From the NCBI RefSeq assembly GCF_013375555.1, contig NZ_JABXWB010000001.1, positions 2,995,501 through 3,059,500 of the forward strand: a stretch of 64,000 nt of DNA, read 5' to 3'. Under the pieces are notes generated by a model, which saw only the letters and a program-made list of their open reading frames with translations, searched no databases and was not told where the DNA came from. Below, piece by piece: positions 1-64,000 of this stretch. The DNA comes from Sphingobium sp. EM0848. Lineage in GTDB: Bacteria; Pseudomonadota; Alphaproteobacteria; Sphingomonadales; Sphingomonadaceae. Every line of letters starts with the position of its first letter. The first letter of the stretch is position 1. Position numbers and translations under genes: made by a program.

Positions 1-524
1 AGGCGGGCGTGGTGCCGGACATCATGGCGGTGGCGAAGGGCATCACCGGCGGCGCGATCCCGCTCGCCGCGACTCTCGCGACCCCGCGCATCTTCGACGC
101 GCATAAATCCACCGATCGCGCGCGGCTTTTCTACCATTCGAGCAGCTATACCGCGAACGCCATCGCCTGCGCCGCCGCCGCCGCCAATCTCGCCATCTGG
201 CGCGAGGAGGATGTGCTGGGCCGCATCGCGACTCTGGCGCAGGGCATGGCCGAACGACTCGAAAAATTGGCCGAACACCCCGCCTTCGCCAATCCGCGCC
301 AGATCGGCGTCATCGCCGCGATCGACCTGATCACGCCGGACGCGGGCTATCTCTCCGACCTCGCGCCCCGCCTGCGGGCCTTTGCCGGAGAACAGGGGCT
401 CTTGCTGCGCCCGCTCGGCAACACCATCTACCTGATGCCGCCTTATTGCCTTGACGCAGATCAGCTCGATCACGTCTTTGCGGTGCTCCGGAAAGCCGGT
501 GATGCATTTGGCGTTTCGGCCTGA
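1..524 (+). CDS. bioA: Adenosylmethionine-8-amino-7-oxononanoate aminotransferase, C-terminal part
   Basis: This is the 3' part of a class III PLP aminotransferase; the reading frame is open from the left edge (frame beginning at base 3), so the gene starts outside the window. BioA converts KAPA to DAPA in biotin synthesis using S-adenosylmethionine as amino donor, in the cytoplasm. Visible landmarks are [13 protein letters not shown], containing the Schiff-base lysine, the block [15 protein letters not shown] that matches the family's glycine/asparagine-rich loop, and a C-terminal [14 protein letters not shown] segment that in E. coli BioA reads IRPFGKLIYLMPPY. That last motif is what separates it from other class III aminotransferases. 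No other bio gene is visible downstream. Confidence 0.88.
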
Positions 525-583
525 CTTTCTTTTTCAGCATTTTGGCGCTATGGCGGCGCGATTTTTCGACTTCCCAGGATTTT

Positions 584-802
584 ATGGCAAAAGAAGAACT
601 ACTCGAAATGCGCGGACAGGTTGTGGAGCTTCTCCCCAACGCCATGTTCCGCGTGCGGCTTGAAAATGATCACGAGATCCTCGGCCACACCGCCGGCAAG
701 ATGCGCAAGAACCGCATCCGCGTGCTGGTGGGCGACGAAGTGCTGGTCGAGCTGACCCCCTACGACCTGACCAAGGGTCGGATCACCTACCGCTTCAAAT
801 AA
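584..802 (+). CDS. infA: Translation initiation factor IF-1
   Basis: A 72-residue S1/OB-fold protein beginning [11 protein letters not shown], which is the invariant length and N-terminus of bacterial IF-1. IF-1 occupies the ribosomal A site during initiation and stimulates IF-2 and IF-3. The motif [18 protein letters not shown] and the ending [11 protein letters not shown] are diagnostic. An in-frame ATG 42 bases upstream is ignored because it adds 14 unrelated residues. The gene is followed after 12 bases by maf, so the two are probably cotranscribed. Confidence 0.97.
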
Positions 803-814
803 GCCGCTTTTCTG

Positions 815-1387
815 ATGCGGCTTATCCTTGCTTCGGCTTCTCCCAGACGGCGTGACCTTCTGGGCCAGATCGGCGTGTCTCCCGATGCGGTGGACCCGGC
901 CGACCTCGACGAAACACCCCTGAAGGCCGAACTGCCCGCCGCCTATGCCGCGCGCGTCGCCGCTGACAAGGGAGCTCTGGTGGCCGCCCGCCATCCGGGC
1001 GCGCTGGTGCTTTCCGGCGACACGGTGGTTGCCGTCGGCCGCCGCATCCTTCCCAAGACGGAAACGGAAGCCGAAGCGCGCGAGTGTCTCGATCTTCTCT
1101 CCGGCCGTCGCCACCGCGTCCTCAGCGCCATCACCCTGATCGACGCCGAGGGGAAGGCCCGCCACCGCCTTTCCACCAACATCGTCACCTTCAAGCGCCT
1201 CGACCGTGCCGAGATCGACGCCTATATCGCGTCCGAGGAATGGCACGGCAAGGCGGGCGGCTATGCGATACAGGGTCGCGCCGCTGGCCTGATCCGCGCT
1301 ATTCAGGGCAGCCACAGCGCGATCATGGGCCTGCCCCTTTACGAAACCCGCGCGCTGCTGAAGGCAGCGGGCTATCCACTGGACTAG
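815..1387 (+). CDS. maf: Maf-like nucleoside triphosphate pyrophosphatase
   Basis: A 190-aa Maf/Ham1-fold protein. It starts MRLILASASPRRRDLL, the classic Maf N-terminal signature, and carries the catalytic-loop sequence LSGDTVVAVGRRILPK near residue 70 and GYAIQGRAAGLI near residue 150. Maf proteins hydrolyse non-canonical or modified (d)NTPs to the monophosphate and restrain septum formation in some bacteria. The length is normal for the family. It lies 12 bases after infA and about 65 bases before the RNase E/G-like gene, a conserved order in sphingomonads as far as I know. Substrate (dTTP/UTP versus m7GTP type) is not decided here. Confidence 0.95.
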   Translation: MRLILASASPRRRDLLGQIGVSPDAVDPADLDETPLKAELPAAYAARVAADKGALVAARHPGALVLSGDTVVAVGRRILPKTETEAEARECLDLLSGRRHRVLSAITLIDAEGKARHRLSTNIVTFKRLDRAEIDAYIASEEWHGKAGGYAIQGRAAGLIRAIQGSHSAIMGLPLYETRALLKAAGYPLD

Positions 1388-1452
1388 AGTGATTTCGAGG
1401 GAAATGGCACATTTTCCGGCTCGGCAATCACGACCAACAGGACTGACCGAAC

Positions 1453-2442
1453 ATGGCCGAATGGCTCTATGAAGAAGGCATTGGCGAGGCCCGCGCCGCG
1501 CTGATCGAAAAGGGCCGTCTGGTCGAAGCGCAGATCGAGCGCGAAAGTGAAGCCGCCCGCGCTGGCGCGGTGATACAAGGCAAGCTGACCCACACGATCA
1601 TCCCGAAACGGCGCGGGATTGCGCGCCTGCTCTCCGGCGAAGATGTGCTGGTCGAACCCATCCCGCCGAAAATCGCGGAGGGCGCCACCGTCCTGCTCGA
1701 AATCCTGCGCGAAGCCATCCCCGAGGAAGGCCGCGCCAAGCTGGCCAAGGCCCGCATCGCCCAGCCCGGTTCGAAGGCGCATCCCGCCCCCAGCCTGCTT
1801 CAGCGCATCCGCTCTACCGGCATTCCCGTTGTGCCCTGCCCTGCCCATGAGGAAGACCGGCTCGAAGCTCATGGCTGGAGCGAACTGATGGAAGAGGCGA
1901 TGTCCGGTGACATCGGTACGGAGGAAGCGGCTCTGCGCATCTTCCCGACGCCCGCGATGATCCTGATAGATGTCGACGGCTCGATGCCGCCCGCCAAGCT
2001 TGGCCCCAAGGGCGCGAAACTGGCGGCGCAGGCCATTCGCCGCATGGGCCTTACCGGCTCGATCGGGATCGACCTGCCGACGATGAACAACAAGGACGAG
2101 CGCGCCGTCGCCTCGGCCCAGATCGACAAATATCTGCCGCTCCCCTTCGAACGCACGGCGGTCAACGGCTTCGGCTTCATCCAGATCATCCGCCGCCGCG
2201 AACGCATGAACCTGATGGAGTTGCTGCGCGCCGACCCGATCGAGACGGCGGCGCTTGCGCTGCTCCGCAGAGCCGAACGCCACGGCAATGGCGGCGCGGC
2301 GACGATCACGGCCGCCCCCGCGATCATCGACCGCCTGCACAAGGCGACCGACTGGATCGAACAACTCGCCCGTCGTCGCGGCGGTGCGATCAGCTTGAAG
2401 GCGGATGCCGCCCTCGCCATATCGGCCGGCCATGTCGCCTAA
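1453..2442 (+). CDS. Short ribonuclease E/G-like protein
   Basis: A 329-aa protein resembling the catalytic part of RNase E/G. The DNase-I-like subdomain shows MILIDVDGS near residue 170 and GSIGIDLPTM near residue 200, the two positions where RNase E carries its metal-binding aspartates, and FGFIQIIRRRER near residue 240, equivalent to the family's GLVEMTRKR block. It is much shorter than RNase G (about 490 aa): the N-terminal S1 domain is very reduced and the zinc-link and small domain are missing. It may therefore act as a monomer or need partners. Its stop overlaps the start of yacG by 11 bases, indicating translational coupling. Family membership is confident, the RNA target is unknown. 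Confidence 0.85.
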   Translation: MAEWLYEEGIGEARAALIEKGRLVEAQIERESEAARAGAVIQGKLTHTIIPKRRGIARLLSGEDVLVEPIPPKIAEGATVLLEILREAIPEEGRAKLAKARIAQPGSKAHPAPSLLQRIRSTGIPVVPCPAHEEDRLEAHGWSELMEEAMSGDIGTEEAALRIFPTPAMILIDVDGSMPPAKLGPKGAKLAAQAIRRMGLTGSIGIDLPTMNNKDERAVASAQIDKYLPLPFERTAVNGFGFIQIIRRRERMNLMELLRADPIETAALALLRRAERHGNGGAATITAAPAIIDRLHKATDWIEQLARRRGGAISLKADAALAISAGHVA

Positions 2443-2626
2443 AGCCTCCTCCTGCCCGATCTGCGGCCAGCCCTCGCACCCTGAAACGCGTCCTTTCTGC
2501 GGAAAAGCTTGTCGCGACCGCGACCTTTTGCAGTGGCTGGGCGAGGGGTATCGCGTCCCCGGCCGCCCGGTTGAGGAGGAGATGAAAAAAAGTGATGATG
2601 ATGGGGTAGACAGCACCCCAAACTGA
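2432..2626 (+). CDS. yacG: YacG zinc-binding protein, DNA gyrase inhibitor
   Basis: A 64-aa zinc-ribbon protein. It has the YacG pattern CPICGQPSHPETRPFCGKAC (two CxxC/CxxxC zinc pairs) followed by RDLLQWLGEGYRVPG, matching the family's D-L-x-x-W-x-x-x-x-Y-R-I-P tail. E. coli YacG binds the GyrB subunit and blocks DNA binding by gyrase. The chosen ATG at 2432 lies inside the last codons of the RNase E/G-like gene; a start at 2405 would add nine residues with no family support. The C-terminus is acidic and disordered (EEEMKKSDDDG). Confidence 0.92.
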   Translation: MSPKASSCPICGQPSHPETRPFCGKACRDRDLLQWLGEGYRVPGRPVEEEMKKSDDDGVDSTPN

Positions 2627-2676
2627 TGCCTATAGGCACGCCTCACCAAACGCCGGTGGTTCTCACCGGCTCCCGT

Positions 2677-2752
2677 GCCCGGGTAGCTCAGTTGGTAGAG
2701 CATGCGACTGAAAATCGCAGTGTCGGCGGTTCGACTCCGTCCCCGGGCACCA
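2677..2752 (+). tRNA. tRNA-Phe (GAA)
   Basis: A 76-nt cloverleaf with acceptor GCCCGGG (2677-2683) pairing perfectly with CCCGGGC (2742-2748), discriminator A and an encoded CCA end at 2750-2752. The D arm reads GTAGCTCAGTTGGTAGAGC, the anticodon loop CTGAAAA gives anticodon GAA, and the T arm contains GGTTCGACTCC. A tyrosine integrase starts 154 bases downstream, so the 3' half is probably the attachment site of the following island. Confidence 0.98.
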
Positions 2753-2906
2753 TTTCCCTTGTTTTTCCTGTCCATAGCCGTCCGGAATCGATGGTATATT
2801 TTGGCCGGTTTGTGGTATCTCGTCCACCGCTGTCCGGGCGTGTACCTTGCTACCCGGATGCGCGAACGGTAGTTTTCTCGGTATCGAAACCGGGAAAATC
2901 AACGTC

Positions 2907-4121
2907 ATGCTTACCGATGCCGCCATCCGTAAAATCGGGCTCCGCGAGAAGCCTTTCAAGGTCGGCGACATGCATGGGCTCTATCTGCTCGTGAACCCGA
3001 ACGGCGCCCGCTACTGGCGCTGGAATTTCTCGCATGGCGGCAAGAAGCAGACGCTGTCGCTGGGCGTCTATCCCGAAGTCTCGCTCAAGGAGGCACGCGA
3101 GAAGCGCACGGAGGCCAGCAAGCTGCTCGAGCGGGGCACGAACCCTTCCACCCATAAAAGGCTCCAGCGCGCCCTGATGCTCAACGGCGGGGACAGCTTC
3201 GGCGCGGTTGCGCAGGAGTGGCTTGCCAAACTGGAGGCTGAGGGGCGTTCAGCCGCCACAATGGAGAAGATGCGCTGGCTGCTGCGCTATGCCGAGCCCA
3301 TCATCGGCCAGCGGCCGATCGGCGAACTGACCGCCCCGGAGTTTCTTGCCGTCCTGCGCACGGTCGAAGTGAAGGGACGCTACGAATCGGCGAGGCGGTT
3401 GCGGACGACATGCGGCAGCATCCTGCGGTACGCGATTGCGACCGGCCGCGCGCAGCGCGACGTCACCGCCGATCTGCAAGGCGCGCTTATCACGCCCAAG
3501 GTCACGCATCGCGCCGCCATCACTGACCCCGGAGGGGTTGGAGAGCTGTTGCGCGCCATGTGGGGCTATGAGGGCCAGCCGGCCGTCGAGATCGCCTTGA
3601 AGGTCGGCGTTCACACCTTCGTCCGGCCTGGCGAGCTGCGTCACGCGGAATGGTCGGAGTTCGATCCGGATCTGGCCATCTGGACCATTCCGGCCGAGAA
3701 GATGAAGATGGGACGCGAGCATCGCGTGCCGCTGTCCACGCAGGTCATGGACTTGCTGGAGGCGCTCTACCCGATCAGCGGCCACTCGAAATATCTGTTC
3801 CCCAGCATTCGCGACCCGAGGCGGCCGATGTCCGAGAATACGGTCAACGCAGCGCTTCGGCGGTTGGGCTATGACAAGACGCAGATGACCGGACATGGCT
3901 TTCGCGCGACCGCCAGCACCCTGCTCAACGAGAGCCGCAAATGGCATCCCGACGCGATCGAGCGGCAGCTGGCGCATGTCGAAAGCAACGATGTCCGGCG
4001 GGCCTATCTGCGCGGCGAGCATTGGAACGAGCGGGTCAAGATGATGCAATATTGGAGCGACTATCTCGATCAGCTTCGGGCTGCCGAGAAGGTGATCAAA
4101 GCGAGGTTTGGGCGGCGTTAA
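2907..4121 (+). CDS. Tyrosine-type site-specific integrase (P4/CP4-57 type)
   Basis: A 404-aa integrase with the N-terminal DUF4102 arm-binding domain (residues 1-90, MLTDAAIRKIGLREKPFKV...), a core-binding SAM-like domain and a C-terminal catalytic domain. Catalytic landmarks are the first arginine in HTFVRPGELRHAEW, the H-x-x-R box GHGFRATAS and the tyrosine in DVRRAYLRGEHW. Enzymes of this group insert islands and P4-like phages into tRNA 3' ends. The ATG at 2907 is chosen over an upstream TTG (2847) because the family starts LTD..IR. Its stop lies within a GC-rich inverted repeat (4111-4117 / 4131-4137) that could end transcription. The gene looks intact. Confidence 0.95.
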   Translation: MLTDAAIRKIGLREKPFKVGDMHGLYLLVNPNGARYWRWNFSHGGKKQTLSLGVYPEVSLKEAREKRTEASKLLERGTNPSTHKRLQRALMLNGGDSFGAVAQEWLAKLEAEGRSAATMEKMRWLLRYAEPIIGQRPIGELTAPEFLAVLRTVEVKGRYESARRLRTTCGSILRYAIATGRAQRDVTADLQGALITPKVTHRAAITDPGGVGELLRAMWGYEGQPAVEIALKVGVHTFVRPGELRHAEWSEFDPDLAIWTIPAEKMKMGREHRVPLSTQVMDLLEALYPISGHSKYLFPSIRDPRRPMSENTVNAALRRLGYDKTQMTGHGFRATASTLLNESRKWHPDAIERQLAHVESNDVRRAYLRGEHWNERVKMMQYWSDYLDQLRAAEKVIKARFGRR

Positions 4122-4141
4122 GGGGCGAAGCGCCGCCGCAG

Positions 4142-4190
4142 CCTATGCGATTAAAGGCATAAATGATGTTTATGCGAAATATCGCATAGG
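4142..4190. promoter_or_regulatory. Nested symmetric palindrome upstream of the toxin-antitoxin operon
   Basis: The outer arms CCTATGCGAT (4142-4151) and ATCGCATAGG (4181-4190) are perfect inverted repeats. Inside them GCATAAA (4157-4163) and TTTATGC (4169-4175) form a second perfect pair. All three spacers are 5 bases, so the 49-bp block is symmetric about 4166. It sits 28 bases upstream of a TATAAT box. It could be an operator for the Xre antitoxin, a transcript hairpin, or part of an integrase/excisionase site. The repeats are seen directly; the role is inference. Confidence 0.6.
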
Positions 4191-4217
4191 TGGCACACCA
4201 AATTTGCCATTTGGCAG

Positions 4218-4246
4218 TATAATCTATATATGATGCCATATGGAGG
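4218..4246 (+). promoter_or_regulatory. Promoter -10 box and ribosome-binding site of the Xre/RES operon
   Basis: A perfect TATAAT at 4218-4223 lies 30 bases before the antitoxin ATG. No convincing -35 box is visible, as is common when an autoregulator overlaps the promoter. A strong GGAGG at 4242-4246 is six bases from the ATG at 4253. The local DNA is clearly more AT-rich than the surrounding genes. Confidence 0.55.
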
Positions 4247-4252
4247 AACGTT

Positions 4253-4666
4253 ATGTCCATGCTGCAACCCATTGAGACGGCCCCCGCTCCGTTCCGGCCG
4301 GAACCCGTCACTCAGGAAGAAGGCGGTGCGATGTTTCGCGCGGCCCTCAATCTGTTCGGCAAATGGGGTGTCACGGACGAGCAGGCTGCCGTCCTGACAG
4401 ATATGCCGGTTCGCAGCTTTCGGCGCTGGAAAGCAGACGGGCCGGGCCGCATCTCGCGCGATGGGCTTGCCCGGCTTTCCAACCTTATGGGCATCCATAA
4501 GGCGCTCCGCATCATCTTTCATGAGCCGCAGCGGGGCTATGACTGGATCAAGGCGCCCAATGCGGCCTTCGAGGGCGCGAATGCCCTGGCGGTCATGCTG
4601 GGCGGCGAATTGACGGACATCATGCGGGTGCGGCGCTATCTCGACGCGGAGCGGGGCGGCTGGTGA
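4253..4666 (+). CDS. Xre/MbcA/ParS-type antitoxin of a RES-Xre toxin-antitoxin system
   Basis: A 137-aa antitoxin. Residues 25-90 form an Xre-like helix-turn-helix (FGKWGVTDEQAAVLTDMPVRSFRRWKA), and the C-terminal half (HKALRIIFHEPQRGYDWIKAPNAAFEGANALAVM) matches the toxin-binding domain of MbcA/ParS antitoxins, whose hallmark is W-x-x-x-P-N-x-x-F-x-G. It should bind and neutralise the RES toxin and repress the operon. The antitoxin gene comes first and its TGA overlaps the toxin GTG in the tetranucleotide GTGA, the typical coupled arrangement. Confidence 0.92.
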   Translation: MSMLQPIETAPAPFRPEPVTQEEGGAMFRAALNLFGKWGVTDEQAAVLTDMPVRSFRRWKADGPGRISRDGLARLSNLMGIHKALRIIFHEPQRGYDWIKAPNAAFEGANALAVMLGGELTDIMRVRRYLDAERGGW

Positions 4667-5382
4667 CGGGAATTGCGGTGCCGCCAGTCAACAGGGTCGA
4701 GTGGGAGGGTGCGGTCAGGATCATCCGCAGCATCTATCCTCCCATCGACCTGTTCGAGGATATTGCAGACCCCGCCGACTGGCCCCTCCTCATATCGGCC
4801 GAGCAGAAGACGAACCCGCGCATCATGACGTCGATCGGGAACATCGAGCTTGTCCCTCCTGAGAGACGGATCGGTGGTGTGGGGGCGTCCTATCTGATGG
4901 CGTCGTTCACCCATGTCAGCCTTGATCGACCGAGCCGGTTCTCGGACGGGAGCTATGGCGTTCTCTATGTCGCGCGAAGCTATGAAACCGCTTTGTTCGA
5001 GACGATCCATCATCATGCCCGCTTCATGGCCCGGACGGCCGAGCAGGCCGGTTGGACTTCGCAGTTCCGGGAGATTGTCCTGAAGGTCAATGCTGAGCTG
5101 CATGATCTTCGCGGCGGTGACGAGGATTTTGGTGCCTGTCTTGATCCGGAGAGCTATGGGGCGGCTCAGCAGCTTGCTGCCAGTCTGCGTGGCTCAGGGG
5201 CGGATGGCATGGCCTATCCAAGTGTCCGGCAGGAAGGCGGGGAATGTGTCGCGCTTTTCTATCCGGACTGCGCATCCAATCCCGTTCAGGGCAGGCATCT
5301 CGACTATCATTGGGATGGGAAGCGGGTCGATCTGGTTCGAGACGCTGGAAGCGGCGCGGTTTTCAGGGTGGTAGAGGGTTGA
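4663..5382 (+). CDS. RES-domain toxin
   Basis: A 239-aa protein with a RES domain, named for conserved Arg, Glu and Ser. Visible motifs are RPSRFSDGSYGVLYVARSYETALFET near residues 87-112, with the conserved arginine, tyrosine and glutamate, and a later serine/glycine block GMAYPSVRQEGGECVALF. Characterised RES toxins of the MbcT/Res group degrade NAD+ and stop growth. A GTG start at 4663 is used because it gives the 4-bp overlap with the antitoxin. All motif residues appear present, so it is probably active. It is followed after 19 bases by an exonuclease gene and may share its mRNA. Confidence 0.92.
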   Translation: MTGIAVPPVNRVEWEGAVRIIRSIYPPIDLFEDIADPADWPLLISAEQKTNPRIMTSIGNIELVPPERRIGGVGASYLMASFTHVSLDRPSRFSDGSYGVLYVARSYETALFETIHHHARFMARTAEQAGWTSQFREIVLKVNAELHDLRGGDEDFGACLDPESYGAAQQLAASLRGSGADGMAYPSVRQEGGECVALFYPDCASNPVQGRHLDYHWDGKRVDLVRDAGSGAVFRVVEG

Positions 5383-5401
5383 TGGCGAGGACCGCCGCGA
5401 T

Positions 5402-6280
5402 ATGAACGTCCCAGTGTCCGATCGCCATTCACAGGCGGCCGATTTCCTGAGCATGCACCCTGACTATCGCGTGCAGCGTCGTCTAGTCCCTGTGACTCAT
5501 TTTCATGAAGCGGACCCGCTTGCGTCCAGCCGGATCGGAGTGGCGATCGACGTGGAGACGACCGGCCTCGATCGCGAGGCCGACCGGATCATCGAGCTGG
5601 CCGTTCAGCGTTTTCGGTTCGATGATCGTGGGCGGATCATCCAAGTCGGGATGCCCCGGGTTTGGCGTGAAGACCCAGGGATTCCAATTGATCCGAAGAT
5701 CACCAAATTGACTGGCCTCGCAGCTGAGGATGTCGCTGGACAGGCGATCGATGAAGCGATGGCTGTGGATATTCTGTCGTCCGCCGAGATCATTGTCGCC
5801 CACAATGCCGCCTTTGACAGGCCGTTCGTCGATCGGCGTCTCCCGGCCACCGCCGGCAAGCCTTGGGCCTGCTCGATGGCCGAACTGGACTGGCTTGAGC
5901 TGGGGTTCGAGGGACGCGCGCTCGCGCACCTCGTCTCGCAATGCGGCTGGTTCTATGAAGGCCACAGGGCGGAAAACGACATCCTTGCGCTTCTTTATCT
6001 ACTCTCCCACGGGTTGCCGGATGGAGAGACGATCCTGACGAAGCTCATCGCCTGTTCGGAACGACCCACATATCGCGTGAATGCCATCGATGCGCCTTTT
6101 GACGCCAAGGACCGGCTGAAATCTCGCGGATATCGTTGGGATGCTGTCCTGCGTTTCTGGTGGAAGAGCATTGGCGAACAGGAGAGCGATGCCGAACGCT
6201 CCTGGCTGCTGAGCGACGTCTATGGCGGGTATGGAGAACCCGCCTTCCTTCCCATCACGGCTTGTGAGAGGCATCGCTGA
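5402..6280 (+). CDS. DnaQ-like DEDDh 3'-5' exonuclease with extra C-terminal domain
   Basis: A 292-aa protein. Residues about 40-215 are a DnaQ/epsilon-type exonuclease: Exo I AIDVETTGLD, Exo II AHNAAFDRPF, and Exo III HRAENDILAL with the catalytic His and Asp. It would remove 3' nucleotides with two metal ions. The C-terminal 70 residues hold AKDRLKSRGYRWDAVLRFWWK, a motif that I associate with epsilon-like proteins of mobile elements. It directly follows the RES toxin gene and lies in the tRNA-Phe island. It is not the chromosomal dnaQ, since it lacks the clamp/alpha-binding context. Its role in the island is unknown. Confidence 0.85.
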   Translation: MNVPVSDRHSQAADFLSMHPDYRVQRRLVPVTHFHEADPLASSRIGVAIDVETTGLDREADRIIELAVQRFRFDDRGRIIQVGMPRVWREDPGIPIDPKITKLTGLAAEDVAGQAIDEAMAVDILSSAEIIVAHNAAFDRPFVDRRLPATAGKPWACSMAELDWLELGFEGRALAHLVSQCGWFYEGHRAENDILALLYLLSHGLPDGETILTKLIACSERPTYRVNAIDAPFDAKDRLKSRGYRWDAVLRFWWKSIGEQESDAERSWLLSDVYGGYGEPAFLPITACERHR

Positions 6281-6367
6281 AGTTCCCAATCGTTAGCAGC
6301 AACGGGACACCTCGATCAGACCCTGAGCATCCGGATCGGGCCAGCTGGACCCTGAGCTCGCCTGCTA

Positions 6368-6703
6368 TCATGCCGCCCAACGATCGAGTTCGGGAAACAG
6401 CGGTACGGCAGGAGGCAGGCCGGGCTCAACAACATTTGCGTCGAACGTGCCGATAGTCAGCCATTCGACGCGCCACTCAACTCGGACGGCATTGCCGTCG
6501 AACCGGACGATGCCGGCACCGTCGCGCGCTACCTCCCAACGGCACCGCATGGCTTTATCATAATAGCCAATGAGCAACGTGCCATCGCTCAAACCCACCA
6601 AAAACCGCTCGTCTTTGTCATAGGGCACAGCCAGCACGGTCTCGACATCGCCGGTGACCCGCATACGGACACTATCTGGAATTGGGGTGATCGAAACGCA
6701 CAT
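6368..6703 (-). CDS. Hypothetical protein, 111 aa, behind a LexA box
   Basis: An unrecognised small protein with a beta-rich, evenly charged sequence, including DVETVLAVPYDKDERFLVGLSDGTLLIGYYD, which looks like a small barrel or sheet domain. The start MCVSITPIPD (ATG at 6703) is chosen because a purine-rich AGGAAAGAG lies upstream of it and because any longer version would run through the LexA box at 6729-6743. No signal peptide, membrane segment or enzymatic motif is visible. It is transcribed away from the 30-codon peptide gene at 6769, and the two share the same regulatory site. Confidence 0.55.
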   Translation of the reverse strand: MCVSITPIPDSVRMRVTGDVETVLAVPYDKDERFLVGLSDGTLLIGYYDKAMRCRWEVARDGAGIVRFDGNAVRVEWRVEWLTIGTFDANVVEPGLPPAVPLFPELDRWAA

Positions 6704-6728
6704 CGCAAAATCGCTCTTTCCTACATAA

Positions 6729-6743
6729 GAACATATAGTGAAC
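6729..6743. promoter_or_regulatory. Alphaproteobacterial LexA (SOS) box GTTC-N7-GTTC
   Basis: On the minus strand the sequence is GTTC-ACTATAT-GTTC (plus strand GAAC-ATATAGT-GAAC), an exact match to the direct-repeat LexA operator known from alphaproteobacteria. It sits 25 bases in front of the minus-strand gene (ATG 6703) and 25 bases in front of a plus-strand ATG (6769). The spacer also contains TATAGT, a plausible plus-strand -10. A match of eight fixed bases can occur by chance, but its position between two start codons makes control likely. Confidence 0.6.
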
Positions 6744-6768
6744 ATATCGAGCAGGAAAGGAGTCGGCA

Positions 6769-6861
6769 ATGGTGATAATCGACGGATCATTTCTTGTCGG
6801 TATAGCCGCAGTACTGACCAGTATCGCGACCTTGTGGCGCAGCCTTAAAGGTCGAAAATAA
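6769..6861 (+). CDS. Putative SOS-controlled 30-aa hydrophobic peptide
   Basis: A 30-codon frame preceded by AGGAAAGGAG (6753-6762), a very strong ribosome-binding site seven bases from the ATG. The peptide starts MVIIDGSFLVGIAAVLTS, is continuously hydrophobic for about 18 residues and ends in a basic tail WRSLKGRK, the make-up of a single-pass inner-membrane peptide. It lies just downstream of a LexA box. This is the pattern of SOS-induced membrane peptides such as E. coli TisB (toxin) or Caulobacter SidA (division inhibitor); I see no sequence proof of homology to either. It could also be the remnant of a longer gene. Confidence 0.45.
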   Translation: MVIIDGSFLVGIAAVLTSIATLWRSLKGRK

Positions 6862-7014
6862 GGCTCGGGGTCGGTCCGGTTGCGCTTTTCAGCAAGGCAA
6901 TCGGGCTGCCCCGAGGGCGGGCTGTCTCATTTGGCGCGTCTGTTGCCGAACGATGCCGAGGTCAGGGCAACCGCTTCATCATCGACGCGTTCGACTGATC
7001 CAAGGAGAACATAT

Positions 7015-7240
7015 ATGACGCACCGGCCTTCAGTGCCCCCCAGGCAGCACAGCACCCTATCCCGCACATCCAGCGCCGCATGCCGAGAGCATCCAGGCAG
7101 ATGAGCCCGCGACCGACTCGGGCGAAGGCGATCAGGACGCCAAGCTATCCGGTCCAGCGAAAATCCTGGGCGCTGCTGTCGGGATCGGGTCGGCCGCTAT
7201 CGTCGCGGCTCTTCTCTATGCAAGGCAACGGCGGGCCTGA
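7015..7240 (+). pseudogene. Decayed small membrane-anchored protein gene
   Basis: An AAGGAG site precedes an ATG at 7015, but the frame stops after 29 codons. Joining three frames gives a plausible protein: MT, then DAPAFSAPQAAQHPIP, then a Pro/Ala/Glu-rich linker (HAESIQADEPATDSGEGD), and a final hydrophobic segment (KILGAAVGIGSAAIVAALLYA) with a basic end QRRA. Only the last segment, ending at TGA 7238-7240, looks like normal coding sequence over a long stretch. Two single-base indels would explain this. The 150 bases before it (from 6862) hold no convincing gene. Confidence 0.35.
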
Positions 7241-7313
7241 GGGCCGCTGATAAACAGCTTTTGGCAGACAGGGCGCACGGTTTCTCGCTATCTCTTCGGC
7301 CTGCGAATCGAGG

Positions 7314-7583
7314 ATGTTGGTATCAAAGGTGAGCGTTAGTCGAGATCACAGCCAAACAGCCGACCTTGTGGCAAGCTTCCGCGCACAGGCGCACAGCTAT
7401 CGGCAGCAATGGGCAAATTGGCTAGGTGTTGGGTCAGGAGGCGGCATGGTTGCTCTACTCTCCTTCGCCGCCAATCTTCCAGATCCTGATTATGCGCTTC
7501 ACCGTTTGGCCCCGGGCATCGCCGCCTTCACGGTTGGGCTCATCGCGGCGGCGCCCAATCTGTGGAGCGGCGTGCAAAATTGA
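7314..7583 (+). pseudogene. Truncated small membrane protein gene next to insertion sequences
   Basis: An 89-aa frame with a cytoplasmic N-terminus rich in Gln/His/Arg (residues 1-40) and two hydrophobic segments (VGSGGGMVALLSFAANL and LAPGIAAFTVGLIAAAP). It ends abruptly in LWSGVQN at the point where IS-like terminal sequence begins (GTGCAAAATTGACCCCC, 7573 onward). The C-terminal part was probably lost to the insertion. No family is recognised, but the layout resembles short holin-like or accessory membrane proteins. Confidence 0.4.
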
Positions 7584-7615
7584 CCCCCTTAGCGGGGTGA
7601 TCGGCGTCTAAAATT
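7573..7615. mobile_element. Possible remnant of an IS21-like element end
   Basis: The stretch contains two copies of an AAAATTG core, GCAAAATTGACCCCC (7575 onward) and CTAAAATTGG, separated by GATCGGCGT. Repeats of this kind are typical of IS21-family termini. No istA or istB remains. The ISL3-family element begins directly afterwards, so this could be a scar of an older insertion. Confidence 0.3.
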
Positions 7616-9265
7616 GGCTCTGACTCATATTTGATGCAATTGGCAGGTAGGGTTTGGTTGATTTTCCAAGGAGGATCAGCAGCATGCCTCGTCGATTGCG
7701 TAATGGAGCGTTGGTGCCAGCGGGCCTGGTGGTAGAACAGGTCGACAATGCTGGAGCGGTGATGGAAATCGCGGTTCGTTCAGCAAAGCCATATTCTCGG
7801 TGCCCAAGCTGCGACGTTAAGGCGGCGGCGGTGCATAGCCATTATTCCCGGCGGTTGGGTGACCTTCCGCTGGCCGGCCGATCCGTTCGTCTGGTTCTCA
7901 ATGCGCGGAGATTCCGCTGTCGGACAGCAAACTGTGCCAGACGTATTTTCGCCGAGCGCTTCGACACCGAGGTTGTGGAACCTTGGGCGCGCCGAACCAG
8001 TAGGCTCGGTTTGCTGGTCTTTCATCTCGGCTTGGCACTTGGCGGTCGGCCCGGCGCTCGTTTTGCCAATCGGCTGATGGCGCCCGTCAGCAAGGATACG
8101 CTGCTGCGGTCGATCCGTCGCCGTGGCCGTCCTGAACATGCTGCACCCACGGTGGTCGGCATTGATGATTGGGCATGGCGGCGCAATCAGCGTTACGGCA
8201 CAATTATCTGCGATCTCGAACGGCGTAGGCCGATCCGTTTGCTCCCCGATCGCGAGCCTGCCACCGCACGCGGCTGGCTCGTGGGACAACAGCAGATTGA
8301 GGTCGTCGCCCGGGACCGCGGAGGTGGATATGCGTTAGCCGCCGCCCAGGCCCTTCCCCACGCCCAGCAAGTGGCTGATCGTTGGCATCTGATGGAAAAT
8401 GCCAGCCACGCCTTTCTCGATGCGGTTCGCTGCTCGATGCGCGAAATCCGTACGGCGATCGGCACGACCATCGTTAATCCGGACCTGCTCACGGCGGCGG
8501 AACGCTTGCAATATGAGGGCTATCTTCGCCGACAGGAAAACAACGAAATCATTTTGAAGCAGGCAAAATCTGGGCTCGGTATCAAGGAGATCGTTCGCCG
8601 GACCGGGCGCAGCCGAGGTTATGTGCGGGCTGTGTTGCGTGGTCAGCGGACCGATATCTTCCGTACTCGGGAAAACTCCCTTGAAGCCTGGTTGCCTTGG
8701 CTCGATGCGGAATGGGCTGGTGGCCAGCGCAACGCTGCACAGCTTTGGCGGCAGATGCGACAGCAGGGCTTCGGGGGCTCGCTTCGGGTAGTGACCGAAT
8801 GGGCAACGCGGAAGCGGCGGGCGGAAAAAGCGGAGGGATTGCACCGGGTTCCGTCAGCTCGAACCATCGCGCGGCTGATGATGGTAGAGCGCGAAGCTCT
8901 TTCGAGAGCTGAAACGATCACCGTCGCGGCGATCGAGGAATCCGTCCCCGAACTCGTCGAGGCACGCGACATCACCGACGCCTTCCATGTCATGCTGCGG
9001 AAGAAAGCGGCCTCCTCTCTCGATGCCTGGCTCGAAAGAGCGCGTCAAAGCCTGGTGAACTCCTTCGCCCGCGGCATGACCAAGGACATCGACGCCGTTC
9101 GGGCCGCGATCGCCTCGAACTGGTCAAACGGGCAGACCGAAGGCCAGATCACCAAGCTCAAGCTCGTCAAGCGGCAGATGTACGGCCGAGCCAAGCTTGA
9201 CCTCCTGGAGGCCAGACTGATCGCGGCTGCGACATGATCTCCGTCATCAAAATTGCGTCAGAGCC
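7616..9265 (+). mobile_element. ISL3-family insertion sequence, apparently complete
   Basis: A 1650-bp element bounded by imperfect inverted repeats: GGCTCTGACTCATATTTGAT at 7616 and, read from the right end at 9265, GGCTCTGACGCAATTTTGAT, with 17 of 20 positions equal. It encodes one full-length transposase. The 8-bp flanks (CTAAAATT on the left, AACTTTGC on the right) do not match, so no target duplication is visible. Either a deletion followed insertion or one flank has been replaced. Confidence 0.8.
7684..9237 (+). CDS. ISL3-family transposase
   Basis: A 517-aa transposase. The N-terminal zinc-finger is visible as SRCPSCDVKAAAVHSHYSRRLGDLP followed by RRFRCRTANCARRIF. The DDE domain begins near VVGIDDWAWRRNQRYGTIICDLERRRPI, and ADRWHLMENA carries the second conserved aspartate region. 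A helix-turn-helix insert (GIKEIVRRTGRSRGYVRAVLRG) lies mid-protein, and the end SNGQTEGQITKLKLVKRQMYGRA holds the catalytic glutamate of ISL3 enzymes. The start at 7684 is supported by AAGGAGG at 7668-7674. The frame is intact. Confidence 0.95.
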   Translation: MPRRLRNGALVPAGLVVEQVDNAGAVMEIAVRSAKPYSRCPSCDVKAAAVHSHYSRRLGDLPLAGRSVRLVLNARRFRCRTANCARRIFAERFDTEVVEPWARRTSRLGLLVFHLGLALGGRPGARFANRLMAPVSKDTLLRSIRRRGRPEHAAPTVVGIDDWAWRRNQRYGTIICDLERRRPIRLLPDREPATARGWLVGQQQIEVVARDRGGGYALAAAQALPHAQQVADRWHLMENASHAFLDAVRCSMREIRTAIGTTIVNPDLLTAAERLQYEGYLRRQENNEIILKQAKSGLGIKEIVRRTGRSRGYVRAVLRGQRTDIFRTRENSLEAWLPWLDAEWAGGQRNAAQLWRQMRQQGFGGSLRVVTEWATRKRRAEKAEGLHRVPSARTIARLMMVEREALSRAETITVAAIEESVPELVEARDITDAFHVMLRKKAASSLDAWLERARQSLVNSFARGMTKDIDAVRAAIASNWSNGQTEGQITKLKLVKRQMYGRAKLDLLEARLIAAAT

Positions 9266-9432
9266 AACTTTGCGCGCCGGTTGACAAGGATGACATTGCA
9301 TGGGCAATTTCTCTGCAGGTGACTTCGCTCACCTGACGCATATCGCTGGCCTGCACTGCGCGGGTCAGGTCAACTTCAATAATTTCGACGTCAGCGACCC
9401 AACTGCCTTCTCCAACGGGAAGGAGGCCGATC

Positions 9433-9975
9433 ATGCGCGCTGACATGTTCAAGGTCATCGTGGAACGGCCGCGCTGGGGCGCGAGCCATGCCCGTTCCGC
9501 CAAGCTGAAAGGAAAAGCCAGCCAGGGGATCAAGCAGATCGGCCTCAAGCGCCATGCCAAGATTGCGGCGCCCTATACCAAGATGCTCAACGAGAACCTC
9601 GCCCCGCTCGTTCGTTTCCTGCGCAGCAGGCGCGGTAAGCATTGGGACACGGTTTTCAGCGAGATTTGTGCGGGCCTCGATACCGGCAGCACGGTGAAGA
9701 TGCATGTTCGCCAGCATCTCGAGGATTATGTCCTCACCCGCATCTCCATTGGCCGCCATGGCGAATGGATGTTCGAGGGGGAGGTGCTCGAACGGGCAGG
9801 TCGTTGGGGCCGGCGTCGCGAGTTCTTCGTGGACCCCGAAGATGGTCTGTTGAAGGACTATGCTCAGCTTCGGCGGAGGCTGCCGTTAGCCAATCGCCCG
9901 CGGAAGGGAGGTGCAGGTGCTGTCAAAGCAAATGGCAGTGCGGTAACGGTGGGCTATGAGCAAGCCCGTCGCTAA
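9433..9975 (+). CDS. Conserved hypothetical protein, C-terminus altered by an IS
   Basis: A 180-aa basic protein, rich in Arg and Lys at the N-terminus, preceded by GGAAGGAGG at 9418-9426. Readable blocks are KMLNENLAPLVRFLRSRRGKHWDTVFSEICAGLDTGSTVKMHVRQHLEDYV and GRWGRRREFFVDPEDGLLKDY. I associate this type with conserved hypothetical proteins of plasmids and islands and cannot assign a function. The last few residues (VGYEQARR) come from the start of the IS6-like transposase remnant at 9956, so the natural C-terminus is probably lost. The 165 bases before the RBS hold only a short truncated frame. Confidence 0.55.
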   Translation: MRADMFKVIVERPRWGASHARSAKLKGKASQGIKQIGLKRHAKIAAPYTKMLNENLAPLVRFLRSRRGKHWDTVFSEICAGLDTGSTVKMHVRQHLEDYVLTRISIGRHGEWMFEGEVLERAGRWGRRREFFVDPEDGLLKDYAQLRRRLPLANRPRKGGAGAVKANGSAVTVGYEQARR

Positions 9976-10656
9976 CCCGTTCCGTTATTTCAACTCGTCG
10001 CTCGGCTGGTTGTGATGATGTACGTCCGCTACCCTTTGTCGCTGAGGAACGTGGAAGATTTGCTGTTTGAGCGCAGCATCGACATTAGCCATGAGACGGT
10101 TCGGCTTTGGTGGAACCGGTTCGGTCCGCTGTTTGCTGGCGAAATCCGGCGTCAGCGGATTGATCGGTGCGCGGCTTCCGGCACTGGCGCTGACATCTCG
10201 ATGAGATGGTCGTGAAGATAAACGAGGAGAAGGTGTATCTGTGGCGGGCTGTGGATCACGAGGGCGAGATTCTGGAGAGCTACGTTACGAAAAAAACGCG
10301 ACAAAAGTGCCGCTTTGGCCTTCATGAAGAAGGCTCTCAAACGGCATGGATCACCTGACAGGACCGTTACCGACCGGCTTCGATCCTATGGTGCCGCCAT
10401 GAAGGAACTTGATATTGGCGGAAAGCAGGAGACTGGACGTTGGGTAAACAACAGGGCGGAAAATAGTCACCTGCCCCTCCGGCGAAGAGAACGGGCGATG
10501 CTGAGGTTTCGCCGGATGCGGTCCCTACAGAAATTCGCATCGGCTCACGTCCACTTCCACAATCATTTTTCTCTGGAGCGCCATCTCGTCAACCGACAGA
10601 CCTACAAGGAAAGATGCTCGGCGGCATTGGTCGAATGGCGGTCTCTGGTGAGCTGA
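9956..10656 (+). pseudogene. IS6-family transposase, multiply frameshifted
   Basis: Joining frames yields an almost full IS6-type transposase: MSKPVANPFRYFNSS, LVVMMYVRYPLSLRNVEDLL, HETVRLWWNRFGPLFAGEI, YLWRAVDHEGEILESYVT, FMKKALKRHGSPDRTVTDRL, and the end RRRERAMLRFRRMRSLQKFASAH. Frame changes occur near 10003, 10155 and 10290 and there is an in-frame TGA in the HLDEM region (10189-10191). The IS6 terminal repeats are not visible on either side. It is a dead fragment. Confidence 0.85.
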
Positions 10657-10751
10657 GTTCCGCTGCTTCGAGTCTGAATTGTATCGTGTGGAGAGCGTTT
10701 CGCCTTTGTCTGACACCACCAATGGCCGTTCCGCGTCGTTGAAAGATCTCA

Positions 10752-11681
10752 TCAAGCGAGTTCTTGTTTCTCGGAAGCCGCTTTATATTCAGCCTCCCCA
10801 GCGCCATCTCGTCTCATCCGATGCGCGATCGCGCGTAAGGCGCGGATCAGAGCGGTACGGCTGCGCTCTCGCTGACAGACGAGGTAGCAGCCCAGTTTGA
10901 AGTCGCCGGCGGGCAGGTCCAGCGTGCGATAGGTCAAACGCGTGTCCGGCGGACATTCCGCCGAAAAGAACAGGCCGATGCCCAATCCGAGCGCGATCCC
11001 CTCGCGGATCGTTTCCCGGTTGCCCAGTTCCAATGTCGTCGGCGCAATCCCGGCGGCGGCCAGCGCGCGCTCCGTGAAGGCACGGGTCTTCGATGTCGGT
11101 TCGCGCATCAGCAAAACCTGATCGCAGAGCGCTCCCATCGGGACGCTCGCCCGCCCCGCAAGCATATGATCCACCGGCATCGCGCAGCGCAAGCTATCGA
11201 TGAAGATCGGATCATAGCTGAACCCGGCATCGGCTGGAGGGTCGCTCGCGACGGCAGCGTCGATCTGGCCATCGGCGAGCAGCCGCATGACTTCGCGCGC
11301 ATTGCCCATGCGGACCTGCACGGTGACGTTCGGATGCTGCTGGCGGAAGCCGTGCACCATGCGCGCGCCATAAAGTGGAGAATCCGAAGCGAGCCGTAGC
11401 GTGCCGCCGTTCATCTCCACGGATTCGCCGAGCATCTCGTCAATGTCCGATGCGACAGCGAACAGCCGTTCGGTGAGCGCGAACAGGTCGCGGCCAGCGG
11501 CTGAAAGCTGCATCGGCGGCTTGCGATTCTCGAACAGCGCAAAGCCGTGACGCTCCTCCAGCGCCTTCAGCTGCTGCGACAATGTCGGTTGTGAGACATG
11601 GAGGCGACGCGCGGCGCGGGTGACGCTGCCATCCTGCGCGATGGCGTGGAATGCCCGCAAATGCTGGTAATTTGCTGCCAT
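10752..11681 (-). CDS. LysR-family regulator of the phosphonate module
   Basis: A 309-aa LysR regulator: an N-terminal winged HTH (residues 1-60, HLRAFHAIAQDGSVTRAARRLHVSQPTLSQQLKALEE) and a periplasmic-binding-like effector domain (about 90-295). It is transcribed divergently from the TonB receptor gene, with a 176-bp shared intergenic region containing a T-N11-A palindrome. The neighbour set implies it senses an aminophosphonate or its aldehyde product and activates the operon. LysR regulators occur beside PhnWX clusters in other proteobacteria; the ligand here is inferred only from context. Confidence 0.9.
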   Translation of the reverse strand: MAANYQHLRAFHAIAQDGSVTRAARRLHVSQPTLSQQLKALEERHGFALFENRKPPMQLSAAGRDLFALTERLFAVASDIDEMLGESVEMNGGTLRLASDSPLYGARMVHGFRQQHPNVTVQVRMGNAREVMRLLADGQIDAAVASDPPADAGFSYDPIFIDSLRCAMPVDHMLAGRASVPMGALCDQVLLMREPTSKTRAFTERALAAAGIAPTTLELGNRETIREGIALGLGIGLFFSAECPPDTRLTYRTLDLPAGDFKLGCYLVCQRERSRTALIRALRAIAHRMRRDGAGEAEYKAASEKQELA

Positions 11682-11740
11682 GGCAAAAGCGCACCTAGGG
11701 CGTCTGCATGACTTTTCTGTGACGATTTGGGTTCATCTCC

Positions 11741-11755
11741 ATAGGTCTCGCCTAT
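11741..11755. promoter_or_regulatory. T-N11-A palindrome, candidate LysR operator
   Basis: ATAGG (11741-11745) and CCTAT (11751-11755) form a perfect 15-bp dyad with T at 11742 and A at 11754, the classic LysR box geometry. It lies in the middle of the divergent region, 60 bases from the regulator start and 103 from the receptor start. Confidence 0.5.
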
Positions 11756-11857
11756 CGTCGACATTCAAGCAAAGCCTTGGCGGCGGCATCGGGTTCCGGA
11801 CCATAGAGCGCATCGCGGACCTCGGGCGGTTCGTCATCGCGAAAAAGGATTTGGGAC

Positions 11858-14305
11858 ATGAAACCCGAAATGCGGGGACTTTTGTGCTGCACTGCCGCAG
11901 CGGCACTGCTGATCGGCGCCAGCGCGGCCCATGCGCAGGATGCGGCGGCGGCCGACAAGGACGAGCTGCCGCAAGGGAGCGTGGTCGTGGTGACTGCGGC
12001 GCCGGTGGCGCGCGGTAACATGATCGTCGATACCGAACGGCTGCGCGAGCAGGGCGCGGCGCTCAATGTGGTCAATGCGATCGCCGATGTGCCGGGCGTT
12101 TCGATCCGCGGATCGGATGCCTATAATTCCGATCCCTGGAGCTATGGCATCAACATCCGCGGCTTTGACGTGAATCTGCGTTCGTCGAAGATCGGCCAGA
12201 CGATCGACGACATGCCGGCCTATAACGCCTCCTATTATCTGGGCGGCGCACCGGCGCAGAAATATCTTCAGAGCGAACTGATCGGCAGCATCCGCGTCGA
12301 TCAGGGCACGTCCTCCGTCTCCTCGGCCTCGGCCTCCGCGCTGGGCGGCACCATCGCCTATTATACCCGCGATCCGGGCGAGGAAACCGGCGGCCTGTTG
12401 AGCATGTCGATCGGCGATTACGGCCTGCGCCGCTATGCGGGCTATATCGATACCGGCCGTTTCCTGAACGGGTCGACCCGCGCCTATATCGGCATGGCGC
12501 GCCTGACCTCGTGTCGATGGGCCTATGGCTGTGCCGACCAGAGCGGCAGCGACGAATGGCATGCCGAGGGCAAATTCGTCAGCGAACTGGGCAGGCTGAC
12601 GCTCACCGGCCGCGTCTCGTGGGACAAGGCGGTCGACGATCCCCTGATCGAGGCGTCGCGCAAATTCCTCGACACCACCAACGCGCCCGACGGATCGGTG
12701 CCCAACTGGACCGGCACCACCCCGGCCGGGGTCAATGAAAACTGGGCGCATGTCTGGTCGGCGCACCGCGAGAATCTGTTCGGCTATGTGAAGGCCAGAT
12801 ATCAGGCGAGCGACGCGCTGAGCTTCGAGATCGCCCCCTATTACCACCGGCAAAAGGGGCAGGGCGACTGGGCGCCGCCCTATCAGCAGATCGCGCTCGA
12901 CCCCAATGGCGTGCGCACGATCGCAGGCGGCACCGCGCCGGGATCGAGCCGCAAAAAGGCCTATTATGCCTGGACCGATGCCAGCGGCCGCCAGCGCCCG
13001 GTCGTGCAGGGGCTGGACTATACCGATATCGACGGCACGCGCATCCTCTCCTCCTATTGCTATGGCGCGGGCGGCGCGGTGAATACGGCGTGCGTGCCGA
13101 CGCAGACCTACCGCACCAGCCTCTACGGGCATGACCGGTTCGGCTTCACGTCGAAAGTCACGCTCGACACCGGCCGGAACCGGATCGAGGCCGGCCTGTG
13201 GTATGAGCGGCTCAACCGCAATTTCGGCCGCTGGTGGCGCCAGATCGCCGATATCCGCAAGGGTCCGGCCTATTATACCGATCCTCAGCTGATCGACTTC
13301 ATGCAGCATTTCACCACCAATCAGTGGAAGCTCCATGCCGAGGATTCGCTGGAACTGGGCCGGCTGACCGTCACCGCTGGCGTCCAGAAATACTGGATCG
13401 ACATCAGCGGCGAGACCGAGGGCTGGGACGCGTTCGGCAAGAGCGTTGCGCCGCTCAGGACCCGCCTCAACGCCGACAGCGACCCGCTGTTCAGTCTGGG
13501 CGCCGTCTATGACTTCGGCAACGGGTTGCAGGCGTTCGCGGGCTTCTCGCAAAATTACGGCGCGGTGGGAGACTGGGCGCTGGAGAAGACCCAGACGGAC
13601 ACGTCGAAGCTGCAATCATCGGTGGCGAACGATTATGAGGCTGGCCTGCGTTTCGGCAATCGCCGCGTCTCGGCCACGCTGACGGGCTATTATATCGACT
13701 ATCGCCACGCGATCAGCTTCTATTCGGCGGACTTCGTGTCGGGTGGGCCTTCGGGATCGGCGAGCGGCATCAACTATACGGCGGGCACGTCGGGCGCCTA
13801 TGCCAATAGCGGCAAGGGCATCGCCTCGCGTGGGGTCGAAGCGGCAGCCGCCTATCGCGTCACCCCGCATTTCGACCTGAACGCCGCCTTCACCTGGAAC
13901 CGCTCGACCTATCAGGAGGCATTTCTGGGCGGCACGGCCAATGCGGGCACCGACGTGCAGGTCGCCAAGGGCAACAAGGTGCCCGGCGCGCCGACCACCC
14001 TGGTCTCGCTCGGCGCCGATTATCATGACGATGCCCTGCGCGCCGGGGTGCGCTTCAAGCACACCGGCAGGACGCCAGGCGATGCGGTGAACAGCCCGGC
14101 CAATTATCTGCCGGCATATAATATCGTCGACGTCTCGGCGGGCTATCGCTTCGCCCTGGACGGCAAGCGCTATCTCGACGCGCAGATCAACGTCACCAAC
14201 CTGTTCGAAGAACATTATATCGGCGGCATGCTCGACGAATTCACCCAACTCTACACGCGGGGTGCGCCGCGCACCGTATCCGCAACGCTCAGCGTCGGTT
14301 TCTGA
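11858..14305 (+). CDS. TonB-dependent outer-membrane receptor, probably for a phosphonate
   Basis: An 815-aa receptor. The signal peptide covers residues 1-27 (LLCCTAAAALLIGASAAHAQ). The plug domain (about 45-170) shows ALNVVNAIADVPGVSIRG, NIRGFDVNLRSSKIGQTIDDMPAY and a GALGG-like turn; the remaining 640 residues form the 22-strand barrel and the protein ends TVSATLSVGF with the terminal phenylalanine needed for assembly. No carboxypeptidase-like or FecA-type N-terminal extension is present, so it does not signal to an ECF sigma factor. As first gene of the operon it should import the substrate across the outer membrane, powered by TonB. A siderophore role is possible but does not fit the operon. 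Confidence 0.9.
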   Translation: MKPEMRGLLCCTAAAALLIGASAAHAQDAAAADKDELPQGSVVVVTAAPVARGNMIVDTERLREQGAALNVVNAIADVPGVSIRGSDAYNSDPWSYGINIRGFDVNLRSSKIGQTIDDMPAYNASYYLGGAPAQKYLQSELIGSIRVDQGTSSVSSASASALGGTIAYYTRDPGEETGGLLSMSIGDYGLRRYAGYIDTGRFLNGSTRAYIGMARLTSCRWAYGCADQSGSDEWHAEGKFVSELGRLTLTGRVSWDKAVDDPLIEASRKFLDTTNAPDGSVPNWTGTTPAGVNENWAHVWSAHRENLFGYVKARYQASDALSFEIAPYYHRQKGQGDWAPPYQQIALDPNGVRTIAGGTAPGSSRKKAYYAWTDASGRQRPVVQGLDYTDIDGTRILSSYCYGAGGAVNTACVPTQTYRTSLYGHDRFGFTSKVTLDTGRNRIEAGLWYERLNRNFGRWWRQIADIRKGPAYYTDPQLIDFMQHFTTNQWKLHAEDSLELGRLTVTAGVQKYWIDISGETEGWDAFGKSVAPLRTRLNADSDPLFSLGAVYDFGNGLQAFAGFSQNYGAVGDWALEKTQTDTSKLQSSVANDYEAGLRFGNRRVSATLTGYYIDYRHAISFYSADFVSGGPSGSASGINYTAGTSGAYANSGKGIASRGVEAAAAYRVTPHFDLNAAFTWNRSTYQEAFLGGTANAGTDVQVAKGNKVPGAPTTLVSLGADYHDDALRAGVRFKHTGRTPGDAVNSPANYLPAYNIVDVSAGYRFALDGKRYLDAQINVTNLFEEHYIGGMLDEFTQLYTRGAPRTVSATLSVGF

Positions 14306-14375
14306 ACCGGCGCCAGCCGGTCGCGACGGGTTCCCCCTTCCCGCGCGGCCGGCCTTTTTTCCCAGGATCTGAACA

Positions 14376-15515
14376 GTGAATGACATGAGTTTCGATATCG
14401 CCGTGATCGGCGCTGGCATCGTGGGTCTTGCCCATGCGCTGGCCGCTGCCCGTCACGGCAAGCGCGTGGTGGTGATCGACCGTGATGCGCAGGCCAATGG
14501 CGCTTCGGTCCGCAATTTCGGCTTCGTCACCGTGACCGGGCAGGAGGCGGGCCAGGTCTGGCGCCGCGCCCGCCGCTCGCGCGACATATGGGCAGAGATT
14601 GCCGGGCCAGCCGGAATCGTGATCGAGCAGCGCGGCCTTGTGCTGGTCGCGCGCCGCCCGGAAGCGCGGGCGGTTGCCGAGGCATTTCTGGCGACCGACA
14701 TGGGCGAAGGATGCCGCTGGATCGATGCCGGGGCGGTGCGGCGGGATTTCGCGCCGCAGGCGACGGCGATCGAGGGCGCGCTGGTCAGCGACATCGACCT
14801 GCGCGTTGAATCGCGAACCGCCATCCCCGCGCTCGCCCGCTGGCTGGCAGAAGCGATGGGCGTCACCTTCCTGCGCCAGACGGCGGTGTATGGCGTCGAG
14901 ACCGGATTGCTGGCGACCAGTGCGGGCACGATCCGCGCCGACGCGATCCTCGTCTGCACGGGGGACGATCTGACCGGGCTTTTCCCCCGCGCCCATGCCG
15001 ATGCCGGTGTAACCCGCTGCAAGCTCCAGATGCTGCGGCTGGCGAACCCCGGCTACCGGCTGCCCGCAGCGGTTATGTCCGATCTCGGCATGGTGCGATA
15101 TCTCGGCTATTCGGCATTGCCCGAAGCCGCCGCGCTGCGCGTGCGGCTGGAGGCCGAGCAGGCCGCTCATCTCGCGCACGGCGTCCATCTGATCGTCACG
15201 CAGAGCGCCGACGGCAGCCTGGTGGTCGGCGACAGCCATCATTATGCCGCGACGCCCGATCCCTTTTCGCTGGAGGAAGTCGACCGGCTGATCCTCGACG
15301 AGTTCGGGCAGGTCTTCGGCCATACGCCCCCGGCGGTGATCGAGCGGTGGACCGGCACTTACGCCTCCGGCCCCGGTCACAGCCTGATCGCCGAACCGCT
15401 GCGGGGCGTGACGCTGGTCACCGTGACCAGCGGCACCGGCGCCTCGACCGGCTTCGGGCTGGCCGAGGAAGTGATGGGCAGGATTCTGGGTATCGCAATG
15501 GGAGAAGAGGCATGA
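14376..15515 (+). CDS. FAD-dependent aminophosphonate oxidoreductase (TIGR03364 type)
   Basis: A 379-aa DAO-fold flavoenzyme. The dinucleotide-binding motif is at the N-terminus (IAVIGAGIVGLAHALAAARHG, residues 7-27), followed by the family block GASVRNFGFVTVTGQEAG, and it ends with the FAD-binding segment TVTSGTGASTGFGLAEEV. I recognise it as the proposed aminophosphonate oxidoreductase family found next to phosphonatase genes. It would oxidise the amine of 2-aminoethylphosphonate, its N-methyl derivative or a hydroxylated relative to the aldehyde. A GTG (14376) or ATG (14385) start is possible. Its stop overlaps the phnX start (ATGA), so the two are translationally coupled. Confidence 0.85.
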   Translation: MNDMSFDIAVIGAGIVGLAHALAAARHGKRVVVIDRDAQANGASVRNFGFVTVTGQEAGQVWRRARRSRDIWAEIAGPAGIVIEQRGLVLVARRPEARAVAEAFLATDMGEGCRWIDAGAVRRDFAPQATAIEGALVSDIDLRVESRTAIPALARWLAEAMGVTFLRQTAVYGVETGLLATSAGTIRADAILVCTGDDLTGLFPRAHADAGVTRCKLQMLRLANPGYRLPAAVMSDLGMVRYLGYSALPEAAALRVRLEAEQAAHLAHGVHLIVTQSADGSLVVGDSHHYAATPDPFSLEEVDRLILDEFGQVFGHTPPAVIERWTGTYASGPGHSLIAEPLRGVTLVTVTSGTGASTGFGLAEEVMGRILGIAMGEEA

Positions 15516-16324
15516 GTTTTCCGGTCAAGGCCGTGATATTCGACTGGGCGGGCACGATGATCGATTTCGGCTGCCGCGCCCCCGTCATGGCGCTCCAGCG
15601 CCTGTTCGCCGATGCCGGTGTCGACATCAGCGAGGCGGAGGCGCGGGCCGATATGGGCCGGGCCAAGCGCGACCATATCCGCGCGCTGCTCGCCATGCCG
15701 CGCATCGCGGACGCCTGGCGGGCGCGGCACGGCGCGGCGGCCAGCGAGGCGGACGTCGATCGTCTCCACGATGCGGTCGAGCCGCTGATGCGGGCCGCCG
15801 CGGCCGACTGCGCCGGGCTGGTCCCCGGCGCGGCCGAGACGGTCCAGCGGCTCAAGGATGCGGGTGTCAGAATAGCGTCATCGACGGGCTATACCCGCGC
15901 GATGATGGCCGACATCCTGCCCCTTGCCGCCGAACAGGGCTATGCTCCGGAATTCGTGGTCTGCGCCGGCGAAACCGCGGAAGGACGGCCTTCGCCCCTC
16001 ATGATGTGGAAGGCGCTGGTCGAACTCGGCGTCTGGCCGTCCGCCGCCTGCATCAAGGTCGATGACGCGCCGGTCGGCATCGCCGAGGGGCGTGAGGCTG
16101 GCAGCTGGACCATAGGCGTCGCCGCCTCGGGCAATGGCGTCGGCTTCGACTATTGCGCGTTGCGCAAACTGGATGCGGCGGAACGCGACCGGCTCGTCCT
16201 GGCATCCGCCGACGCCCTGCGCGCTGCCGGTGCCGATTATGTGATCGACAGTGTCGCCGATCTCTGGCCGGTGGTGGAGACCATCGCCGCGCGGATAGCG
16301 ACTGGCGAACGTCCCGGCCGGTGA
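15512..16324 (+). CDS. phnX: Phosphonoacetaldehyde hydrolase (phosphonatase)
   Basis: A 270-aa HAD-superfamily enzyme that splits phosphonoacetaldehyde into acetaldehyde and phosphate. The nucleophile is Asp11 in FDWAGTMIDFG, and the Schiff-base lysine that defines true PhnX is Lys52 in ADMGRAKRDHI. Later motifs are ASSTGYTRAMM (HAD motif II), GRPSPLMMWKAL and VKVDDAPVGIAEGR-like IKVDDAPVGI (acidic motif). Length agrees with the family (about 270). The ATG at 15512 overlaps the preceding stop; a longer reading of the frame lacks support. Both key residues are present, so the reaction assignment is firm, and it fixes the pathway for the operon. Confidence 0.94.
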   Translation: MSFPVKAVIFDWAGTMIDFGCRAPVMALQRLFADAGVDISEAEARADMGRAKRDHIRALLAMPRIADAWRARHGAAASEADVDRLHDAVEPLMRAAAADCAGLVPGAAETVQRLKDAGVRIASSTGYTRAMMADILPLAAEQGYAPEFVVCAGETAEGRPSPLMMWKALVELGVWPSAACIKVDDAPVGIAEGREAGSWTIGVAASGNGVGFDYCALRKLDAAERDRLVLASADALRAAGADYVIDSVADLWPVVETIAARIATGERPGR

Positions 16325-17652
16325 GCATGACCATGCCCCTGGCCGAACCGGCACCGGCCGCCCGCGAGAGTGCGGTGCGCCGGTGGCTGCGCGGCGCGCC
16401 GCCAGCGCTGTTCGCGCTCTATGGCGGCAGCGCGGCCTTCCTCGCCTATTCGGCGATGTACGCCTATCGCAAGCCGTTCGCCGTGGCCGAATATGCGCAT
16501 GTCGCGGGTTGGGGCTTCGCGCTGGATTACAAGGTCGCGCTCGTGATCGCGCAGATCATTGGCTACGCGCTGTCCAAGTTCATCGGGATCAAGCTGATCT
16601 CCGAGTTCCGCGCCGAACATCGCGCAACCGGCATAATGCTGCTGACCGGGCTGTCCGAACTGGCGCTGATCGGCTTCGCGCTGGCGCCGCCGCTCGTCGG
16701 GCTGGTCGCGCTGTTCGCCAACGGGCTGTGCCTTGGCATGATCTGGGGGCTGGTGTTCGGCTTCCTCGAAGGGCGGCGGGTTTCGGAAGTGCTGGGCGCG
16801 ATGCTGTGCGCCAGTTTCATCCTCGCTTCGGGCGCGGTGAAGTCGGTGGGCAGCGCGCTGATGCTCGCTGGCCTCGCCAATGAGCATTGGATGCCTGCGG
16901 CGACCGGGCTGGCGGCGGCGCCGGTGCTGCTTCTGTCCGTCTGGGCGCTCGCACAGCTTCCCCCGCCCACCGCCGAGGATGAGGCGGCCCGCGTCCGGCG
17001 CGTGCCGATGGGAGCGGCGGCCCGCATGGCCTTCCTGCGCGCGCATGCGCCGATGCTTGCGCTGCTCATCGGCATCTATGTGCTGCTGACCGCCTTCCGC
17101 GATTTCCGCGACAATTTCGCCGCTGAAATCTGGCACGAACTTGGCTATGCGGGCGAGGCGAGCATCTTCACCTGGTCCGAGCTGCCCGTGGCCGTGCTGG
17201 TGCTGACCGCGCTCGGCCTGCTGATCCGCGTGCGCGACAATCGCCGGGCCTTGCTGTGGAACTTCGCGCTGATCGCGGGCGGCCTGCTTCTCGTCGGCCT
17301 CTGCACGCTGGGCTTTCAGCTCGGCTGGCTGGGCGCGGTGCCGTGGATGATCCTGCTCGGCGCAGGCCTCTATCTCGCTTACACCCCGTTCAACGGCCTG
17401 CTGTTCGACCGGTTCATGGCGGCGGCAGGCACGCTCGGCAATGCCGCCTTCCTGATCTACCTTGCCGATGCGAGCGGCTATGCGGGCAGCGTCGCACTGC
17501 TGCTGCTCCGGAACTTCGGGCATATCGCGATCAACTGGATCGGCTTTCTGTGCATCAGTGCTTACGCGCTGTGCGGACTGGGGCTGCTCGCCCTTGGTCT
17601 CGCGGCGAGGCTTTGGTTGCAGGATCGCCGCCATCCCCATCTCCGCACTTAG
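16321..17652 (+). CDS. Inner-membrane transporter, DUF5690/MFS type
   Basis: A 443-aa polytopic membrane protein with about 12 hydrophobic segments between residues 35 and 430. Motif AFLAYSAMYAYRKPFAVAEY in the first segment and LISEFRAEHRATGIMLLTGLSELALIGF further on fit the DUF5690 family, which I place within or close to the MFS. A GTG start at 16321 overlaps the phnX stop (GTGA); ATGs at 16327 and 16333 are alternatives. As last gene of the operon it probably carries the phosphonate, or less likely exports a product, across the inner membrane, replacing the usual PhnCDE/PhnSTUV ABC system. Confidence 0.8.
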   Translation: MSMTMPLAEPAPAARESAVRRWLRGAPPALFALYGGSAAFLAYSAMYAYRKPFAVAEYAHVAGWGFALDYKVALVIAQIIGYALSKFIGIKLISEFRAEHRATGIMLLTGLSELALIGFALAPPLVGLVALFANGLCLGMIWGLVFGFLEGRRVSEVLGAMLCASFILASGAVKSVGSALMLAGLANEHWMPAATGLAAAPVLLLSVWALAQLPPPTAEDEAARVRRVPMGAAARMAFLRAHAPMLALLIGIYVLLTAFRDFRDNFAAEIWHELGYAGEASIFTWSELPVAVLVLTALGLLIRVRDNRRALLWNFALIAGGLLLVGLCTLGFQLGWLGAVPWMILLGAGLYLAYTPFNGLLFDRFMAAAGTLGNAAFLIYLADASGYAGSVALLLLRNFGHIAINWIGFLCISAYALCGLGLLALGLAARLWLQDRRHPHLRT

Positions 17653-17757
17653 TGCGGCGTCTCCTGCGGTCCCCGCGCTTCAGGGTTCCTCATTCATCTT
17701 GGAATGCGTCCGTCGGAGACGAGTTGGGGGTAATGTCTGGAGGCCGGACAGATGGCG

Positions 17758-17792
17758 GCCCCTGACGACGCGTGAGAAGCCTCGTCAGGGGC
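17758..17792. terminator. Perfect 11-bp hairpin between convergent genes
   Basis: GCCCCTGACGA (17758-17768) pairs exactly with TCGTCAGGGGC (17782-17792). It lies between the convergent transporter and oxidoreductase genes and could stop transcription from both sides, although neither strand has a U tract. Confidence 0.5.
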
Positions 17793-17806
17793 GCCCTCAG
17801 ATGAGC

Positions 17807-18703
17807 CTAGGCAGAGCGATATTGTGCAACAATCTCATTCACCATCCGGCGAACATCGTTGCGCCGATATCCGAGCAGAGCAGTTTCGCTTGCGTCCGGC
17901 TCATAGAACAGGTTGTTGCCGCGGCCCGCGAAAATCGCCGCGTCGGGCATCATGGGATGCTCCTGGTCGAGCACCGGCGGCACCGGCCGCCCGGCCGCTT
18001 CGAAGAACATGCCGAAATATTGTTGGTAGGAGAGGTTCTCGTCGCCGACCAGATAGGCTTTGCCGCCTTCGCCGCGCTCGATCGCGCCCTCGACCGCCTC
18101 GGCCAGCGACTGGGTGGAGATGAAGTTGACGCCGCCCCCCGGCGCGAAGTCGGGCATCGGCGCGAACTTGCCCTCGGCATATTGGGTGTAGGCGGCGAAC
18201 ATCGGCACGACCAACCCCGGCACCGCGCCCAGCACGAAGGGGGCGTTGACGCTGATCGCCTTGAAGCCGGGGCCGTTGAGCGCGCGGACGCCGTCGTCCG
18301 AATCCTTGCGGGATTCCACATAGCGATTGCCGGCGACGAGGTGCGGTGCCGCCTGCGGGTAGAAGCTGCCGACGTTGATTGCCACCTTCACGCCCGCGTC
18401 CTTGGCGAGTTGGAAGAAGCGCGGCACCGCGACCGAATTGACCTTCTTCCAATAGGTTTCGCTGTCCTCGCCCTCGGGGATGTGACGGACGTCTTGGCCG
18501 GCGCAGAACACAAGCGCGTCGAAACCCGCGGGGAAGGAAGTGTTGTTGATATAATCAATCTGGAGGAAGGGCAGGTCGCCCAGCGGCGTGCCCGCGGCCG
18601 GCGGCGTGCGTCCGGCGATGCTGACGTCGTGGCCTTTGGACTTGAGGTGGAGTGCGGCGTGGCCGCCGATCATGCCGGCACCGCCGACGACGATAATCTT
18701 CAT
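17807..18703 (-). CDS. NAD(P)-dependent epimerase/dehydratase-like oxidoreductase
   Basis: A 298-aa extended or atypical SDR. The nucleotide-binding motif GGAGMIGGHAALHLKSKGHDVSIAGR is at residues 7-32, and the C-terminal half has the substrate-binding character of epimerase-type proteins (GGKAYLVGDENLSYQQYF). The canonical YxxxK is represented by a degenerate NRYVESRKD, so classical SDR catalysis is doubtful. It follows the SDR gene at 18732-19559 after 28 bases and is likely cotranscribed under the divergent HxlR regulator. Substrate unknown. Confidence 0.8.
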   Translation of the reverse strand: MKIIVVGGAGMIGGHAALHLKSKGHDVSIAGRTPPAAGTPLGDLPFLQIDYINNTSFPAGFDALVFCAGQDVRHIPEGEDSETYWKKVNSVAVPRFFQLAKDAGVKVAINVGSFYPQAAPHLVAGNRYVESRKDSDDGVRALNGPGFKAISVNAPFVLGAVPGLVVPMFAAYTQYAEGKFAPMPDFAPGGGVNFISTQSLAEAVEGAIERGEGGKAYLVGDENLSYQQYFGMFFEAAGRPVPPVLDQEHPMMPDAAIFAGRGNNLFYEPDASETALLGYRRNDVRRMVNEIVAQYRSA

Positions 18704-18731
18704 GGACTTGTCTCCGGAATTTGAAGTGAAA

Positions 18732-19559
18732 TCAAAAAATCAGGCCGTCGGTGGGAATTACTGGCACGTTCGTCCACTTGCCCTCGGCGGTGCGATACCA
18801 GCCCGACGCCGCCAGCGCGCCGCCGTCGATGTTGAGCGCCACGCCCGTCATCCACGAGGCCAGCGGACTCGCCAGGAACAGGATGCCACCCGCCATGTCC
18901 TCCGGCGTGCCGAAACGGCCGAGCGGGATCCACTGCTTGATCGAGTCCTTATATTCCGGCTTGATATACTGGCTGATCGCGACCTGCGGTGTGTCGGTTG
19001 TCTCGGGCGCGATCAGGTTGACGCGGATGCCCTCGGGCGCGAGGTCGAGGGCAAGGCTCTTGGTGAAGCCAATGATCCCGGTCTTGAACGTCGAATAGAC
19101 TGAGTTGAACGGGATGCCGCGATAGCCCTCGATCGAGGATACGCTGATGATGCTGCCGCCGGCCCCGCGCTTGCGGATCAGCGGGATCATCGCTCGCGTC
19201 ACCGAGAAAAGCTGGCGCATGTTGGTGGCGTAGAGCCGCTCAATATCTTCGTCAGTGTGATGTTCGAAGCGCTTCACGATCATCAGGAAGTCGCCGACAT
19301 TGTTGACCAGCACGTCCAGCCCGCCAAATCGCTGCTCGATTGTCTTGGCCAGTGCGTCCACGTCCGACTGAACCGTTACGTCACCGTCGACGACGAGATG
19401 CTGGTCACCCAGCGCCGCGCGTACGTCGGCAGCGCGGTTCGCGTCTTTCTCGATGGTGACGACAGTGGCGCCCGCTTTCGCGAAAGTCTCGCATGTCGCG
19501 CGGCCGATGCCGGCGCCGCCGCCCGTGACGAGGGCTATTTTCCCCGCAAAGTCGATCAA
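18732..19559 (-). CDS. SDR-family oxidoreductase
   Basis: A 275-aa classical short-chain dehydrogenase. The NAD(P) motif is TGGGAGIGRAT (residues 12-22), followed by NNVGD (the NNAG equivalent) near 90, the catalytic serine block IISVSSIEG near 140 and YSTFKTGIIGF with catalytic Tyr and Lys near 155. It ends with MTGVALNIDGG. It would oxidise or reduce an alcohol/carbonyl. It is the first gene of a two-gene unit divergent from an HxlR regulator. Confidence 0.92.
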   Translation of the reverse strand: MIDFAGKIALVTGGGAGIGRATCETFAKAGATVVTIEKDANRAADVRAALGDQHLVVDGDVTVQSDVDALAKTIEQRFGGLDVLVNNVGDFLMIVKRFEHHTDEDIERLYATNMRQLFSVTRAMIPLIRKRGAGGSIISVSSIEGYRGIPFNSVYSTFKTGIIGFTKSLALDLAPEGIRVNLIAPETTDTPQVAISQYIKPEYKDSIKQWIPLGRFGTPEDMAGGILFLASPLASWMTGVALNIDGGALAASGWYRTAEGKWTNVPVIPTDGLIF

Positions 19560-19579
19560 AGTGGCTCTCCTGATGGAAT

Positions 19580-19649
19580 GGTTCGTATTTTTATGATGAT
19601 TATGCTACGCACGAACCGATGGCAATCAGGCACCTTTTGGAGTGAAGGT
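19580..19649. promoter_or_regulatory. Candidate operators between the SDR operon and hxlR-type gene
   Basis: Two inverted repeats lie in the divergent region: GGTTCGT (19580-19586) with ACGAACC (19611-19617), 24 bases apart, and ACCTT (19632-19636) with AAGGT (19645-19649), 8 bases apart. HxlR-type dimers bind short dyads in such regions. Which one is used is not decidable by eye. Confidence 0.35.
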
Positions 19650-19678
19650 AACTTTTTGGGAACTATGGGGGCGATTCG

Positions 19679-20065
19679 ATGATACAGGATAATTATCCCG
19701 CGCTGTCCTTGGAGATCATGGACCTGGTCGGCGACAAATGGACGCTGCTGTTGGTCTATACGCTGGGCGACGGGGCACTGCGTTTCTCCGAATTGCGTCG
19801 CCGCGCGATGCCGATCAGCCAGAAGATGCTGTCGCAGACGCTACGCGGGCTGGAACGCCACGGCATGGTCGACCGCAACGTGCTGCCGACCGCGCCGCCG
19901 CATGTGGAATATGCGCTCACCGATCTCGGCCGCACTTTCCTCTCGGCGGCGAAGGTGATCTGCCAGTGGACCAAGGATAATCTGGCGGAATTGCAGGAGG
20001 CGCGGGCGAGGTTCGACACGGAGCGGCGGGCAGTGGATCAGCCGCGTGCGGGCTTCCGGCACTAG
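19679..20065 (+). CDS. HxlR-family transcriptional regulator
   Basis: A 128-aa winged-helix regulator: SLEIMDLVGDKWTLLLVYTLGDGALRFSELRRRAMPISQKMLSQTLRGLERHGMVDR covers the recognition helix and wing start, and VEYALTDLGR is the family's wing motif. Family members sense aldehydes, quinones or redox stress and usually control a neighbouring oxidoreductase, here the divergent SDR genes. There is no conserved N-terminal redox cysteine. The stop codon TAG (20063-20065) is part of the first palindromic repeat at 20062, so the repeat has probably set the C-terminus. Confidence 0.9.
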   Translation: MIQDNYPALSLEIMDLVGDKWTLLLVYTLGDGALRFSELRRRAMPISQKMLSQTLRGLERHGMVDRNVLPTAPPHVEYALTDLGRTFLSAAKVICQWTKDNLAELQEARARFDTERRAVDQPRAGFRH

Positions 20066-20137
20066 TGACCCGAATCTGAAGTTCGTCACACTATTGGGCA
20101 GGCGCTGAGCGAACTTCAGATTCATCAGGGTCACTAG
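20062..20137. repeat. Long palindromic repeat A
   Basis: Arms start CTAGTGACCC and run into GAATCTGAAGTTCG (20062-20085); the opposite arm is its complement (20110-20137). They match fully except for four bases (TGAT) missing from the left arm. The 24-base centre is unrelated. This looks like a MITE- or REP-type element rather than a terminator, since no U tract follows. Confidence 0.7.
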
Positions 20138-20152
20138 CAAATATATGTTTCC

Positions 20153-20228
20153 AGTGTGGTTTATGGATTTGAAATACGCTCCCCACCTGGCCGCTATAAT
20201 GAGGCGTATTTCAAATCCACCACACTAG
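20153..20228. repeat. Long palindromic repeat B
   Basis: Left arm AGTGTGGT-TTAT-GGATTTGAAATACGC (20153-20179) and right arm complement (20204-20226) match completely apart from a 4-base insertion TTAT in the left arm. It ends in CTAG-like sequence as repeat A does and starts 15 bases after it. The two elements have different arm sequences but equal length (76 bp) and equal 24-base centres. Confidence 0.7.
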
Positions 20229-20301
20229 CGGCTGTAAGCTTCTTGGATGAATGAACGGGTGGTAGGGGGAGCCGCCAAGGTCGGCTCCCTCTCACAAAGC
20301 C

Positions 20302-20742
20302 TTAGCGGCGACGCGCGTCGAGGCTCAGGCGGCCGGCGCCATAGGCGACGAGCTGAAGCAGCCCCCCTGCGATCGCGAGATTCTTGAAGAAGTGGATGAA
20401 CTGGTTCTGGTCAGCGAAGTTGGCGTGGAACGCGAGCGCCGTCGCCAGCGTGAACAGCGCCATGACCGCAGCGACCAGGCGTGTGCGATAGCCCGCAAGG
20501 AGGGCGGTGCCGCCGCCCACTTCCACCAGCACCGCGAGCGCGAAGCCAAGGGTCGCAAAGGGCAGGCCCGAGCCGGCGATCATCCCGATCGTCACGGCCG
20601 GGGCAGCGATCTTGGAAAGGCCCGAAAGCAGGAACAAGGGGGCCAGGAGAATGCGGCCGGCCAGCGGCACGGCGGATTGCAGAGCGGCCGGGCCGTTCAC
20701 GGTAACCGAAGCGGGGGCCGACAGGGTAGCGGACTGGGACAT
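20302..20742 (-). CDS. DoxX-family membrane protein
   Basis: A 146-aa four-helix membrane protein of the DoxX/DoxD-like group. The first helix LAGRILLAPLFLLSGLSKI contains the family's R-x-x-L-x-x-x-F-x-x-x-G-x-x-K pattern, and LGFALAVLVEVGGGTALLAGYRTRLVA the conserved glutamate before helix 3. Such proteins appear in respiratory or thiol-redox complexes. It lies downstream of, and on the same strand as, the LysR gene at 20851. Confidence 0.88.
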   Translation of the reverse strand: MSQSATLSAPASVTVNGPAALQSAVPLAGRILLAPLFLLSGLSKIAAPAVTIGMIAGSGLPFATLGFALAVLVEVGGGTALLAGYRTRLVAAVMALFTLATALAFHANFADQNQFIHFFKNLAIAGGLLQLVAYGAGRLSLDARRR

Positions 20743-20850
20743 GGGCTTTTCCTTCCTGATGCAGCGGGCCCGAATGGAGCGCCGCGGTGGGAAGGAATTG
20801 CCACGTCCCTCATGATCGAAAAGACGATTAAAATCGACCGTTAGGTTCGA

Positions 20851-21771
20851 TTATTTCGATAAGCTGTTTGCGGGTGTTTCAGCCTGCCGGCGAAAGCGCT
20901 CGATCAGCCATGCGCCAGCCGGTCCGGGCGGAGTGTCGGTCCGATAGATGGCGTCCATCCCATATTCGCCACTGATATTGTCGGGCATGTCGAGCACCAC
21001 CAGCCTGCCGCTTGCCAGATCCTCCTCGACCATGGGAAGCGGCATGTTCCCCCAGCCGATACCGGCTTTGAGCAGCATATGCTTGGAGCTGAGGTCGGCG
21101 AGCCGCCAGGTGCTGGTCCCGATCACCGCCATGTCGCGGCCCTGGGTCAGGGGCGAGCGATCGGTGAGAACCAACTGGACATGCGCGCGTCCCGCGCCGG
21201 GGGTATTGCGCCCGGCGAGCGCAAGCGGATGGTTGGGCGCGGCCACGGGCACCAGGCGGACGCTGCCGACGCCGATCCGCTCGACGCCATCGACCTGGAC
21301 CAGTGGGCCCGCGATGCCGATCGTCGCCACGCGGTCGAGGATCAGTTTCGTCACCCCTCCGAGCGATTCGACATAAAGGCGCAAGGTCACGGTCGGAAAC
21401 CGCTCACGAAAGCTGGTCAGCGCATCGACGACCCGGTGCTCGGGAAGCAGCGTGTCGAGCACGATGTGGAGTTCCGACTCCAGCCCCTGCAGCATGCCCT
21501 TCGACTTCGCGCGCAGATTGTCGATGCCATTGGTGACGGCTCTGGCTTCGGCCAGCACCATGCGGCCCGCCTCGGTCAGCTGCGGTTTGCGGGTGGTTTC
21601 GCGGTCGAACAATGTCAGGCCCAGCTGCGCCTCCAGATTGGCGATTGAATAGCTGATAACGGATGTCGCGCGATTGAGCCTGCGCGCCGCGCCTGCGAAG
21701 CTGCCGACATCCACCACGGTCAGCAGCACTTTCAACTGGTCCAGCGTGGGTGTGCCCGGCTCGGATATCAT
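20851..21771 (-). CDS. LysR-family transcriptional regulator
   Basis: A 306-aa LysR regulator with HTH at residues 8-65 (LDQLKVLLTVVDVGSFAGAARRLNRATSVISYSIANLEAQLG) and an effector-binding domain. It is divergent from the NTF2-like gene at 21946 and upstream of doxX on the same strand; either could be the target. The effector is unknown. Confidence 0.9.
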   Translation of the reverse strand: MISEPGTPTLDQLKVLLTVVDVGSFAGAARRLNRATSVISYSIANLEAQLGLTLFDRETTRKPQLTEAGRMVLAEARAVTNGIDNLRAKSKGMLQGLESELHIVLDTLLPEHRVVDALTSFRERFPTVTLRLYVESLGGVTKLILDRVATIGIAGPLVQVDGVERIGVGSVRLVPVAAPNHPLALAGRNTPGAGRAHVQLVLTDRSPLTQGRDMAVIGTSTWRLADLSSKHMLLKAGIGWGNMPLPMVEEDLASGRLVVLDMPDNISGEYGMDAIYRTDTPPGPAGAWLIERFRRQAETPANSLSK

Positions 21772-21945
21772 ATCGATTTCCTCGAACGTAATTGCCTATC
21801 TTATGCCGATTTCATCGCCAGTCCAGCAGGCATAAATCATCCCCGGCGTAAAGCTGCCGACGGCCGGCTCGCGGTTCATGGCCTGAACCGCGATGCGCGT
21901 TCCAAGGGGAATGTCGTCCTACGCAATCCCAACCGGAGAAACATC

Positions 21946-22308
21946 ATGACCGAGACCATTTCGACCCTGTTACTGCGCAATCTGAGCGATGTGTTCGGTG
22001 AAAACGATCCCGTGCGCCGGCGCGCTGCGGTCGACGAGATATTCGATGAAGATGCCGTGTTCTACGAACCTAACGGTGTGTATCGCGGGCGCGAGGAAAT
22101 CGATCGGATCGCAGGAGTCATCAAGGCCACTCATCCCGATTTTGAATATCAGCCGCTCGCCGAGCCGGAGGTGACGGGCGACGGCGGACGCGTGCGATGG
22201 GTGTCTGGCGTACCCGGCCAGGCCCCAGCCTATGCAGGAACGGATTTCATCGTCGCCCGGGACGGCAAGATCGTGGCCGTCTACCTGTTTTTCGACGAAC
22301 TGCCCTGA
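21946..22308 (+). CDS. NTF2/SnoaL-like small protein
   Basis: A 120-aa cone-fold protein. FDEDAVFYEPNGVYRGREEIDRIAGVIKATHPDFEYQPL is the typical N-terminal helix/strand layout of SnoaL-like proteins, and the last strands read DFIVARDGKIVAVYLFFDELP. Members are isomerases, hydratases or simple binding proteins, so no reaction can be given. A GGAGAAACATC site precedes the ATG. It is divergent from a LysR gene. Confidence 0.82.
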   Translation: MTETISTLLLRNLSDVFGENDPVRRRAAVDEIFDEDAVFYEPNGVYRGREEIDRIAGVIKATHPDFEYQPLAEPEVTGDGGRVRWVSGVPGQAPAYAGTDFIVARDGKIVAVYLFFDELP

Positions 22309-22689
22309 CCCGGTTGCGGCGGCGGCGAGGGGAAAGCCGCCGCCGCCGTTCCGGTCCGTGACCCGGCATTTTGCCGCCGGGGAAGCTAGGCGATGGCTTC
22401 CGCTGCCTCAGTGCGGTGCCCAGGCTTTCGCAATCTTGCATGTGGGAATGACGCCCGAGGCCATGCAGCGAATATTGCAGCAGCATATCGGGGTGAGCGA
22501 TCTCGTCGATCACTGAAAGACTGACGTCCTTGCCCTGGAATTCAGTGAAACAGCGGACGACGACCGGCACTCCGGATCGTGCCTTCCAATCTCTTTTCGA
22601 TTCCGGGGCAAGAACAGGAGTCTGCGTGTGATCGGCAGATTCTCAGCCGCGCGCAGTCGGCATGGAAGTCGGCCGATCATAGGATGAAC
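22309..22689. other. Intergenic stretch without a recognisable gene
   Basis: These 381 bases hold only short frames. A plus-strand end MTPEAMQRILQQHIGVSDLVDH (stop at 22514-22516) and a minus-strand stretch around 22400-22560 both look like pieces of lost genes. No tRNA, repeat or clear promoter is seen. Confidence 0.4.
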
Positions 22690-23220
22690 TCAGAGATCCG
22701 GGTCAGTTTGCGCGAAGTTAAGGAAGGTGGCGGTGAATATCGTTGCGCCAAGGTAGGCAAACGCATCGGCGAGTTGCCCGACACTCCAGCCAGCTTGCCG
22801 AGCTGTTTCCCAGGCAGCGTCGGACACGTTCCCCGCATTGGTGGCCGCTTCCCTGACCAAGCTGGCCAGCGCATCGGTCTTTGCGTCGGTTGTCGGGGAG
22901 TCCGTCGCTAAGGCTGCGATCTGTTGTTCGGTCCAGCCATTCATCCCGGCGATCCGGCTGGCGATCCGGATCATATAGTCGTTGCCGACCCCGGACGCGG
23001 CCGCGAGAGTCAGTGCCGCTCCCACCTTCGGGTCGAAGCTGGCATGTTTGGTCAGCGCCGCGCGTAGTGACGTGTACGCCGTCAGCACTGCCGGAGAATG
23101 CGCCATCTGGGCATGGAGGTTGGCCGGTCGTCCCCCCGGCGTGGCCTCGACGATCTTTTGCAGGAGCGGCTGCGAAGCAGCGGGCGCATCCGCGAGGGTG
23201 TGAGTAGGAATTCGGCTCAT
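22690..23220 (-). CDS. Carboxymuconolactone decarboxylase-family protein lacking the redox cysteines
   Basis: A 176-aa AhpD/CMD-like helical protein. The block VGAALTLAAASGVGNDYMIRIASRIAGMNGWTEQQIAAL corresponds to the family core, where active members have a CxxC and a nearby histidine and glutamate; here none of these cysteines exist and the whole protein has no cysteine. It is therefore not a peroxidase of the AhpD type. The ATG at 23220 is preceded by AAGGTGAC. It is last in a three-gene minus-strand unit after an MFS pump and an NmrA-like protein. Confidence 0.78.
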   Translation of the reverse strand: MSRIPTHTLADAPAASQPLLQKIVEATPGGRPANLHAQMAHSPAVLTAYTSLRAALTKHASFDPKVGAALTLAAASGVGNDYMIRIASRIAGMNGWTEQQIAALATDSPTTDAKTDALASLVREAATNAGNVSDAAWETARQAGWSVGQLADAFAYLGATIFTATFLNFAQTDPDL

Positions 23221-23271
23221 CAATGTCACCTTTCGTGCAGAGGTTGATGAATGCATCGGGCGCGTCGCGTC

Positions 23272-24144
23272 CTATGCGCCCTGGAGGAGCGCGTCCCAGT
23301 CCTGCGCCTTCGACCAGGACTCGAAGTCATGGAAGGTGACGTCGGGGAATTCACGACGGAGCGCCGCGCGATCGAAAGTGTAGCCGACACGGTCGAACCA
23401 CTCATACATGCTGACGGCATCTTCACCCATGCGTTGGCGGATGACATCCATCGGCACCTGGAAATAGTTGAATGGACGGCCGGTGATGCGTGACAGGGTG
23501 GCGGCGACATCGTCGCCCGTCAGCTCGTCGCCCCCGAGGTCGAAGCGTTTGCCGGCGAAGCGGCCTGGGTTTTCGAGGAGCCGAACGGCGACTGTGCCGA
23601 TATCCGCGACCGCGACCTGCGCGAGCCGCCGCGTTGGGGGGAGTGGTGTCGCGTAGATGCCCTTTGCAAGCTGCTCCCTGCCGAAATGGAGGTTCTCCAT
23701 GAAGTAGACCGGCGCCAACACCGTGGCTCGCACACCAATGCTGGCGATGTGCTTTTCAACCTCATATTTGCTGTCGAAATGCGGGACGCCCGTCTGCCGG
23801 TTCGCCGAGCCGACCGAGTTGAAGACGAGATGGACGCCGGCGGCCTTGGCCGCGTCCGCGGCGGAGATGCCCTGTCGGGTCTCCACCTGCGGGCCGCCTT
23901 CGAATGGCGTCGTCATCGCGAAGAGGGAGGTCGCACCTTCGAGCGCCTTGGTCAGCACGGCTGTGTCTTCCATCGCGGCGCGCACGAGCAGGACGCCGGC
24001 GCTTGCGAGTTCCCTGGCTTTTGCGGAGTCAGGATTGCGGATGACGGCGCGGACCTCGTGGCCGCGTGCGAGCAGGTTCTTCACCACGGTGCCGCCTTGC
24101 TGGCCGGTCGCGCCGGTAACGACAACTGTAAGTTTCTGGCTCAC
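23272..24144 (-). CDS. NmrA-like NAD(P)-binding protein
   Basis: A 290-aa atypical SDR. VVVTGATGQQGGTVVKNLLARGHEVRAVIRNP is the NmrA/QorB-type nucleotide-binding motif (residues 7-38). GVHLVFNSVGSANRQTGVPHFDSKYEVEKHI holds the degenerate active site and HSCAGA/YFMENLHF-like ATVLAPVYFMENLHF is characteristic for the family. Members are NADPH sensors or quinone reductases. The GTG start overlaps the MFS stop codon (GTGA), showing coupling. Confidence 0.88.
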   Translation of the reverse strand: MSQKLTVVVTGATGQQGGTVVKNLLARGHEVRAVIRNPDSAKARELASAGVLLVRAAMEDTAVLTKALEGATSLFAMTTPFEGGPQVETRQGISAADAAKAAGVHLVFNSVGSANRQTGVPHFDSKYEVEKHIASIGVRATVLAPVYFMENLHFGREQLAKGIYATPLPPTRRLAQVAVADIGTVAVRLLENPGRFAGKRFDLGGDELTGDDVAATLSRITGRPFNYFQVPMDVIRQRMGEDAVSMYEWFDRVGYTFDRAALRREFPDVTFHDFESWSKAQDWDALLQGA

Positions 24145-25412
24145 GACAAATCTCCTTGCAGTAGCTGTTCAGCCCGGTCGGTGTCGGCGCCTTGGCCCGA
24201 CCGGAAAAGTCGGCCGCGTTCGGCAAAGGCTGTGACGGCCAGCGTGGCGAAGCCGCAGGCCAGAGTGCCCGCCGTGAGCGGAACCGCTGTCCCGTCGAAC
24301 GCCTGCCCGATGACGAAGCCGATGAAGGCGCCCACCACCATGGTAATGAAGCCCTGGGTCGAGGCGGCAGAGCCGGCGATGTGGCCCATGGGCTCCATCG
24401 CCAGAGCTCCGAAATTGCCCGCCATCAGGCCAAAGCAGAACATCCACAGGCCCTCCAGCACGAGGAAGCTCATCAGCGTCTCGTGACCGCTCAGCGCAAT
24501 CGCCAGGTGGATGGCCGCGGTCACGATCGATACCGCCAAGGCGCCCGCACTCAGCGGCCTTGTGCCCAGCCGCAGAACCCAGCGCGCATTCAGCAAGGAC
24601 GCGACGGCGGTGAATAGCGAGATCGCGCCGAATATGAGAGCGAAGTGCCCGCCAGCGTCGAACGTATCGTTGATCAACTGTGAGGCTGACGTGATGAACG
24701 CGAACAGGGCGGCGAACGTCAGCGCGCCCGCAAGCGTGTAGCCCATGCCTTGCCGGTTGCGGATCGTCGCGCCGAAGGCCGCCAGAAGCTCCCTGGCGCT
24801 GATGGCCCGCTGATCTTGCGGATGCAGCGATTCCGGAAGGTCCACGCCTATCCAGATCGCCAGCAAGAGTGCCAGGAGCGACAACATGCCGAACAGCCAG
24901 CGCCAGGACACAAAGGCCAGCACCGACTGGCCCAGTGCCGGGGCGAAGATCGGGCTCGCCATGAAAACCAGCATGGCGATGGACATGACCTGAGCCATCC
25001 TTGGACCATGATAACGGTCCCGGATCACCGAGATCGCGCCGACCCGGGCCGAGGCGATCGTCACACCCTGAAGAATGCGGGCCGCAAGCAGCATGGTCAG
25101 GCTCGTCGCGGCCGCCGCGAGGGCGCTCGATAGAGCGAATCCCGCGAGGCCGGCGAGCAGAAACGGCCTGCGGCCGTAGCGATCCATCAGCGGCCCGTAG
25201 ACGATCGTTCCCAGCCCGATGCTCAGGCCGTAGAACGCCACCACCATCTGGCTGCCATTGGGCGAGCTTATGTCGAGATCGCGCGCAATGGTCGGGAGAC
25301 CGGGCAACATGCCGTCAAGACCGAGAGCCCCCAGCATCATGAGCGCAGCCATCATCGCGACGAAGGCGGCAAAACCGCGATCGGGCTGGGATAAGTCGGT
25401 GTGATTAGCCAA
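24141..25412 (-). CDS. MFS drug-resistance transporter, Bcr/CflA type
   Basis: A 423-aa 12-helix transporter. GLDGMLPGLPTIARDLDIS in the first loop and GLSIGLGTIVYGPLMDRYGRRPFLLAG (MFS motif A) are typical of Bcr/CflA drug:H+ antiporters. The TTG at 25412 is chosen because AAGGTCGCCATC precedes it and the conserved part starts soon after; a longer frame reaching 25547 would cover the divergent promoter. The pump is the first gene of the pump-NmrA-CMD unit and is divergent from the LysR gene at 25568. Confidence 0.85.
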   Translation of the reverse strand: MANHTDLSQPDRGFAAFVAMMAALMMLGALGLDGMLPGLPTIARDLDISSPNGSQMVVAFYGLSIGLGTIVYGPLMDRYGRRPFLLAGLAGFALSSALAAAATSLTMLLAARILQGVTIASARVGAISVIRDRYHGPRMAQVMSIAMLVFMASPIFAPALGQSVLAFVSWRWLFGMLSLLALLLAIWIGVDLPESLHPQDQRAISARELLAAFGATIRNRQGMGYTLAGALTFAALFAFITSASQLINDTFDAGGHFALIFGAISLFTAVASLLNARWVLRLGTRPLSAGALAVSIVTAAIHLAIALSGHETLMSFLVLEGLWMFCFGLMAGNFGALAMEPMGHIAGSAASTQGFITMVVGAFIGFVIGQAFDGTAVPLTAGTLACGFATLAVTAFAERGRLFRSGQGADTDRAEQLLQGDLS

Positions 25413-25567
25413 GATGGCGACCTTTCTGGTTGTCGTGCGCGGGTCCGTGTGAGCGAACCAGCGAGGACAGAGGCAATTCCTTGTCCCGGAAGGTGGTTGT
25501 GGGCGCTTTGATTGATTAGATGGGGATATTGGATTTAACTCCCCCATTTTCTGAAGGAACGGTCGCC

Positions 25568-26482
25568 ATGCTTGATCTGAACGACATCGGCCTGTTCGTG
25601 CAGGTCGTTCGCTTCGGCAGTTTCGCCGAGGCCGGTCGCCGTCTGGGGATTCCAGCCAATACGGTCAGTCGGCGCATTCAGGAACTGGAAGAGCAGCTCG
25701 GCGCCCGGCTCATGCAGCGATCGACCCGGAAGCTGAATCTCACCGATGCCGGGCATGAGCTATACGGGAACAGCGCCGCGGCTGTGGATGGATTGCAACA
25801 AGCGGGGGAAGACCTGATCGCTGGCGCGCGAGTCCCCAGAGGGTTGATCCGTGTGGCGATGCCCGCAGACTTTTTCGACTTCTACCGGATGGAATGGGTG
25901 GCGGAATTCCTGGCGGCCCATCCGCAAGTGCGCATTGACTTTGTCTTGAGCGACGCCGCGGCCAACCTCATCGAAGAGGGCATCGATGTCGCCTTCCGAG
26001 GCGCCCAAACGCCTAACCCGAACTATGTCGTGCGCAAGATCCTGAGCCGATCGATCGGGCTGGTCGCCAGCCCCTCCTATCTCGACGCGCACGGGACGCC
26101 GGTCACGTTGCAGGACCTGACCCGCCATGACTGTCTGTTCGTGCCTCAGTCCCGGGAATATGCGACCTGGCGCCTCCAACGGCCTGATGGCGTGGAGGAG
26201 GAGGTGACAGTCACCGGCCGGGTGACGGTCAACACCGCGCAAGCGATCCGCAAAGCGGCAATCGCGGGTCTCGGCATCGCCTTGGCTCCGATGCTGGAAA
26301 CGAGCGATTTGAGGGACGGCCGTCTGGCGCCGGTATTGCCCCAATATATGCGCCGTGGTCTCAGCATGAGCGTCGTCTATCCCAACCGAGCGCACCTGCC
26401 ATTAGCGGTTTCAGCTTTCATCGATTCCGTGGTCGGTAAGATGCGCGCCGAATTGTCGCGCTCGGAGATTCCTGTGCCGTAA
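25568..26482 (+). CDS. LysR-family transcriptional regulator
   Basis: A 304-aa LysR protein: HTH at residues 4-60 (LNDIGLFVQVVRFGSFAEAGRRLGIPANTVSRRIQELEEQLG) and an effector domain of the CrgA/DsdC-like group (RGLIRVAMPADFFDFY, RRGLSMSVVYPNRAHLP). It is divergent from the MFS-NmrA-CMD unit and is its likely regulator. The ATG at 25568 gives the standard N-terminus. Confidence 0.9.
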   Translation: MLDLNDIGLFVQVVRFGSFAEAGRRLGIPANTVSRRIQELEEQLGARLMQRSTRKLNLTDAGHELYGNSAAAVDGLQQAGEDLIAGARVPRGLIRVAMPADFFDFYRMEWVAEFLAAHPQVRIDFVLSDAAANLIEEGIDVAFRGAQTPNPNYVVRKILSRSIGLVASPSYLDAHGTPVTLQDLTRHDCLFVPQSREYATWRLQRPDGVEEEVTVTGRVTVNTAQAIRKAAIAGLGIALAPMLETSDLRDGRLAPVLPQYMRRGLSMSVVYPNRAHLPLAVSAFIDSVVGKMRAELSRSEIPVP

Positions 26483-26487
26483 GCGGC

Positions 26488-26646
26488 GTGACCGCAACGA
26501 TTGCGACCTATGAAAGCCGCCATGCGTTGCCTCTTGTGGAAAAGCGCCTGGTGAAGTGGTGGTTGAACGAGCATGATCGACCCGATTGCTGGATTGACGA
26601 CGGTGCCGCCTATCTACCGGCGTTCAACGCCCTAGCCGGGCGATGA
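26488..26646 (+). CDS. Possible 52-aa protein or gene remnant
   Basis: A short frame with GTG start six bases after the LysR stop. The sequence contains LVEKRLVKWWLNEHDRPDCWIDDGAAYLPAFNALAG, whose composition looks coding, but no ribosome site is obvious and the end overlaps the convergent LysR gene by 15 bases. It may be the tail of a lost gene. Confidence 0.25.
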   Translation: MTATIATYESRHALPLVEKRLVKWWLNEHDRPDCWIDDGAAYLPAFNALAGR

Positions 26647-27558
26647 CGGCTCGGCCTCGGGGACCGGGCCGAGCGCGCGAAACCTCGCCAGAATGCTGCG
26701 CAGCCAGATGTGGCCGGCATCTTCGTGGAAGCGCTCGTGCCAATATTGCTTCACCTGAAAACCTGGCAGGTTCACAGGCGGCTTGAGGATGCGAACCGCG
26801 TCGCGTTTCAGGATGTCAGTGAGTCGCGAGGGAGCGGTGAGGATGAGCCGGGACTGCTCGGCAATATGTGCGCTCAACAGAAAGCTCTCGGCCATGACCG
26901 TGATATTCCGGACGCCCACAAGTTTGCTGATGATCTTCTCGACATCCTCGTGGATATGCCCGAGATGGCGCCCATCGACGAGCACATGGCGGGCGGATTT
27001 GAAGCGGGCCATGGTGAGGCGGCCCTGCGGAATGAAGCTGCGCGGGACGACGCAGACATAGGATTCCGGAAACAGGCTTTGTTCGAGGACCCCGGCGAAT
27101 AGCGCAGGGAAACTGCCGATCGCGACATCGACCTCGCCGGATTCGAGTTTCGCGATCAGCTTCTCGCCGCCGAGCGGCACCGCCTTGAAGCGCACGCCCG
27201 GCGCTTCCTGCCTTGCCCATTCGACGAGCCGGGGCAGGATGAGCAGATGGCCGACGTCGGATGCCGCGATATGGAAATTGCGATTGGCGGTTCTCGGGTC
27301 GAACTCCAGCGCACCGCTCAGGCGTGTCCGATAGAGCTCGAGCGCCTGCGCGACGGCCGGAGCGGCTGAGAGGGCAAGCGAGGTTGGCTCCAGACCGGCA
27401 TGGGTGCGCACGAAAAGCTGGTTATCGAAATGCTCCCGCAACTGCTTGAGATAGCGGCTTACCGTCGGCTGCGGCATGTCCAGCGTTTCGGCGGCCAGGC
27501 TGACGCTTTTCGTCCGGATGATCGCCTCGAAGACCGTGAGGTGCGTGAACGACAGCAT
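26632..27558 (-). CDS. LysR-family regulator of the hydroquinone dioxygenase
   Basis: A 308-aa LysR protein with HTH MLSFTHLTVFEAIIRTKSVSLAAETLDMPQPTVSRYLKQLREHF split here as start plus recognition helix QPTVSRYLKQL. The ATG at 27558 is preceded by GGAGAGCTA. It is divergent from the PcpA/LinE-type dioxygenase with 213 bases between them, the layout expected for a LinR/PcpR-like activator that responds to (chloro)hydroquinones. Identity as LinR or PcpR cannot be proved by reading alone. Confidence 0.85.
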   Translation of the reverse strand: MLSFTHLTVFEAIIRTKSVSLAAETLDMPQPTVSRYLKQLREHFDNQLFVRTHAGLEPTSLALSAAPAVAQALELYRTRLSGALEFDPRTANRNFHIAASDVGHLLILPRLVEWARQEAPGVRFKAVPLGGEKLIAKLESGEVDVAIGSFPALFAGVLEQSLFPESYVCVVPRSFIPQGRLTMARFKSARHVLVDGRHLGHIHEDVEKIISKLVGVRNITVMAESFLLSAHIAEQSRLILTAPSRLTDILKRDAVRILKPPVNLPGFQVKQYWHERFHEDAGHIWLRSILARFRALGPVPEAEPSSPG

Positions 27559-27630
27559 TAGCTCTCCCCGGCAGGAGGATGGCCTCCCCAAAATGCTCGA
27601 TAGGCCGTGGCCGACGGAAAGGCCAGGCAT

Positions 27631-27645
27631 ATTCAAAAATCCAAT
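27631..27645. promoter_or_regulatory. ATTC-N7-CAAT site, candidate LysR operator
   Basis: ATTC (27631-27634), seven bases, then CAAT (27642-27645) gives a T-N11-A spacing (T27632, A27644). From memory, promoters controlled by PcpR carry ATTC-N7-GAAT; this differs at one base. A second ATTC follows at 27653. Confidence 0.35.
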
Positions 27646-27771
27646 CTGGCTTATTCACAAAGCGACGTGGTGGATGGTGTCCCCCGATGGTAGCGCCTGA
27701 GAGTGGCGTGGCGCCGGACAGCGGCTTCGGGGCGCCTCATCTTCTTCCTAAAACTAGTCTGGAGAGCGACC

Positions 27772-28734
27772 ATGGAAACTCATCACATTTCAGGACTGCA
27801 TCATATTACGCTTTGCACCGGTACCGCGCAGGGCGACATCGACTTCTTCGTGAAGGTGATCGGGCAGCGTTTCGTGAAGCGGACGCTGTTCTACGATGGC
27901 AGCATCCCGATCTATCACCTCTATTTTGCCGACAAGCTGGGCACACCAGGTACGGTGATGACCACTTTCCCCACCCGGCGCACCGGCCAGAAGGGCCGGA
28001 AGGGATCCAACCAGTTCACCGCCTGCACTTACGCGATCCCCAAGGGGTCGCTCGAATGGTGGATTGCCCATCTGAACAGGCACGGCATCGCGACAGGCGA
28101 ACCGGGCGTGCGGTTCGGGCAGCGCTATGTCGGCTTCCTGCATCCCGATTGCGGCATTGAATTTGAAGTGCTGGAGGACGAGACCGACAATCGCGAGCCG
28201 TTCGACTCGCCCTATGTCCCGATCGAACATGCGCAGCGTGGCTTCCATAGCTGGACGGCCTCGGTGCGCGAGATCGAGGACATGGACATCTTCATGAACA
28301 GCCAATGGAACTTCGAGAAGATCGGACAGGAAGGCAATCGCCATCGTTATCGCGTGAAGGACAGCGACACGCCCGGCACGATCATCGATCTGGTGCATGA
28401 ACCCGACCTGCGGCAGGGCAGCTGGACCATCGCCGAAGGCATCATCCACCACGGCGCCTTCGCGGTTCCGGACATGGATGTGCAAGCGCGCATCAAGTTC
28501 GAGACCGAAGGCATGGGCTTCACCGATTTCTCGGATCGCAAGAATCGCGGCTACTTTGAATCCATCTATGTCCGCACGCCCGGTGGCGTGATGTTCGAGG
28601 CGACCCACAGCCTCGGCTTCACCCATGACGAGGATGAAGCCACGCTCGGCATGGACCTCAAGGTCTCGCCGCAGTTCGACGATCGCAAGCATCTGATCGA
28701 GCAGGCCATGAACGACGATCCGATCGTCGTCTGA
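27772..28734 (+). CDS. pcpA: (Chloro)hydroquinone 1,2-dioxygenase, PcpA/LinE family
   Basis: A 320-aa two-domain vicinal-oxygen-chelate enzyme. It matches, from memory, PcpA of Sphingobium chlorophenolicum over its whole length, starting METHHISGLHHIT and ending with KHLIEQAMNDDPIVV. The Fe(II) ligands described for PcpA, His11, His227 and Glu276, fall on His11, His227 and Glu276 here without any gap. The enzyme opens hydroquinone or 2,6-dichlorohydroquinone rings between the hydroxyl and its neighbour. LinE of the lindane pathway is a close relative, so the preferred substrate is uncertain. No pcpB, pcpC, pcpE or lin genes lie nearby. The ATG follows GGAGAG. Confidence 0.85.
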   Translation: METHHISGLHHITLCTGTAQGDIDFFVKVIGQRFVKRTLFYDGSIPIYHLYFADKLGTPGTVMTTFPTRRTGQKGRKGSNQFTACTYAIPKGSLEWWIAHLNRHGIATGEPGVRFGQRYVGFLHPDCGIEFEVLEDETDNREPFDSPYVPIEHAQRGFHSWTASVREIEDMDIFMNSQWNFEKIGQEGNRHRYRVKDSDTPGTIIDLVHEPDLRQGSWTIAEGIIHHGAFAVPDMDVQARIKFETEGMGFTDFSDRKNRGYFESIYVRTPGGVMFEATHSLGFTHDEDEATLGMDLKVSPQFDDRKHLIEQAMNDDPIVV

Positions 28735-28770
28735 CATGCGTTCCGGACTCGCCAGTCGAGCCCAATGCGT

Positions 28771-28802
28771 CCGGATGATCCTCAACAGCGAGGATCATCC
28801 GG
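28771..28802 (+). terminator. Perfect 12-bp hairpin after the dioxygenase gene
   Basis: CCGGATGATCCT (28771-28782) pairs with AGGATCATCCGG (28791-28802) around an 8-base loop. No U tract follows, so termination efficiency is uncertain. Confidence 0.5.
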
Positions 28803-28837
28803 AAGGCACGCGGACGATGGCAAGGTAGCGCGTTACC

Positions 28838-29482
28838 ATGGGCGAACCTCCCTCGATCTTATCTGTCAGAGACACCAGCTCGTCGGCTGCGTTCCGGGAG
28901 GTCAGCCTTGACCCTGCTGCGCTGTCCGCAGTTCGAGACGAGCCTGATCCGCGTGCCATCGCACGGGAATCTCGGCCTGCGCCGCGCACAATGTCGCGCG
29001 TCGAGCGCGCGATCCTGTGTGCGCTTGCGTGCGGCACGGTTACCTATGCCGCCATTTGGGCAGGTGAATGGAGCTCAGGAGGGCGGCTTTACCTTGCCTC
29101 GATCTTCTCAACGGCTGTCCTGATCTCGACTTCGCCGACCCTGCGTCAGTGCCACCCGGCCAGAATCGTGGTGAGCCATGTCGGCTCGATGATGGTGGGC
29201 TTGATCGCCCGTATGTTCTTCCTGCCTACCCCGCTCACCATCGCCATCGCCGTCGGCATCGCGCTTTGCTTCGTGGTCATGTTCGACGCGCTGCATCCAC
29301 CGGCTATTGCGAATGCCGCGATTGCGCTGGTCGCGCACGAAACCACGCCGGTGCTTCTGGCTCTTGCGGCCATATCGTCATTCATGCTGGCTGCTGCCGC
29401 GGCAGCCGCCGCCGCATTATACAACGCAAGCGCCGGCCAACCGTTGGCGCCCGCGGGTTTCTGGAAGAGGCGGCGTCGCTGA
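28838..29482 (+). CDS. HPP-family membrane protein
   Basis: A 214-aa membrane protein of the HPP family, with the name-giving motif in MFDALHPPAIANAAIAL (third or fourth helix) and a preceding P-T-L-R-Q-C-H-P motif (SPTLRQCHPARIVVSHVG). About five hydrophobic segments lie between residues 58 and 195; the first 50 residues are polar. HPP proteins include nitrite/nitrate-related transporters in plants and cyanobacteria; function here is unknown. The start is the least certain part, since the polar N-terminus is atypical. Confidence 0.8.
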   Translation: MGEPPSILSVRDTSSSAAFREVSLDPAALSAVRDEPDPRAIARESRPAPRTMSRVERAILCALACGTVTYAAIWAGEWSSGGRLYLASIFSTAVLISTSPTLRQCHPARIVVSHVGSMMVGLIARMFFLPTPLTIAIAVGIALCFVVMFDALHPPAIANAAIALVAHETTPVLLALAAISSFMLAAAAAAAAALYNASAGQPLAPAGFWKRRRR

Positions 29483-30083
29483 CCGTTGCAACTTCGTCCC
29501 TGACGGACCGGGGGCGCCCATTGCCCGCATGCTGACGCAGGGAATGCTGTTCGATCTCATTCCCCCCCCCCCACCATCGTGATTCTCGAAGCGAGTCACG
29601 CGCCTTGTTTCTGCGCTGCGTGCCGAGGCGCCCGTTCCCGACTGGCCCCGGATCGTCATAAGCAGATGTCAAATGAATGTTTCGGAAGGATAAAAGCCGG
29701 ACTGTTGAATTTTGCCTGTGAACGCAGTCCTGCTCGCCCTGGAACAAATGGCTATCAATTTGAGACAGTTACTCCAAAGTCTATTGGGGCAATCCATCAG
29801 GCATGATCGTTCATTTGTGCGGTGCAGTATGCAACGGTTCGTCGCACGAGGCACTCCAATTGCCTGCACAACTACTGACGTGACCCAGGCTGTTCATGTA
29901 TCAGAAAGGTTAAGCTGAACAGGCAGGATATCCATGGCGCGCACCCGCAGCGCCATGCCGGAGATTTTACGAAGGTAAATGGAGAGGGTTCTGACAGCCG
30001 AAAACGCCATCACGCGGACGGTGGTCGGACGAAAAGCTGCGGTGATGCAGGCCCGACTGGTCGAATTTTGAAGGAGTAGCGTG
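29483..30083. other. 600-bp gene-free region
   Basis: No convincing gene is present. The region contains an 11-base C tract at 29562-29572, a relatively AT-rich half (29660-29920), and an AAGGAG site at 30070-30075 belonging to the OmpA-like gene. It separates the accessory modules from the recF side and could hold the island boundary, but no copy of the tRNA-Phe 3' end was recognised. Confidence 0.4.
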
Positions 30084-30956
30084 ATGAGTGTCATTTCCAA
30101 AAGCCCGAAATATCTTTTAATGCTGGCCCTGCTCTCCGGAGCGGCGGCGGGCAGCGTGTCCGCGCAGACGCAGACGCAGGAGCCGCCCTCGGCCGACGTC
30201 TCCGCGACATTCGCCGCCCCGGCCCAGATGACCGCAGGCCCTGAAATCAAGGGCTTCATTTCCGCGCGCAGCGGCGACAAGATGCAGGTCACGGCCGCCG
30301 ACGGCACCAAGTCGGTGATCGTCATCAACGACGCCACCAAGATCAGCGCCAGCAAGGGCTTTTTCGGCCTCAGCCGCAGCAGGCTCGCCGCGACCTCGCT
30401 GCTCAACGGCGTGCCGGTCACCGTCAAGACGCTGCAATCGGGCGGCGGCCTGGTGGCGAGCCAGATCAATCTGCAGAACAAGGATCTCAGGACCGCGTCC
30501 ATGATCCACAACGGCACCGAACAGGGCTTTGCCGAACAGACCGCGGCAACCGAGGCGCTGCGCGGTCGCATGGGCGAGATTGACCAGTATAATGTCAAGG
30601 CCACGACCAACGTGAATTTCGACACTGGCAAGGCCGTGCTGTCCGAACAGGCGAAGAACGATCTCTGCGCCGCGGCGACCAGCGCAGAGGGTGTGAGCAA
30701 CGCCCTGATCCTCGTCGTGGGTTACACCGATTCCACGGGTGGCGACGAAATCAACCAGGTGCTCAGCGAAAAGCGGGCCAGCCGCGTCGTCAATTATCTG
30801 CAGCAGGCCTGCGGTTGGAAACCCTATCGCATGCTGACCCCAACCGGCATGGCCAAGGCGGACCCGTTGGCGAGCAACGACACGCCGGAAGGCAAGGCGC
30901 AGAACCGCCGTGTTGCGGTGAATATCCTTGTCAGCAAGGCCGTTGACGGTCTGTAA
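30084..30956 (+). CDS. OmpA-family outer-membrane protein with N-terminal barrel-like domain
   Basis: A 290-aa secreted protein: signal peptide (residues 1-28, ending SVSAQ), a beta-rich domain of about 90 residues (GFISARSGDKMQVTAADGTKSVIVINDATKI...) resembling DUF5666-type OB barrels, and a C-terminal OmpA domain with TTNVNFDTGKAVLSEQAKNDL, VVGYTDSTGGDEINQVLSEKRA and AQNRRVAVNI. The last part binds peptidoglycan. There is no transmembrane barrel of the E. coli OmpA type, so it may be a periplasmic anchor. Confidence 0.88.
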   Translation: MSVISKSPKYLLMLALLSGAAAGSVSAQTQTQEPPSADVSATFAAPAQMTAGPEIKGFISARSGDKMQVTAADGTKSVIVINDATKISASKGFFGLSRSRLAATSLLNGVPVTVKTLQSGGGLVASQINLQNKDLRTASMIHNGTEQGFAEQTAATEALRGRMGEIDQYNVKATTNVNFDTGKAVLSEQAKNDLCAAATSAEGVSNALILVVGYTDSTGGDEINQVLSEKRASRVVNYLQQACGWKPYRMLTPTGMAKADPLASNDTPEGKAQNRRVAVNILVSKAVDGL

Positions 30957-30963
30957 GATGCGC

Positions 30964-30990
30964 GGGGTGGGCATTGCCCACCCCCGTTTT
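30964..30990 (+). terminator. Rho-independent terminator after the OmpA-like gene
   Basis: GGGGTGGGC (30964-30972) and GCCCACCCC (30976-30984) form a strong stem with a 3-base loop, followed by CGTTTT. Confidence 0.75.
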
Positions 30991-31082
30991 CCGGGTTTGC
31001 AGCAGGCGTGAGGTTGGACGCGCCCGCCTCGCCGAATCGCGAAACGCTTTCCCAATAGCGCCACACTGGCTAGAGCGGCCCG

Positions 31083-32153
31083 ATGATCGGCCGTCTTACC
31101 CTGAGCGATTTCCGCAACCATGCGGATGCGCTGATTGTCCCCGATCATGCCTTCATCGTGCTGACCGGCGAGAATGGCGCGGGCAAGACCAACATATTGG
31201 AGGCCGTGTCGATGCTGGCGCCGGGCCGGGGCCTGCGCGGCGGGGCCTTGCGCGACATGGTGCGGCAGGGCGGGGCGGGGGGCTTCGGCATCGCGGCTGA
31301 AGTGGATGGCGTGATGCTGGGGACCGGCGTGCTGGCTTCGGCTCCTGACCGGCGGCAGGTGCGGATCGGCGGCGTGTCCTCTTCCGCCAATGCGCTGGCG
31401 GATCATCTGGCGATCGTCTGGCTGACCCCGGCGATGGACCGGCTGTTCATGGACAGCCCTGGCGGCCGGCGGCGTTTTCTTGATCGACTGACGCTGGCGC
31501 TTCATCCCGCCCATGCCGTGCACAGCGCCCGCTATGAAGCGGCGATGCGGGCGCGCAACCGGCTGCTGGCCGACCTCTCCGTCGCCGATCCGAGCTGGCT
31601 GAGCGCGCTTGAAATCCAGATGGATGAGCATGGTACGGCCATCACCGCCGCCCGCGCCGATCTGGTCGCGCGCCTCAGCGCCTCGCTGGAGGGGCGGCCC
31701 GACCATCCCTTCGCCCGTCCCCTGTTGGCCATGGAGGGGGAAGAGGGCTGCGACGAGCCGTTGGGGCTTCGCCTTGCCCGCGAACGCCGCCGCGACGCCG
31801 CTGCCGGACGCACCCTGTCCGGACCGCATCGACAGGATTTGGCCGTCATCCACGCCGCCAAGGGTCAGGCCGCTGCGCTGTGTTCGACTGGCGAACAGAA
31901 GGCGTTGCTGCTCTCCATCCTGCTCGCCCATGCCGCGTTGGTGGCTGATCATCGCGGCCAGCCGCCGGTGCTGCTGCTCGATGAGGTGGCGGCTCATCTC
32001 GACCCGTCGCGACGAGCCGCTTTGTTCGAACGGCTGCGCGAAACCGGCGGTCAGGTCTGGATGACCGGAACAGAAGACAGTCTTTTCAGTGATTTACAGG
32101 AATCGACGCGATTCACGGTAACGGCTGGCCACGTCTATCGTTCCGCAGGTTGA
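31083..32153 (+). CDS. recF: DNA replication and repair protein RecF
   Basis: A 356-aa SMC-like ATPase. Walker A is [16 protein letters not shown] (residues 27-42), the signature motif is in [11 protein letters not shown] and [20 protein letters not shown], and Walker B is [17 protein letters not shown]. RecF loads RecA at gaps with RecO and RecR. It is not next to dnaA/dnaN/gyrB as in many bacteria; dnaN lies 12 kb away here. Confidence 0.96.
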
Positions 32154-32261
32154 CGCGCCGCAACAACGGCTCGTCGCTCGCTGCTTTTCAACTCGTCTGG
32201 CGTCTGCCCTAAGACTTTATCACGGGGTTAGTTCCTAAAAAGAAGTCGGGGGTCGCAACGC

Positions 32262-32792
32262 ATGATCGGTGGTTTTCGCGCTTTTGTCGCAGCGGCAACG
32301 CTCGCGCTCGGCGCCCTGATCACGACCCCGGCCGCTGCTGGCGTCCTCCAGTGCGCGCCCTTCGCCCGTCAGGTTTCCGGTATCGATCTGCATGGTAACG
32401 CCAACACCTGGTGGGGTCAGGCCGAGGGCCGTTATGACCGTGGCCATGAGCCGCGCGTCGGCGCCGTTCTGGCCTTCGCCGCCAGCCGCACCATGCCGGT
32501 CGGCCATGTCGCGATGGTCAGCAAGGTGATCAGCGATCGTGAAGTGCTGCTGACCCATGCCAACTGGTCCTATCGCGGTGGTATCGAGCGGAATGTGCGC
32601 GCGATCGACGTCTCGCCGAATAATGACTGGACCGATGTGCGCGTCTGGTACGGCCCGATCGGTGATCTTGGCCTGCGTTCCAACGCCGCCAAGGGCTTCA
32701 TCTACGCGCACAAGTCGAACGACATGCCGGTGCAGATCGCCATGGCTGACCGTGCGACCGCCGGCAGCGACTCTGCACGCGGTGCTTTCTGA
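32262..32792 (+). CDS. Secreted CHAP-domain protein, copy 1
   Basis: A 176-aa exported protein: signal peptide (residues 1-27, ALITTPAAAG) and a CHAP domain whose catalytic cysteine is in LQCAPFARQVSGI and whose histidine is in MPVGHVAMVSKV. The tryptophan-rich TWWGQAEGRYDRGHEPRVGAVLAF is typical. CHAP enzymes cleave peptidoglycan peptides. It is followed 74 bases later by a paralogue with about 50 percent similar sequence. The conserved block at the end (DLGLRSNAAKGFIYAHK) is shared by both. Confidence 0.88.
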   Translation: MIGGFRAFVAAATLALGALITTPAAAGVLQCAPFARQVSGIDLHGNANTWWGQAEGRYDRGHEPRVGAVLAFAASRTMPVGHVAMVSKVISDREVLLTHANWSYRGGIERNVRAIDVSPNNDWTDVRVWYGPIGDLGLRSNAAKGFIYAHKSNDMPVQIAMADRATAGSDSARGAF

Positions 32793-32866
32793 CATTTTAA
32801 CCAGTTTCTAAGAACCGCCGCCTAATCTCATCAGCGGTGGGGCGATTCTGACGCTTTTGGGGTCGC

Positions 32867-33556
32867 ATGAAATTGGGAATGATGCGCTGGGCGGCCTTGC
32901 TGCTGGCCAGCCTGACAACGACGCCTGTGTGGAGCGCGACCGTGCTGCAATGCGTGCCCTATGCGCGCATCGTGTCCGGCGTTCAGCTCTATGGTGATGC
33001 GCTGACCTGGTGGGACCAGGCGGAAAATCATTACAAGCGCGGCCACGCCCCCCGCAAAGGTGCGGTGCTGGCCTTCCGTCCGGTCGGGCCGATGGTGCTG
33101 GGGCATGTCGCGGTGGTCAGCAAGGTGCTGGACGGCCGGCATGTCTTGATCCGCCACGCCAACTGGTCGGTGCCCGGCGCCATTGAGGAGGATGTGCTGG
33201 CGATCGACGTGTCGGAGGATGGCGACTGGAGCGAGGTGCGCGTCTGGCATAGCCCGACTGGCCAGATGGGCGCGCGGACCAATCCGACCTTCGGCTTCAT
33301 CTATCCCGACAAGCCGCAACTGCATCCTTTCCGTTCCGATCCGTCGCTGGGCGGCGGCACGCGCTTTGCCGGCATGGACATGACCGGGGACGATCCGGAA
33401 GATGGGGGCGTGGCTTCGGCACGCAAGACGCCTGCCGTCGGCCAGCCGCGCCTTGCCATGGATATGCGCGCCATGCGCTATGCCGATGCGACGCCTTCCG
33501 TGCGTTCGCTCGGGGACATTATCGCGGATGTGAAGCGCGACGCAGCGTTGCGTTGA
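32867..33556 (+). CDS. Secreted CHAP-domain protein, copy 2 with C-terminal extension
   Basis: A 229-aa paralogue of the preceding protein. Signal peptide is residues 1-24 (LTTTPVWSA), the cysteine is in LQCVPYARIVSGV and the histidine in MVLGHVAVVSKV. The extra 60 residues after GFIYPDKPQLHPF are polar and unstructured (DDPEDGGVASARKTPAVGQP). The domain part agrees closely with copy 1, so a tandem duplication is likely. An IS630 element has inserted just after the stop codon. Confidence 0.88.
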   Translation: MKLGMMRWAALLLASLTTTPVWSATVLQCVPYARIVSGVQLYGDALTWWDQAENHYKRGHAPRKGAVLAFRPVGPMVLGHVAVVSKVLDGRHVLIRHANWSVPGAIEEDVLAIDVSEDGDWSEVRVWHSPTGQMGARTNPTFGFIYPDKPQLHPFRSDPSLGGGTRFAGMDMTGDDPEDGGVASARKTPAVGQPRLAMDMRAMRYADATPSVRSLGDIIADVKRDAALR

Positions 33557-33569
33557 TACCCGCCTGTAA

Positions 33570-34729
33570 TACCAACGTCCGGAAAGCCTGACTCATAAGG
33601 GGTTGCCATGTCCGAGCGGTGCTGATTCAAGGTGGCAAACGAGCTGGAGTTTGTCATGCCGATCCCGCTTCGCGCCGACTTTGACGCTACCCTGGTGAGG
33701 GCCGCGGCCCGTAAATCGAAGGATGGCGCGCAAGCGCGGCGATTACTGGCGCTGGCGGCGATCTATGAGGGGTCGAGCCGTACCGAGGCGGCACGGATCG
33801 GCGGGGTGACGCTGCAGATCGTCCGCGACTGGGTGTTGAGGTTCAACGCGGCCGGACCCGATGGATTGATCGACCGGAAGGCGCCGGGCCAGCCCTCGCG
33901 CCTGAGCGCTGCCCACCGCGCAGCCCTCGTCGAGATGGTCGAACGGGGTCCGATCCCCGCCGTGCACGGCGTGGTGCGCTGGCGGATCATTGATCTGGCT
34001 CAGTGGCTATGGGACGAGTTTTCCGTCTCGGTTTCGAGGCCGACACTGAGCCGTGAGCTGCGGGCGCTGGGCTACCGCAAGTTGTCAGCCCGGCCCAAAC
34101 ATCATGCCCAGGATCCAGAGGCAATTGAGGCCTTCAAAAGGGGGGCTTTGCCGCCGAGCTGGACAAGGTCAAAGCGTGCCTCCCGCGGGGCACACCGATA
34201 GAAATCTGGTTCACGGACGAGGCCCGGATCGGACAGAAGAACAAGATCACGCGGCGCTGGGCCAAACGAGGGACGCGACCATCCGCGCCGCATGATCAGC
34301 GCACCAGCTCCGCCTATATCTTCGGCGCGATCTGCCCGCAGGAAGGCAAGGCTGCAGGCCTCATCCTGCCGTTCTGCAACACCGACACAATGAACCTGCA
34401 CCTGGCCGAGATCTCACTGGCCGTCGCTCCTGACACGCACGCCGTGCTGCTCATGGACCAGGCTGGCTGGCATCTGACGCCCAAGCTCAACGTGCCCGGT
34501 AATATCTCGATCATCCCGATCCCATCGAAGTGCCCCGAGCTCAACCCGCAGGAGAATATCTGGCAGTTCCTGCGTGACAACTGGCTGTCGAACCGCGTGT
34601 TCAACTCCCACGAGGACATCGTCGATCACTGTTGCGACGCCTGGAACAGGCTCGTCGAACAGCCCGGGCGCATCATGTCGATCGGCCTGCGCGATTGGGC
34701 CCAGGGGTTCTGATCAGTGAATCTTGGTA
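33570..34729 (+). mobile_element. IS630-family insertion sequence
   Basis: An element of about 1.16 kb with short ends CCAAC... on the left (from 33572) and, read inward from the right, CCAAG (to 34727), each bordered by TA (33570-33571 and 34728-34729), the target site of IS630 elements. Longer terminal repeats are weak. It carries a transposase in two overlapping frames and separates the CHAP genes from what may have been their terminator at 34735. Confidence 0.75.
33656..34713 (+). CDS. IS630-family transposase, two frames joined by -1 frameshift
   Basis: Frame one encodes the HTH half (ALAAIYEGSSRTEAARIGGVTLQIVRDWVLRFNAAG) up to about codon 160. Frame two, one base back, encodes the DDE half: IEIWFTDEARIGQKNK (first Asp/Glu), VLLMDQAGWHLTPKL (second Asp) and CPELNPQENIWQFLRD (catalytic Glu). 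The shift lies at AAAAGGGGGG (34136-34145). IS630 elements often use such slippery runs, so this may be programmed rather than inactivating. Confidence 0.88.
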
Positions 34730-34734
34730 TAAGA

Positions 34735-34773
34735 GAAAAAAGGCGCCGCCTCGCCAGAGGCAGCGCCTTTTTC
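34735..34773. terminator. Bidirectional rho-independent terminator
   Basis: An A6 tract, then GGCGC and a GC-rich stem (GGCGCCGCCTCGCC with AGGCAGCGCC), then a T5 tract. It ends the minus-strand DUF3297 gene and may have served the CHAP gene before the IS630 insertion. Confidence 0.75.
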
Positions 34774-34789
34774 AGCTCAGGCGAAAAGC

Positions 34790-35065
34790 TTATTCGCCCT
34801 TTTCGGCGGCTTCGTCAGCGCCCTCGGCCGCATTTTCGAACCAGGCTTCGACCGGGCCGGACAGCTTGATCGTCAGCGGCTGGCCGTGGCGGTCGCGGGT
34901 CTTGCCCGCCGCGACGCGGACCCAGCCCTCCGAAAGGCAATATTCCTCGACATCGTTACGGACCCGGTCCTTGAACTTGATGCCGATGCCGCGCTGAAGC
35001 ACGTCCATGTCGAAAAAAGGGCTTTTCGGGTTGGTGGAAAGGCGGTCGGGAGGGGTATCGCTCAT
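34790..35065 (-). CDS. DUF3297 family protein
   Basis: A 91-aa protein with the full family sequence: SDTPPDRLSTNPKSPFFD, then GIGIKFKDRVRNDVEEYCLSEGW and IKLSGPVEAWF. The end is acidic (EGADEAAEKGE). It is a small conserved cytoplasmic protein of proteobacteria with no known role. It stands alone between a terminator and the serine-protease gene. Confidence 0.92.
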   Translation of the reverse strand: MSDTPPDRLSTNPKSPFFDMDVLQRGIGIKFKDRVRNDVEEYCLSEGWVRVAAGKTRDRHGQPLTIKLSGPVEAWFENAAEGADEAAEKGE

Positions 35066-35097
35066 GATAGTTCTGATCCTGTGAATTTCGTCGCGGA

Positions 35098-35955
35098 CTA
35101 GCCCTTTGGTCGCCCCTGCGTCAACACTCCCGGCGTTTTGTCCACGTCGCAGAATATCCGGCGGATCACCCCCTGCGCCAGCCAGGATTCGAATCGCGCC
35201 TGCGCATCGGCTGCATCCAGGAAGGGATAGGCGACCGGTTGATCGGCGACGGCATGGCTGGCGGTGACGAGCCGCATCATCGCATCGGGCGCGGTGGTCA
35301 GGATTCGCCCCCGCCGGTCGGTGGCCGCGCTGTTGACGCCCACGACATGGCCGTCCTCGGCAAAGACCGGCCCGCCGCTGATGCCGGACAGCGTACCGTC
35401 GCCCATCGGGATCCGGCTATGTTCGGCCCAGGCAAGGACTGGCTGCGTCTCTTCCCCGGTTCCCCGCCGGGCACGGGCGGCGCCGATCAGTTCGGATATC
35501 ACCAGCGTCGGCTCCCCGGCCGGGAAGCCCATATGATATCCGACCGATCCCGCCGGGGGCATGCGATCCGACAGCGGCAGGGCGTGGTCGCTCGCCAATC
35601 TGCTGCGCACCACCGCCGCATCGGCTTCACGGCTTTCGATCAGCCGCGAGACGGGCCGGGCAAAGCCGCCCGACTCGATGCCGACGCGGGTGCAGCCATG
35701 GGTGACATGCTGGGCGGTCAGCCAGGCACCGCCCCGGTCCACGGCAAAGGTCGTCCCCATGCTGTCGGAAGGGGGTTCGTTCCGTTCCTCGATCACGAAG
35801 CTCTCATCGCTCCATTGCGGCATCGGGCGGCGGGGCGAGCGTGGGTTGAAGGTTTCGACTTGCAGTGGCGGCGGCCGGGTGACTTCGCTGATCCACAGCA
35901 GGGCAAGGATGATGCCGAGCAGCCCGGGCAGACAGCCGAGGCGCGGGCGGTTCAC
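35098..35955 (-). CDS. Trypsin-like serine protease
   Basis: A 285-aa protein with an N-terminal membrane anchor or signal (residues 8-24) and a trypsin-fold domain. The triad is visible: His83 in LTAQHVTHGC, Asp112 in READAAVVRS and Ser193 in LSGISGGPVF. There is no PDZ domain, unlike DegP. It would act in the periplasm or at its membrane face. It follows the DUF350 gene after four bases, so the two form an operon. Confidence 0.85.
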   Translation of the reverse strand: MNRPRLGCLPGLLGIILALLWISEVTRPPPLQVETFNPRSPRRPMPQWSDESFVIEERNEPPSDSMGTTFAVDRGGAWLTAQHVTHGCTRVGIESGGFARPVSRLIESREADAAVVRSRLASDHALPLSDRMPPAGSVGYHMGFPAGEPTLVISELIGAARARRGTGEETQPVLAWAEHSRIPMGDGTLSGISGGPVFAEDGHVVGVNSAATDRRGRILTTAPDAMMRLVTASHAVADQPVAYPFLDAADAQARFESWLAQGVIRRIFCDVDKTPGVLTQGRPKG

Positions 35956-35959
35956 CGGA

Positions 35960-36382
35960 TCATCCCGCGATCGCGCCTGCGGTGAGGCAGGCGATGGCGG
36001 TCTTCATCATCGCCAGGAAGATGGCGGCGGAGCGTTCATTGGCTTCGATCCGGGCAGGCAGTTGGCCCAGCAGAAAATCGACGAAGCGAAAGGCGATAAG
36101 TTGCAGGATCAGCGTCACGCTGCCCCAGATCACGATGTCCCAGCTATTGACCGATCCCGCGAGGCAAAAGCCCAGCGGCACCGCCAGGCCGATCGCCGCG
36201 CCGCCCAGCGAGATGGCGGCGGCATCATTGCCTGCGCGGATCAGCGCGAATTCGTCATGCGGCGTGATCCACATATAAAGCGCCAGCGCCGCGATCCAGG
36301 CCAGTGTCGCGCAGGCCAGATGCAGCAGGAAGATCGGCAGGCCCGACAACAGGCTCTGGATGACGGGCATGGGATCGGTCAT
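35960..36382 (-). CDS. DUF350 family membrane protein
   Basis: A 140-aa four-helix membrane protein. YMWITPHDEFALIRAGNDAAAISLGGAAIGLAVPL is the DUF350 core, with the conserved acidic/Asn-rich loop between helices 1 and 2. The start at 36382 (MTDPMPVIQ) avoids a 20-residue arginine-rich leader. Function unknown; coupled to the downstream protease. Confidence 0.85.
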   Translation of the reverse strand: MTDPMPVIQSLLSGLPIFLLHLACATLAWIAALALYMWITPHDEFALIRAGNDAAAISLGGAAIGLAVPLGFCLAGSVNSWDIVIWGSVTLILQLIAFRFVDFLLGQLPARIEANERSAAIFLAMMKTAIACLTAGAIAG

Positions 36383-36483
36383 GGAACGAAGATGCCGCAA
36401 GCCGCCCGCCGGTTCAATCGGCGGACGGCGTAACATATCCATAATCCCCCTATGCGTTGAACACAGGGAGGATTTTATCGCTG

Positions 36484-36777
36484 TCAGTTACAGACGCGCA
36501 CCCTCACGCGCCGGTCGCGATAATGACTGTAGCGCCATTCGGTCCAGCAACGCTGGCGATAATGACCGCGCCAACTGCGCCGGTCGCCCCGCCAATAACG
36601 GCGATCGTCATCGCGCCAGCCGCGGCGGTCGTCCCAGCGGCGATAGTCATCGCCCCGATAGCCGTCGCGATAGCCATAGTCGCCGCCATAATATTGCGCC
36701 TGCGCAGGCGCTGCGCCGATGCCCATGGCCGTGATCGCCAGCCCCAGCGCGGCCGCGCCCTTCCACAAGATGTTCAT
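36484..36777 (-). CDS. Small secreted Arg/Tyr/Asp-rich protein
   Basis: A 97-aa exported protein: signal peptide residues 1-27 (ending APAQAQ) and a mature part made of repeats of D-R-R-W/Y (YRGDDYRRWDDRRGWRDDDRR), ending CWTEWRYSHYRD with two cysteines near the C-terminus. Such proteins are common in sphingomonads; function is not known. It stands alone. GGAGAAGCAGAC precedes the start. Confidence 0.75.
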   Translation of the reverse strand: MNILWKGAAALGLAITAMGIGAAPAQAQYYGGDYGYRDGYRGDDYRRWDDRRGWRDDDRRYWRGDRRSWRGHYRQRCWTEWRYSHYRDRRVRVRVCN

Positions 36778-36894
36778 GTCTGCTTCTCCTCACATGCGCG
36801 CCCGTCGCCTGAGCAGCGGGGACATGAAGGGGAAGATGCACCGGGCCGACTGAACCGTCCGGGAACGGTTCCGTCAGCCAATATTCATGGTTAA

Positions 36895-38136
36895 TCAGCG
36901 GCCTCGCAGTGCGGCCTCGGCCTCCAGCATATAATCGCGGGTGATCGGCAGGGATCGCCGGTCGCGGACATATTGGACCTGGTAATTCACCATGCCGCCA
37001 TGTTCGAACACGGTCGCCGCGCCTGCCAGATAGAAGGTCCAGAGGCGGAAGAACCGTTCGTCGTAGAGCGCGACGATATCCGCCTTATGCGCCAGCGTCC
37101 GCCTGTACCATTCGCGGATGGTGAGGCCGTAATGCATGCGCAGCACCTCGACATCCGTGACCATCAGCCGGGTGCCTTCGCTGCCCTGGATCATCTCCGA
37201 CAAGGCGGGGATATAGCCGCCGGGGAAGATATATTTCTGGGTGAAGGCGTCGGTGATGCCCGGCCCGTCGATCCGGCCGATGGTGTGGATCAGCATGACC
37301 CCCTCCGGGGTCAGCAGTTCGCGGCACTTGGTGTAGAAGGTGCGATAATCCTTGGTCCCGACATGTTCGAACATGCCGACCGACACGATGCGGTCGAACG
37401 GTCCCTCGATATCGCGATAATCGATCAGCTCGAAGCGCACATGGTCAGCCACGCCCGCGTCCTGCGCCCGTTGCCGCGCGACCTTCAGCTGTTCTTCCGA
37501 CAGGGTGATGCCGGTCACGTCCACGCCGCAGGTGCGGTGCAGATAGAGCGCCATGCCACCCCAGCCGCAGCCGATGTCCAACACCTTCATGCCGGGCTTC
37601 AGGTGCAGTTTCGCGGCGATATGCGCCTTCTTGTCCTCCTGCGCCTGCTCCAGGCTGATGCCCGTTTCATTGTCGGCGTCGGGGAAATAAGCGCAGCTAT
37701 ATTGGCGGTCGCGGTCGAGGAAGAGTGCATAGAGCGCGCCCGACAGGTCGTAATGATGCGCCACATTGGCCTTCGACCGCGTGCGATGATTGGCGGCCCA
37801 CAATTTGTGCCGGATCGTCTTGAAGCCACGTTTCAACGAGCCGAGATCGCTGACCGACTTGCCGGTTTCCCAGGCATTGTTCATGCGAACGAGCGAAATC
37901 AGTTCCATGATCCCGCCGCCCTCGATGGCCACCCGCCCGTCGATAAAGGCTTCGGCCATGCCCAGGCGCGGATCCTTGATGATGTCGAACGGCACTCGCG
38001 CATCGTGGAACTTCAGTGCCAGCGAGGGGAAGCCCGGTTCGGCCTTCCCGACCGTGATTTTTCTGCCGTCATGATAATGGATGGTAAGCTGGCCACGTGT
38101 GACCAGCCGATTGATGACCCGATCGAACAGTTTCAT
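36895..38136 (-). CDS. cfa: Cyclopropane-fatty-acyl-phospholipid synthase family methyltransferase
   Basis: A 413-aa SAM-dependent enzyme. The SAM motif is VLDIGCGWGGMALYL (near residue 185), and YDLSGALYALFLDRDRQYSCAYFPDAD near 130 and EHVGTKDYRTFYTKC near 260 are strong CFA synthase landmarks. It adds a methylene or methyl group to unsaturated acyl chains of membrane lipids. The N-terminal domain (residues 1-120) matches that of proteobacterial CFA synthases. A related lipid methyltransferase activity cannot be excluded. Confidence 0.88.
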   Translation of the reverse strand: MKLFDRVINRLVTRGQLTIHYHDGRKITVGKAEPGFPSLALKFHDARVPFDIIKDPRLGMAEAFIDGRVAIEGGGIMELISLVRMNNAWETGKSVSDLGSLKRGFKTIRHKLWAANHRTRSKANVAHHYDLSGALYALFLDRDRQYSCAYFPDADNETGISLEQAQEDKKAHIAAKLHLKPGMKVLDIGCGWGGMALYLHRTCGVDVTGITLSEEQLKVARQRAQDAGVADHVRFELIDYRDIEGPFDRIVSVGMFEHVGTKDYRTFYTKCRELLTPEGVMLIHTIGRIDGPGITDAFTQKYIFPGGYIPALSEMIQGSEGTRLMVTDVEVLRMHYGLTIREWYRRTLAHKADIVALYDERFFRLWTFYLAGAATVFEHGGMVNYQVQYVRDRRSLPITRDYMLEAEAALRGR

Positions 38137-38167
38137 GCTGCTACCCTGTCAGGTCATTCCGTTGAGG

Positions 38168-38920
38168 TCAAATGCCGGCATACCAGTCATATCCGGCATG
38201 GTCCTCCCAGAAGCCGCCCTTGCCGTCGCCAATGCCGTCCAGGGAGGTAACCGCCTCTATCCGCATCAAATATTTCGCCTGCTTATAGCCCAATTGCCGT
38301 TCGACGCGCAGCCGCAGCGGTGCGCCGTTGGCGACCCGCAAGGGCTGGTCGTTGAGCGCGAAGGCCAGGATCGTCTGGGGGTGGAAGGCATCCATCAGGT
38401 CGATACTCTCATAATAGGCCTTGCCGCTGCCCATATCGTCGGCGCAGTGAAAGACGATATAGCGTGCCCCGTCCCGTAGCCGTGCGGCATCGAGAACCCG
38501 CTTCAACGCGACACCCCGCCATTTGCCGATGGCGCTCCACCCTTCGACGCAATCATGCCGCGTGATCTGCTGGCGATGGGGGAAGGCGTGGAGGTCGGCC
38601 AGCGACAGAGACAGCGGTCGTTCGACCAGTCCGCTGACCCGCAGCCGCCAATCGGCAAAGCCGTTGCGCCACAGTGCCCTATATTCCGGCGTGTCCGGAT
38701 TGGCGGTGCCATTGGGCCGGAAGAAGGGGGAAATTTGATCGGGCCGGAATTCGTGGGCCAGTGCGTCACGCGCCATCAGGCTGCGCTGCGCCCATTTGTG
38801 GAAATTTTCGGCAGAGAACAGCACGTCCCGAAACGCCTCATTGCGTGCCAGCCGGTCGCAACCCGCCAGCGTCGCGGCGGCGCCCAGCACCAGGGTGCGG
38901 CGGGTGAGGATCAGGCTCAT
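38168..38920 (-). CDS. Molybdopterin-dependent oxidoreductase, YedY/MsrP-like
   Basis: A 250-aa exported molybdoenzyme of the sulfite-oxidase fold. The N-terminus LTRRTLVLGAAATLAGC combines a twin-arginine signal with a possible lipobox cysteine. The molybdenum-ligating cysteine is in QITRHDCVEGWSAIGKWRG. Related MsrP reduces methionine sulfoxide in periplasmic proteins, with electrons from a membrane cytochrome b. This protein lacks parts typical of MsrP and is shorter, so another substrate is possible. It overlaps the cytochrome b gene by 4 bases. Confidence 0.85.
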   Translation of the reverse strand: MSLILTRRTLVLGAAATLAGCDRLARNEAFRDVLFSAENFHKWAQRSLMARDALAHEFRPDQISPFFRPNGTANPDTPEYRALWRNGFADWRLRVSGLVERPLSLSLADLHAFPHRQQITRHDCVEGWSAIGKWRGVALKRVLDAARLRDGARYIVFHCADDMGSGKAYYESIDLMDAFHPQTILAFALNDQPLRVANGAPLRLRVERQLGYKQAKYLMRIEAVTSLDGIGDGKGGFWEDHAGYDWYAGI

Positions 38921-39675
38921 TCCCCATTCTCCATGCTTGGTTCCGGCACCCGGTATCGCCCGCTGATCATCGACCGGATCTCGTTCACGGGTCCCGCCAG
39001 CAGCACCATGAGGATGTGGACGAGGAAGAAGGCCACCAGCGCAAAGGCGGTGATGAAGTGGATCGACCGTGCCGATTGCCGCCCGCCGAACAGCTCGACC
39101 AGCCAGGGCCAGGCCGCGTTCATGCCCGGCGACATGGTAAGGCCGGTCAGGATGATGAGCGGCAGCGCGACGAAGATCACGCCGATATAGCTTGCCTTTT
39201 GGAGCACATTATAGCGCAGCGCCGCCTCCCCGGTCGGAAAGCGCAGACGTGCATGGTCGCGGATGTCGCGCCAGACATGACGCGGCGCCAGTTCGCCGCG
39301 CCGAAAGGCGAGGTCGCGCGTCAGATGCCGCCCGAACAGGCTCCAGAGCATGTAGAAGAACAGCGCGAAGGCGAAGATCGGCGCGGCGGTCAGGTGCCAG
39401 TGCCGCGACATCGCCAGATTATAATGCGCGGGCAGGGTGATCCAGCCGCCGAAGCGCTCCAGCTTCAGCCAGGGATGGTCGAAATTCGCGCCAAATTGGC
39501 CCCAATAGAGCCGGGGATGCGCGTTGAATATGCCGAGGCCGCTGGTGAACAGCACGTAGAGCAGCAGGGCATTCAGCCAGTGCCACAGGCGCGTCGGCAA
39601 CCGGTGCCGCAGCACCAGCCTGGGCTGGGCCGGCTTTCGCTCGACCAGGGTTCGGTCCGATGGCGCGTTGTCCAT
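38917..39675 (-). CDS. Cytochrome b-type membrane subunit
   Basis: A 252-aa membrane protein with four or five helices and histidine pairs typical of di-haem cytochromes b: HRLPTRLWHWLNALLLYVLF, HYNLAMSRHWHLTAAPIFAF and HFITAFALVAFFLVHILMVL. It is of the Ni/Fe-hydrogenase cytochrome b type (not the YedZ/MsrQ fold) and should pass electrons to the coupled molybdoenzyme. Its gene is first in the two-gene unit. Confidence 0.85.
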   Translation of the reverse strand: MDNAPSDRTLVERKPAQPRLVLRHRLPTRLWHWLNALLLYVLFTSGLGIFNAHPRLYWGQFGANFDHPWLKLERFGGWITLPAHYNLAMSRHWHLTAAPIFAFALFFYMLWSLFGRHLTRDLAFRRGELAPRHVWRDIRDHARLRFPTGEAALRYNVLQKASYIGVIFVALPLIILTGLTMSPGMNAAWPWLVELFGGRQSARSIHFITAFALVAFFLVHILMVLLAGPVNEIRSMISGRYRVPEPSMENGE

Positions 39676-39967
39676 AAGTGACTGTTACTCTTTTGCACCA
39701 GTCGGGTCAAAAAGGTCGTTCCTGGGACGAACATGAACGCATGACCTGATTTCGTTCATCTGGGAGCCAGCTTTGGGGGGCATAAGCGCCCCTGTCTGAG
39801 GTCAAGTAAATTTCAGGCAAGTTTAAATTCGTATGGATCGATTCCTTGAAGTTTCAAGAGGGATAAGATCAGAAATATTTTAAAGATCAGTCCCTTTTAA
39901 AAACCGATTGAGAACATAAATAAATCTCACCCGGTTCAGGGTATCGAATAATAATATGAGGAATATC

Positions 39968-40477
39968 ATGAAGACTGCGATTTTCGCGGCGATTGCTGCT
40001 GCCGTCATTTCTGTTCCTGCTATCGCTCAGGACGCTGCGCCTTTTACTGGTCCGCGCGTTGGCGTTACCATGGGCTATGACAAGGTTCAGGGCAGCGACG
40101 GCTTCAGCTACGGCGTGTCGACCGGCTATGATCTGGCCGTGCTGCCGCGCGTCACCTTCGGTCCGGAAGTGTCGCTGAGCGAATCCACCGCCGAATTCGG
40201 CGGCGTCGACGCCAGCCGCGATCTCGCCGCTTCGGTCCGCCTGGGCTATGTCGTGACCCCGAAGGTCCTGGCGTTCGGCAAGGTCGGCTATGCCAACAGC
40301 CGCTTCGAACCCGTCGGCGCCGGTCACTATAATCTGGAAGGCGTGCGCTTCGGTGGTGGTCTGGAATATTCGGTAACCCCGCGCACCTACATCTCGGCTG
40401 AATATCAGCGCACCGAATATGAAGCCGGGTTCGGCGGCCGCGACGCAGGCGTTGTCGGCATCGGCTTCCGCTTCTAA
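39968..40477 (+). CDS. Small outer-membrane beta-barrel protein, copy 1
   Basis: A 169-aa barrel protein: signal peptide residues 1-20 (ending SVPAIAQ), then eight predicted strands with alternating pattern (RVGVTMGYDKV, SYGVSTGYDLAV, SVRLGYVVTPKVLAFGKVGY) and the terminal GVVGIGFRF. It resembles OmpW/Opa-like adhesion-barrel families (outer membrane protein beta-barrel domain). The ATG at 39968 has GAGGA seven bases upstream; the frame can be read from 39956. A paralogue follows at 40785. The 292 bases before it hold an AT-rich leader and no gene. Confidence 0.85.
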   Translation: MKTAIFAAIAAAVISVPAIAQDAAPFTGPRVGVTMGYDKVQGSDGFSYGVSTGYDLAVLPRVTFGPEVSLSESTAEFGGVDASRDLAASVRLGYVVTPKVLAFGKVGYANSRFEPVGAGHYNLEGVRFGGGLEYSVTPRTYISAEYQRTEYEAGFGGRDAGVVGIGFRF

Positions 40478-40503
40478 GCGAACCCCGCTGTTCAAGGCGG
40501 AGA

Positions 40504-40532
40504 GGGCGGTCCTGCACGGGGCCGCCCTTTTT
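40504..40532 (+). terminator. Terminator of barrel gene copy 1
   Basis: GGGCGG (40504-40509) pairs with CCGCCC (40522-40527) followed by T5. The same hairpin type follows copy 2. Confidence 0.75.
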
Positions 40533-40784
40533 CGTGCGCATCGATCTGTTGCGGAAAAGCCTCATATATTCATAAAGTTCATACCCAACTTGCAACAATG
40601 ACAATTGCGTTACATATGCACGCCGTCAGTGACACATATCGCTGAACGCAGGACGGGAAGGGTTCCGATCAAAATCGGTAGTCCAATGGTGATGATAGAA
40701 TAAGAACGCGACACCACCCGTAAAGAGAACGAAAGCGTCTATCCTGTTCGGGGATATGGACGTTGCTCATGATATGAGGATTAT
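40533..40784 (+). promoter_or_regulatory. AT-rich leader region of barrel gene copy 2
   Basis: No gene is seen between the terminator of copy 1 and copy 2. The stretch holds promoter-like AT-rich parts (40555-40620) and ends in ATGAGGATTAT before the ATG at 40785. Confidence 0.35.
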
Positions 40785-41297
40785 ATGAAGACTGTGATTT
40801 TCGCAGCGATTGCTGCTTCTGCTGCTGCCGTTTCCGCTCCCGCCTTCGCTCAGGACGCTGCGCCCTTCACCGGGCCGCGCGCAGGCGTGACGCTGGGCTA
40901 CGACAAGGTCGGTGGCCAGGACGGTTTTGCTTATGGCGTCAGCGCCGGTTACGACCTGGCTGTCGCGCCGCGCATCACCTTCGGCCCGGAAGTGTCGTTC
41001 AGCGATTCCACCATTAAGGAAGGCGGCGTTGACGTCAGCCGTGATCTGGCCGCTTCGGTTCGCCTGGGCTATGTCGTGACCCCGCGCGTTCTGGCGTTCG
41101 GCAAGGTCGGCTATGCCGACACCCGCTTCGAACTGCTTGGCACCAACTTCAACTATGAAGGCGTTCGTTACGGTGGCGGCGTGGAATTCGCCGTGACCGG
41201 CAACACCTACATCTCGGCCGAATATCAGCGCACCGAGTATGAAGACGGTCTCGGCGGCCGTGACGCCGGCGTTGTCGGCATCGGTTTCCGCTTCTAA
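40785..41297 (+). CDS. Small outer-membrane beta-barrel protein, copy 2
   Basis: A 170-aa paralogue of the preceding gene. Mature sequences align without large gaps: QDAAPFTGPRAGVTLGYDKV, ASVRLGYVVTPRVLAFGKVGY, and the identical end DAGVVGIGFRF. The signal peptide ends SAPAFAQ. The most variable parts are short stretches between strands, as expected for surface loops. Confidence 0.85.
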   Translation: MKTVIFAAIAASAAAVSAPAFAQDAAPFTGPRAGVTLGYDKVGGQDGFAYGVSAGYDLAVAPRITFGPEVSFSDSTIKEGGVDVSRDLAASVRLGYVVTPRVLAFGKVGYADTRFELLGTNFNYEGVRYGGGVEFAVTGNTYISAEYQRTEYEDGLGGRDAGVVGIGFRF

Positions 41298-41321
41298 TCC
41301 CTCTCGGATAGAACAGGGGAA

Positions 41322-41350
41322 GGGCGGTCCCATGCGGGGCCGCCCTTTTT
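41322..41350 (+). terminator. Terminator of barrel gene copy 2
   Basis: GGGCGG (41322-41327) and CCGCCC (41340-41345) followed by T5, same design as at 40504. The T run abuts the stop codon of the convergent gene at 41351. Confidence 0.75.
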
Positions 41351-41776
41351 CTATGCCCAGGGCAGGGGAGTGAGGTCCGGCTCCACCCATGCGCGACGCG
41401 CTTCCGCCGACATTAGCCGTTCGCGCGACCAATAGGCATACAGCCAGTCCTTGTCGGCCATGGGCGAATCCATCAGTGCCGCAAAGGCCTCCGCCGGCGT
41501 CACCCCTTCCGGCAAGCCTGTCAGCAGCGCCCGCGCCGCCCGCAACGATGCCTGCGTGATCGTCTCATGATAACCGGACGTATCACTGTTCACGCCCCCA
41601 ACGCTTTCATTATAGGCCGCGATCATCCCCGGCATGTCGCGTTCCGGCACCAGATCGGGCCCCCGCAGCATCAGCCATAGCGCCGTCGAGAAATGGGCCA
41701 TATGGGTCCATTCCTCCTTGGGCAGCGTCCGGGCGCAAAAGCCCAGGGCGATCCGTTCCATCTCTTCGTCCGTCAT
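41351..41776 (-). CDS. Conserved hypothetical protein
   Basis: A 141-aa soluble protein. Readable conserved blocks are CARTLPKEEWTHMAHFSTALWLML and IAAYNESVGGVNSDTSGYHETITQASLRAARALL; I know these from widespread proteins of unknown function. The E-W-T-H-x-A-H and Y-H-E-T histidines could bind metal. The start MTDEEME at 41776 is chosen over an upstream ATG that adds a basic leader. Confidence 0.75.
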   Translation of the reverse strand: MTDEEMERIALGFCARTLPKEEWTHMAHFSTALWLMLRGPDLVPERDMPGMIAAYNESVGGVNSDTSGYHETITQASLRAARALLTGLPEGVTPAEAFAALMDSPMADKDWLYAYWSRERLMSAEARRAWVEPDLTPLPWA

Positions 41777-41815
41777 TCTTTTCACCCTTGATACCGCCCG
41801 GACGAAACGCACAAG

Positions 41816-41844
41816 AAAAACCCCGCCGTTCCGGGCGGGGTTTT
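41816..41844 (-). terminator. Terminator downstream of rlmN
   Basis: CCCCGCC (41821-41827) and GGCGGGG (41834-41840) with A5 on one side and T4 on the other. In minus orientation it follows the rlmN stop after 40 bases. Confidence 0.75.
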
Positions 41845-41882
41845 CGTCTCGCGCCGCAAAGGCGCACCCAATCGGCCCCGCT

Positions 41883-43142
41883 CTATCCGAGCGCGGCTTG
41901 CTTCTCCGCGGCGAGGCGGTCCAGCTCCGCCCGGCTCTTCTTCTCCGACGCGGATTTCAGCTGCCCGCAGGCCGCCATGATGTCCCGCCCGCGCGGCGTG
42001 CGCACCGGCGCGCTGATCCCGCCCTCGAACACGATGTTGCTGAAAGCGCGAATCCGCTCGGGCGTCGAGCATTCATAATCCGTGCCCGGCCAGGGATTGA
42101 ACGGGATCAGATTGACCTTGGCGGGCAGCTTATAGTGACGCAGCAGCCGCACCAGTTCGCGCGCATCCTCGTCGCTGTCATTCTTGTCCTTGATCATCAC
42201 ATATTCGAAGGTGATCCGCCGCGCATTGTTCGCGCTCGGATAGTCGGCGCAGGCCTGCAACAGCTCTTCAATGCCAAACTTCTTGTTGAGCGGCACCAGT
42301 TCGTCGCGCACATCCTTGGTCACGGCATGGAGCGACACGGCCAGGTTCACGCCGATCTCCTCGCCCGCCCGCGCCATCATCGGCACCACGCCGGAGGTCG
42401 ACAAGGTGATCCGCCGCTTCGACAGGGCAAGGCCATCGCCATCCATCACGACCTTCAGCGCATCGCGCACATGGTCGAAATTATAGAGCGGCTCGCCCAT
42501 GCCCATCATCACGATGTTGGTCAGCATCCGCCCGTCGGTCGTGTACTGCGAGGCATCGTCGGCCTCATCGTCATTGGCCGACGCCATGCTGCCCTTGGGC
42601 CACTCGCCCAGCGCGTCGCGCGCCAGCATGACCTGCCCCACAATCTCGCCCGGCGTCAGATTGCGCACCAGCCGCATTGTGCCGGTGTGACAGAAACGGC
42701 AGTTCAATGTGCAGCCCACCTGGCTCGACACGCACAGCGTCCCCCGGTCCGCGTCGGGGATGAACACCATCTCATAATCCTGCCCGTCGTCCGAGCGCAG
42801 CAGCCATTTGCGGGTGCCGTCGCTCGACACCTGCGCCTCGACCACCTGCGGACGGCCGACGACGAAGCGCTCCGCCATCCAGCCGCGCATGGGCTTGGCG
42901 AGGTCGGTCATCGCGTCGAAATCCGTCTCGCCACGATGATAGAGCCAGTGGAACAGCTGTTTGGAGCGCAGCTTCGCCTGCTTCTGATCGAGGCCTGCTT
43001 CCTCCAGCGCGCCCTTGATCTGCGGGCGCGACAGCCCCATCAGGTCGACGCGCCCATCCTCACGGGGCGTTACCGCACGCGGCACGGGCACAGGGTCGAT
43101 AAGGCCGGGAATCGGCATCAAGGGGTTGGCGGCTGTCTGCAT
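41883..43142 (-). CDS. rlmN: Dual-specificity 23S rRNA/tRNA A2503/A37 methyltransferase RlmN
   Basis: A 419-aa radical-SAM methyltransferase. The cluster motif is [19 protein letters not shown] (CxxxCxxC), preceded by [10 protein letters not shown], and the C-terminal cysteine needed for catalysis is in CGQLKSA. Other signature segments are [13 protein letters not shown] and STSGVVPMM. It methylates C2 of A2503 in 23S rRNA and A37 in some tRNAs. The start [13 protein letters not shown] (43142) or a second ATG 12 bases upstream (43154) are both possible; the frame stays open further upstream but without homology. Confidence 0.94.
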
Positions 43143-43189
43143 GGCCGCGCCCATAGCCGATTTTCGCAGATTTTGAAAGCGGCGCGATT

Positions 43190-43684
43190 CTAACGCAGCC
43201 GCGCGCACCCCAGGGCCGCCGCATCGATCGCCGTCGCCGCCCCGCGCAAGGCATAGGTATCGGCAAAACCCAGCCCGCGTGCATCCCGCGTCTGCACGCT
43301 CATGCTGGTGGCCGATCGCATCGCCGCGATGATCGCCGCATCGGCCCGCGCATCGGGCGCCCAGGCATCGACCTGTCCCGCCACCAGCGTAAAGCGCCGG
43401 TCGCCCACGTTCAGGATCACCGCCGCATCTTCGGCCCGCATCCGGCTCAGGCGGAAATGCACCTGTCCGCGCACCTGTTGCCGTGGCCAGCTTCCGACCG
43501 CCGCAAAGCCCTGCGACTTCGCCGCGACCGGCATGGCGATGGCGTAACAGCGCGGGCCACCGGACTGGGACACGGCCGGATCGCGAAACGCGCCCCAGGC
43601 CTCGAACACGCCCAGCGAGTCCCGCGCCTGTGCGGTCGCACCGAACATCAGCAGGGGAAGGGCGAGGGACCACAAGCGTTTCAC
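43190..43684 (-). CDS. Secreted IalB-like protein
   Basis: A 164-aa exported protein: signal peptide [18 protein letters not shown] and a beta-rich mature part with [18 protein letters not shown] and [30 protein letters not shown]. The layout suits the invasion-associated locus B family common in alphaproteobacteria. A GTG at 43684 is taken as start; a longer frame to 43765 has no signal peptide at its beginning. Function unclear. Confidence 0.65.
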
Positions 43685-43853
43685 ATCCCCGGCAAAGCGC
43701 AAGCCGATCCTTTTTGCAACCCCGAGCGAAACGAAAGGCTCAGCGAATGCTTGCAGGGACCGCAACAGCGGCTATGAAGGACCATCCATCATTGTCGCCC
43801 GGATTCGACCGTCTCCGGGCTTTGCGCAGAAAAGAAACGGACAGAACAGGGAC

Positions 43854-44966
43854 ATGAAGGCCACCATCGAACGCGCAACGCTCCTCAAGAGCCTCAGCCA
43901 CGTCCAGTCGGTGGTTGAGCGGCGCAACACGATTCCGATCCTGTCCAACGTGCTGATCGAAGCATCGGCCGACGGCGCGATCAAGCTGATGGCGACTGAC
44001 CTCGACCTCCAGATCGTCGAAAGCGTTTCAGCGCAGGTCGAACAGCCCGGCGCGACCACCATTTCGGCGCACACCCTGTTCGACATCGCCCGCAAGCTGC
44101 CCGAAGGCAGCCAGGTGTCGCTCCACGCGGCCGAGGGCAAGATGCTGATCCAGGCGGGCCGCGCCCGCTTCAACCTGTCGACCCTGCCGCGCGACGACTT
44201 CCCGGTGATCGCGGAAGGCGATCTGCCGACCAGCTTCGAACTGCCGGCCGAGACGCTGAAGCAGATCATCGACAAGACGCGCTTCGCCATCTCGACCGAA
44301 GAGACGCGCTACTATCTGAACGGCATTTATTTCCACGTCTCGGATGACGGCCAGCCGGTGCTGAAGGCGGCCGCGACCGACGGTCACCGCCTTGCCCGCG
44401 TCACCGTACCGCGTCCCGACGGCGCCGACGGCATGCCGGGCATCATCGTGCCCCGCAAGTGCATCGGCGAACTGCGCAAGCTGCTCGATGAGGTCGAGGG
44501 ATCGGTCCAGATCAGCCTGTCGGCCAGCAAGATCCGCTTTGGCCTCGGCAGCGCGATCCTGACCAGCAAGCTGATCGACGGCACCTTCCCCGATTACAGC
44601 CGCGTCATCCCGACCGCCAACGACAAGCTGCTCAAGATCGATCCGCGCAGCTTCGAGGAAGGCGTGGACCGCGTCGCCACCATTGCGACGGAAAAGACCC
44701 GCGCGGTCAAGATGACGCTGGAGCGGGACAAGATCGTCCTGTCCGTCACCAGCCCGGAAAACGGCACGGCCGCTGAAGAAGTGCCCGGCGCTTTCCAGGG
44801 CGAAGGCTTCGACATCGGCTTCAACGCCCGCTATCTGCTCGACATCCTCAACCAGATCGACAGCGAACTGGTCGAACTGCATCTGGCCGATGCCGCCGCG
44901 CCGACGCTGATCCGCGAAAATGATCGCAGCCCGGCTCTCTATGTTCTGATGCCGATGCGGGTCTAA
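43854..44966 (+). CDS. dnaN: DNA polymerase III subunit beta (sliding clamp)
   Basis: A 370-aa clamp monomer with three repeated subdomains. The N-terminus MKATIERATLLKSLSHVQSVVERRNTIPILSNVLIEA and the end SPALYVLMPMRV are almost invariant in alphaproteobacteria. The central part has RYYLNGIYFH and ATDGHRLA. It forms the ring that tethers DNA polymerase. It is not next to dnaA or recF here; no DnaA-box cluster was noticed. Confidence 0.97.
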   Translation: MKATIERATLLKSLSHVQSVVERRNTIPILSNVLIEASADGAIKLMATDLDLQIVESVSAQVEQPGATTISAHTLFDIARKLPEGSQVSLHAAEGKMLIQAGRARFNLSTLPRDDFPVIAEGDLPTSFELPAETLKQIIDKTRFAISTEETRYYLNGIYFHVSDDGQPVLKAAATDGHRLARVTVPRPDGADGMPGIIVPRKCIGELRKLLDEVEGSVQISLSASKIRFGLGSAILTSKLIDGTFPDYSRVIPTANDKLLKIDPRSFEEGVDRVATIATEKTRAVKMTLERDKIVLSVTSPENGTAAEEVPGAFQGEGFDIGFNARYLLDILNQIDSELVELHLADAAAPTLIRENDRSPALYVLMPMRV

Positions 44967-45040
44967 TCGACGGAGAAAAGGGCTATTCTGTCGCCGGGCA
45001 GGTAAGCTTCTTTCAATAACTCCTCGTTACGCAGGGAGGC

Positions 45041-47650
45041 ATGGCTTCCCTGCGGACCAATCTGGCGGAACTGCACGCGCGGCGGATGGATCTCGTCGTC
45101 GCCCTTGGGCTGACCGAGGGCGGGGCGGAGGTCGATGCCTCCTGGATTTCCGGCACCTTCGTCCACATCGCCCGGCTCTGGCCATTGGTCCTGCTGGGCA
45201 AGCTGTGCATCACCGCGCTGTTGCATGTCCCCTTTTACGAACCGGGCAATATCGGCCATGCCATTGCCCTGTCCGCCATGCTGCTGGTGGATGGCGTCGC
45301 CATCGTCGTGCCGCGCGGCGTCCGCTTCCAACGGCTGCGTCCTCATCACCAGAAATGGCTGATGCTGCCCATGGTGTTGCTGTCGGGCCTGACCTTCAGC
45401 CTGATGCTGGGGCCGTCGCTGATCGCAGGCGCGCTGTCGCGCAACCTCACGGCGGAAATGGCGGTGGCGCTGATGGCGGTGTCGATTTTCGGGGATCGGC
45501 GGCTGCTGGGCGTCAGCTATTTCACCGGCCTGTTGATCGCCACCCTCGCGCACGGGGCGGGTTTTGCCCAGATCGGCCTGTTGATCAGTTGTATCGCGGT
45601 GATGCTGATCGCGGCGCTGCGTCAGGCCAATGCCGACATGAACCGCGCCATCGCCTTCTACCAGCGGGACCTGTGCGCCCAACGATCCGACCGGCTGCTG
45701 CATGAATATGAGCAGTCGGGCCGCGGCTGGTTCTGGGAAACCGATCGCCATGGCTGCATCGCCTATATTTCAGACACGCTGGCGCGCACGCTGGACCTCA
45801 GCAATGACGCGTTGATCGGCCGCCCGATCACGGAAATCATCCGCCCCGGAGACCGGCAGGACGGCGATGGCGAGCGCACTCTGGGTTTCCACCTGTCCGC
45901 CCGCACCGGCTTTGCCGAAATTCCGATCCGCGCCGCCATGGCAAAGGACGAACGCTGGTGGTCGATTTCCGGCCAGCCGGTGTTCAACGAATATGGTCAG
46001 TTCCACGGCTTCCGGGGCAGCGGCACGGACCTTACCGAAATGCGCCGCAGTCAGGCCGAGGTGCATCGCCTGGCCCAATATGATTCGCTGACCGGCCTTG
46101 CCAACCGGATGCAGATGATGCGCTCGCTGGAGCAGGCGGTGGCCGGCAGGAACGGCCAGCCCCGCGAGTGCACGCTGATGATGCTGGATCTCGACCGCTT
46201 CAAGACGGTCAACGATACTCTCGGTCATCCGGCGGGCGACGCGTTGTTGCGTCAGGTCAGCCAGCGCATCCAGCGCGTCGTCGGCGACAAGGGGCTGGTC
46301 GGGCGGCAGGGCGGCGATGAGTTCAAGATTCTGTTGCCGGGCCGCCCCGACAAGATTCAGCTCGATCATCTTGCCCGTGCGATCATCACCGACGTGTCGC
46401 AACCCTATGCGATCGAGAACACCGCCGTCGTGATCGGCGTATCGATCGGCATTTCCTTCTGCCCGCAGGATGGCGTGACCGCCGATGCGCTGATCCGCAA
46501 TGCCGACCTCGCCCTCTATGCGGCGAAGGGCGGCGGACGCGGCGTTTACCGCTTCTACTCGCCCGAAATGCACGCCGATGCCGAAGACCGCCGGCAGTTG
46601 GAGGAAGATCTGCGCCGCGCCCTGGCGGACGATGGGCTGCACCTCGTCTATCAGCCGGTGGTGTCGTCCAAGACCGAACGGATCACCGGCTATGAAGCGC
46701 TGCTGCGCTGGCAGCATCCGGTGCGGGGCGCGATTTCGCCCGCGCTGTTCGTGCCGATTGCGGAGGAAAGCGGTCTCATCGGGCCGATCGGCGACTGGGT
46801 GTTGCGCACCGCCTGCCGCGATGCCGCGCAATGGGATGAGGGGGTGCGTGTCGCCGTCAACGTCTCGCCGATCCAGTTCGCCAATCACGGCTTGCCTTCC
46901 ATCGTCATGAACGCGCTCGCGGCGTCGCAACTGGCGCCGGAACGGCTGGAGCTGGAAATCACCGAAAGCGTGTTCCTGAGCGACGGTGACGGTACGGAAT
47001 CGATGTTCGCCCGGTTGAAGGGCCTGGGCGTACGTCTGGCGCTCGACGATTTCGGCACCGGCTATTCCTCGCTCGGCTATCTGAAGACAGCGCCCTTCGA
47101 CAAGATCAAAATCGATCAGAGCTTCGTGCGCGGCGCCGCGATCCGGGGGAGCCGGAACAGCGCGATCATCAAGGCGATCGTCAGCCTGGCCGAAGCGCTG
47201 GGCATGGACACGACGGCGGAAGGGGCGGAAACCCAGGACGAACTCGACCTGATCCGCCAATTGGGATGCAGTCACATCCAGGGCTATGTTTATGGCCGCC
47301 CTTTGTCGGCGCAGGACGCGCTGGTCCAGCAGAACCGGCATGGCGGCCACGTCACTCCGCAGGGCTTCCAGTCGAGCCGGCCGGAACGCAAGACGATGCT
47401 GCGCACCGTGGCCGTGCATCATGAAGGCTATGTCTATACCGGGCGTATCCGCAATATCTCCGCCACCGGGGCGCTGCTCGAAGGGCTTTGGAACGTTCCC
47501 GAAGGCACACTGTTCGCGATTGACTTCAGCGAAGGCCAGACCGTCAACGCCGTTGCGCGCTGGTCGAAGGAAGACCGCATGGGCGTGGAGTTCGTCCAGT
47601 CGATCGACCTCGCCCAGTTAGGTCCCGCGCCGCGAGCGCTGGCGTCCTGA
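45041..47650 (+). CDS. Membrane GGDEF-EAL protein with PAS and PilZ domains
   Basis: An 869-aa cyclic-di-GMP enzyme: about six membrane helices (residues 45-200), a PAS domain (about 225-345, GRGWFWETDRHGCIAYISDTLARTL), GGDEF (about 350-510, with intact GRQGGDEF and RFKTVNDTLGHPAGD), EAL (about 520-770, YEALLRWQHP, ALDDFGTGYSSLGYL, and DTTAEGAET) and a C-terminal PilZ-like part (about 785-860, NISATGALLEGL). All GGDEF and EAL core residues appear intact, so both synthesis and breakdown are possible. A PilZ sensor at the end suggests product control. Start codon at 45041 follows GGGAGGC. Confidence 0.92.
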   Translation: MASLRTNLAELHARRMDLVVALGLTEGGAEVDASWISGTFVHIARLWPLVLLGKLCITALLHVPFYEPGNIGHAIALSAMLLVDGVAIVVPRGVRFQRLRPHHQKWLMLPMVLLSGLTFSLMLGPSLIAGALSRNLTAEMAVALMAVSIFGDRRLLGVSYFTGLLIATLAHGAGFAQIGLLISCIAVMLIAALRQANADMNRAIAFYQRDLCAQRSDRLLHEYEQSGRGWFWETDRHGCIAYISDTLARTLDLSNDALIGRPITEIIRPGDRQDGDGERTLGFHLSARTGFAEIPIRAAMAKDERWWSISGQPVFNEYGQFHGFRGSGTDLTEMRRSQAEVHRLAQYDSLTGLANRMQMMRSLEQAVAGRNGQPRECTLMMLDLDRFKTVNDTLGHPAGDALLRQVSQRIQRVVGDKGLVGRQGGDEFKILLPGRPDKIQLDHLARAIITDVSQPYAIENTAVVIGVSIGISFCPQDGVTADALIRNADLALYAAKGGGRGVYRFYSPEMHADAEDRRQLEEDLRRALADDGLHLVYQPVVSSKTERITGYEALLRWQHPVRGAISPALFVPIAEESGLIGPIGDWVLRTACRDAAQWDEGVRVAVNVSPIQFANHGLPSIVMNALAASQLAPERLELEITESVFLSDGDGTESMFARLKGLGVRLALDDFGTGYSSLGYLKTAPFDKIKIDQSFVRGAAIRGSRNSAIIKAIVSLAEALGMDTTAEGAETQDELDLIRQLGCSHIQGYVYGRPLSAQDALVQQNRHGGHVTPQGFQSSRPERKTMLRTVAVHHEGYVYTGRIRNISATGALLEGLWNVPEGTLFAIDFSEGQTVNAVARWSKEDRMGVEFVQSIDLAQLGPAPRALAS

Positions 47651-47685
47651 TCCCGATCGGGCGGCGTCCGCCAGTGTCATGGACT

Positions 47686-47705
47686 CCCTTTCCGTCAGGA
47701 AAGGG
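47686..47705. terminator. Hairpin between convergent genes
   Basis: CCCTTTCC (47686-47693) pairs with GGAAAGGG (47698-47705) across a 4-base loop between the GGDEF-EAL and chemoreceptor genes. No U tract. Confidence 0.45.
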
Positions 47706-47720
47706 GAAGGGCGGCCCGTC

Positions 47721-49124
47721 TCAACCCTGGTCCTGATAGGCCATCTGCAAAATGCCCCAATGCCGCCCCCGTACATGGATGGAGGCGATCACCTGCTTGA
47801 GCAGGACGACATCCCCCTCTGCGGTCAGGCGGCGATAGGCCTTGAGGCAGAAGGGCTGGGTGATCTTGCACTGTTCGCGCGTGTCGGGGAAATCGAAGAT
47901 CACGCCCTGACGCGAATATTCCATGTTCCAGTTATCGTTGCCGGGCTGCTGGGCCAGTGAGCGTTCCGGCATGGCGACCGCGCCGAAGCTGTTACGGTCG
48001 GTGAAGGTCATGCCGAACAGCCCCTTGAACCGCCGTGCCTCTTCCTGCTGCACCCGCGCGGCGGGGATCAGCACAGGCTGGGCCGGGTGGCTGTACTGCG
48101 CCGGACGGGTGCCGGGAATGGGCGCATAAAATTCGCTGAACAGTTCGGCTTCGGTCAGGCGGCCATCGGCCAGCGCGCGTTCCAGTTCCTCGCTGACGGC
48201 CCGTGCCGCATCCAGGCAGAAGTCGATATAGGGCGAATCGGGAATGGCGACGCCGCTTTCCGCCACCAGTTGCAGCAGTTGGTTGGTATCGTCGCTGGCC
48301 GTGGTGATCCGTCCGGACAGCCGGTGCAATCCGCCCGCATTGTCGGTTGAGGTATTGGCCAGCGCCTCCAGGCCGATCCGGATTTCGCCCGCCGATCCGA
48401 CCATGGAGGCAATGCGCTGCGCCACCGTATCGCTGTTGCTGGACAGATCCTCCATCAGGCTGCCCAGCCGCTCGACCAGCAACTCGATATTCTTGGTGTC
48501 GGACAGCGCCATGCGCGCGGTTTCGGCGCCATGGGTGATGCCCTCCAGCATCTTGCCTGCCTCGCCGGTCAGCGCACCGATCGACTGGTCGATGGTCTGC
48601 GTAGCCGCCGCCGTTTCCTGCGCCAGCTTCTTGACCTCCGCCGCGACCACCGCAAAGCCGCGCCCGGCATCGCCAGCCCGTGCCGCCTCGATGGTGGCGT
48701 TCAGCGCCAGCAAATTGGTCTGGCTGGCAATGCCGCTGATCACGCTGGTCACGTGGGCGACGGTCTTGAGTGCCTGACGAAAGCCGTCGAGCTGCTCATG
48801 GATGCTGCCCACCCGCTCGATCAGATCGACGAAATTGGCGTTGGCGTCCGAAAGCTGCCGTCCGGAATCATGGATGATGCCGCGCGCGGCGACTGCCTTC
48901 TCCCGCGCATCCTGCCCGGCCAGCGAGACGCTTTCGCCGTCCCGCGACAATTGTGCCGCCGCGCCGCTGATCGCGTCGATCGTGCTGGCCTGATGGGTGA
49001 CGCGATCAGCCAGTTCGCTGATGTCCGCCTGCAGGTCGAGCGTGCGGATGCCGAGGTCGCCGGACAGCCTGGCCACCTTCATCACCGCTTGTTCGACGTT
49101 CCGGGTTCTTGCCTGATTTACCAC
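47721..49124 (-). CDS. Soluble methyl-accepting chemotaxis-type protein
   Basis: A 467-aa receptor without membrane helices. Residues 30-290 are the coiled-coil signalling domain; its tip is [45 protein letters not shown]-terminal 130-residue part ([38 protein letters not shown]) looks like a small sensor domain with cysteines. No other chemotaxis gene is nearby. GTG start at 49124; an ATG at 49082 is an alternative. Confidence 0.9.
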
Positions 49125-49178
49125 GGGAAATCGGCTATCGGACGTTGGTAAAATATCCGTTAGCGATGCGCTGGGGCG

Positions 49179-50093
49179 TTAAAATGCTCCCATCAAGGCC
49201 AGCACGACCCCGCTTGCCACCAGCATCAGCCCCATGACCTCGCTACGCGCCATCCGCTCGCCCAGATAGAAATGGCCGAAGCCCAGCGTGAAGGCGACCT
49301 CGATCTGCCCGACGATCCGCACCAGCGCGACCGGTGCGGTGGCAAAGCCGGTGAACCAGCAGGCCGACCCCAGAGAGGAAAGCAGCCCGACCTGCCCCGA
49401 CACGCGCCAACTGCGAAAGACCTTCCTCATCTGCTCCGGTTCGCGCAGCAGCAGGAAGCCGCCCTGCATCGCGGTCTGCAACGCCACCGTCACCACCAGC
49501 ACGATCAGCGCCGCCAGGATCGGATCATTCCCGCCCACCTCTTGCGTCGCCCGCCGCACGCCGATGGCGGTCAACGCGAAGAAAAAGCCCGAGGCGATGC
49601 CGCACAGCGCCGCCGGCTGACCCAGCGCGCGCAGGAAATCCACCGGCCCCATCCGTTTGCCCCCGGTCGACAGCAGCATGACGCCCATCACCCCGCAACC
49701 GATCCCCGCCCAGGCAAGCGGATGCAACCGCTCCCCCATCAGCAGGAAGGAGAGGACCGCGCCCTGCACCGCCTCCGTCTTGGAATAGGCGGTGCCGACC
49801 ACGAAATTGCGATGGGTAAAGGCCATGATCAGCAAATTGGTCGCAATGATCTGCGCCAGCCCTCCACCCAGGCAAAAGAGCAGGAACAGCGGATCGGGGG
49901 AGGGCAGGGGGCCGGCAAAGAGCGCCCGATACCCGCCCAGCAGCAACAGGGTGAAGGGCAGCCCGTAAAGATAGCGCACCAGCCCCGCCGCGTTGACGGA
50001 CAGATCCCTGCTTACCCGCCGCTGCACGGCGGTCCGCCAGGCCTGCGTCGCCCCCGCCAGCAAGGTCGCGGGCAACCAGATCGGAAAGCTCAT
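49179..50093 (-). CDS. DMT-superfamily (EamA-like) transporter
   Basis: A 304-aa protein with ten hydrophobic segments and two EamA repeats. GIGCGVMGVMLLSTGG ends the first repeat and MARSEVMGLMLVASGVVLALM the second. ASAYSKTEA-like VVGTAYSKTEAVQGAVLSFLLMGERL is typical. Substrate unknown. Confidence 0.88.
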   Translation of the reverse strand: MSFPIWLPATLLAGATQAWRTAVQRRVSRDLSVNAAGLVRYLYGLPFTLLLLGGYRALFAGPLPSPDPLFLLFCLGGGLAQIIATNLLIMAFTHRNFVVGTAYSKTEAVQGAVLSFLLMGERLHPLAWAGIGCGVMGVMLLSTGGKRMGPVDFLRALGQPAALCGIASGFFFALTAIGVRRATQEVGGNDPILAALIVLVVTVALQTAMQGGFLLLREPEQMRKVFRSWRVSGQVGLLSSLGSACWFTGFATAPVALVRIVGQIEVAFTLGFGHFYLGERMARSEVMGLMLVASGVVLALMGAF

Positions 50094-50123
50094 CGTGAAT
50101 CACCAATGACTTATGGGCCAAAG

Positions 50124-50155
50124 AAAAACGCGCCGCTCGAAGACCGGGCGGCGCG
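50124..50155 (-). terminator. Rho-independent terminator of the fumarase gene
   Basis: Read on the minus strand, CGCGCCGC (from 50155) pairs with GCGGCGCG (to 50129) and is followed by T5. Confidence 0.75.
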
Positions 50156-50183
50156 TCCTTGTCCGTGGGAAGGAAAGAGACGC

Positions 50184-51704
50184 TTACGCGCCTTCGAGCA
50201 GATGCTCCTTCCTGATCTTTTCCTGCCACACCAGCGGGGCGAGGCGGTGGACATTCTGGCCTTCGCTGTCGACCGCGACGGTCACGGGCATGTCCTGCAC
50301 CGTGAACTCGTAGATCGCTTCCATGCCCAGATCCTCGAAGCCGACGACCTTGGCTTCCTTGATCGCGCGGGCCACCAGATAGGCCGCGCCGCCGACCGCC
50401 ATCAGATAGGCGCTCTTATGCTTGGCGATCGAGTCCGTCGCTGCCGGTCCGCGCTCGGCCTTGCCGACGCAGGCGGCGAGACCCTGTTCCAGCATCATGT
50501 CCATGAACTTGTCCATGCGCGTGGCGGTCGTCGGGCCAGCCGGGCCGACCACTTCGTCGCGCACCGGATCGACCGGGCCGACATAATAGATGACGCGGCC
50601 CTTGAAATCGACCGGCAGCTCCTCGCCGCGCGCCAGCATGTCCTGAATCCGCTTGTGCGCCGCGTCGCGTCCGGTCAGCATCTTGCCGTTCAGCAGCAGG
50701 CGGTCGCCATGCTTCCAGCTCTGCACGACTTCCGGCGTCAGATTGTCGAGGTCGACGTGGATCGCTTCCTTGCTGGGCTTCCAGTCGACCTGCGGCCATT
50801 CGGAAATCTTCGGCGCTTCCAGATAGGCCGGGCCCGAACCGTCCAGCGTGAAATGCGCATGACGGGTCGCCGCGCAGTTCGGGATCATCGCCACCGGCTT
50901 GCCCGCCGCATGGCAGGGATAGTCGTAGATCTTGACGTCGAGGATGGTGGACAGACCGCCCAGACCCTGCGCGCCAATGCCCAGCGCATTGACCTTGTCG
51001 AAAATCTCGATGCGCAGCTTCTCGATATCGTTTTGCGGTCCGCGCGCCTTCAGTTCACCCATGTCGATGGGCTCCATCAGCGATTCCTTGGCCAGCGCCA
51101 CGGCCTTTTCCGCCGTGCCCCCGATGCCGATGCCCAGCATGCCGGGCGGGCACCAGCCCGCGCCCATTTGCGGGATCATCTCCAGCACCCAGTCGACGAT
51201 GGAGTCGCTGGGGTTCATCATCTTGAACTTGGTCTTGTTTTCCGAGCCGCCACCCTTGGCCGCGACATCGACGGTCACCTTGTTGCCCGGCACCATCTCG
51301 ACATTCAGCACGCAGGGCGTGTTGTCCTTGGTGTTCTGGCGCGAAAAGGCCGGATCGCGCAGGATCGAGGCGCGCAGGCGGTTTTCGGGGTTGAGATAGG
51401 CCTTGCGCACGCCCTCATCGACGACGTCCTGCATGGAGCGGCTATTGTCGTCCAGGCGGCAGTCCATGCCCCATTTGATGAAGACGTTGACGATGCCGGT
51501 GTCCTGACAGATTGGCCGATGGCCCTCGGCACACATGCGGCTGTTGGTCAGGATCTGGGCAATGGCGTCCTTGGCCGCCGGATTGGCTTCGGCGTCATAG
51601 GCTTTGCCCAGCGCGCGGATATAATCCATCGGATGATAATAGCTGATGAACTGGAGCGCGTCGGCGACGCTCTCGATCAGATCGGCGGTCTTGATGACGG
51701 TCAT
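50184..51704 (-). CDS. fumA: Fumarate hydratase, class I
   Basis: A 506-aa iron-sulfur fumarase that interconverts fumarate and malate in the TCA cycle. Cluster-binding cysteines are expected in CQDTGIVNVF, in PNCAATRHAHFTLDG and in the GWCPPGMLGIGIGGTAEKAVALAKESL region. The C-terminal beta domain shows RDAAHKRIQDMLARGEELP and YYVGPVDPVRDEVVGPAGPTTATRMDKF. Length is typical (about 500). The gene stands alone with its own terminator. Confidence 0.95.
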   Translation of the reverse strand: MTVIKTADLIESVADALQFISYYHPMDYIRALGKAYDAEANPAAKDAIAQILTNSRMCAEGHRPICQDTGIVNVFIKWGMDCRLDDNSRSMQDVVDEGVRKAYLNPENRLRASILRDPAFSRQNTKDNTPCVLNVEMVPGNKVTVDVAAKGGGSENKTKFKMMNPSDSIVDWVLEMIPQMGAGWCPPGMLGIGIGGTAEKAVALAKESLMEPIDMGELKARGPQNDIEKLRIEIFDKVNALGIGAQGLGGLSTILDVKIYDYPCHAAGKPVAMIPNCAATRHAHFTLDGSGPAYLEAPKISEWPQVDWKPSKEAIHVDLDNLTPEVVQSWKHGDRLLLNGKMLTGRDAAHKRIQDMLARGEELPVDFKGRVIYYVGPVDPVRDEVVGPAGPTTATRMDKFMDMMLEQGLAACVGKAERGPAATDSIAKHKSAYLMAVGGAAYLVARAIKEAKVVGFEDLGMEAIYEFTVQDMPVTVAVDSEGQNVHRLAPLVWQEKIRKEHLLEGA

Positions 51705-51796
51705 CTACCCAAAGTCCCTATATTGCGGCCCGCCCCGCACGGCGGGTCCATGCAGGGGCGGCTATAGGCCTTTGGTCGTATGAGTCCAGATGGCGT

Positions 51797-52444
51797 TCAT
51801 CCCCCGGCATAGGGGAAAAGGTGCCACCACGGCTCCTTCTCGCGCAGCACCCGCGCGAAGCTTTCCCGCGCCTCCAGCCGGTCGAGATAGGCCGCCAGCA
51901 CCGGAAAGCTCGCCCGCATCGGCTCCGCCTTGTCGGCGTAGAACAGGGCGGGCGCCGCCGCGCAATCGGCGAGCGACAGGCTGTCCCCCGCGGCCCAGGT
52001 CCGACCGGCCAGCCTTTCCTCCAGCATCGCATAGCTTTTGCGCAGCATCGCCCGCGCCTGCTCGACATCATAGGGATCGCGCGGCACGCCCTCGGGCCGG
52101 ATGCGGTCGGCCACCATCGCCTGCAGCGGTGTCATCACATAATTGTCGAACAGCCGGTCCATCAGCCGTACCTCCAGCGCCGCCTCGCCATCCTCGGGGA
52201 TCGGTCGGAACGGGCCGGGATAATGCTGTCCCAGATATTCGACGATGATGCTGGTTTCCGCGACGGTGCAGCCTCGCGCCTCGTCGCGCAGCACCGGGAA
52301 CTTGCTGATCGGCCAGAGCTTCAGCCACTCCTCCGCGACCGCCGGGTCCTCCAGCATCCGGGGCTCGAACGCCGTCCCGTTTTCATAGAGCGCGATCAAC
52401 ACCTTCCAGCAATAGGAGGAGAGGGGGTGATAGTAGAGAATCAT
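51797..52444 (-). CDS. Glutathione S-transferase family protein
   Basis: A 215-aa GST: thioredoxin-fold domain (residues 1-78, LYYHPLSSYCWKVLIALYENG, SKFPVLRD, VAETSIIVEYL) and an alpha-helical domain (RTWAAGDSLSLADCAAAPALFYAD, the conserved N-capping box). Start ATG 52444 is chosen because upstream frame has no homology. Substrate unknown; it is not obviously LinD/PcpC-like. Confidence 0.9.
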   Translation of the reverse strand: MILYYHPLSSYCWKVLIALYENGTAFEPRMLEDPAVAEEWLKLWPISKFPVLRDEARGCTVAETSIIVEYLGQHYPGPFRPIPEDGEAALEVRLMDRLFDNYVMTPLQAMVADRIRPEGVPRDPYDVEQARAMLRKSYAMLEERLAGRTWAAGDSLSLADCAAAPALFYADKAEPMRASFPVLAAYLDRLEARESFARVLREKEPWWHLFPYAGG

Positions 52445-53016
52445 GACGGCACCTCTCTGGTCGGGGTGGGCTTTCCCCTTTTTCCGGGTGCCATTCTGCC
52501 ATGCGTAGTCATCCGGGGCACCCCAAAATATGGATGCCCCTTTGCCTCGATAGGTGTCGGTCACACCATATCTTGTCATCGAACCGTCACAGCCGATCAG
52601 GGGCGGGAAGGCCCGACCAAGCATTTCCGTGGCAAGCCAAATTTATTTTACTTTCGAAATTGTTCCCCTTGCCTTTTGCGAAGCCAAGGAAAGTCCATGC
52701 GTCGCCGCGACATGATCCCCCTTTCGATCGACGGCATGCGTCGGTTCGTCGCACGTCGAGTCCCCGAACTGTCATTTACCCTCTTGAAAGCAAATGTGGC
52801 TGTGGCACTATCCCTTGTATCGGGTTAACGGGGGTTACCCAACAGATTGTGATCGCGCCAACCGGGCTGGTTTCCGGAGGGAGGGATTTTTGCCCTTGCG
52901 ATCTGCTCTGCTGGGCCCATTTCCGTGCCCCGGCGGGTCGATAATGCTAAGTTCTTTCGGCCTCGCCGGCAGCGGCTTGACCGAATCGAACGAAACAGGA
53001 ACATTCGGGGGCTCGT
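52445..53016. other. Upstream region of nrdA without genes
   Basis: This 572-bp stretch holds no convincing gene. It contains a tandem pair of NrdR-like boxes at 52805-52852 and another weak match, ACACCATATCTTGTCAT, at 52562-52578. Confidence 0.5.
52805..52852 (+). promoter_or_regulatory. Tandem NrdR-like boxes
   Basis: Box 1 GCACTATCCCTTGTAT (52805-52820) matches 12 of 16 bases of ACACTATATCTTGTGT; box 2 ACCCAACAGATTGTGA (52837-52852) matches 10 of 16. They are exactly 32 bases apart, three helical turns, which is the spacing NrdR repressor sites show in other bacteria. They lie 165-212 bases before the nrdA start, suggesting a long leader or a promoter close to the boxes. Confidence 0.5.
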
Positions 53017-54948
53017 ATGGATTTTCGAGATAGCGAACAGGTGAGTGAAAACGACGTGGCAACCGTGATTGACGAAGTGGTGGAAACCGTGGCGGAGAAG
53101 AAGAAGGCGGCCCCTGCCAAGCAGGCTGCGCCCAGCTCGTCCACCGTGCTGGCGCGCCGCTTCCATGTTGCGACCGACAACAGCCGCGATGCGCTGCTGA
53201 CCGAATTCGGCAAGGAAACGCTGCAGGATCGCTATCTGCTGCCCGGCGAAAACTATCAGGACCTGTTCGCCCGCGTCGCCGCCGCCTATGCCGACGACGC
53301 CGACCATGCCCAGCGCGTCTACGACTATATTTCGCGCCTCTGGTTCATGCCCGCCACGCCCGTGCTGTCGAACGGCGGCACCGGCCGCGGCCTGCCCATC
53401 AGCTGCTATCTGAACAGCGTCGACGACAGTCTGGAAGGCATCGTCAACACCTGGAACGAGAATGTCTGGCTCGCCTCGCGCGGCGGCGGCATCGGCACCT
53501 ATTGGGGCAATGTGCGCGGCATCGGGGAGCCGGTCGGCCTTAACGGCAAGACCAGCGGCATCATCCCCTTCGTCCGCGTGATGGACAGCCTGACCCTCGC
53601 CATCAGCCAGGGCAGCCTGCGCCGTGGCTCGGCTGCCTGCTATCTCGACATCTCCCACCCGGAGATCGAGGAGTTTCTGGAAATCCGCAAGACGTCCGGC
53701 GACTTCAACCGCAAGGCGCTGAACCTGCACCACGGCGTCCTGCTGACCGACGAGTTCATGGAAGCGATGCGCGACGGCAAGGAATTTGCCCTGCGCAGCC
53801 CCAAGGACGGCTCGGTGCGCGGCAGCGTCAACGCCCGCGCGCTGTTCCAGAAGCTGGTCGAGGTTCGCCTCGCCACCGGCGAACCCTATATCGTTTTCTC
53901 CGACACCGTGAACCGCACGATGCCCAAGCATCACCGCGATCTCGGCCTTAAGGTGTCGACGTCCAACCTGTGTTCAGAAATCACTTTGCCGACGGGTCGC
54001 GACCATATCGGCAATGACCGGACGGCGGTCTGCTGCCTTTCGTCCCTGAATCTCGAAACCTGGGACGAATGGAACAAGGACCCCCGTTTCGTCGAGGATG
54101 TCATGCGCTTCCTCGATAACGTGCTGCAGGACTATATCGACCGTGCGCCGGACGAAATGGCGCGGGCGAAATATAGCGCCGGGCGCGAACGGTCAGTGGG
54201 CCTGGGGGTGATGGGGTTCCACTCCTTCCTCCAGGCCCGGGGACTCCCGTTTGAAGGCGCGATGGCGAAGAGCTGGAACCTGCGCATCTTCAAGCATATC
54301 AACGAGAAGGTGAACGAAGCCTCGATGCAACTCGCGGTCGAGCGCGGTCCGTGCCCGGACGCCGCCGATATGGGCGTGATGGAGCGCTTTTCCTGCAAGA
54401 TGGCGATCGCGCCCACGGCGTCGATCTCGATCATCTGCGGCGGCGCCTCGGCTTGCATCGAGCCGATCCCGGCGAACATTTACACCCACAAGACGCTGTC
54501 CGGCAGCTTCGCGGTGAAGAACCCCTATCTCGAAAAGCTGCTGGTCGAAAAGGCGAAGGACAGCATTGCCGTCTGGAACTCGATCCTGGAAAAGGGCGGC
54601 TCGGTCCAGCATCTCGACTTCCTGACCCAGGAGGAAAAGGACACGTTCAAGACCAGCTTCGAAATCGACCAGCGCTGGCTGCTCGAACTGGCCGCCGACC
54701 GCACCCCCTATATCGATCAGGCGCAGTCGCTGAACCTGTTCATCCCGGCGGACGTGGAGAAGTGGGACCTGCTCATGCTCCACTATCGGGCATGGGAACT
54801 GGGCATCAAGTCGCTCTACTATCTCCGCTCCAAGTCGGTGCAGCGCGCCGGCTTTGCTGGCGGGGTCGAGGCGGACAACACGATCGACGCTCCCAAATTC
54901 GAAATCGGCGAGACCACTGACTATGACGAGTGCCTCGCCTGCCAGTGA
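53017..54948 (+). CDS. nrdA: Ribonucleoside-diphosphate reductase alpha subunit, class Ia, without ATP cone
   Basis: A 643-aa catalytic subunit that reduces NDPs to dNDPs. Active-site cysteines appear in PISCYLNSV, in STSNLCSEITLPTG (with the catalytic Asn and Glu) and the C-terminal redox pair in DECLACQ. It is much shorter than E. coli NrdA (761 aa): the N-terminal ATP-cone is missing and residues 1-45 are a charged Ala/Lys linker. Allosteric activity control by dATP through a cone is thus absent. The partner nrdB follows after a DUF559 gene. Confidence 0.95.
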   Translation: MDFRDSEQVSENDVATVIDEVVETVAEKKKAAPAKQAAPSSSTVLARRFHVATDNSRDALLTEFGKETLQDRYLLPGENYQDLFARVAAAYADDADHAQRVYDYISRLWFMPATPVLSNGGTGRGLPISCYLNSVDDSLEGIVNTWNENVWLASRGGGIGTYWGNVRGIGEPVGLNGKTSGIIPFVRVMDSLTLAISQGSLRRGSAACYLDISHPEIEEFLEIRKTSGDFNRKALNLHHGVLLTDEFMEAMRDGKEFALRSPKDGSVRGSVNARALFQKLVEVRLATGEPYIVFSDTVNRTMPKHHRDLGLKVSTSNLCSEITLPTGRDHIGNDRTAVCCLSSLNLETWDEWNKDPRFVEDVMRFLDNVLQDYIDRAPDEMARAKYSAGRERSVGLGVMGFHSFLQARGLPFEGAMAKSWNLRIFKHINEKVNEASMQLAVERGPCPDAADMGVMERFSCKMAIAPTASISIICGGASACIEPIPANIYTHKTLSGSFAVKNPYLEKLLVEKAKDSIAVWNSILEKGGSVQHLDFLTQEEKDTFKTSFEIDQRWLLELAADRTPYIDQAQSLNLFIPADVEKWDLLMLHYRAWELGIKSLYYLRSKSVQRAGFAGGVEADNTIDAPKFEIGETTDYDECLACQ

Positions 54949-54954
54949 TGAAAT

Positions 54955-55007
54955 CCCCTCTCCCAGCGAGAGAGGGAGGGAGCCGCGCAGCGGCGGAAGG
55001 GTGAGGG
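54955..55007 (+). repeat. Palindromic repeat, copy 1 (between nrdA and DUF559 gene)
   Basis: CCCCTCTCCC..GAGAGAGGGAGGGAG, then CCGCGCAGCGG, then CGGAAGGGTGAGGG. It begins 6 bases after the nrdA stop and runs to the DUF559 start codon. Same design as the copies at 55341 and 55421. Confidence 0.65.
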
Positions 55008-55009
55008 CG

Positions 55010-55441
55010 ATGCGCAACTACCGCGATCTCCCATCAGGCTCGGTAGACCGCGCTAAAACCCTCCGCCGCAACGCTACGGAGGCGGAAAAACGCCTCTGGA
55101 ACGCCCTGCGTGAGAAATTCCCGAACCAGAAATTTCGCCGCCAGGTGCCCTACGGCCCCTATGTGGCGGATTTCCTGAATTTCGCAGGCAAGCTCATCAT
55201 CGAGGTCGACGGCGCCACCCACGCGGAACGCACCCAACAGGACGCCGCCCGCACCCGCTATTTCGAAGCGCAAGGCTATCAGATCTTACGCTTCTGGAAC
55301 TATGAAGTGATGGAAAATCTGGACGGAGTCCTGACCCGAATTTCCCTCTCCTTGAAGGAGAGGGAGGGAGGCGCGAAGCGCCGGAAGGGTGAGGACGGTC
55401 CAGGCGCAATCCATCCAATACCCTCACCCTCCCACGCCTGA
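55010..55441 (+). CDS. DUF559 domain protein, Vsr-like endonuclease fold
   Basis: A 143-aa protein. The DUF559 domain spans residues 8-110: RAKTLRRNATEAEKRLWNALR, FRRQVPYGPYVADFLNFAGKLIIEVDG (the PD-(D/E)xK-type acidic residues) and RTRYFEAQGYQILRFWNYEV. The fold is that of Vsr and related nucleases; no substrate is known. The start (55010) directly follows a palindromic repeat, and the last 30 residues are encoded by another copy of it. The gene separates nrdA from nrdB, unusual for an operon of two subunits of one enzyme. Confidence 0.88.
   Translation: MRNYRDLPSGSVDRAKTLRRNATEAEKRLWNALREKFPNQKFRRQVPYGPYVADFLNFAGKLIIEVDGATHAERTQQDAARTRYFEAQGYQILRFWNYEVMENLDGVLTRISLSLKEREGGAKRRKGEDGPGAIHPIPSPSHA
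55341..55394 (+). repeat. Palindromic repeat, copy 2 (inside the DUF559 3' end)
   Basis: TTTCCCTCTCC...GGAGAGGGAGGGAG, GGCGCGAAGCGCC, GGAAGGGTGAGG. It is in direct orientation to copy 1 and encodes the Lys/Arg-rich end of the DUF559 protein. Confidence 0.65.
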
Positions 55442-55478
55442 CGGCGCGGGCCCCTCCCTCTCCCGGCGGGAGAGGGGT
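55421..55478 (-). repeat. Palindromic repeat, copy 3, inverted (before nrdB)
   Basis: On the plus strand CCCTCACCCTCCCACGCCTG, then a GC stem, then CCCTCCCTCTCCCGGCGGGAGAGGG. This is the reverse complement of the design of copies 1 and 2. It ends 26 bases before the nrdB start. Confidence 0.65.
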
Positions 55479-55504
55479 ATAAGAGAATATTCGGAGTAAC
55501 CACC

Positions 55505-56557
55505 ATGCCTCTTCTTCAAGCCAGCAAGGTCTACAAGCCCTTCGAATATCCCTGGGCCTATGAGTTCTGGAAGCGCCAGCAGCAGCTGCACTGGCTGCCG
55601 GAGGAAGTGCCGCTGGGCGAGGATTGCCGCGACTGGGCGCAGAAGCTCAGCGACCATGAACGCAATCTGCTGACCCAGATTTTCCGCTTCTTCACCCAGG
55701 CCGACGTGGAAGTGCAGGACTGCTACCACGACAAATATGGCCGCGTGTTCAAACCGACCGAAATCAAGATGATGCTGACCGCGTTCAGCAACATGGAAAC
55801 GGTGCATATCGCGGCCTACAGCCACCTGCTCGACACCATCGGCATGCCCGAAACCGAATATAGCGCCTTCATGCAATATAAGGAGATGAAGGACAAACAC
55901 GATTATCTGGCGCAATTCGGCGTCGATACGGACGAGGATATCGCCAAGACGCTCGCCATGTTCGGCGGCTTCACCGAAGGGCTCCAGCTGTTCGCCTCCT
56001 TCGCGATGCTGATGAACTTCCCGCGCTTCAACAAGATGAAGGGCATGGGCCAGATCGTCAGTTGGTCGGTCCGCGACGAGACGCTGCACTGCGAAGGCAT
56101 TGTCCGCCTGTTCCACGCCTTCGTGAAGGAACGCGACTGCCTGACCAACGCGGTCAAGGAAGACATTATGGACATGTGCCAGAAGACGGTGCGGATCGAG
56201 GACGCGTTCATCGACCTCGTCTTCGAAATGGGTCCGGTGCCGGGCATGACGCCCAAGGACATCAAGAAATATGTCCGCTACATCGCTGACTGGCGCCTGG
56301 GGCAGCTGGGCCTCAAGCCCATCTACATGATCGACGAGCATCCGCTGCCCTGGCTGACCCCGCTGCTGAACGGCGTGGAGCACGCCAATTTCTTCGAAAC
56401 CCGCGCGACGGAATATTCGAAAGCGGCGACCCGCGGTCAGTGGAACGATGTGTGGGATGCGTTCGACCGCCGCACCAAGCTCAAGAGCGGTGCCGCCGCC
56501 AATGCCGACGACAGCGACCCGGACATGTTCAAGGCGGCGGGAATCGCGGCGGAGTAA
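55505..56557 (+). CDS. nrdB: Ribonucleoside-diphosphate reductase beta subunit
   Basis: A 350-aa R2 subunit that holds the diiron site and tyrosyl radical. Metal ligand motifs are in TQADVEVQDCYHDKYG, FSNMETVHIAAYSHLLDT (Glu, His, and a nearby Tyr) and WSVRDETLHCEGIVRLFHAF (Glu, His). Length suits class Ia beta. It has no ATP cone either. Separated from nrdA by 556 bases containing DUF559 and repeats, so its expression may depend on read-through or its own promoter. Confidence 0.95.
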   Translation: MPLLQASKVYKPFEYPWAYEFWKRQQQLHWLPEEVPLGEDCRDWAQKLSDHERNLLTQIFRFFTQADVEVQDCYHDKYGRVFKPTEIKMMLTAFSNMETVHIAAYSHLLDTIGMPETEYSAFMQYKEMKDKHDYLAQFGVDTDEDIAKTLAMFGGFTEGLQLFASFAMLMNFPRFNKMKGMGQIVSWSVRDETLHCEGIVRLFHAFVKERDCLTNAVKEDIMDMCQKTVRIEDAFIDLVFEMGPVPGMTPKDIKKYVRYIADWRLGQLGLKPIYMIDEHPLPWLTPLLNGVEHANFFETRATEYSKAATRGQWNDVWDAFDRRTKLKSGAAANADDSDPDMFKAAGIAAE

Positions 56558-56577
56558 AGATTGGAAATCGGAATTGG

Positions 56578-56606
56578 GCGCGGCTTTCCTTGGGGAAGGC
56601 CGCGCC
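56578..56606 (+). terminator. Hairpin after nrdB
   Basis: GGCGCGG (56578-56584) pairs with CCGCGCC (56600-56606), extended by partly paired inner bases. No U tract. Confidence 0.55.
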
Positions 56607-56695
56607 AAATTCATGAGAAGACGGCGGCAAATATGCCAAAGTCGGCGCCGGGCGGAATTGGCATTTCTTAACCGCTGCTGCCTTATCCTCCCGCC

Positions 56696-56902
56696 ATGTT
56701 CGGCGTTCGCCTTTCCTCGCTTTTCACCAGCCGCTGGATGGCGCTGCTTTGGGCGGTGCTGGTGATCCTGACGGCGATCCAGTTCGTGGGCGCTTCCGAC
56801 GACAGGGGGGTGAACGCCGCGCAGACCGGACAGGGCGCAACCGATCCCGCCGACAACGCCATTACCGATCAGCAGAAGGCCGCGATCAACAGCGTCTTCT
56901 GA
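56696..56902 (+). CDS. Small membrane-anchored protein
   Basis: A 68-aa protein with one hydrophobic segment (residues 13-31, RWMALLWAVLVILTAIQFVG) and a polar Ala/Asp/Gln-rich tail (GQGATDPADNAITDQQKAAINS) on the outer side. No family recognised. Codon use fits the neighbours, so it is probably expressed. No clear ribosome site. Confidence 0.55.
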   Translation: MFGVRLSSLFTSRWMALLWAVLVILTAIQFVGASDDRGVNAAQTGQGATDPADNAITDQQKAAINSVF

Positions 56903-57044
56903 TCGCCTTCGGCGCCGTCAGATCCTGCGCGAGGGGGAGGCGCCTCAAGGCTGTCCGGCAGATGAACGGGTTGTTTTGTTCCGTTCATGCAACGTTTAGG
57001 CGCCTTGGGGTGTTGTGCTCCCAGTAAAACAGCCAAGGGAGCTA

Positions 57045-57563
57045 ATGATGAAGTTCACCCTGAAAGCCGCCTTTGCCGCCTTTTCGCTCGGCGCCGTCGC
57101 GCTGAGCGCCGCGCCCGCCGCCGCCGATCCGCCGCCTTGGGCCGGTCACGGCCGTGACAACGACCGGGGGGATCGTGGCCGGGACGACTGGAAGCATGAC
57201 GGTCGTCACGACAATGGCCGCCACGAAGGTTGGCGCCGCCCCGGTGGGGTTGTCTACAGCTATGACTGGAACCGCCCGGACCCGCGCTATGGGCGCTATT
57301 ACCGCGCCGACCGCTATTATCGCGGCGGCTATGAGCCGATCCGCGTGACCCGCGCGACGCGTATCTATCGTGGCTATGACGATCGCTATTATTGCCGCCG
57401 GTCGGACGGCACCACCGGCCTCATCGTCGGCGCGGCGCTGGGCGGTCTGCTTGGCGGTCAGCTCGACCGTGGCTATTCGAACACGGCGGGCGTCCTCATC
57501 GGCGCAGGCGCAGGCGCGCTGCTGGGCCGTGAAATCGATCGCGGTGGCCTGAACTGCCGCTAA
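57045..57563 (+). CDS. Secreted Arg/Asp-rich protein with glycine-zipper 2TM domain
   Basis: A 172-aa exported protein. Signal peptide ends SAAPAAA (residue about 24). The middle is rich in Arg, Asp, His and Tyr (RDNDRGDRGRDDWKHDGRH, RCNB-like), and the C-terminal part LIVGAALGGLLGGQLDRGYS and AGVLIGAGAGALLGREIDRG is a glycine-zipper repeat that can insert in the outer membrane. AAGGGAG precedes the start; the second ATG (57048) is equally possible. Confidence 0.8.
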   Translation: MMKFTLKAAFAAFSLGAVALSAAPAAADPPPWAGHGRDNDRGDRGRDDWKHDGRHDNGRHEGWRRPGGVVYSYDWNRPDPRYGRYYRADRYYRGGYEPIRVTRATRIYRGYDDRYYCRRSDGTTGLIVGAALGGLLGGQLDRGYSNTAGVLIGAGAGALLGREIDRGGLNCR

Positions 57564-57571
57564 AGGAGCGA

Positions 57572-57599
57572 GGGAGGGAGGGCATTCGTCCTCCCTCCC
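57572..57599. terminator. Hairpin between convergent genes
   Basis: GGGAGGGAGG (57572-57581) pairs exactly with CCTCCCTCCC (57590-57599) around GCATTCGT; it lies between the 2TM protein and the convergent thermonuclease gene. Confidence 0.55.
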
Positions 57600-57603
57600 C
57601 CCT

Positions 57604-58137
57604 TCAACACCAGGGGTGTCGCGCGCCGTCCCATTCCCGCGCCAGCCCTTCGGCGACCAGCTTCTCGCCGATCGACTTCCCGCCACGCGTCACCACCCGC
57701 AGGGCGCGCCCATAGCGGTCCGTATCCCGATCCCCTGTCTCCAGCGAGAATGGCCCGGCATTCATCAGCGCCTGCAATCGCTGCGTTGCCTGCGCGCCCA
57801 GCGCGGCCTCTTCCGGGCAACGGGGTGGGTGCGTTTCCGGCGCGTCGATGTCCATCATCCGCACCTTCTGGCCTTGAAACCAGAAAGTATCCCCATCGAC
57901 CACGCAGTTGGTCCCGCCGCCCGTATGGCAAAAGCCGAATTGTGCCGACAAGCTATCGCGGGCCACAGGCGCGATTGCGTCCCGCTGGCTGAAGCGCCGC
58001 GCCACATCCGGCCCGAACCAGCCCAACCCTCCGCCGATCAGCACGCCACCGGCCAGCAGCGCCGCAAAGGAACCGTTCTTCGCCTTCCGCCGCCGCGCTT
58101 TGGCCAGCGGCGGCACCTTGTCCCATCCCCGCTTCAT
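57604..58137 (-). CDS. Thermonuclease-family (SNase-like) protein
   Basis: A 177-aa protein with an N-terminal membrane segment (residues 24-42, FAALLAGGVLIGGGLGWFG) and an SNase domain. Catalytic pattern: VDGDTFWFQGQKVRMMDIDAPET (Arg and Asp residues), and later DRYGRALRVVTRGGKSIGEKLVAEGLARE. It would cut nucleic acids in the periplasm. The ATG at 58137 is chosen; upstream frame lacks homology and would overlap the divergent haemoglobin promoter. Confidence 0.88.
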   Translation of the reverse strand: MKRGWDKVPPLAKARRRKAKNGSFAALLAGGVLIGGGLGWFGPDVARRFSQRDAIAPVARDSLSAQFGFCHTGGGTNCVVDGDTFWFQGQKVRMMDIDAPETHPPRCPEEAALGAQATQRLQALMNAGPFSLETGDRDTDRYGRALRVVTRGGKSIGEKLVAEGLAREWDGARHPWC

Positions 58138-58255
58138 GGCGCCGCCATAACGAAACTTTCTCCCGTCGTCTCGCGCCAATGGCCCGGATTTGACCGCGAT
58201 CAATGACAGGGCCGCCTGCTCATCCACTCTGACCGGCGACCCAGCAGGAGGCTCC

Positions 58256-58648
58256 ATGACCACCCCTTTTGCCCGCTTAGGCGGCGAACCGACCATCGCC
58301 GCCATAACCAACCACTTCTATGACCTGATCGATCAGGACCCTGCCTATGCAGAACTGCGCGCCATCCATGCGGCGGACCTGAGCGTCGTCCGTAATGGCC
58401 TCAGCCACTTCCTGATCGGCTGGGCAGGCGGCCCCCGCGACTGGTTCGAGCGCGGCCAGTGCGTCATGTCGCTCCACCGCGCCTTTCCGGTCACGCCGGC
58501 GCTGGCGGATCAATGGTCCGCCGCCATGGCCCGCGCGATCCACGCCCAGCCCGGTATCGAGCCGGAGCTTGCCCAGGCCATGACCAGGGCGCTCGACCAC
58601 ATGGCCCAGGGCATGATCAACCAGACGCAGGACAGGACTGCGGCCTAA
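58256..58648 (+). CDS. Group II truncated haemoglobin
   Basis: A 130-aa haem protein. FYDLIDQDPAYAELRAIH and SHFLIGWAGGPRDWFERGQCVMSLHRAFPVT show the group II features: WAGGP, and the proximal histidine in SLHRAF. Such globins bind O2 or NO and often work in oxidative or nitrosative stress. The stop overlaps the convergent gene by 4 bases. Confidence 0.92.
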   Translation: MTTPFARLGGEPTIAAITNHFYDLIDQDPAYAELRAIHAADLSVVRNGLSHFLIGWAGGPRDWFERGQCVMSLHRAFPVTPALADQWSAAMARAIHAQPGIEPELAQAMTRALDHMAQGMINQTQDRTAA

Positions 58649-58950
58649 TCCTCATCCTCGGTCGGGCCGAGGATATCCTCCTCATCGTCCATCTGCGGCT
58701 CGCCTGCGAAGGCGTCCATGTCGATTCGTCCCGATCGGTCCATCTCGGTCATCCGGTCGACCAGATCGGGCGTGTCATCCGGCAGAATCTGCGCGGGATT
58801 GGGCTTGCCGCCATGCTCGCTGTCCTCGGCCAGATCGGTGCCGCGAACCCGCGCATCGTCGGCTACATCCTGCGCCTGCGATCCGCGCTCATCCTGTTCG
58901 CTATTCTCTTCATCCAGGTCGGGGAAACGGTTCTTTTCGGGATGGGCCAT
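58645..58950 (-). CDS. Acidic small hypothetical protein
   Basis: A 101-aa highly acidic protein (MAHPEKNRFPDLDEENSEQDERGSQAQDVADD), ending EPQMDDEEDILGPTEDED. No domain, no signal. The start at 58950 is selected because the frame upstream is arginine-rich and untypical. Probably disordered. Confidence 0.55.
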   Translation of the reverse strand: MAHPEKNRFPDLDEENSEQDERGSQAQDVADDARVRGTDLAEDSEHGGKPNPAQILPDDTPDLVDRMTEMDRSGRIDMDAFAGEPQMDDEEDILGPTEDED

Positions 58951-59084
58951 GGCGTGTCTCCTTCTCCGCCACCAACGGACCACCCGTCCACCCGTTCCGC
59001 GAACCGCAAAAGGCGCTGGACAGCGTAGGGCCGACCGGGCAAGAGCCGCCCCGATCCTTTCCGCATCGCAAAAAAGGGAATCCC

Positions 59085-59465
59085 ATGCCCCGCCAGCTCA
59101 TTTCCTCCGGCTCGCCCTTCGAGGCGCAGGTCGGCTATTCGCGCGCCGTTGTTCAGGGCGACTGGTGCTTCGTCGCCGGCACCACCGGCACCGACCCCGA
59201 AACCAAGGCCATGCCCGAATCCGTCGTCGATCAGGGCAAGAATGCGCTGAAGGTCATCGGCAGGGCGCTGGAGGAGGCCGGTTTCTCCTTCGCCGATGTG
59301 GTGCGCGTGACCTATTATATCACCGACCCGGCCTATTGGGACGTTCTGGGCGAAGCGACCGCGCCCGTTTTCGGCGAAATCCGCCCGGCGGCCACCTGCG
59401 TTGTCGCGGGCCTCATCAAGCCGGAGATGAAGATCGAGATCGAAGTCACCGCGTTCAAAGGATAA
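59085..59465 (+). CDS. RidA-family protein
   Basis: A 126-aa YjgF/YER057c/UK114 protein. SGSPFEAQVGYSRAVVQGDWCFVAGTTG and PAATCVVAGLIKPEMKIEIEVTA match; the latter region in RidA has an arginine, here in EIRPAATC. RidA proteins hydrolyse reactive enamine/imines. It belongs to a non-archetypal subgroup because of the N-terminus. It lies 5 bases before the ArsC-like gene. Confidence 0.9.
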   Translation: MPRQLISSGSPFEAQVGYSRAVVQGDWCFVAGTTGTDPETKAMPESVVDQGKNALKVIGRALEEAGFSFADVVRVTYYITDPAYWDVLGEATAPVFGEIRPAATCVVAGLIKPEMKIEIEVTAFKG

Positions 59466-59470
59466 GCCCC

Positions 59471-59827
59471 ATGCTCACCATGTACGGCATCAAGAATTGC
59501 GACACGATCAAGAAGGCGCGCAATTTCCTCGACAATAGCGGCAAGTCCTACAGCTTCCACGACTATAAGGTGTCGGGCGTCGACGAAGCCGCCCTGCGCG
59601 GCTGGGTCGAGGAACATGGCTGGGAAACCATTCTCAACCGTTCCGGCACGACCTTCAAGGCGCTGGATGCCGGCGACAAGGCCCATATCGACGCGGACAA
59701 GGCGGTGCTGCTGATGATGAGCAACCCCTCGATGATCAAGCGCCCGATCCTGGATCTGGGCGACCGCACCATCGTCGGCTTCAAGGCGACGACCTATGAG
59801 GACGCTCTGGACGGCGTGAAGGCATGA
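59471..59827 (+). CDS. ArsC/Spx-family protein (YffB-like)
   Basis: A 118-aa thioredoxin-fold protein: YGIKNCDTIKKARNFLDNSG with a single cysteine, SYSFHDYKVSGVDEAALRGWVEEHGWETILNRSG and PSMIKRPILDLGDRTIVGF, the family's R-P motif. Arsenate reduction is unlikely outside an ars operon; YffB-type proteins have unknown roles. Cotranscribed with the RidA gene. Confidence 0.88.
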   Translation: MLTMYGIKNCDTIKKARNFLDNSGKSYSFHDYKVSGVDEAALRGWVEEHGWETILNRSGTTFKALDAGDKAHIDADKAVLLMMSNPSMIKRPILDLGDRTIVGFKATTYEDALDGVKA

Positions 59828-59832
59828 GATCG

Positions 59833-59862
59833 GGGGGATGCCCCGAAATAGCGGCATCCCCC
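59833..59862 (+). terminator. Terminator-like hairpin after the ArsC-like gene
   Basis: GGGGGATGCC (59833-59842) pairs perfectly with GGCATCCCCC (59853-59862); followed by TCCTC. Confidence 0.6.
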
Positions 59863-59926
59863 TCCTCAACGGCAGCGACGCCCTGAACGGCTTGTCAAAT
59901 GCCGAGGGGAAGCGAATAACAGCCCC

Positions 59927-60352
59927 ATGCTTTCGCAGAAGACCCGTTACGCCATCCGTGCCCTCCAGCATCTCGCAGACCGCTACCGGCAAGGCCCGGT
60001 GCCCTTGAACGAGATCGCCACGCGCCAGAACATCCCATCCAAATTCCTGACGGTGATCCTGTCGGAACTGGCACGCGAAGGGCTGGTGGCGACGCAGCGG
60101 GGGCGCGACGGCGGATATTGGCTGGCGCTGGCGCCGGTCGACATCAGCTATGGCGATATCGTGCGGCTGACGCGAGGGTCGCTGGCGCTCACGCCCTGCG
60201 CCAGCCGTTTCGCGCATGAAACCTGCACCAACTGCCTGCCCGAATCGGAATGCCGTCTGCATCGCGTGATGCTCCGCGTGCGCGACGAAACGGCAAAGGT
60301 GCTGGACAGCATCAGTCTGGCGGAACCCTTCGCGACCGAGGAAACCGGCTAG
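59927..60352 (+). CDS. Rrf2-family transcriptional regulator
   Basis: A 141-aa winged-helix regulator with the Rrf2 start MLSQKTRYAIRALQHLAD and recognition helix SKFLTVILSELAREGLVATQRGRDGGYWLA. Four cysteines in CASRFAHETCTNCLPESEC form a possible Fe-S cluster site, so it may sense iron-sulfur status or redox. It is followed 38 bases later by an MBL-fold hydrolase that could be its target. Confidence 0.9.
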   Translation: MLSQKTRYAIRALQHLADRYRQGPVPLNEIATRQNIPSKFLTVILSELAREGLVATQRGRDGGYWLALAPVDISYGDIVRLTRGSLALTPCASRFAHETCTNCLPESECRLHRVMLRVRDETAKVLDSISLAEPFATEETG

Positions 60353-60390
60353 GGCTTGCACAGCGCCCGCGGCTTCGCCACATCGTCGGC

Positions 60391-61047
60391 ATGACGACTC
60401 CGCCCCTCAAAGCCGCCCTGATTCCCGTCACGCCGCTCCAGCAGAACTGCACGCTCTTCTGGTGCACGGCGACCAATCGCGGCGCCTTCGTCGATCCGGG
60501 CGGCGACCTGCCGGTGCTGAAAAAGGCGGCGGAGCAGCATGGCGTCACCATCGAGAAGATCCTTGTCACCCACGGCCATATCGACCATTGCGGTCAGGCG
60601 GGCATCCTTGCGCGCGATCTGGGCGTGCCCATTGAAGGCCCGCATGAGGCGGATCGCTTCTGGATCGACCGGCTGGGCGAAGACGGCAGCAAATACGGCA
60701 TCAATGGCGAAATCTTCGAGCCCGATCGCTGGCTGCATGACGGCGACCGGGTGACGGTCGGCAATCTGACGCTCGACGTCTATCACTGCCCCGGTCACAC
60801 GCCGGGTCATGTCGTCTTCCACCATGCCCCCAGCAAGCTCGCCATTGTGGGCGACGTGCTGTTTCAGGGTTCCATCGGCCGCACCGATTTCCCGATGGGC
60901 AATCATCAGGATCTGATCGACGCGATCACCGGCAAGCTCTGGCCCCTGGGCGGGGACACCGCTTTCGTGCCCGGCCACGGCCCGATGAGCAATTTTGCCC
61001 ATGAACGCCGCACCAACCCCTTCGTGGCGGACGCCGTTCTCGGCTAA
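60391..61047 (+). CDS. MBL-fold metallo-hydrolase (glyoxalase II-like)
   Basis: A 218-aa metallo-beta-lactamase fold enzyme. Metal motif THGHIDHCGQAG, then VYHCPGHTPGHVVFH, GDVLFQGSIGRTDFP and PGHGPMSNFAHER provide His/Asp ligands. It is of the YcbL type, related to glyoxalase II. The substrate is likely a thioester such as a glutathione conjugate. Tail-to-tail 4-bp overlap with the MAPEG gene. Confidence 0.9.
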   Translation: MTTPPLKAALIPVTPLQQNCTLFWCTATNRGAFVDPGGDLPVLKKAAEQHGVTIEKILVTHGHIDHCGQAGILARDLGVPIEGPHEADRFWIDRLGEDGSKYGINGEIFEPDRWLHDGDRVTVGNLTLDVYHCPGHTPGHVVFHHAPSKLAIVGDVLFQGSIGRTDFPMGNHQDLIDAITGKLWPLGGDTAFVPGHGPMSNFAHERRTNPFVADAVLG

Positions 61048-61481
61048 CCCTGCCGAATCATCGCCATGGCCGGGGGTGCCGGAACTGCCCGTGTCGCGTC
61101 ATAGGCGACATAGAGCGCCGTCACGGCCAGACCGATCATCACGGCCCAGGTCAGCAGCGCGCCGCCTGCGCGCCAGATGGTCGGCTTGTCCGCGTCCATC
61201 CCGAAGCCATGTCCGATTCGCGCCACTACCAGCACCAGTGCCGCGCTCCAGAGCCACATCGACGCTCCGGTCGCCAATTCCACCAGCCCGAAGAGAATCA
61301 GCGTCATCGGCACATATTCGGTGAAATTGGCATGGGCGCGCATCCGCTTGGCCAGCAGCGCATTGCCGCCATCGCCATGCAGCGTGCTGGCCGACATCCT
61401 TATGCGCGCGCAGCGAATCCCCAGCCACATGTTGAGCAGCGCGCAGGCGGCGCCCAGGGTCAGCGTGATCGGCAACAGCAT
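61044..61481 (-). CDS. MAPEG-family membrane protein
   Basis: A 145-aa four-helix membrane protein. Family motif RMRAHANFTEYVPMTLILFGLVELATG matches the E-N-F/N-E-Y type signature of MAPEG proteins. Related eukaryotic enzymes handle glutathione and eicosanoids; the bacterial role is open. Its neighbour, a glyoxalase II-like enzyme, also suggests thiol chemistry, but they are convergent. Confidence 0.9.
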   Translation of the reverse strand: MLLPITLTLGAACALLNMWLGIRCARIRMSASTLHGDGGNALLAKRMRAHANFTEYVPMTLILFGLVELATGASMWLWSAALVLVVARIGHGFGMDADKPTIWRAGGALLTWAVMIGLAVTALYVAYDATRAVPAPPAMAMIRQG

Positions 61482-61555
61482 CGTTTATCTCCCCCCTCAT
61501 CCTGATATCTGCAGAATAAGGAGGGCAGGCTGGGCGGCAAGGGGGCAAGAAGGAC

Positions 61556-61583
61556 TTGCGCCCCTGCCAAAAAACGCTATAGG
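61556..61583 (+). promoter_or_regulatory. Possible promoter of rpmF
   Basis: TTGCGC (61556-61561), a 16-base spacer and TATAGG (61578-61583) form a plausible -35/-10 pair about 110 bases before the rpmF start. This is judged by eye only. Confidence 0.3.
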
Positions 61584-61695
61584 CGCAGGGCTTCGCGATC
61601 ATCCGGGCCGCATGGGTCTGCGGCGCCGTTGGCGTCGACATCCATCGGATACGGCCAGTCGCACTAACAGATCAATTATGGAATAAGGTGCCGAC

Positions 61696-61875
61696 ATGGC
61701 TGTCCCCAAGAGGAAAACGTCCCCGTCCCGCCGTGGCATGCGTCGCAGCCACGATGCGCTGCGCGTCGAAGCGTTTCAGGAATGCTCGAACTGCGGCGAA
61801 CTGAAGCGCCCGCACAATCTGTGCGACGCTTGCGGCCACTATAACGGTCGCGAAGTCATCGCCGTCGGGGCCTGA
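61696..61875 (+). CDS. rpmF: 50S ribosomal protein L32
   Basis: A 59-aa ribosomal protein starting [20 protein letters not shown], with zinc-ribbon-like pairs CSNCGE and [12 protein letters not shown]. The order rpmF-plsX-fabH is conserved in proteobacteria. An AATAAGGTG ribosome site lies upstream. It is too short for many gene finders but certain by sequence. Confidence 0.97.
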
Positions 61876-61910
61876 TTTCCAAGAATTTCTCCTGAAAAGG
61901 GTGCGTTAAC

Positions 61911-62969
61911 TTGTCCAGCCAACCGCGAATCGCAATCGACGCGATGGGCGGGGATGAAGGCGTGCGCGTGATGATGGCGGGCGTTGCGCTCGCCCGTCAC
62001 CGTCACGAAGGACTGCGCTTCACCCTTTTTGGAGACGAAGCGCGGATCAAGGCCGCGCTCGACCATCACCCGAATCTGCGCGCCGCGTCGGAAATCGTCC
62101 ACGCGCCCGACGTCGTGGATTCGGGCGACAAGCCCAGCGTCGCCATCCGCAAGAAAACCAGCTCCATGAGCATGGCCATCGCTGCGGTGAAGGTGGGCGA
62201 CTGTGGTGCTGCCGTTTCGTCCGGCAATACCGGCGCGCTGATGGCCATGGCGAAACTCGCCCTGCGGACCATGAAGGGCGTCGACCGGCCTGCGCTGGCC
62301 GCCATGCTGCCGACGCTTGGCGACAATGACGTGGTCATGCTCGATCTTGGCGCCAACACCGAATGCGATGCACGCAATCTTGTGCAGTTCGCGGTGATGG
62401 GTGCGGCCTATGCCCGCATTGCCCTCGACCTTGAATCGCCCCGCGTGCGTCTGATGAACATCGGCACGGAGGAGATGAAGGGCACGGAGGAAATCCGTGA
62501 CGCCGCCGCGATCCTGCGCGCCGCGACCAGCCTGCCGCTATCCTTCGAAGGTTTTGTCGAAGGCGACAAGATCGGCCGGGGCGATGTCGACGTCATCGTG
62601 TCGGACGGTTTTTCCGGCAATGTCGCGCTCAAGACGGCGGAGGGCACCGCCCGCTTCGTCACCGATCTGCTGCGCACCGCCTTCACCAGCTCGATCCGCT
62701 CGAAACTGGGCTTCCTGATTTCGAAGCCGGCGATGCATCTGCTCAGGCATCATCTCGACCCCAACAACCATAATGGCGCGGTTTTCCTGGGCCTTAACGG
62801 CGTGGTGGTGAAGAGCCATGGCAGCGCCAATGACAAGGGCGTCGCCAACGCCGTCCATGTCGCCGCGCGCCTGCTGGAAGAAGACATCACCCGGCGCATC
62901 GCCGCCGACATGCACGGGATCGAGGGGCTGACCGCCCCCGCGTCCAAGATGGAGCTGCCCGCAAAGTGA
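61911..62969 (+). CDS. plsX: Phosphate acyltransferase PlsX
   Basis: A 352-aa enzyme that makes acyl-phosphate from acyl-ACP for phospholipid synthesis. [13 protein letters not shown] at the start, [27 protein letters not shown] and [19 protein letters not shown] are family hallmarks. TTG at 61911 is the start, preceded by AAAAGGGTG; no ATG is available before the conserved part. The stop overlaps the fabH start (GTGA). Confidence 0.96.
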
Positions 62970-63934
62970 TCCGCCGATCCGTTCTTCTGGGCACTGGCTC
63001 TGCGCTGCCAGTCCGCAAGGTCAGCAACGCCGAACTGGCGCAGACCGTCGACACGAGCGACGAGTGGATTGTCGAGCGCACCGGCATCCGTAGCCGCTAC
63101 ATCGCGGGCGAGGGCGAAACCACCGCGACCCTTGCCACCGACGCGGCCCGGGCTGCGCTGGACGCGGCCGGCCTGACCGCGCAGGATATTGACCTGATCA
63201 TCCTTGCGACGGCGACCCCCGACCAGACCTTCCCCGCCACCGCGACGCTGGTTCAGGCTGCGCTGGGCATCAATGACTGCGTGGCCTTCGACGTGGCGGC
63301 GGTCTGTTCCGGTTTCCTTTACGCCATCGGCGTCGCGGACAGCATGATCCGTTCGGGTGCGGCGCGGAACGCGATCGTCATCGGTTCGGAAACCTTCAGC
63401 CGCATCCTTGACTGGGAAGACCGCACCACCTGCGTCTTGTTCGGCGACGGCGCTGGCGCGGTCGTGCTGGGCGCGGAGGAGAGCGAAGGTGGCCAGCGCG
63501 GCATTTTGGCGTCCAAGCTGCACGCTGACGGCCGTCATAACCAGCTTCTCTATGTCGATGGTGGTCCGTCGACCACCCAGACGGTCGGCAAGCTGCGCAT
63601 GAAGGGCCAGGAGGTCTTCCGCCATGCCGTGACCAACTTGGCTTCGGTGCTGACCGAGGTGATGGAAACCGTGGGTATGACCGCGGCGGATATCGACTGG
63701 CTGATTCCGCACCAGGCGAATGCCCGCATCCTCGACGCCACGGCACGCAAGCTCAAGCTGTCGCCCGAAAAGGTGGTGATGACGGTCGATCAGCATGCCA
63801 ATACGTCCGCTGCTTCGGTGCCTCTGGCGCTCGATCTTGCCATGCGTGACGGCCGCGTTCAGCCGGGCGATCTGCTGGTGCTGGAGGCGATGGGCGGCGG
63901 CTTTACCTGGGGGGCGTGCGTCCTGCGGGTCTGA
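62966..63934 (+). CDS. fabH: Beta-ketoacyl-ACP synthase III
   Basis: A 322-aa condensing enzyme that starts fatty-acid synthesis from acetyl-CoA and malonyl-ACP. The catalytic cysteine is in [15 protein letters not shown] (near residue 115), His in [12 protein letters not shown] and Asn in [15 protein letters not shown]. The GTG start overlaps plsX by 4 bases. The 66 bases after it up to the window end contain a T-rich stretch and no gene. Confidence 0.96.
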
Positions 63935-64000
63935 TGGCGGGTTTGGGATCGCTATCTCCCCTATTTTTCACGCTTTTTTAGGCATTTCGGTGATCCCTTA

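Follow-up and report, generated by a model that had tools for sequence, protein, structure and literature searches.

The 64-kb window analyzed here (the whole stretch of DNA described above), from a Sphingobium-group bacterium, carries a phosphonoacetaldehyde hydrolase gene, phnX, next to the genes of an FAD enzyme, a TonB-dependent receptor, and a DUF5690 protein. How the substrate of PhnX is supplied, and how the parent compound enters the cell, are the questions raised by this locus. We conclude, with a probability of roughly 0.7, that the locus as a whole is an inducible aminophosphonate-use operon comprising a LysR-type regulator, the receptor, import by DUF5690, a PbfD-type oxidase, and PhnX. 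The gene set probably imports natural aminophosphonates and degrades them by the successive action of the oxidase and the hydrolase. The enzyme half of the operon has already been published, and DUF5690 as a carrier looks to be the new part.

Organization of the locus

In the ORF list, 10752..17652 holds a LysR gene on the minus strand, followed by the genes for the receptor, the FAD enzyme, PhnX, and the carrier, all on the plus strand. The features are as follows.

10752..11681, minus strand: LysR-type regulator, AepR/phn_lysR-like (PF00126 and PF03466; TIGR03339 246 bits, below the cut-off of 341)
11741..11755, plus strand: predicted operator for LysR, ATAGG-N5-CCTAT, in the intergenic region of the divergent pair (motif counts)
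11858..14305, plus strand: TonB-dependent outer-membrane receptor (PF07715 and PF00593)
14316..14353, plus strand: GC-rich hairpin followed by TTTTTT, between the receptor and oxidase genes (fold energy, repeats in relatives)
14376..15515, plus strand: predicted PbfD-type FAD-dependent aminophosphonate oxidase (TIGR03364 405 bits, cut-off 285)
15512..16324, plus strand: PhnX, phosphonoacetaldehyde hydrolase (TIGR01422 335 bits, cut-off 220)
16321..17652, plus strand: predicted DUF5690 inner-membrane carrier, distant relative of the organophosphate:phosphate antiporters (OPA) (PF18943 469 bits; profile comparison; neighborhoods)

All ORFs lie where the preliminary description had placed them, with LysR divergent from the other four genes. 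The ATGA (15512) and GTGA (16321) overlaps that it reported are real and join the last three genes; the receptor and oxidase genes do not overlap and are 70 bases apart. The ORF of the FAD enzyme starts at 14376 and contains an in-frame ATG at 14385.

The oxidase and the hydrolase

The FAD enzyme matched TIGR03364 with 405.4 bits (cut-off 285.1) over residues 7–365 of 379, and no other protein in its own genome exceeded this cut-off. The sequence evidence supports its assignment as a PbfD-type enzyme with predicted activity on aminophosphonates. TIGR03364-type enzymes are PbfD, which oxidizes N-methyl-2-aminoethylphosphonate (N-methyl-AEP), and in some cases also 2-aminoethylphosphonate (AEP), to phosphonoacetaldehyde (PMC10590968); of the substrates previously proposed, the hydroxy derivative was a guess that is superseded by the N-methyl-AEP of that report.

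PhnX scored 335.5 bits against TIGR01422 (cut-off 220) and aligned with PDB entries 3iru and 2iof, the latter presumably the Bacillus cereus enzyme. Asp11 and Lys52, noted earlier, are both present and correspond in the alignment to Asp12 and Lys53 in chain 2iof, which we take to be the catalytic Asp and the Schiff-base Lys.

PhnW is absent from the cluster, and its best match in the genome had 19 bits (cut-off 401); none of the 100 genomes searched, including this one, had a PhnW over the cut-off, two reaching 215–227 bits. PhnD-type (PF12974) and AepX-type (PF13343) binding proteins each gave 0 matches in the genome, in agreement with the earlier claim that there is no ABC importer. PhnJ (C-P lyase) was not found in the genome, and no AepP-like carrier was detected elsewhere in it (no GlpT match at 1e-10 among the 14 of 17 first-look candidates scored). 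A PhnW, PhnD, AepX, or C-P lyase hidden elsewhere in the genome was considered and rejected on these results.

The proposal that the oxidase replaces PhnW is therefore upheld as to enzyme type and the absence of PhnW from the cluster, but the idea is already in print. Kinetics have been published for an oxidation that replaces PhnW, and PbfD and PhnX without PhnW form the described PbfD2-PhnX route of Mariniblastus fucicola (Zangelmi et al. 2023, PMC10590968). The window operon resembles that route in that an FAD oxidase would form phosphonoacetaldehyde without PhnW, followed by PhnX, and it differs in its transport genes, as the main text of PMC10590968 mentions neither TonB, MFS, nor DUF. 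The absence of PhnW fits the PbfD2 subgroup, of which the window enzyme is a candidate member.

Relation of DUF5690 to organophosphate:phosphate antiporters

The window carrier scored 468.9 bits against PF18943 (DUF5690; gathering cut-off 25), had no NCBIfam match at E ≤ 1e-3, and matched none of the family models TIGR00881, TIGR00712, and PF07690, the last giving no match even at E ≤ 1 (carrier P0002). The DUF5690 protein of locus L201 reached PF07690 only at E 0.2, and a precomputed PF07690 MFS domain was present in 1 (P0059) among the 120 homologues listed. By profile comparison, an OPA (GlpT/UhpT-type) profile matched DUF5690 over nearly its full length with a probability of 93.4% (E 2.5e-7), and the reverse comparison gave 83.4%. 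Reversed sequences gave 0.2–0.3% and non-OPA MFS sets less than 1%. Results were weaker for small subsets, among them an AepP-like one of four sequences with 14% one way and 0.6% the other; the OPA profile comprised 16 sequences, the control sets were smaller (8, 4, 2), and every random OPA subset contained GlpT. Among the single sequences tried, GlpT alone gave a full-length match, whereas UhpT and UhpC, themselves OPA members, had no convincing match; E. coli fryC served as an unrelated membrane-protein control, and cynX entered as a fragment. Searched against PDB sequences, the DUF5690 profile returned 0 matches at E ≤ 10.

GlpT Arg45, Lys46, and Lys80 were aligned in the profile comparison, and Arg50, Lys86, and Arg260 of DUF5690 are invariant (86/86). 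Arg45 and Arg269 of GlpT are presumably phosphate-binding residues; the former aligns with the invariant Arg50, while the latter aligns with Leu256 rather than an Arg, the invariant Arg260 lying one helical turn on. Gene context also differs from that of GlpT/UhpT, although one DUF5690 gene (L080) lies beside a GDPD gene in a manner reminiscent of glpT-glpQ. Judging from these sequence comparisons, DUF5690 is likely a divergent MFS protein and a distant GlpT/UhpT-type relative.

A single MFS permease for AEP is already known, namely AepP, a GlpT relative found with PhnW/PhnX in Pseudomonas putida BIRD-1 (Murphy et al. 2021, PMC8316502). Thus, of the earlier statement that the transport half is undescribed, what survives is that DUF5690 looks new. 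The window operon shares with the AepP system a LysR-associated set of aminophosphonate genes with one carrier, in the window a predicted MFS-type protein, in the place of an ABC importer. However, AepP is a recognizable GlpT relative (27.75% identity; PMC8316502), whereas the window DUF5690 matches no Pfam or NCBIfam MFS model and is tied to GlpT by profile comparison only. The aepXVW-phnWAY operons of Alphaproteobacteria, which have a single LysR, are likewise LysR-associated, but they encode an ABC importer and PhnW/PhnY/PhnA (PMC8316502), which are absent from the window operon.

Neighborhoods of DUF5690 genes

Eighty loci were picked by DUF5690 similarity alone; being the best 80 of 574 relatives, they are close to the window's carrier. 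Flanks extended at most 10 kb (48 of the 80 had 9 kb on both sides), and each neighbor profile took its name from a single representative, those for PLC (phospholipase C) and PhnW scoring above and the PhnR-like, HD-oxygenase-like, and PhoC-like ones below NCBIfam cut-offs. The HMM thresholds were our own, as was the ABC test, which required Walker A and the signature motif within a single open frame. Within 10 kb of DUF5690, PhnX occurred in 46 loci, PbfD in 45, both in 42, and PhnW in 4. Half of the loci (40/80) had PbfD and PhnX but lacked both PhnW and an ABC ATPase; PbfD, PhnX, and DUF5690 adjoined one another on the same strand in 25, and 3 (L021, L040, L055) showed exactly the order LysR/receptor/PbfD/PhnX/DUF5690.

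The same association was seen across genomes (all P values ignore kinship). A phylum sample of 398 genomes, including the window's, contained DUF5690 in 10, TIGR03364 above its cut-off in 27, and both in 7 (P 3e-7); leaving the window out, 6 of 9 DUF5690 genomes had TIGR03364 (P 3e-6). DUF5690 and PbfD were on different contigs in two of the seven phylum genomes holding both. Within the genus, DUF5690 occurred in 6 of 61 genomes, all among the 7 with PhnX over the cut-off (P 1e-7, or 1e-6 without the window); the seventh, a 450-contig draft, has a PsrA alcohol dehydrogenase and a PgtP/GlpT-like carrier beside its PhnX. Among PbfD loci from genomes lacking DUF5690, 16 of 22 had an ABC ATPase motif no more than 5.2 kb from PbfD, compared with 0 of 7 in genomes with DUF5690 (0 of 6 if the window is left out, P 0.002). 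The association of DUF5690 with PbfD and PhnX greatly exceeds chance expectation, whether or not the window is counted.

DUF5690 does not mark phosphonate loci exclusively, because all five phosphonate markers were absent from 21 of the 80 loci (9 truncated, 12 with 9 kb or more on each side), and some DUF5690 genes adjoin unrelated genes, such as those for a Na+/H+ antiporter, a peptidase, or a prenyl synthase. A phosphocholine-specific phospholipase C family gene was found nearby in 23 of the 80 loci and a PAP2 acid phosphatase (PhoC-like) gene in 9; GDPD, PhoX, and HisJ-type phosphatase genes also adjoin DUF5690 elsewhere. These neighbors suggest small phosphorus-containing molecules as the imported substrates of the family.

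The TonB-dependent receptor

Receptors encoded between LysR and PbfD are 70% identical to that of the window in L021 and L040 and 80% identical over 764 residues in L048, and three different receptor groups occupy this neighborhood in DUF5690 loci. Relatives at least 40% identical were seen only in DUF5690 loci, a restriction that is built in since the loci were chosen by DUF5690. The 61 genus genomes yielded only three further matches at E ≤ 1e-60, 31–35% identical (at most 16 candidates scored per genome). At this identity, the occurrence of the receptor is not tied to that of phosphonate genes, because one genome (G054) has it without PhnX over the cut-off and another (G034) has it on a different contig from PhnX. 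A PDB sequence search with the receptor returned 0 matches. Bacteria of this kind have many TonB receptors, and we infer the part of this one in aminophosphonate uptake from adjacency only.

Proposed pathway and alternative explanations

We propose that LysR senses the substrate or product and activates transcription from ATAGG-N5-CCTAT, that the receptor carries AEP, N-methyl-AEP, or a conjugate through the outer membrane, and that DUF5690 would move the substrate through the inner membrane in the manner of GlpT or AepP. PbfD and O2 would then convert it to phosphonoacetaldehyde, ammonia or methylamine, and H2O2, as shown for PbfD relatives (PMC10590968), and PhnX, which belongs to a known family and has conserved residues, would release acetaldehyde and phosphate. 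The route would do without PhnW, any known ABC phosphonate importer, and C-P lyase. Import in exchange for phosphate is a tentative suggestion that we hold somewhat less probable than its opposite; if the carrier swaps substrate for phosphate, the operon would serve nitrogen and carbon more than phosphorus. Phosphate release from AEP-fed cells is not itself a pointer to exchange, because the reported strains use an ABC importer (PMC8316502). DUF5690 accompanies phosphonate genes in many genomes, as the earlier reading requires; phosphate as the purpose of the route may be misstated if the carrier exchanges it.

Three other explanations were weighed. The receptor and carrier may import another organophosphorus compound of which the enzymes would process the phosphonate portion alone, a rather unlikely case that draws on the PLC and PhoC-like neighbors in 23 and 9 of the 80 loci and on L203, where DUF5690 accompanies PLC and a TonB receptor with no PhnX in 17 kb. 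Phospholipid or phosphonolipid head groups (phosphoethanolamine, phosphocholine, a glycerophospho- or glycerophosphono-compound) are candidates for such a substrate. Within 4001–26000 of the window, however, neither a phospholipase C gene nor a PhoC-like one was detected, and PbfD and PhnX are direct neighbors here and in the 25 contiguous loci. It is more improbable still that DUF5690 exports phosphate or another PhnX product while AEP enters via another, unrecognized carrier. In its favor, OPA-type carriers bind phosphate, and DUF5690 also lies beside the GDPD and phosphatase genes mentioned above. Marine bacteria using AEP as a nitrogen source also export phosphate (PMC8316502). PhoX and acid phosphatases, though, as a rule act outside the cytoplasm, so their products need import. 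The operon holds no other candidate importer, and in genomes that carry DUF5690 the surroundings of PbfD lack ABC ATPase motifs.

That the FAD enzyme is of the sarcosine/glycine oxidase type, acts on an unrelated amine, and adjoins PhnX incidentally is hardly credible. It shares the Pfam superfamily PF01266 with such oxidases, and its only PDB matches at E ≤ 1e-5 were two glycine oxidase chains (best E 8e-7). Nevertheless, it scored 405 bits against TIGR03364 versus 67 against the ThiO model, and it grouped with DUF5690/PhnX-linked PbfD, apart from E. coli SolA, PuuB, and DadA, in a tree of 81 sequences that comprised these three outsiders and no sarcosine/glycine oxidases proper. Scores and tree position disfavor a sarcosine/glycine oxidase identity, as does the presence of both the FAD enzyme and PhnX in 42 of the 80 loci.

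Returning to the aminophosphonate-use operon, a broader reading, to which we give slightly less than even odds, is that DUF5690, to which no function has been assigned, is a widespread organophosphorus carrier family, an outlying GlpT-type branch importing aminophosphonates (phosphate esters in other clusters) set free outside the cytoplasm. It would act together with a dedicated TonB receptor and, in many cases, a secreted phospholipase C, phosphonolipid and phospholipid head groups being eaten by phosphate exchange for nitrogen and carbon. If true, this would give a function to DUF5690, a domain with 5,022 protein clusters (E ≤ 1e-3, among 7,998 candidates scored), and an aminophosphonate uptake route to sphingomonads and caulobacters, the present genome being without the usual importer genes sought. 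Surveys of phosphonate use that count phnD, aepX, or aepP would overlook such bacteria. Should the carrier exchange phosphate, phosphate release would be expected while the bacteria feed on aminophosphonates.

Regulatory elements

The best NCBIfam match of the LysR protein was TIGR03339 (phn_lysR), at 246.1 bits, below the cut-off of 341.1. The motif ATAG-N7-CTAT, first seen in the window and then counted in relatives, occurs once in the 64 kb (0.06 expected) and in 11 of 20 corresponding divergent regions, the window included, with 5 occurrences elsewhere in those 376 kb and 7 in 1.07 Mb of other loci. The longer ATAGG-N5-CCTAT is present in 6 of the 20 regions. Phosphate-starvation control by a Pho box was considered and rejected: no Pho-box-like site (at most 3 mismatches to the consensus) lies in 11682–11857, and the window has 15 weak sites against 10.7 expected.

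The 70 bases between the receptor and oxidase genes hold the GC-rich hairpin and TTTTTT. The hairpin has a fold energy of −31.4 kcal/mol (z −1.86; 10 of 200 shuffles as stable) and a 9-base loop; a terminator scan with a loop limit of 8 bases did not list it. Read by eye, no inverted repeat was seen at this place in L038, and inverted repeats were seen there in L021, L040, L048, and L055. The hairpin is possibly an attenuator or a stabilizer of an mRNA end.

Gene organization of the operon

Inspection of the open reading frames bore out the five gene positions and the overlaps given in the preliminary description, whose observation of the following operon stands:

10752–11681 (−), LysR-type regulator
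11858–14305 (+), TonB-dependent receptor
14376–15515 (+), FAD oxidase
15512–16324 (+), phosphonoacetaldehyde hydrolase (PhnX)
16321–17652 (+), DUF5690 carrier

The family scan identified the second product as a TonB-dependent receptor and the fifth as a DUF5690 (PF18943) membrane protein. The FAD enzyme (TIGR03364) and PhnX scored well over their cut-offs, and the best NCBIfam match of the regulator, an aminoethylphosphonate-associated LysR family, scored below its own. Both the nucleophile and the lysine of PDB chain 2iof are kept in PhnX. The four rightward genes had been called tightly linked, which holds for the oxidase, PhnX and carrier genes but not for the receptor gene: the 70-base gap before the oxidase gene, with a hairpin and six T, makes this pair less tightly linked than the other three genes. 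The GC-rich hairpin plus T6 lies at 14316–14360, and the corresponding gap of four of the DUF5690 loci compared (L021, L040, L048 and L055) shows, by eye, inverted repeats of different sequence. Perhaps the hairpin causes more receptor than enzyme to be made.

To the left of the LysR gene, at a distance of about 1.5 kb, is an ISL3-family transposase gene (7654–9237). The G+C content of the operon is 64–69%, versus 57–62% in the left flank and 60–65%, mostly lower than the operon, in the right flank; no close relative of the receptor was found in 60 other genomes of the genus. Acquisition by transfer would fit the transposase, the higher G+C content and the lack of a close receptor relative in the genus. 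Downstream (17807–20065), epimerase-like and short-chain dehydrogenase genes, encoded on the opposite strand, are followed by an HxlR regulator gene, with no evident link to the operon.

A probable PhnW-independent route

According to the available text of Zangelmi et al. (2023, PMC10590968), enzymes of the PbfD type, of which one bears the TIGR03364 annotation, convert N-methyl-2-aminoethylphosphonate and O2 to phosphonoacetaldehyde, PbfD2 uses 2-aminoethylphosphonate (AEP) with an efficiency only fourfold lower, and PbfD2 plus PhnX constitute a route free of the AEP transaminase PhnW. No TIGR03364 protein other than the window enzyme exceeds the cut-off in this genome. In a tree of 81 sequences, the window enzyme falls among other PbfD of phnX clusters and separately from E. 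coli SolA, PuuB and DadA. No PhnW over the cut-off was found in this genome or in any of the 100 genomes of the relatives search, its own included, where two distant genomes reached 215–227 bits versus 401. PhnW was near PbfD in 3 of 28 loci of the phylum sample (window not counted), and thus an oxidase without PhnW nearby is the usual setting, not an exceptional one. The proposal of an oxidase in place of PhnW is right by family, tree and PhnW absence but not new, having been published (PMC10590968); the enzyme half of the operon is already known.

Neighborhoods of DUF5690 genes

For the best 80 of at least 574 DUF5690 relatives, picked among named loci by DUF5690 similarity, flanks of at most 10 kb per side were annotated with profiles built from recurring neighbors; the name of each profile comes from a single representative searched against NCBIfam and Pfam. 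Among these 80 loci, 46 had PhnX, 45 PbfD and 42 both; PbfD, PhnX and DUF5690 adjoined one another on one strand in 25, and the exact gene order of the window recurred in three (two Caulobacter, one Phenylobacterium). Protein identities to the window were 42–80% in ten of 11 loci compared and 25–49% in L096. At least one of three TonB receptor groups was present in 51 of the 80, an HD-domain phosphonate-oxygenase-like gene in 31, phospholipase C in 23, PhnR-like in 20, LysR in 19 and PhoC-like in 9. PhnW was present in 4 of the 80 and an ABC ATPase motif in 6. None of five phosphonate markers was found in 21 of the 80, 12 of them long-flanked.

Genes for phospholipase C and for HD-domain phosphonate-oxygenase-like and PhnR-like proteins stand beside DUF5690 and PbfD-PhnX in L018, L028, L043, L045, L050, L073, L074 and others; such clusters may salvage phosphonolipid head groups. 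In 17 of these best 80 loci, including L020, L022, L030, L041 and L046, a TonB receptor has as its neighbor a TPR protein that contains a sulfotransferase domain.

The less biased phylum and genus samples agree with these counts. Of 398 phylum genomes including that of the window, 10 had DUF5690, 27 had TIGR03364 over the cut-off and 7 had both (P 3e-7; 6 of 9 DUF5690 genomes and P 3e-6 without the window), P-values that ignore the relatedness of genomes; in 2 of the 7 the two genes were on different contigs. Of 22 loci from genomes without DUF5690, 16 had an ABC ATPase motif at most 5.2 kb from PbfD, versus 0 of 7 loci, the window among them, from genomes with DUF5690 (P 0.001; 0.002 with the window left out). 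The three receptor groups, whose profiles were derived from DUF5690 loci and are biased that way, occurred in 4 of 6 loci of DUF5690 genomes versus 0 of 22 others in the phylum sample.

Within the genus, 6 of 61 genomes had DUF5690, all with PhnX. A seventh genome with PhnX, G034 (450 contigs, 91% complete), in which DUF5690 was not seen, carries LysR and PhnX, the latter followed by the iron alcohol dehydrogenase PsrA (TIGR03405, over the cut-off) and a PgtP/GlpT-like carrier (L205, 5467–9787), indicating that the same slot is filled by DUF5690 or a GlpT-type carrier. Perhaps this cluster applies the same design to hydroxyethylphosphonate. In two other genomes (L127 and L128), a GlpT relative adjoins LysR, PhnW and PhnX, the same kind of place as that of the MFS permease AepP.

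Away from phnX, DUF5690 adjoins a GDPD gene in a Halobacteriovorax locus (L080, 10016–12234), as glpT adjoins glpQ in E. coli, and a PhoX gene in a similar arrangement (L201, 7845–10587). In L070 the neighbor is a metallophosphoesterase, and in L063, L093 and L095 it is a HisJ-type phosphatase, assigned by family search in the first of these three and only by N-terminal similarity in the other two; some loci without phnX have a PhoC-like gene in this place. Organophosphorus compounds are the common thread, with exceptions in L023, L039 and L094, where DUF5690 stands next to a Na+/H+ antiporter, a peptidase and a prenyl synthase, respectively.

Probable relationship of DUF5690 to MFS carriers

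MFS models did not match the DUF5690 protein of the window. A profile of 86 DUF5690 sequences matched a 16-sequence GlpT/UhpT-family profile over nearly the whole length (probability 93.4%, single-comparison E 2.5e-7; 83.4% in reverse), versus 0.2–0.9% for control MFS profiles (LacY/FucP/NarK/EmrD, n = 4; XylE/NanT, n = 2; other MFS hits, n = 8) and 0.2–0.3% for reversed profiles. Five random four-sequence subsets of the GlpT/UhpT family, all with GlpT, gave 48–79%, four AepP-like sequences alone 14% or 0.6%, and UhpT or UhpC alone no match. Since the GlpT profile itself reached 92%, over shorter stretches, against sugar and mixed MFS sets, the comparison makes DUF5690 a predicted distant relative of MFS carriers, with GlpT the closest of those compared. 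Residues Arg45, Lys46 and Lys80 of GlpT align with DUF5690 Arg50, Lys51 and Lys86 (86/86, 85/86 and 86/86 sequences), and Arg269 with Leu256, one turn away from the invariant Arg260.

Proposed uptake, mechanism and regulation

Searches of the window's genome for PF12974 and PF13343 binding proteins, for PhnJ and, at 1e-10, for GlpT were all negative, and hence no known phosphonate importer type was found among those sought. In the open-licence literature, we found no paper on DUF5690/PF18943 or on phosphonoacetaldehyde hydrolase together with a TonB-dependent receptor; titles and abstract starts, which do not prove absence, named neither a TonB receptor nor a DUF5690 carrier as acting on aminophosphonates. 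In the available parts of two papers, TonB receptors concern iron (PMC5955973) and transporters in such clusters are treated in general terms only (PMC12366243). The transport half, which had seemed undescribed, is to that extent unreported, but a single MFS permease for AEP, AepP, has been published (available text of PMC8316502). The carrier family is the new, testable part of the operon.

The operon probably works by induction, uptake across two membranes and breakdown by PbfD and PhnX. LysR would induce the operon, the receptor would carry the compound across the outer membrane and DUF5690 across the inner membrane, and PbfD and PhnX would yield acetaldehyde, phosphate and ammonia or methylamine. 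If DUF5690 exchanges phosphate as GlpT does, the net phosphorus gain would be zero and the operon would serve nitrogen and carbon. As far as the text available from Murphy et al. (PMC8316502) goes, use of AEP as the only N source requires AepP, cells lacking both AepP and AepXVW still grow, with a delay, when AEP is the P source, and phosphate release on AEP came from marine strains, the one followed up being without AepP, and is thus no demonstration of exchange.

No Pho box was seen upstream of the operon. An ATAG-N7-CTAT palindrome in the divergent LysR region (11741–11755) occurs once in 64 kb, with 0.06 expected, and is present in 11 of 20 such regions (the window, L018, L019, L020, L021, L038, L040, L042, L047, L049 and L069), with the longer form ATAGG-N5-CCTAT in six of the 20. 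This palindrome is a candidate operator of the aminophosphonate LysR in Alphaproteobacteria.
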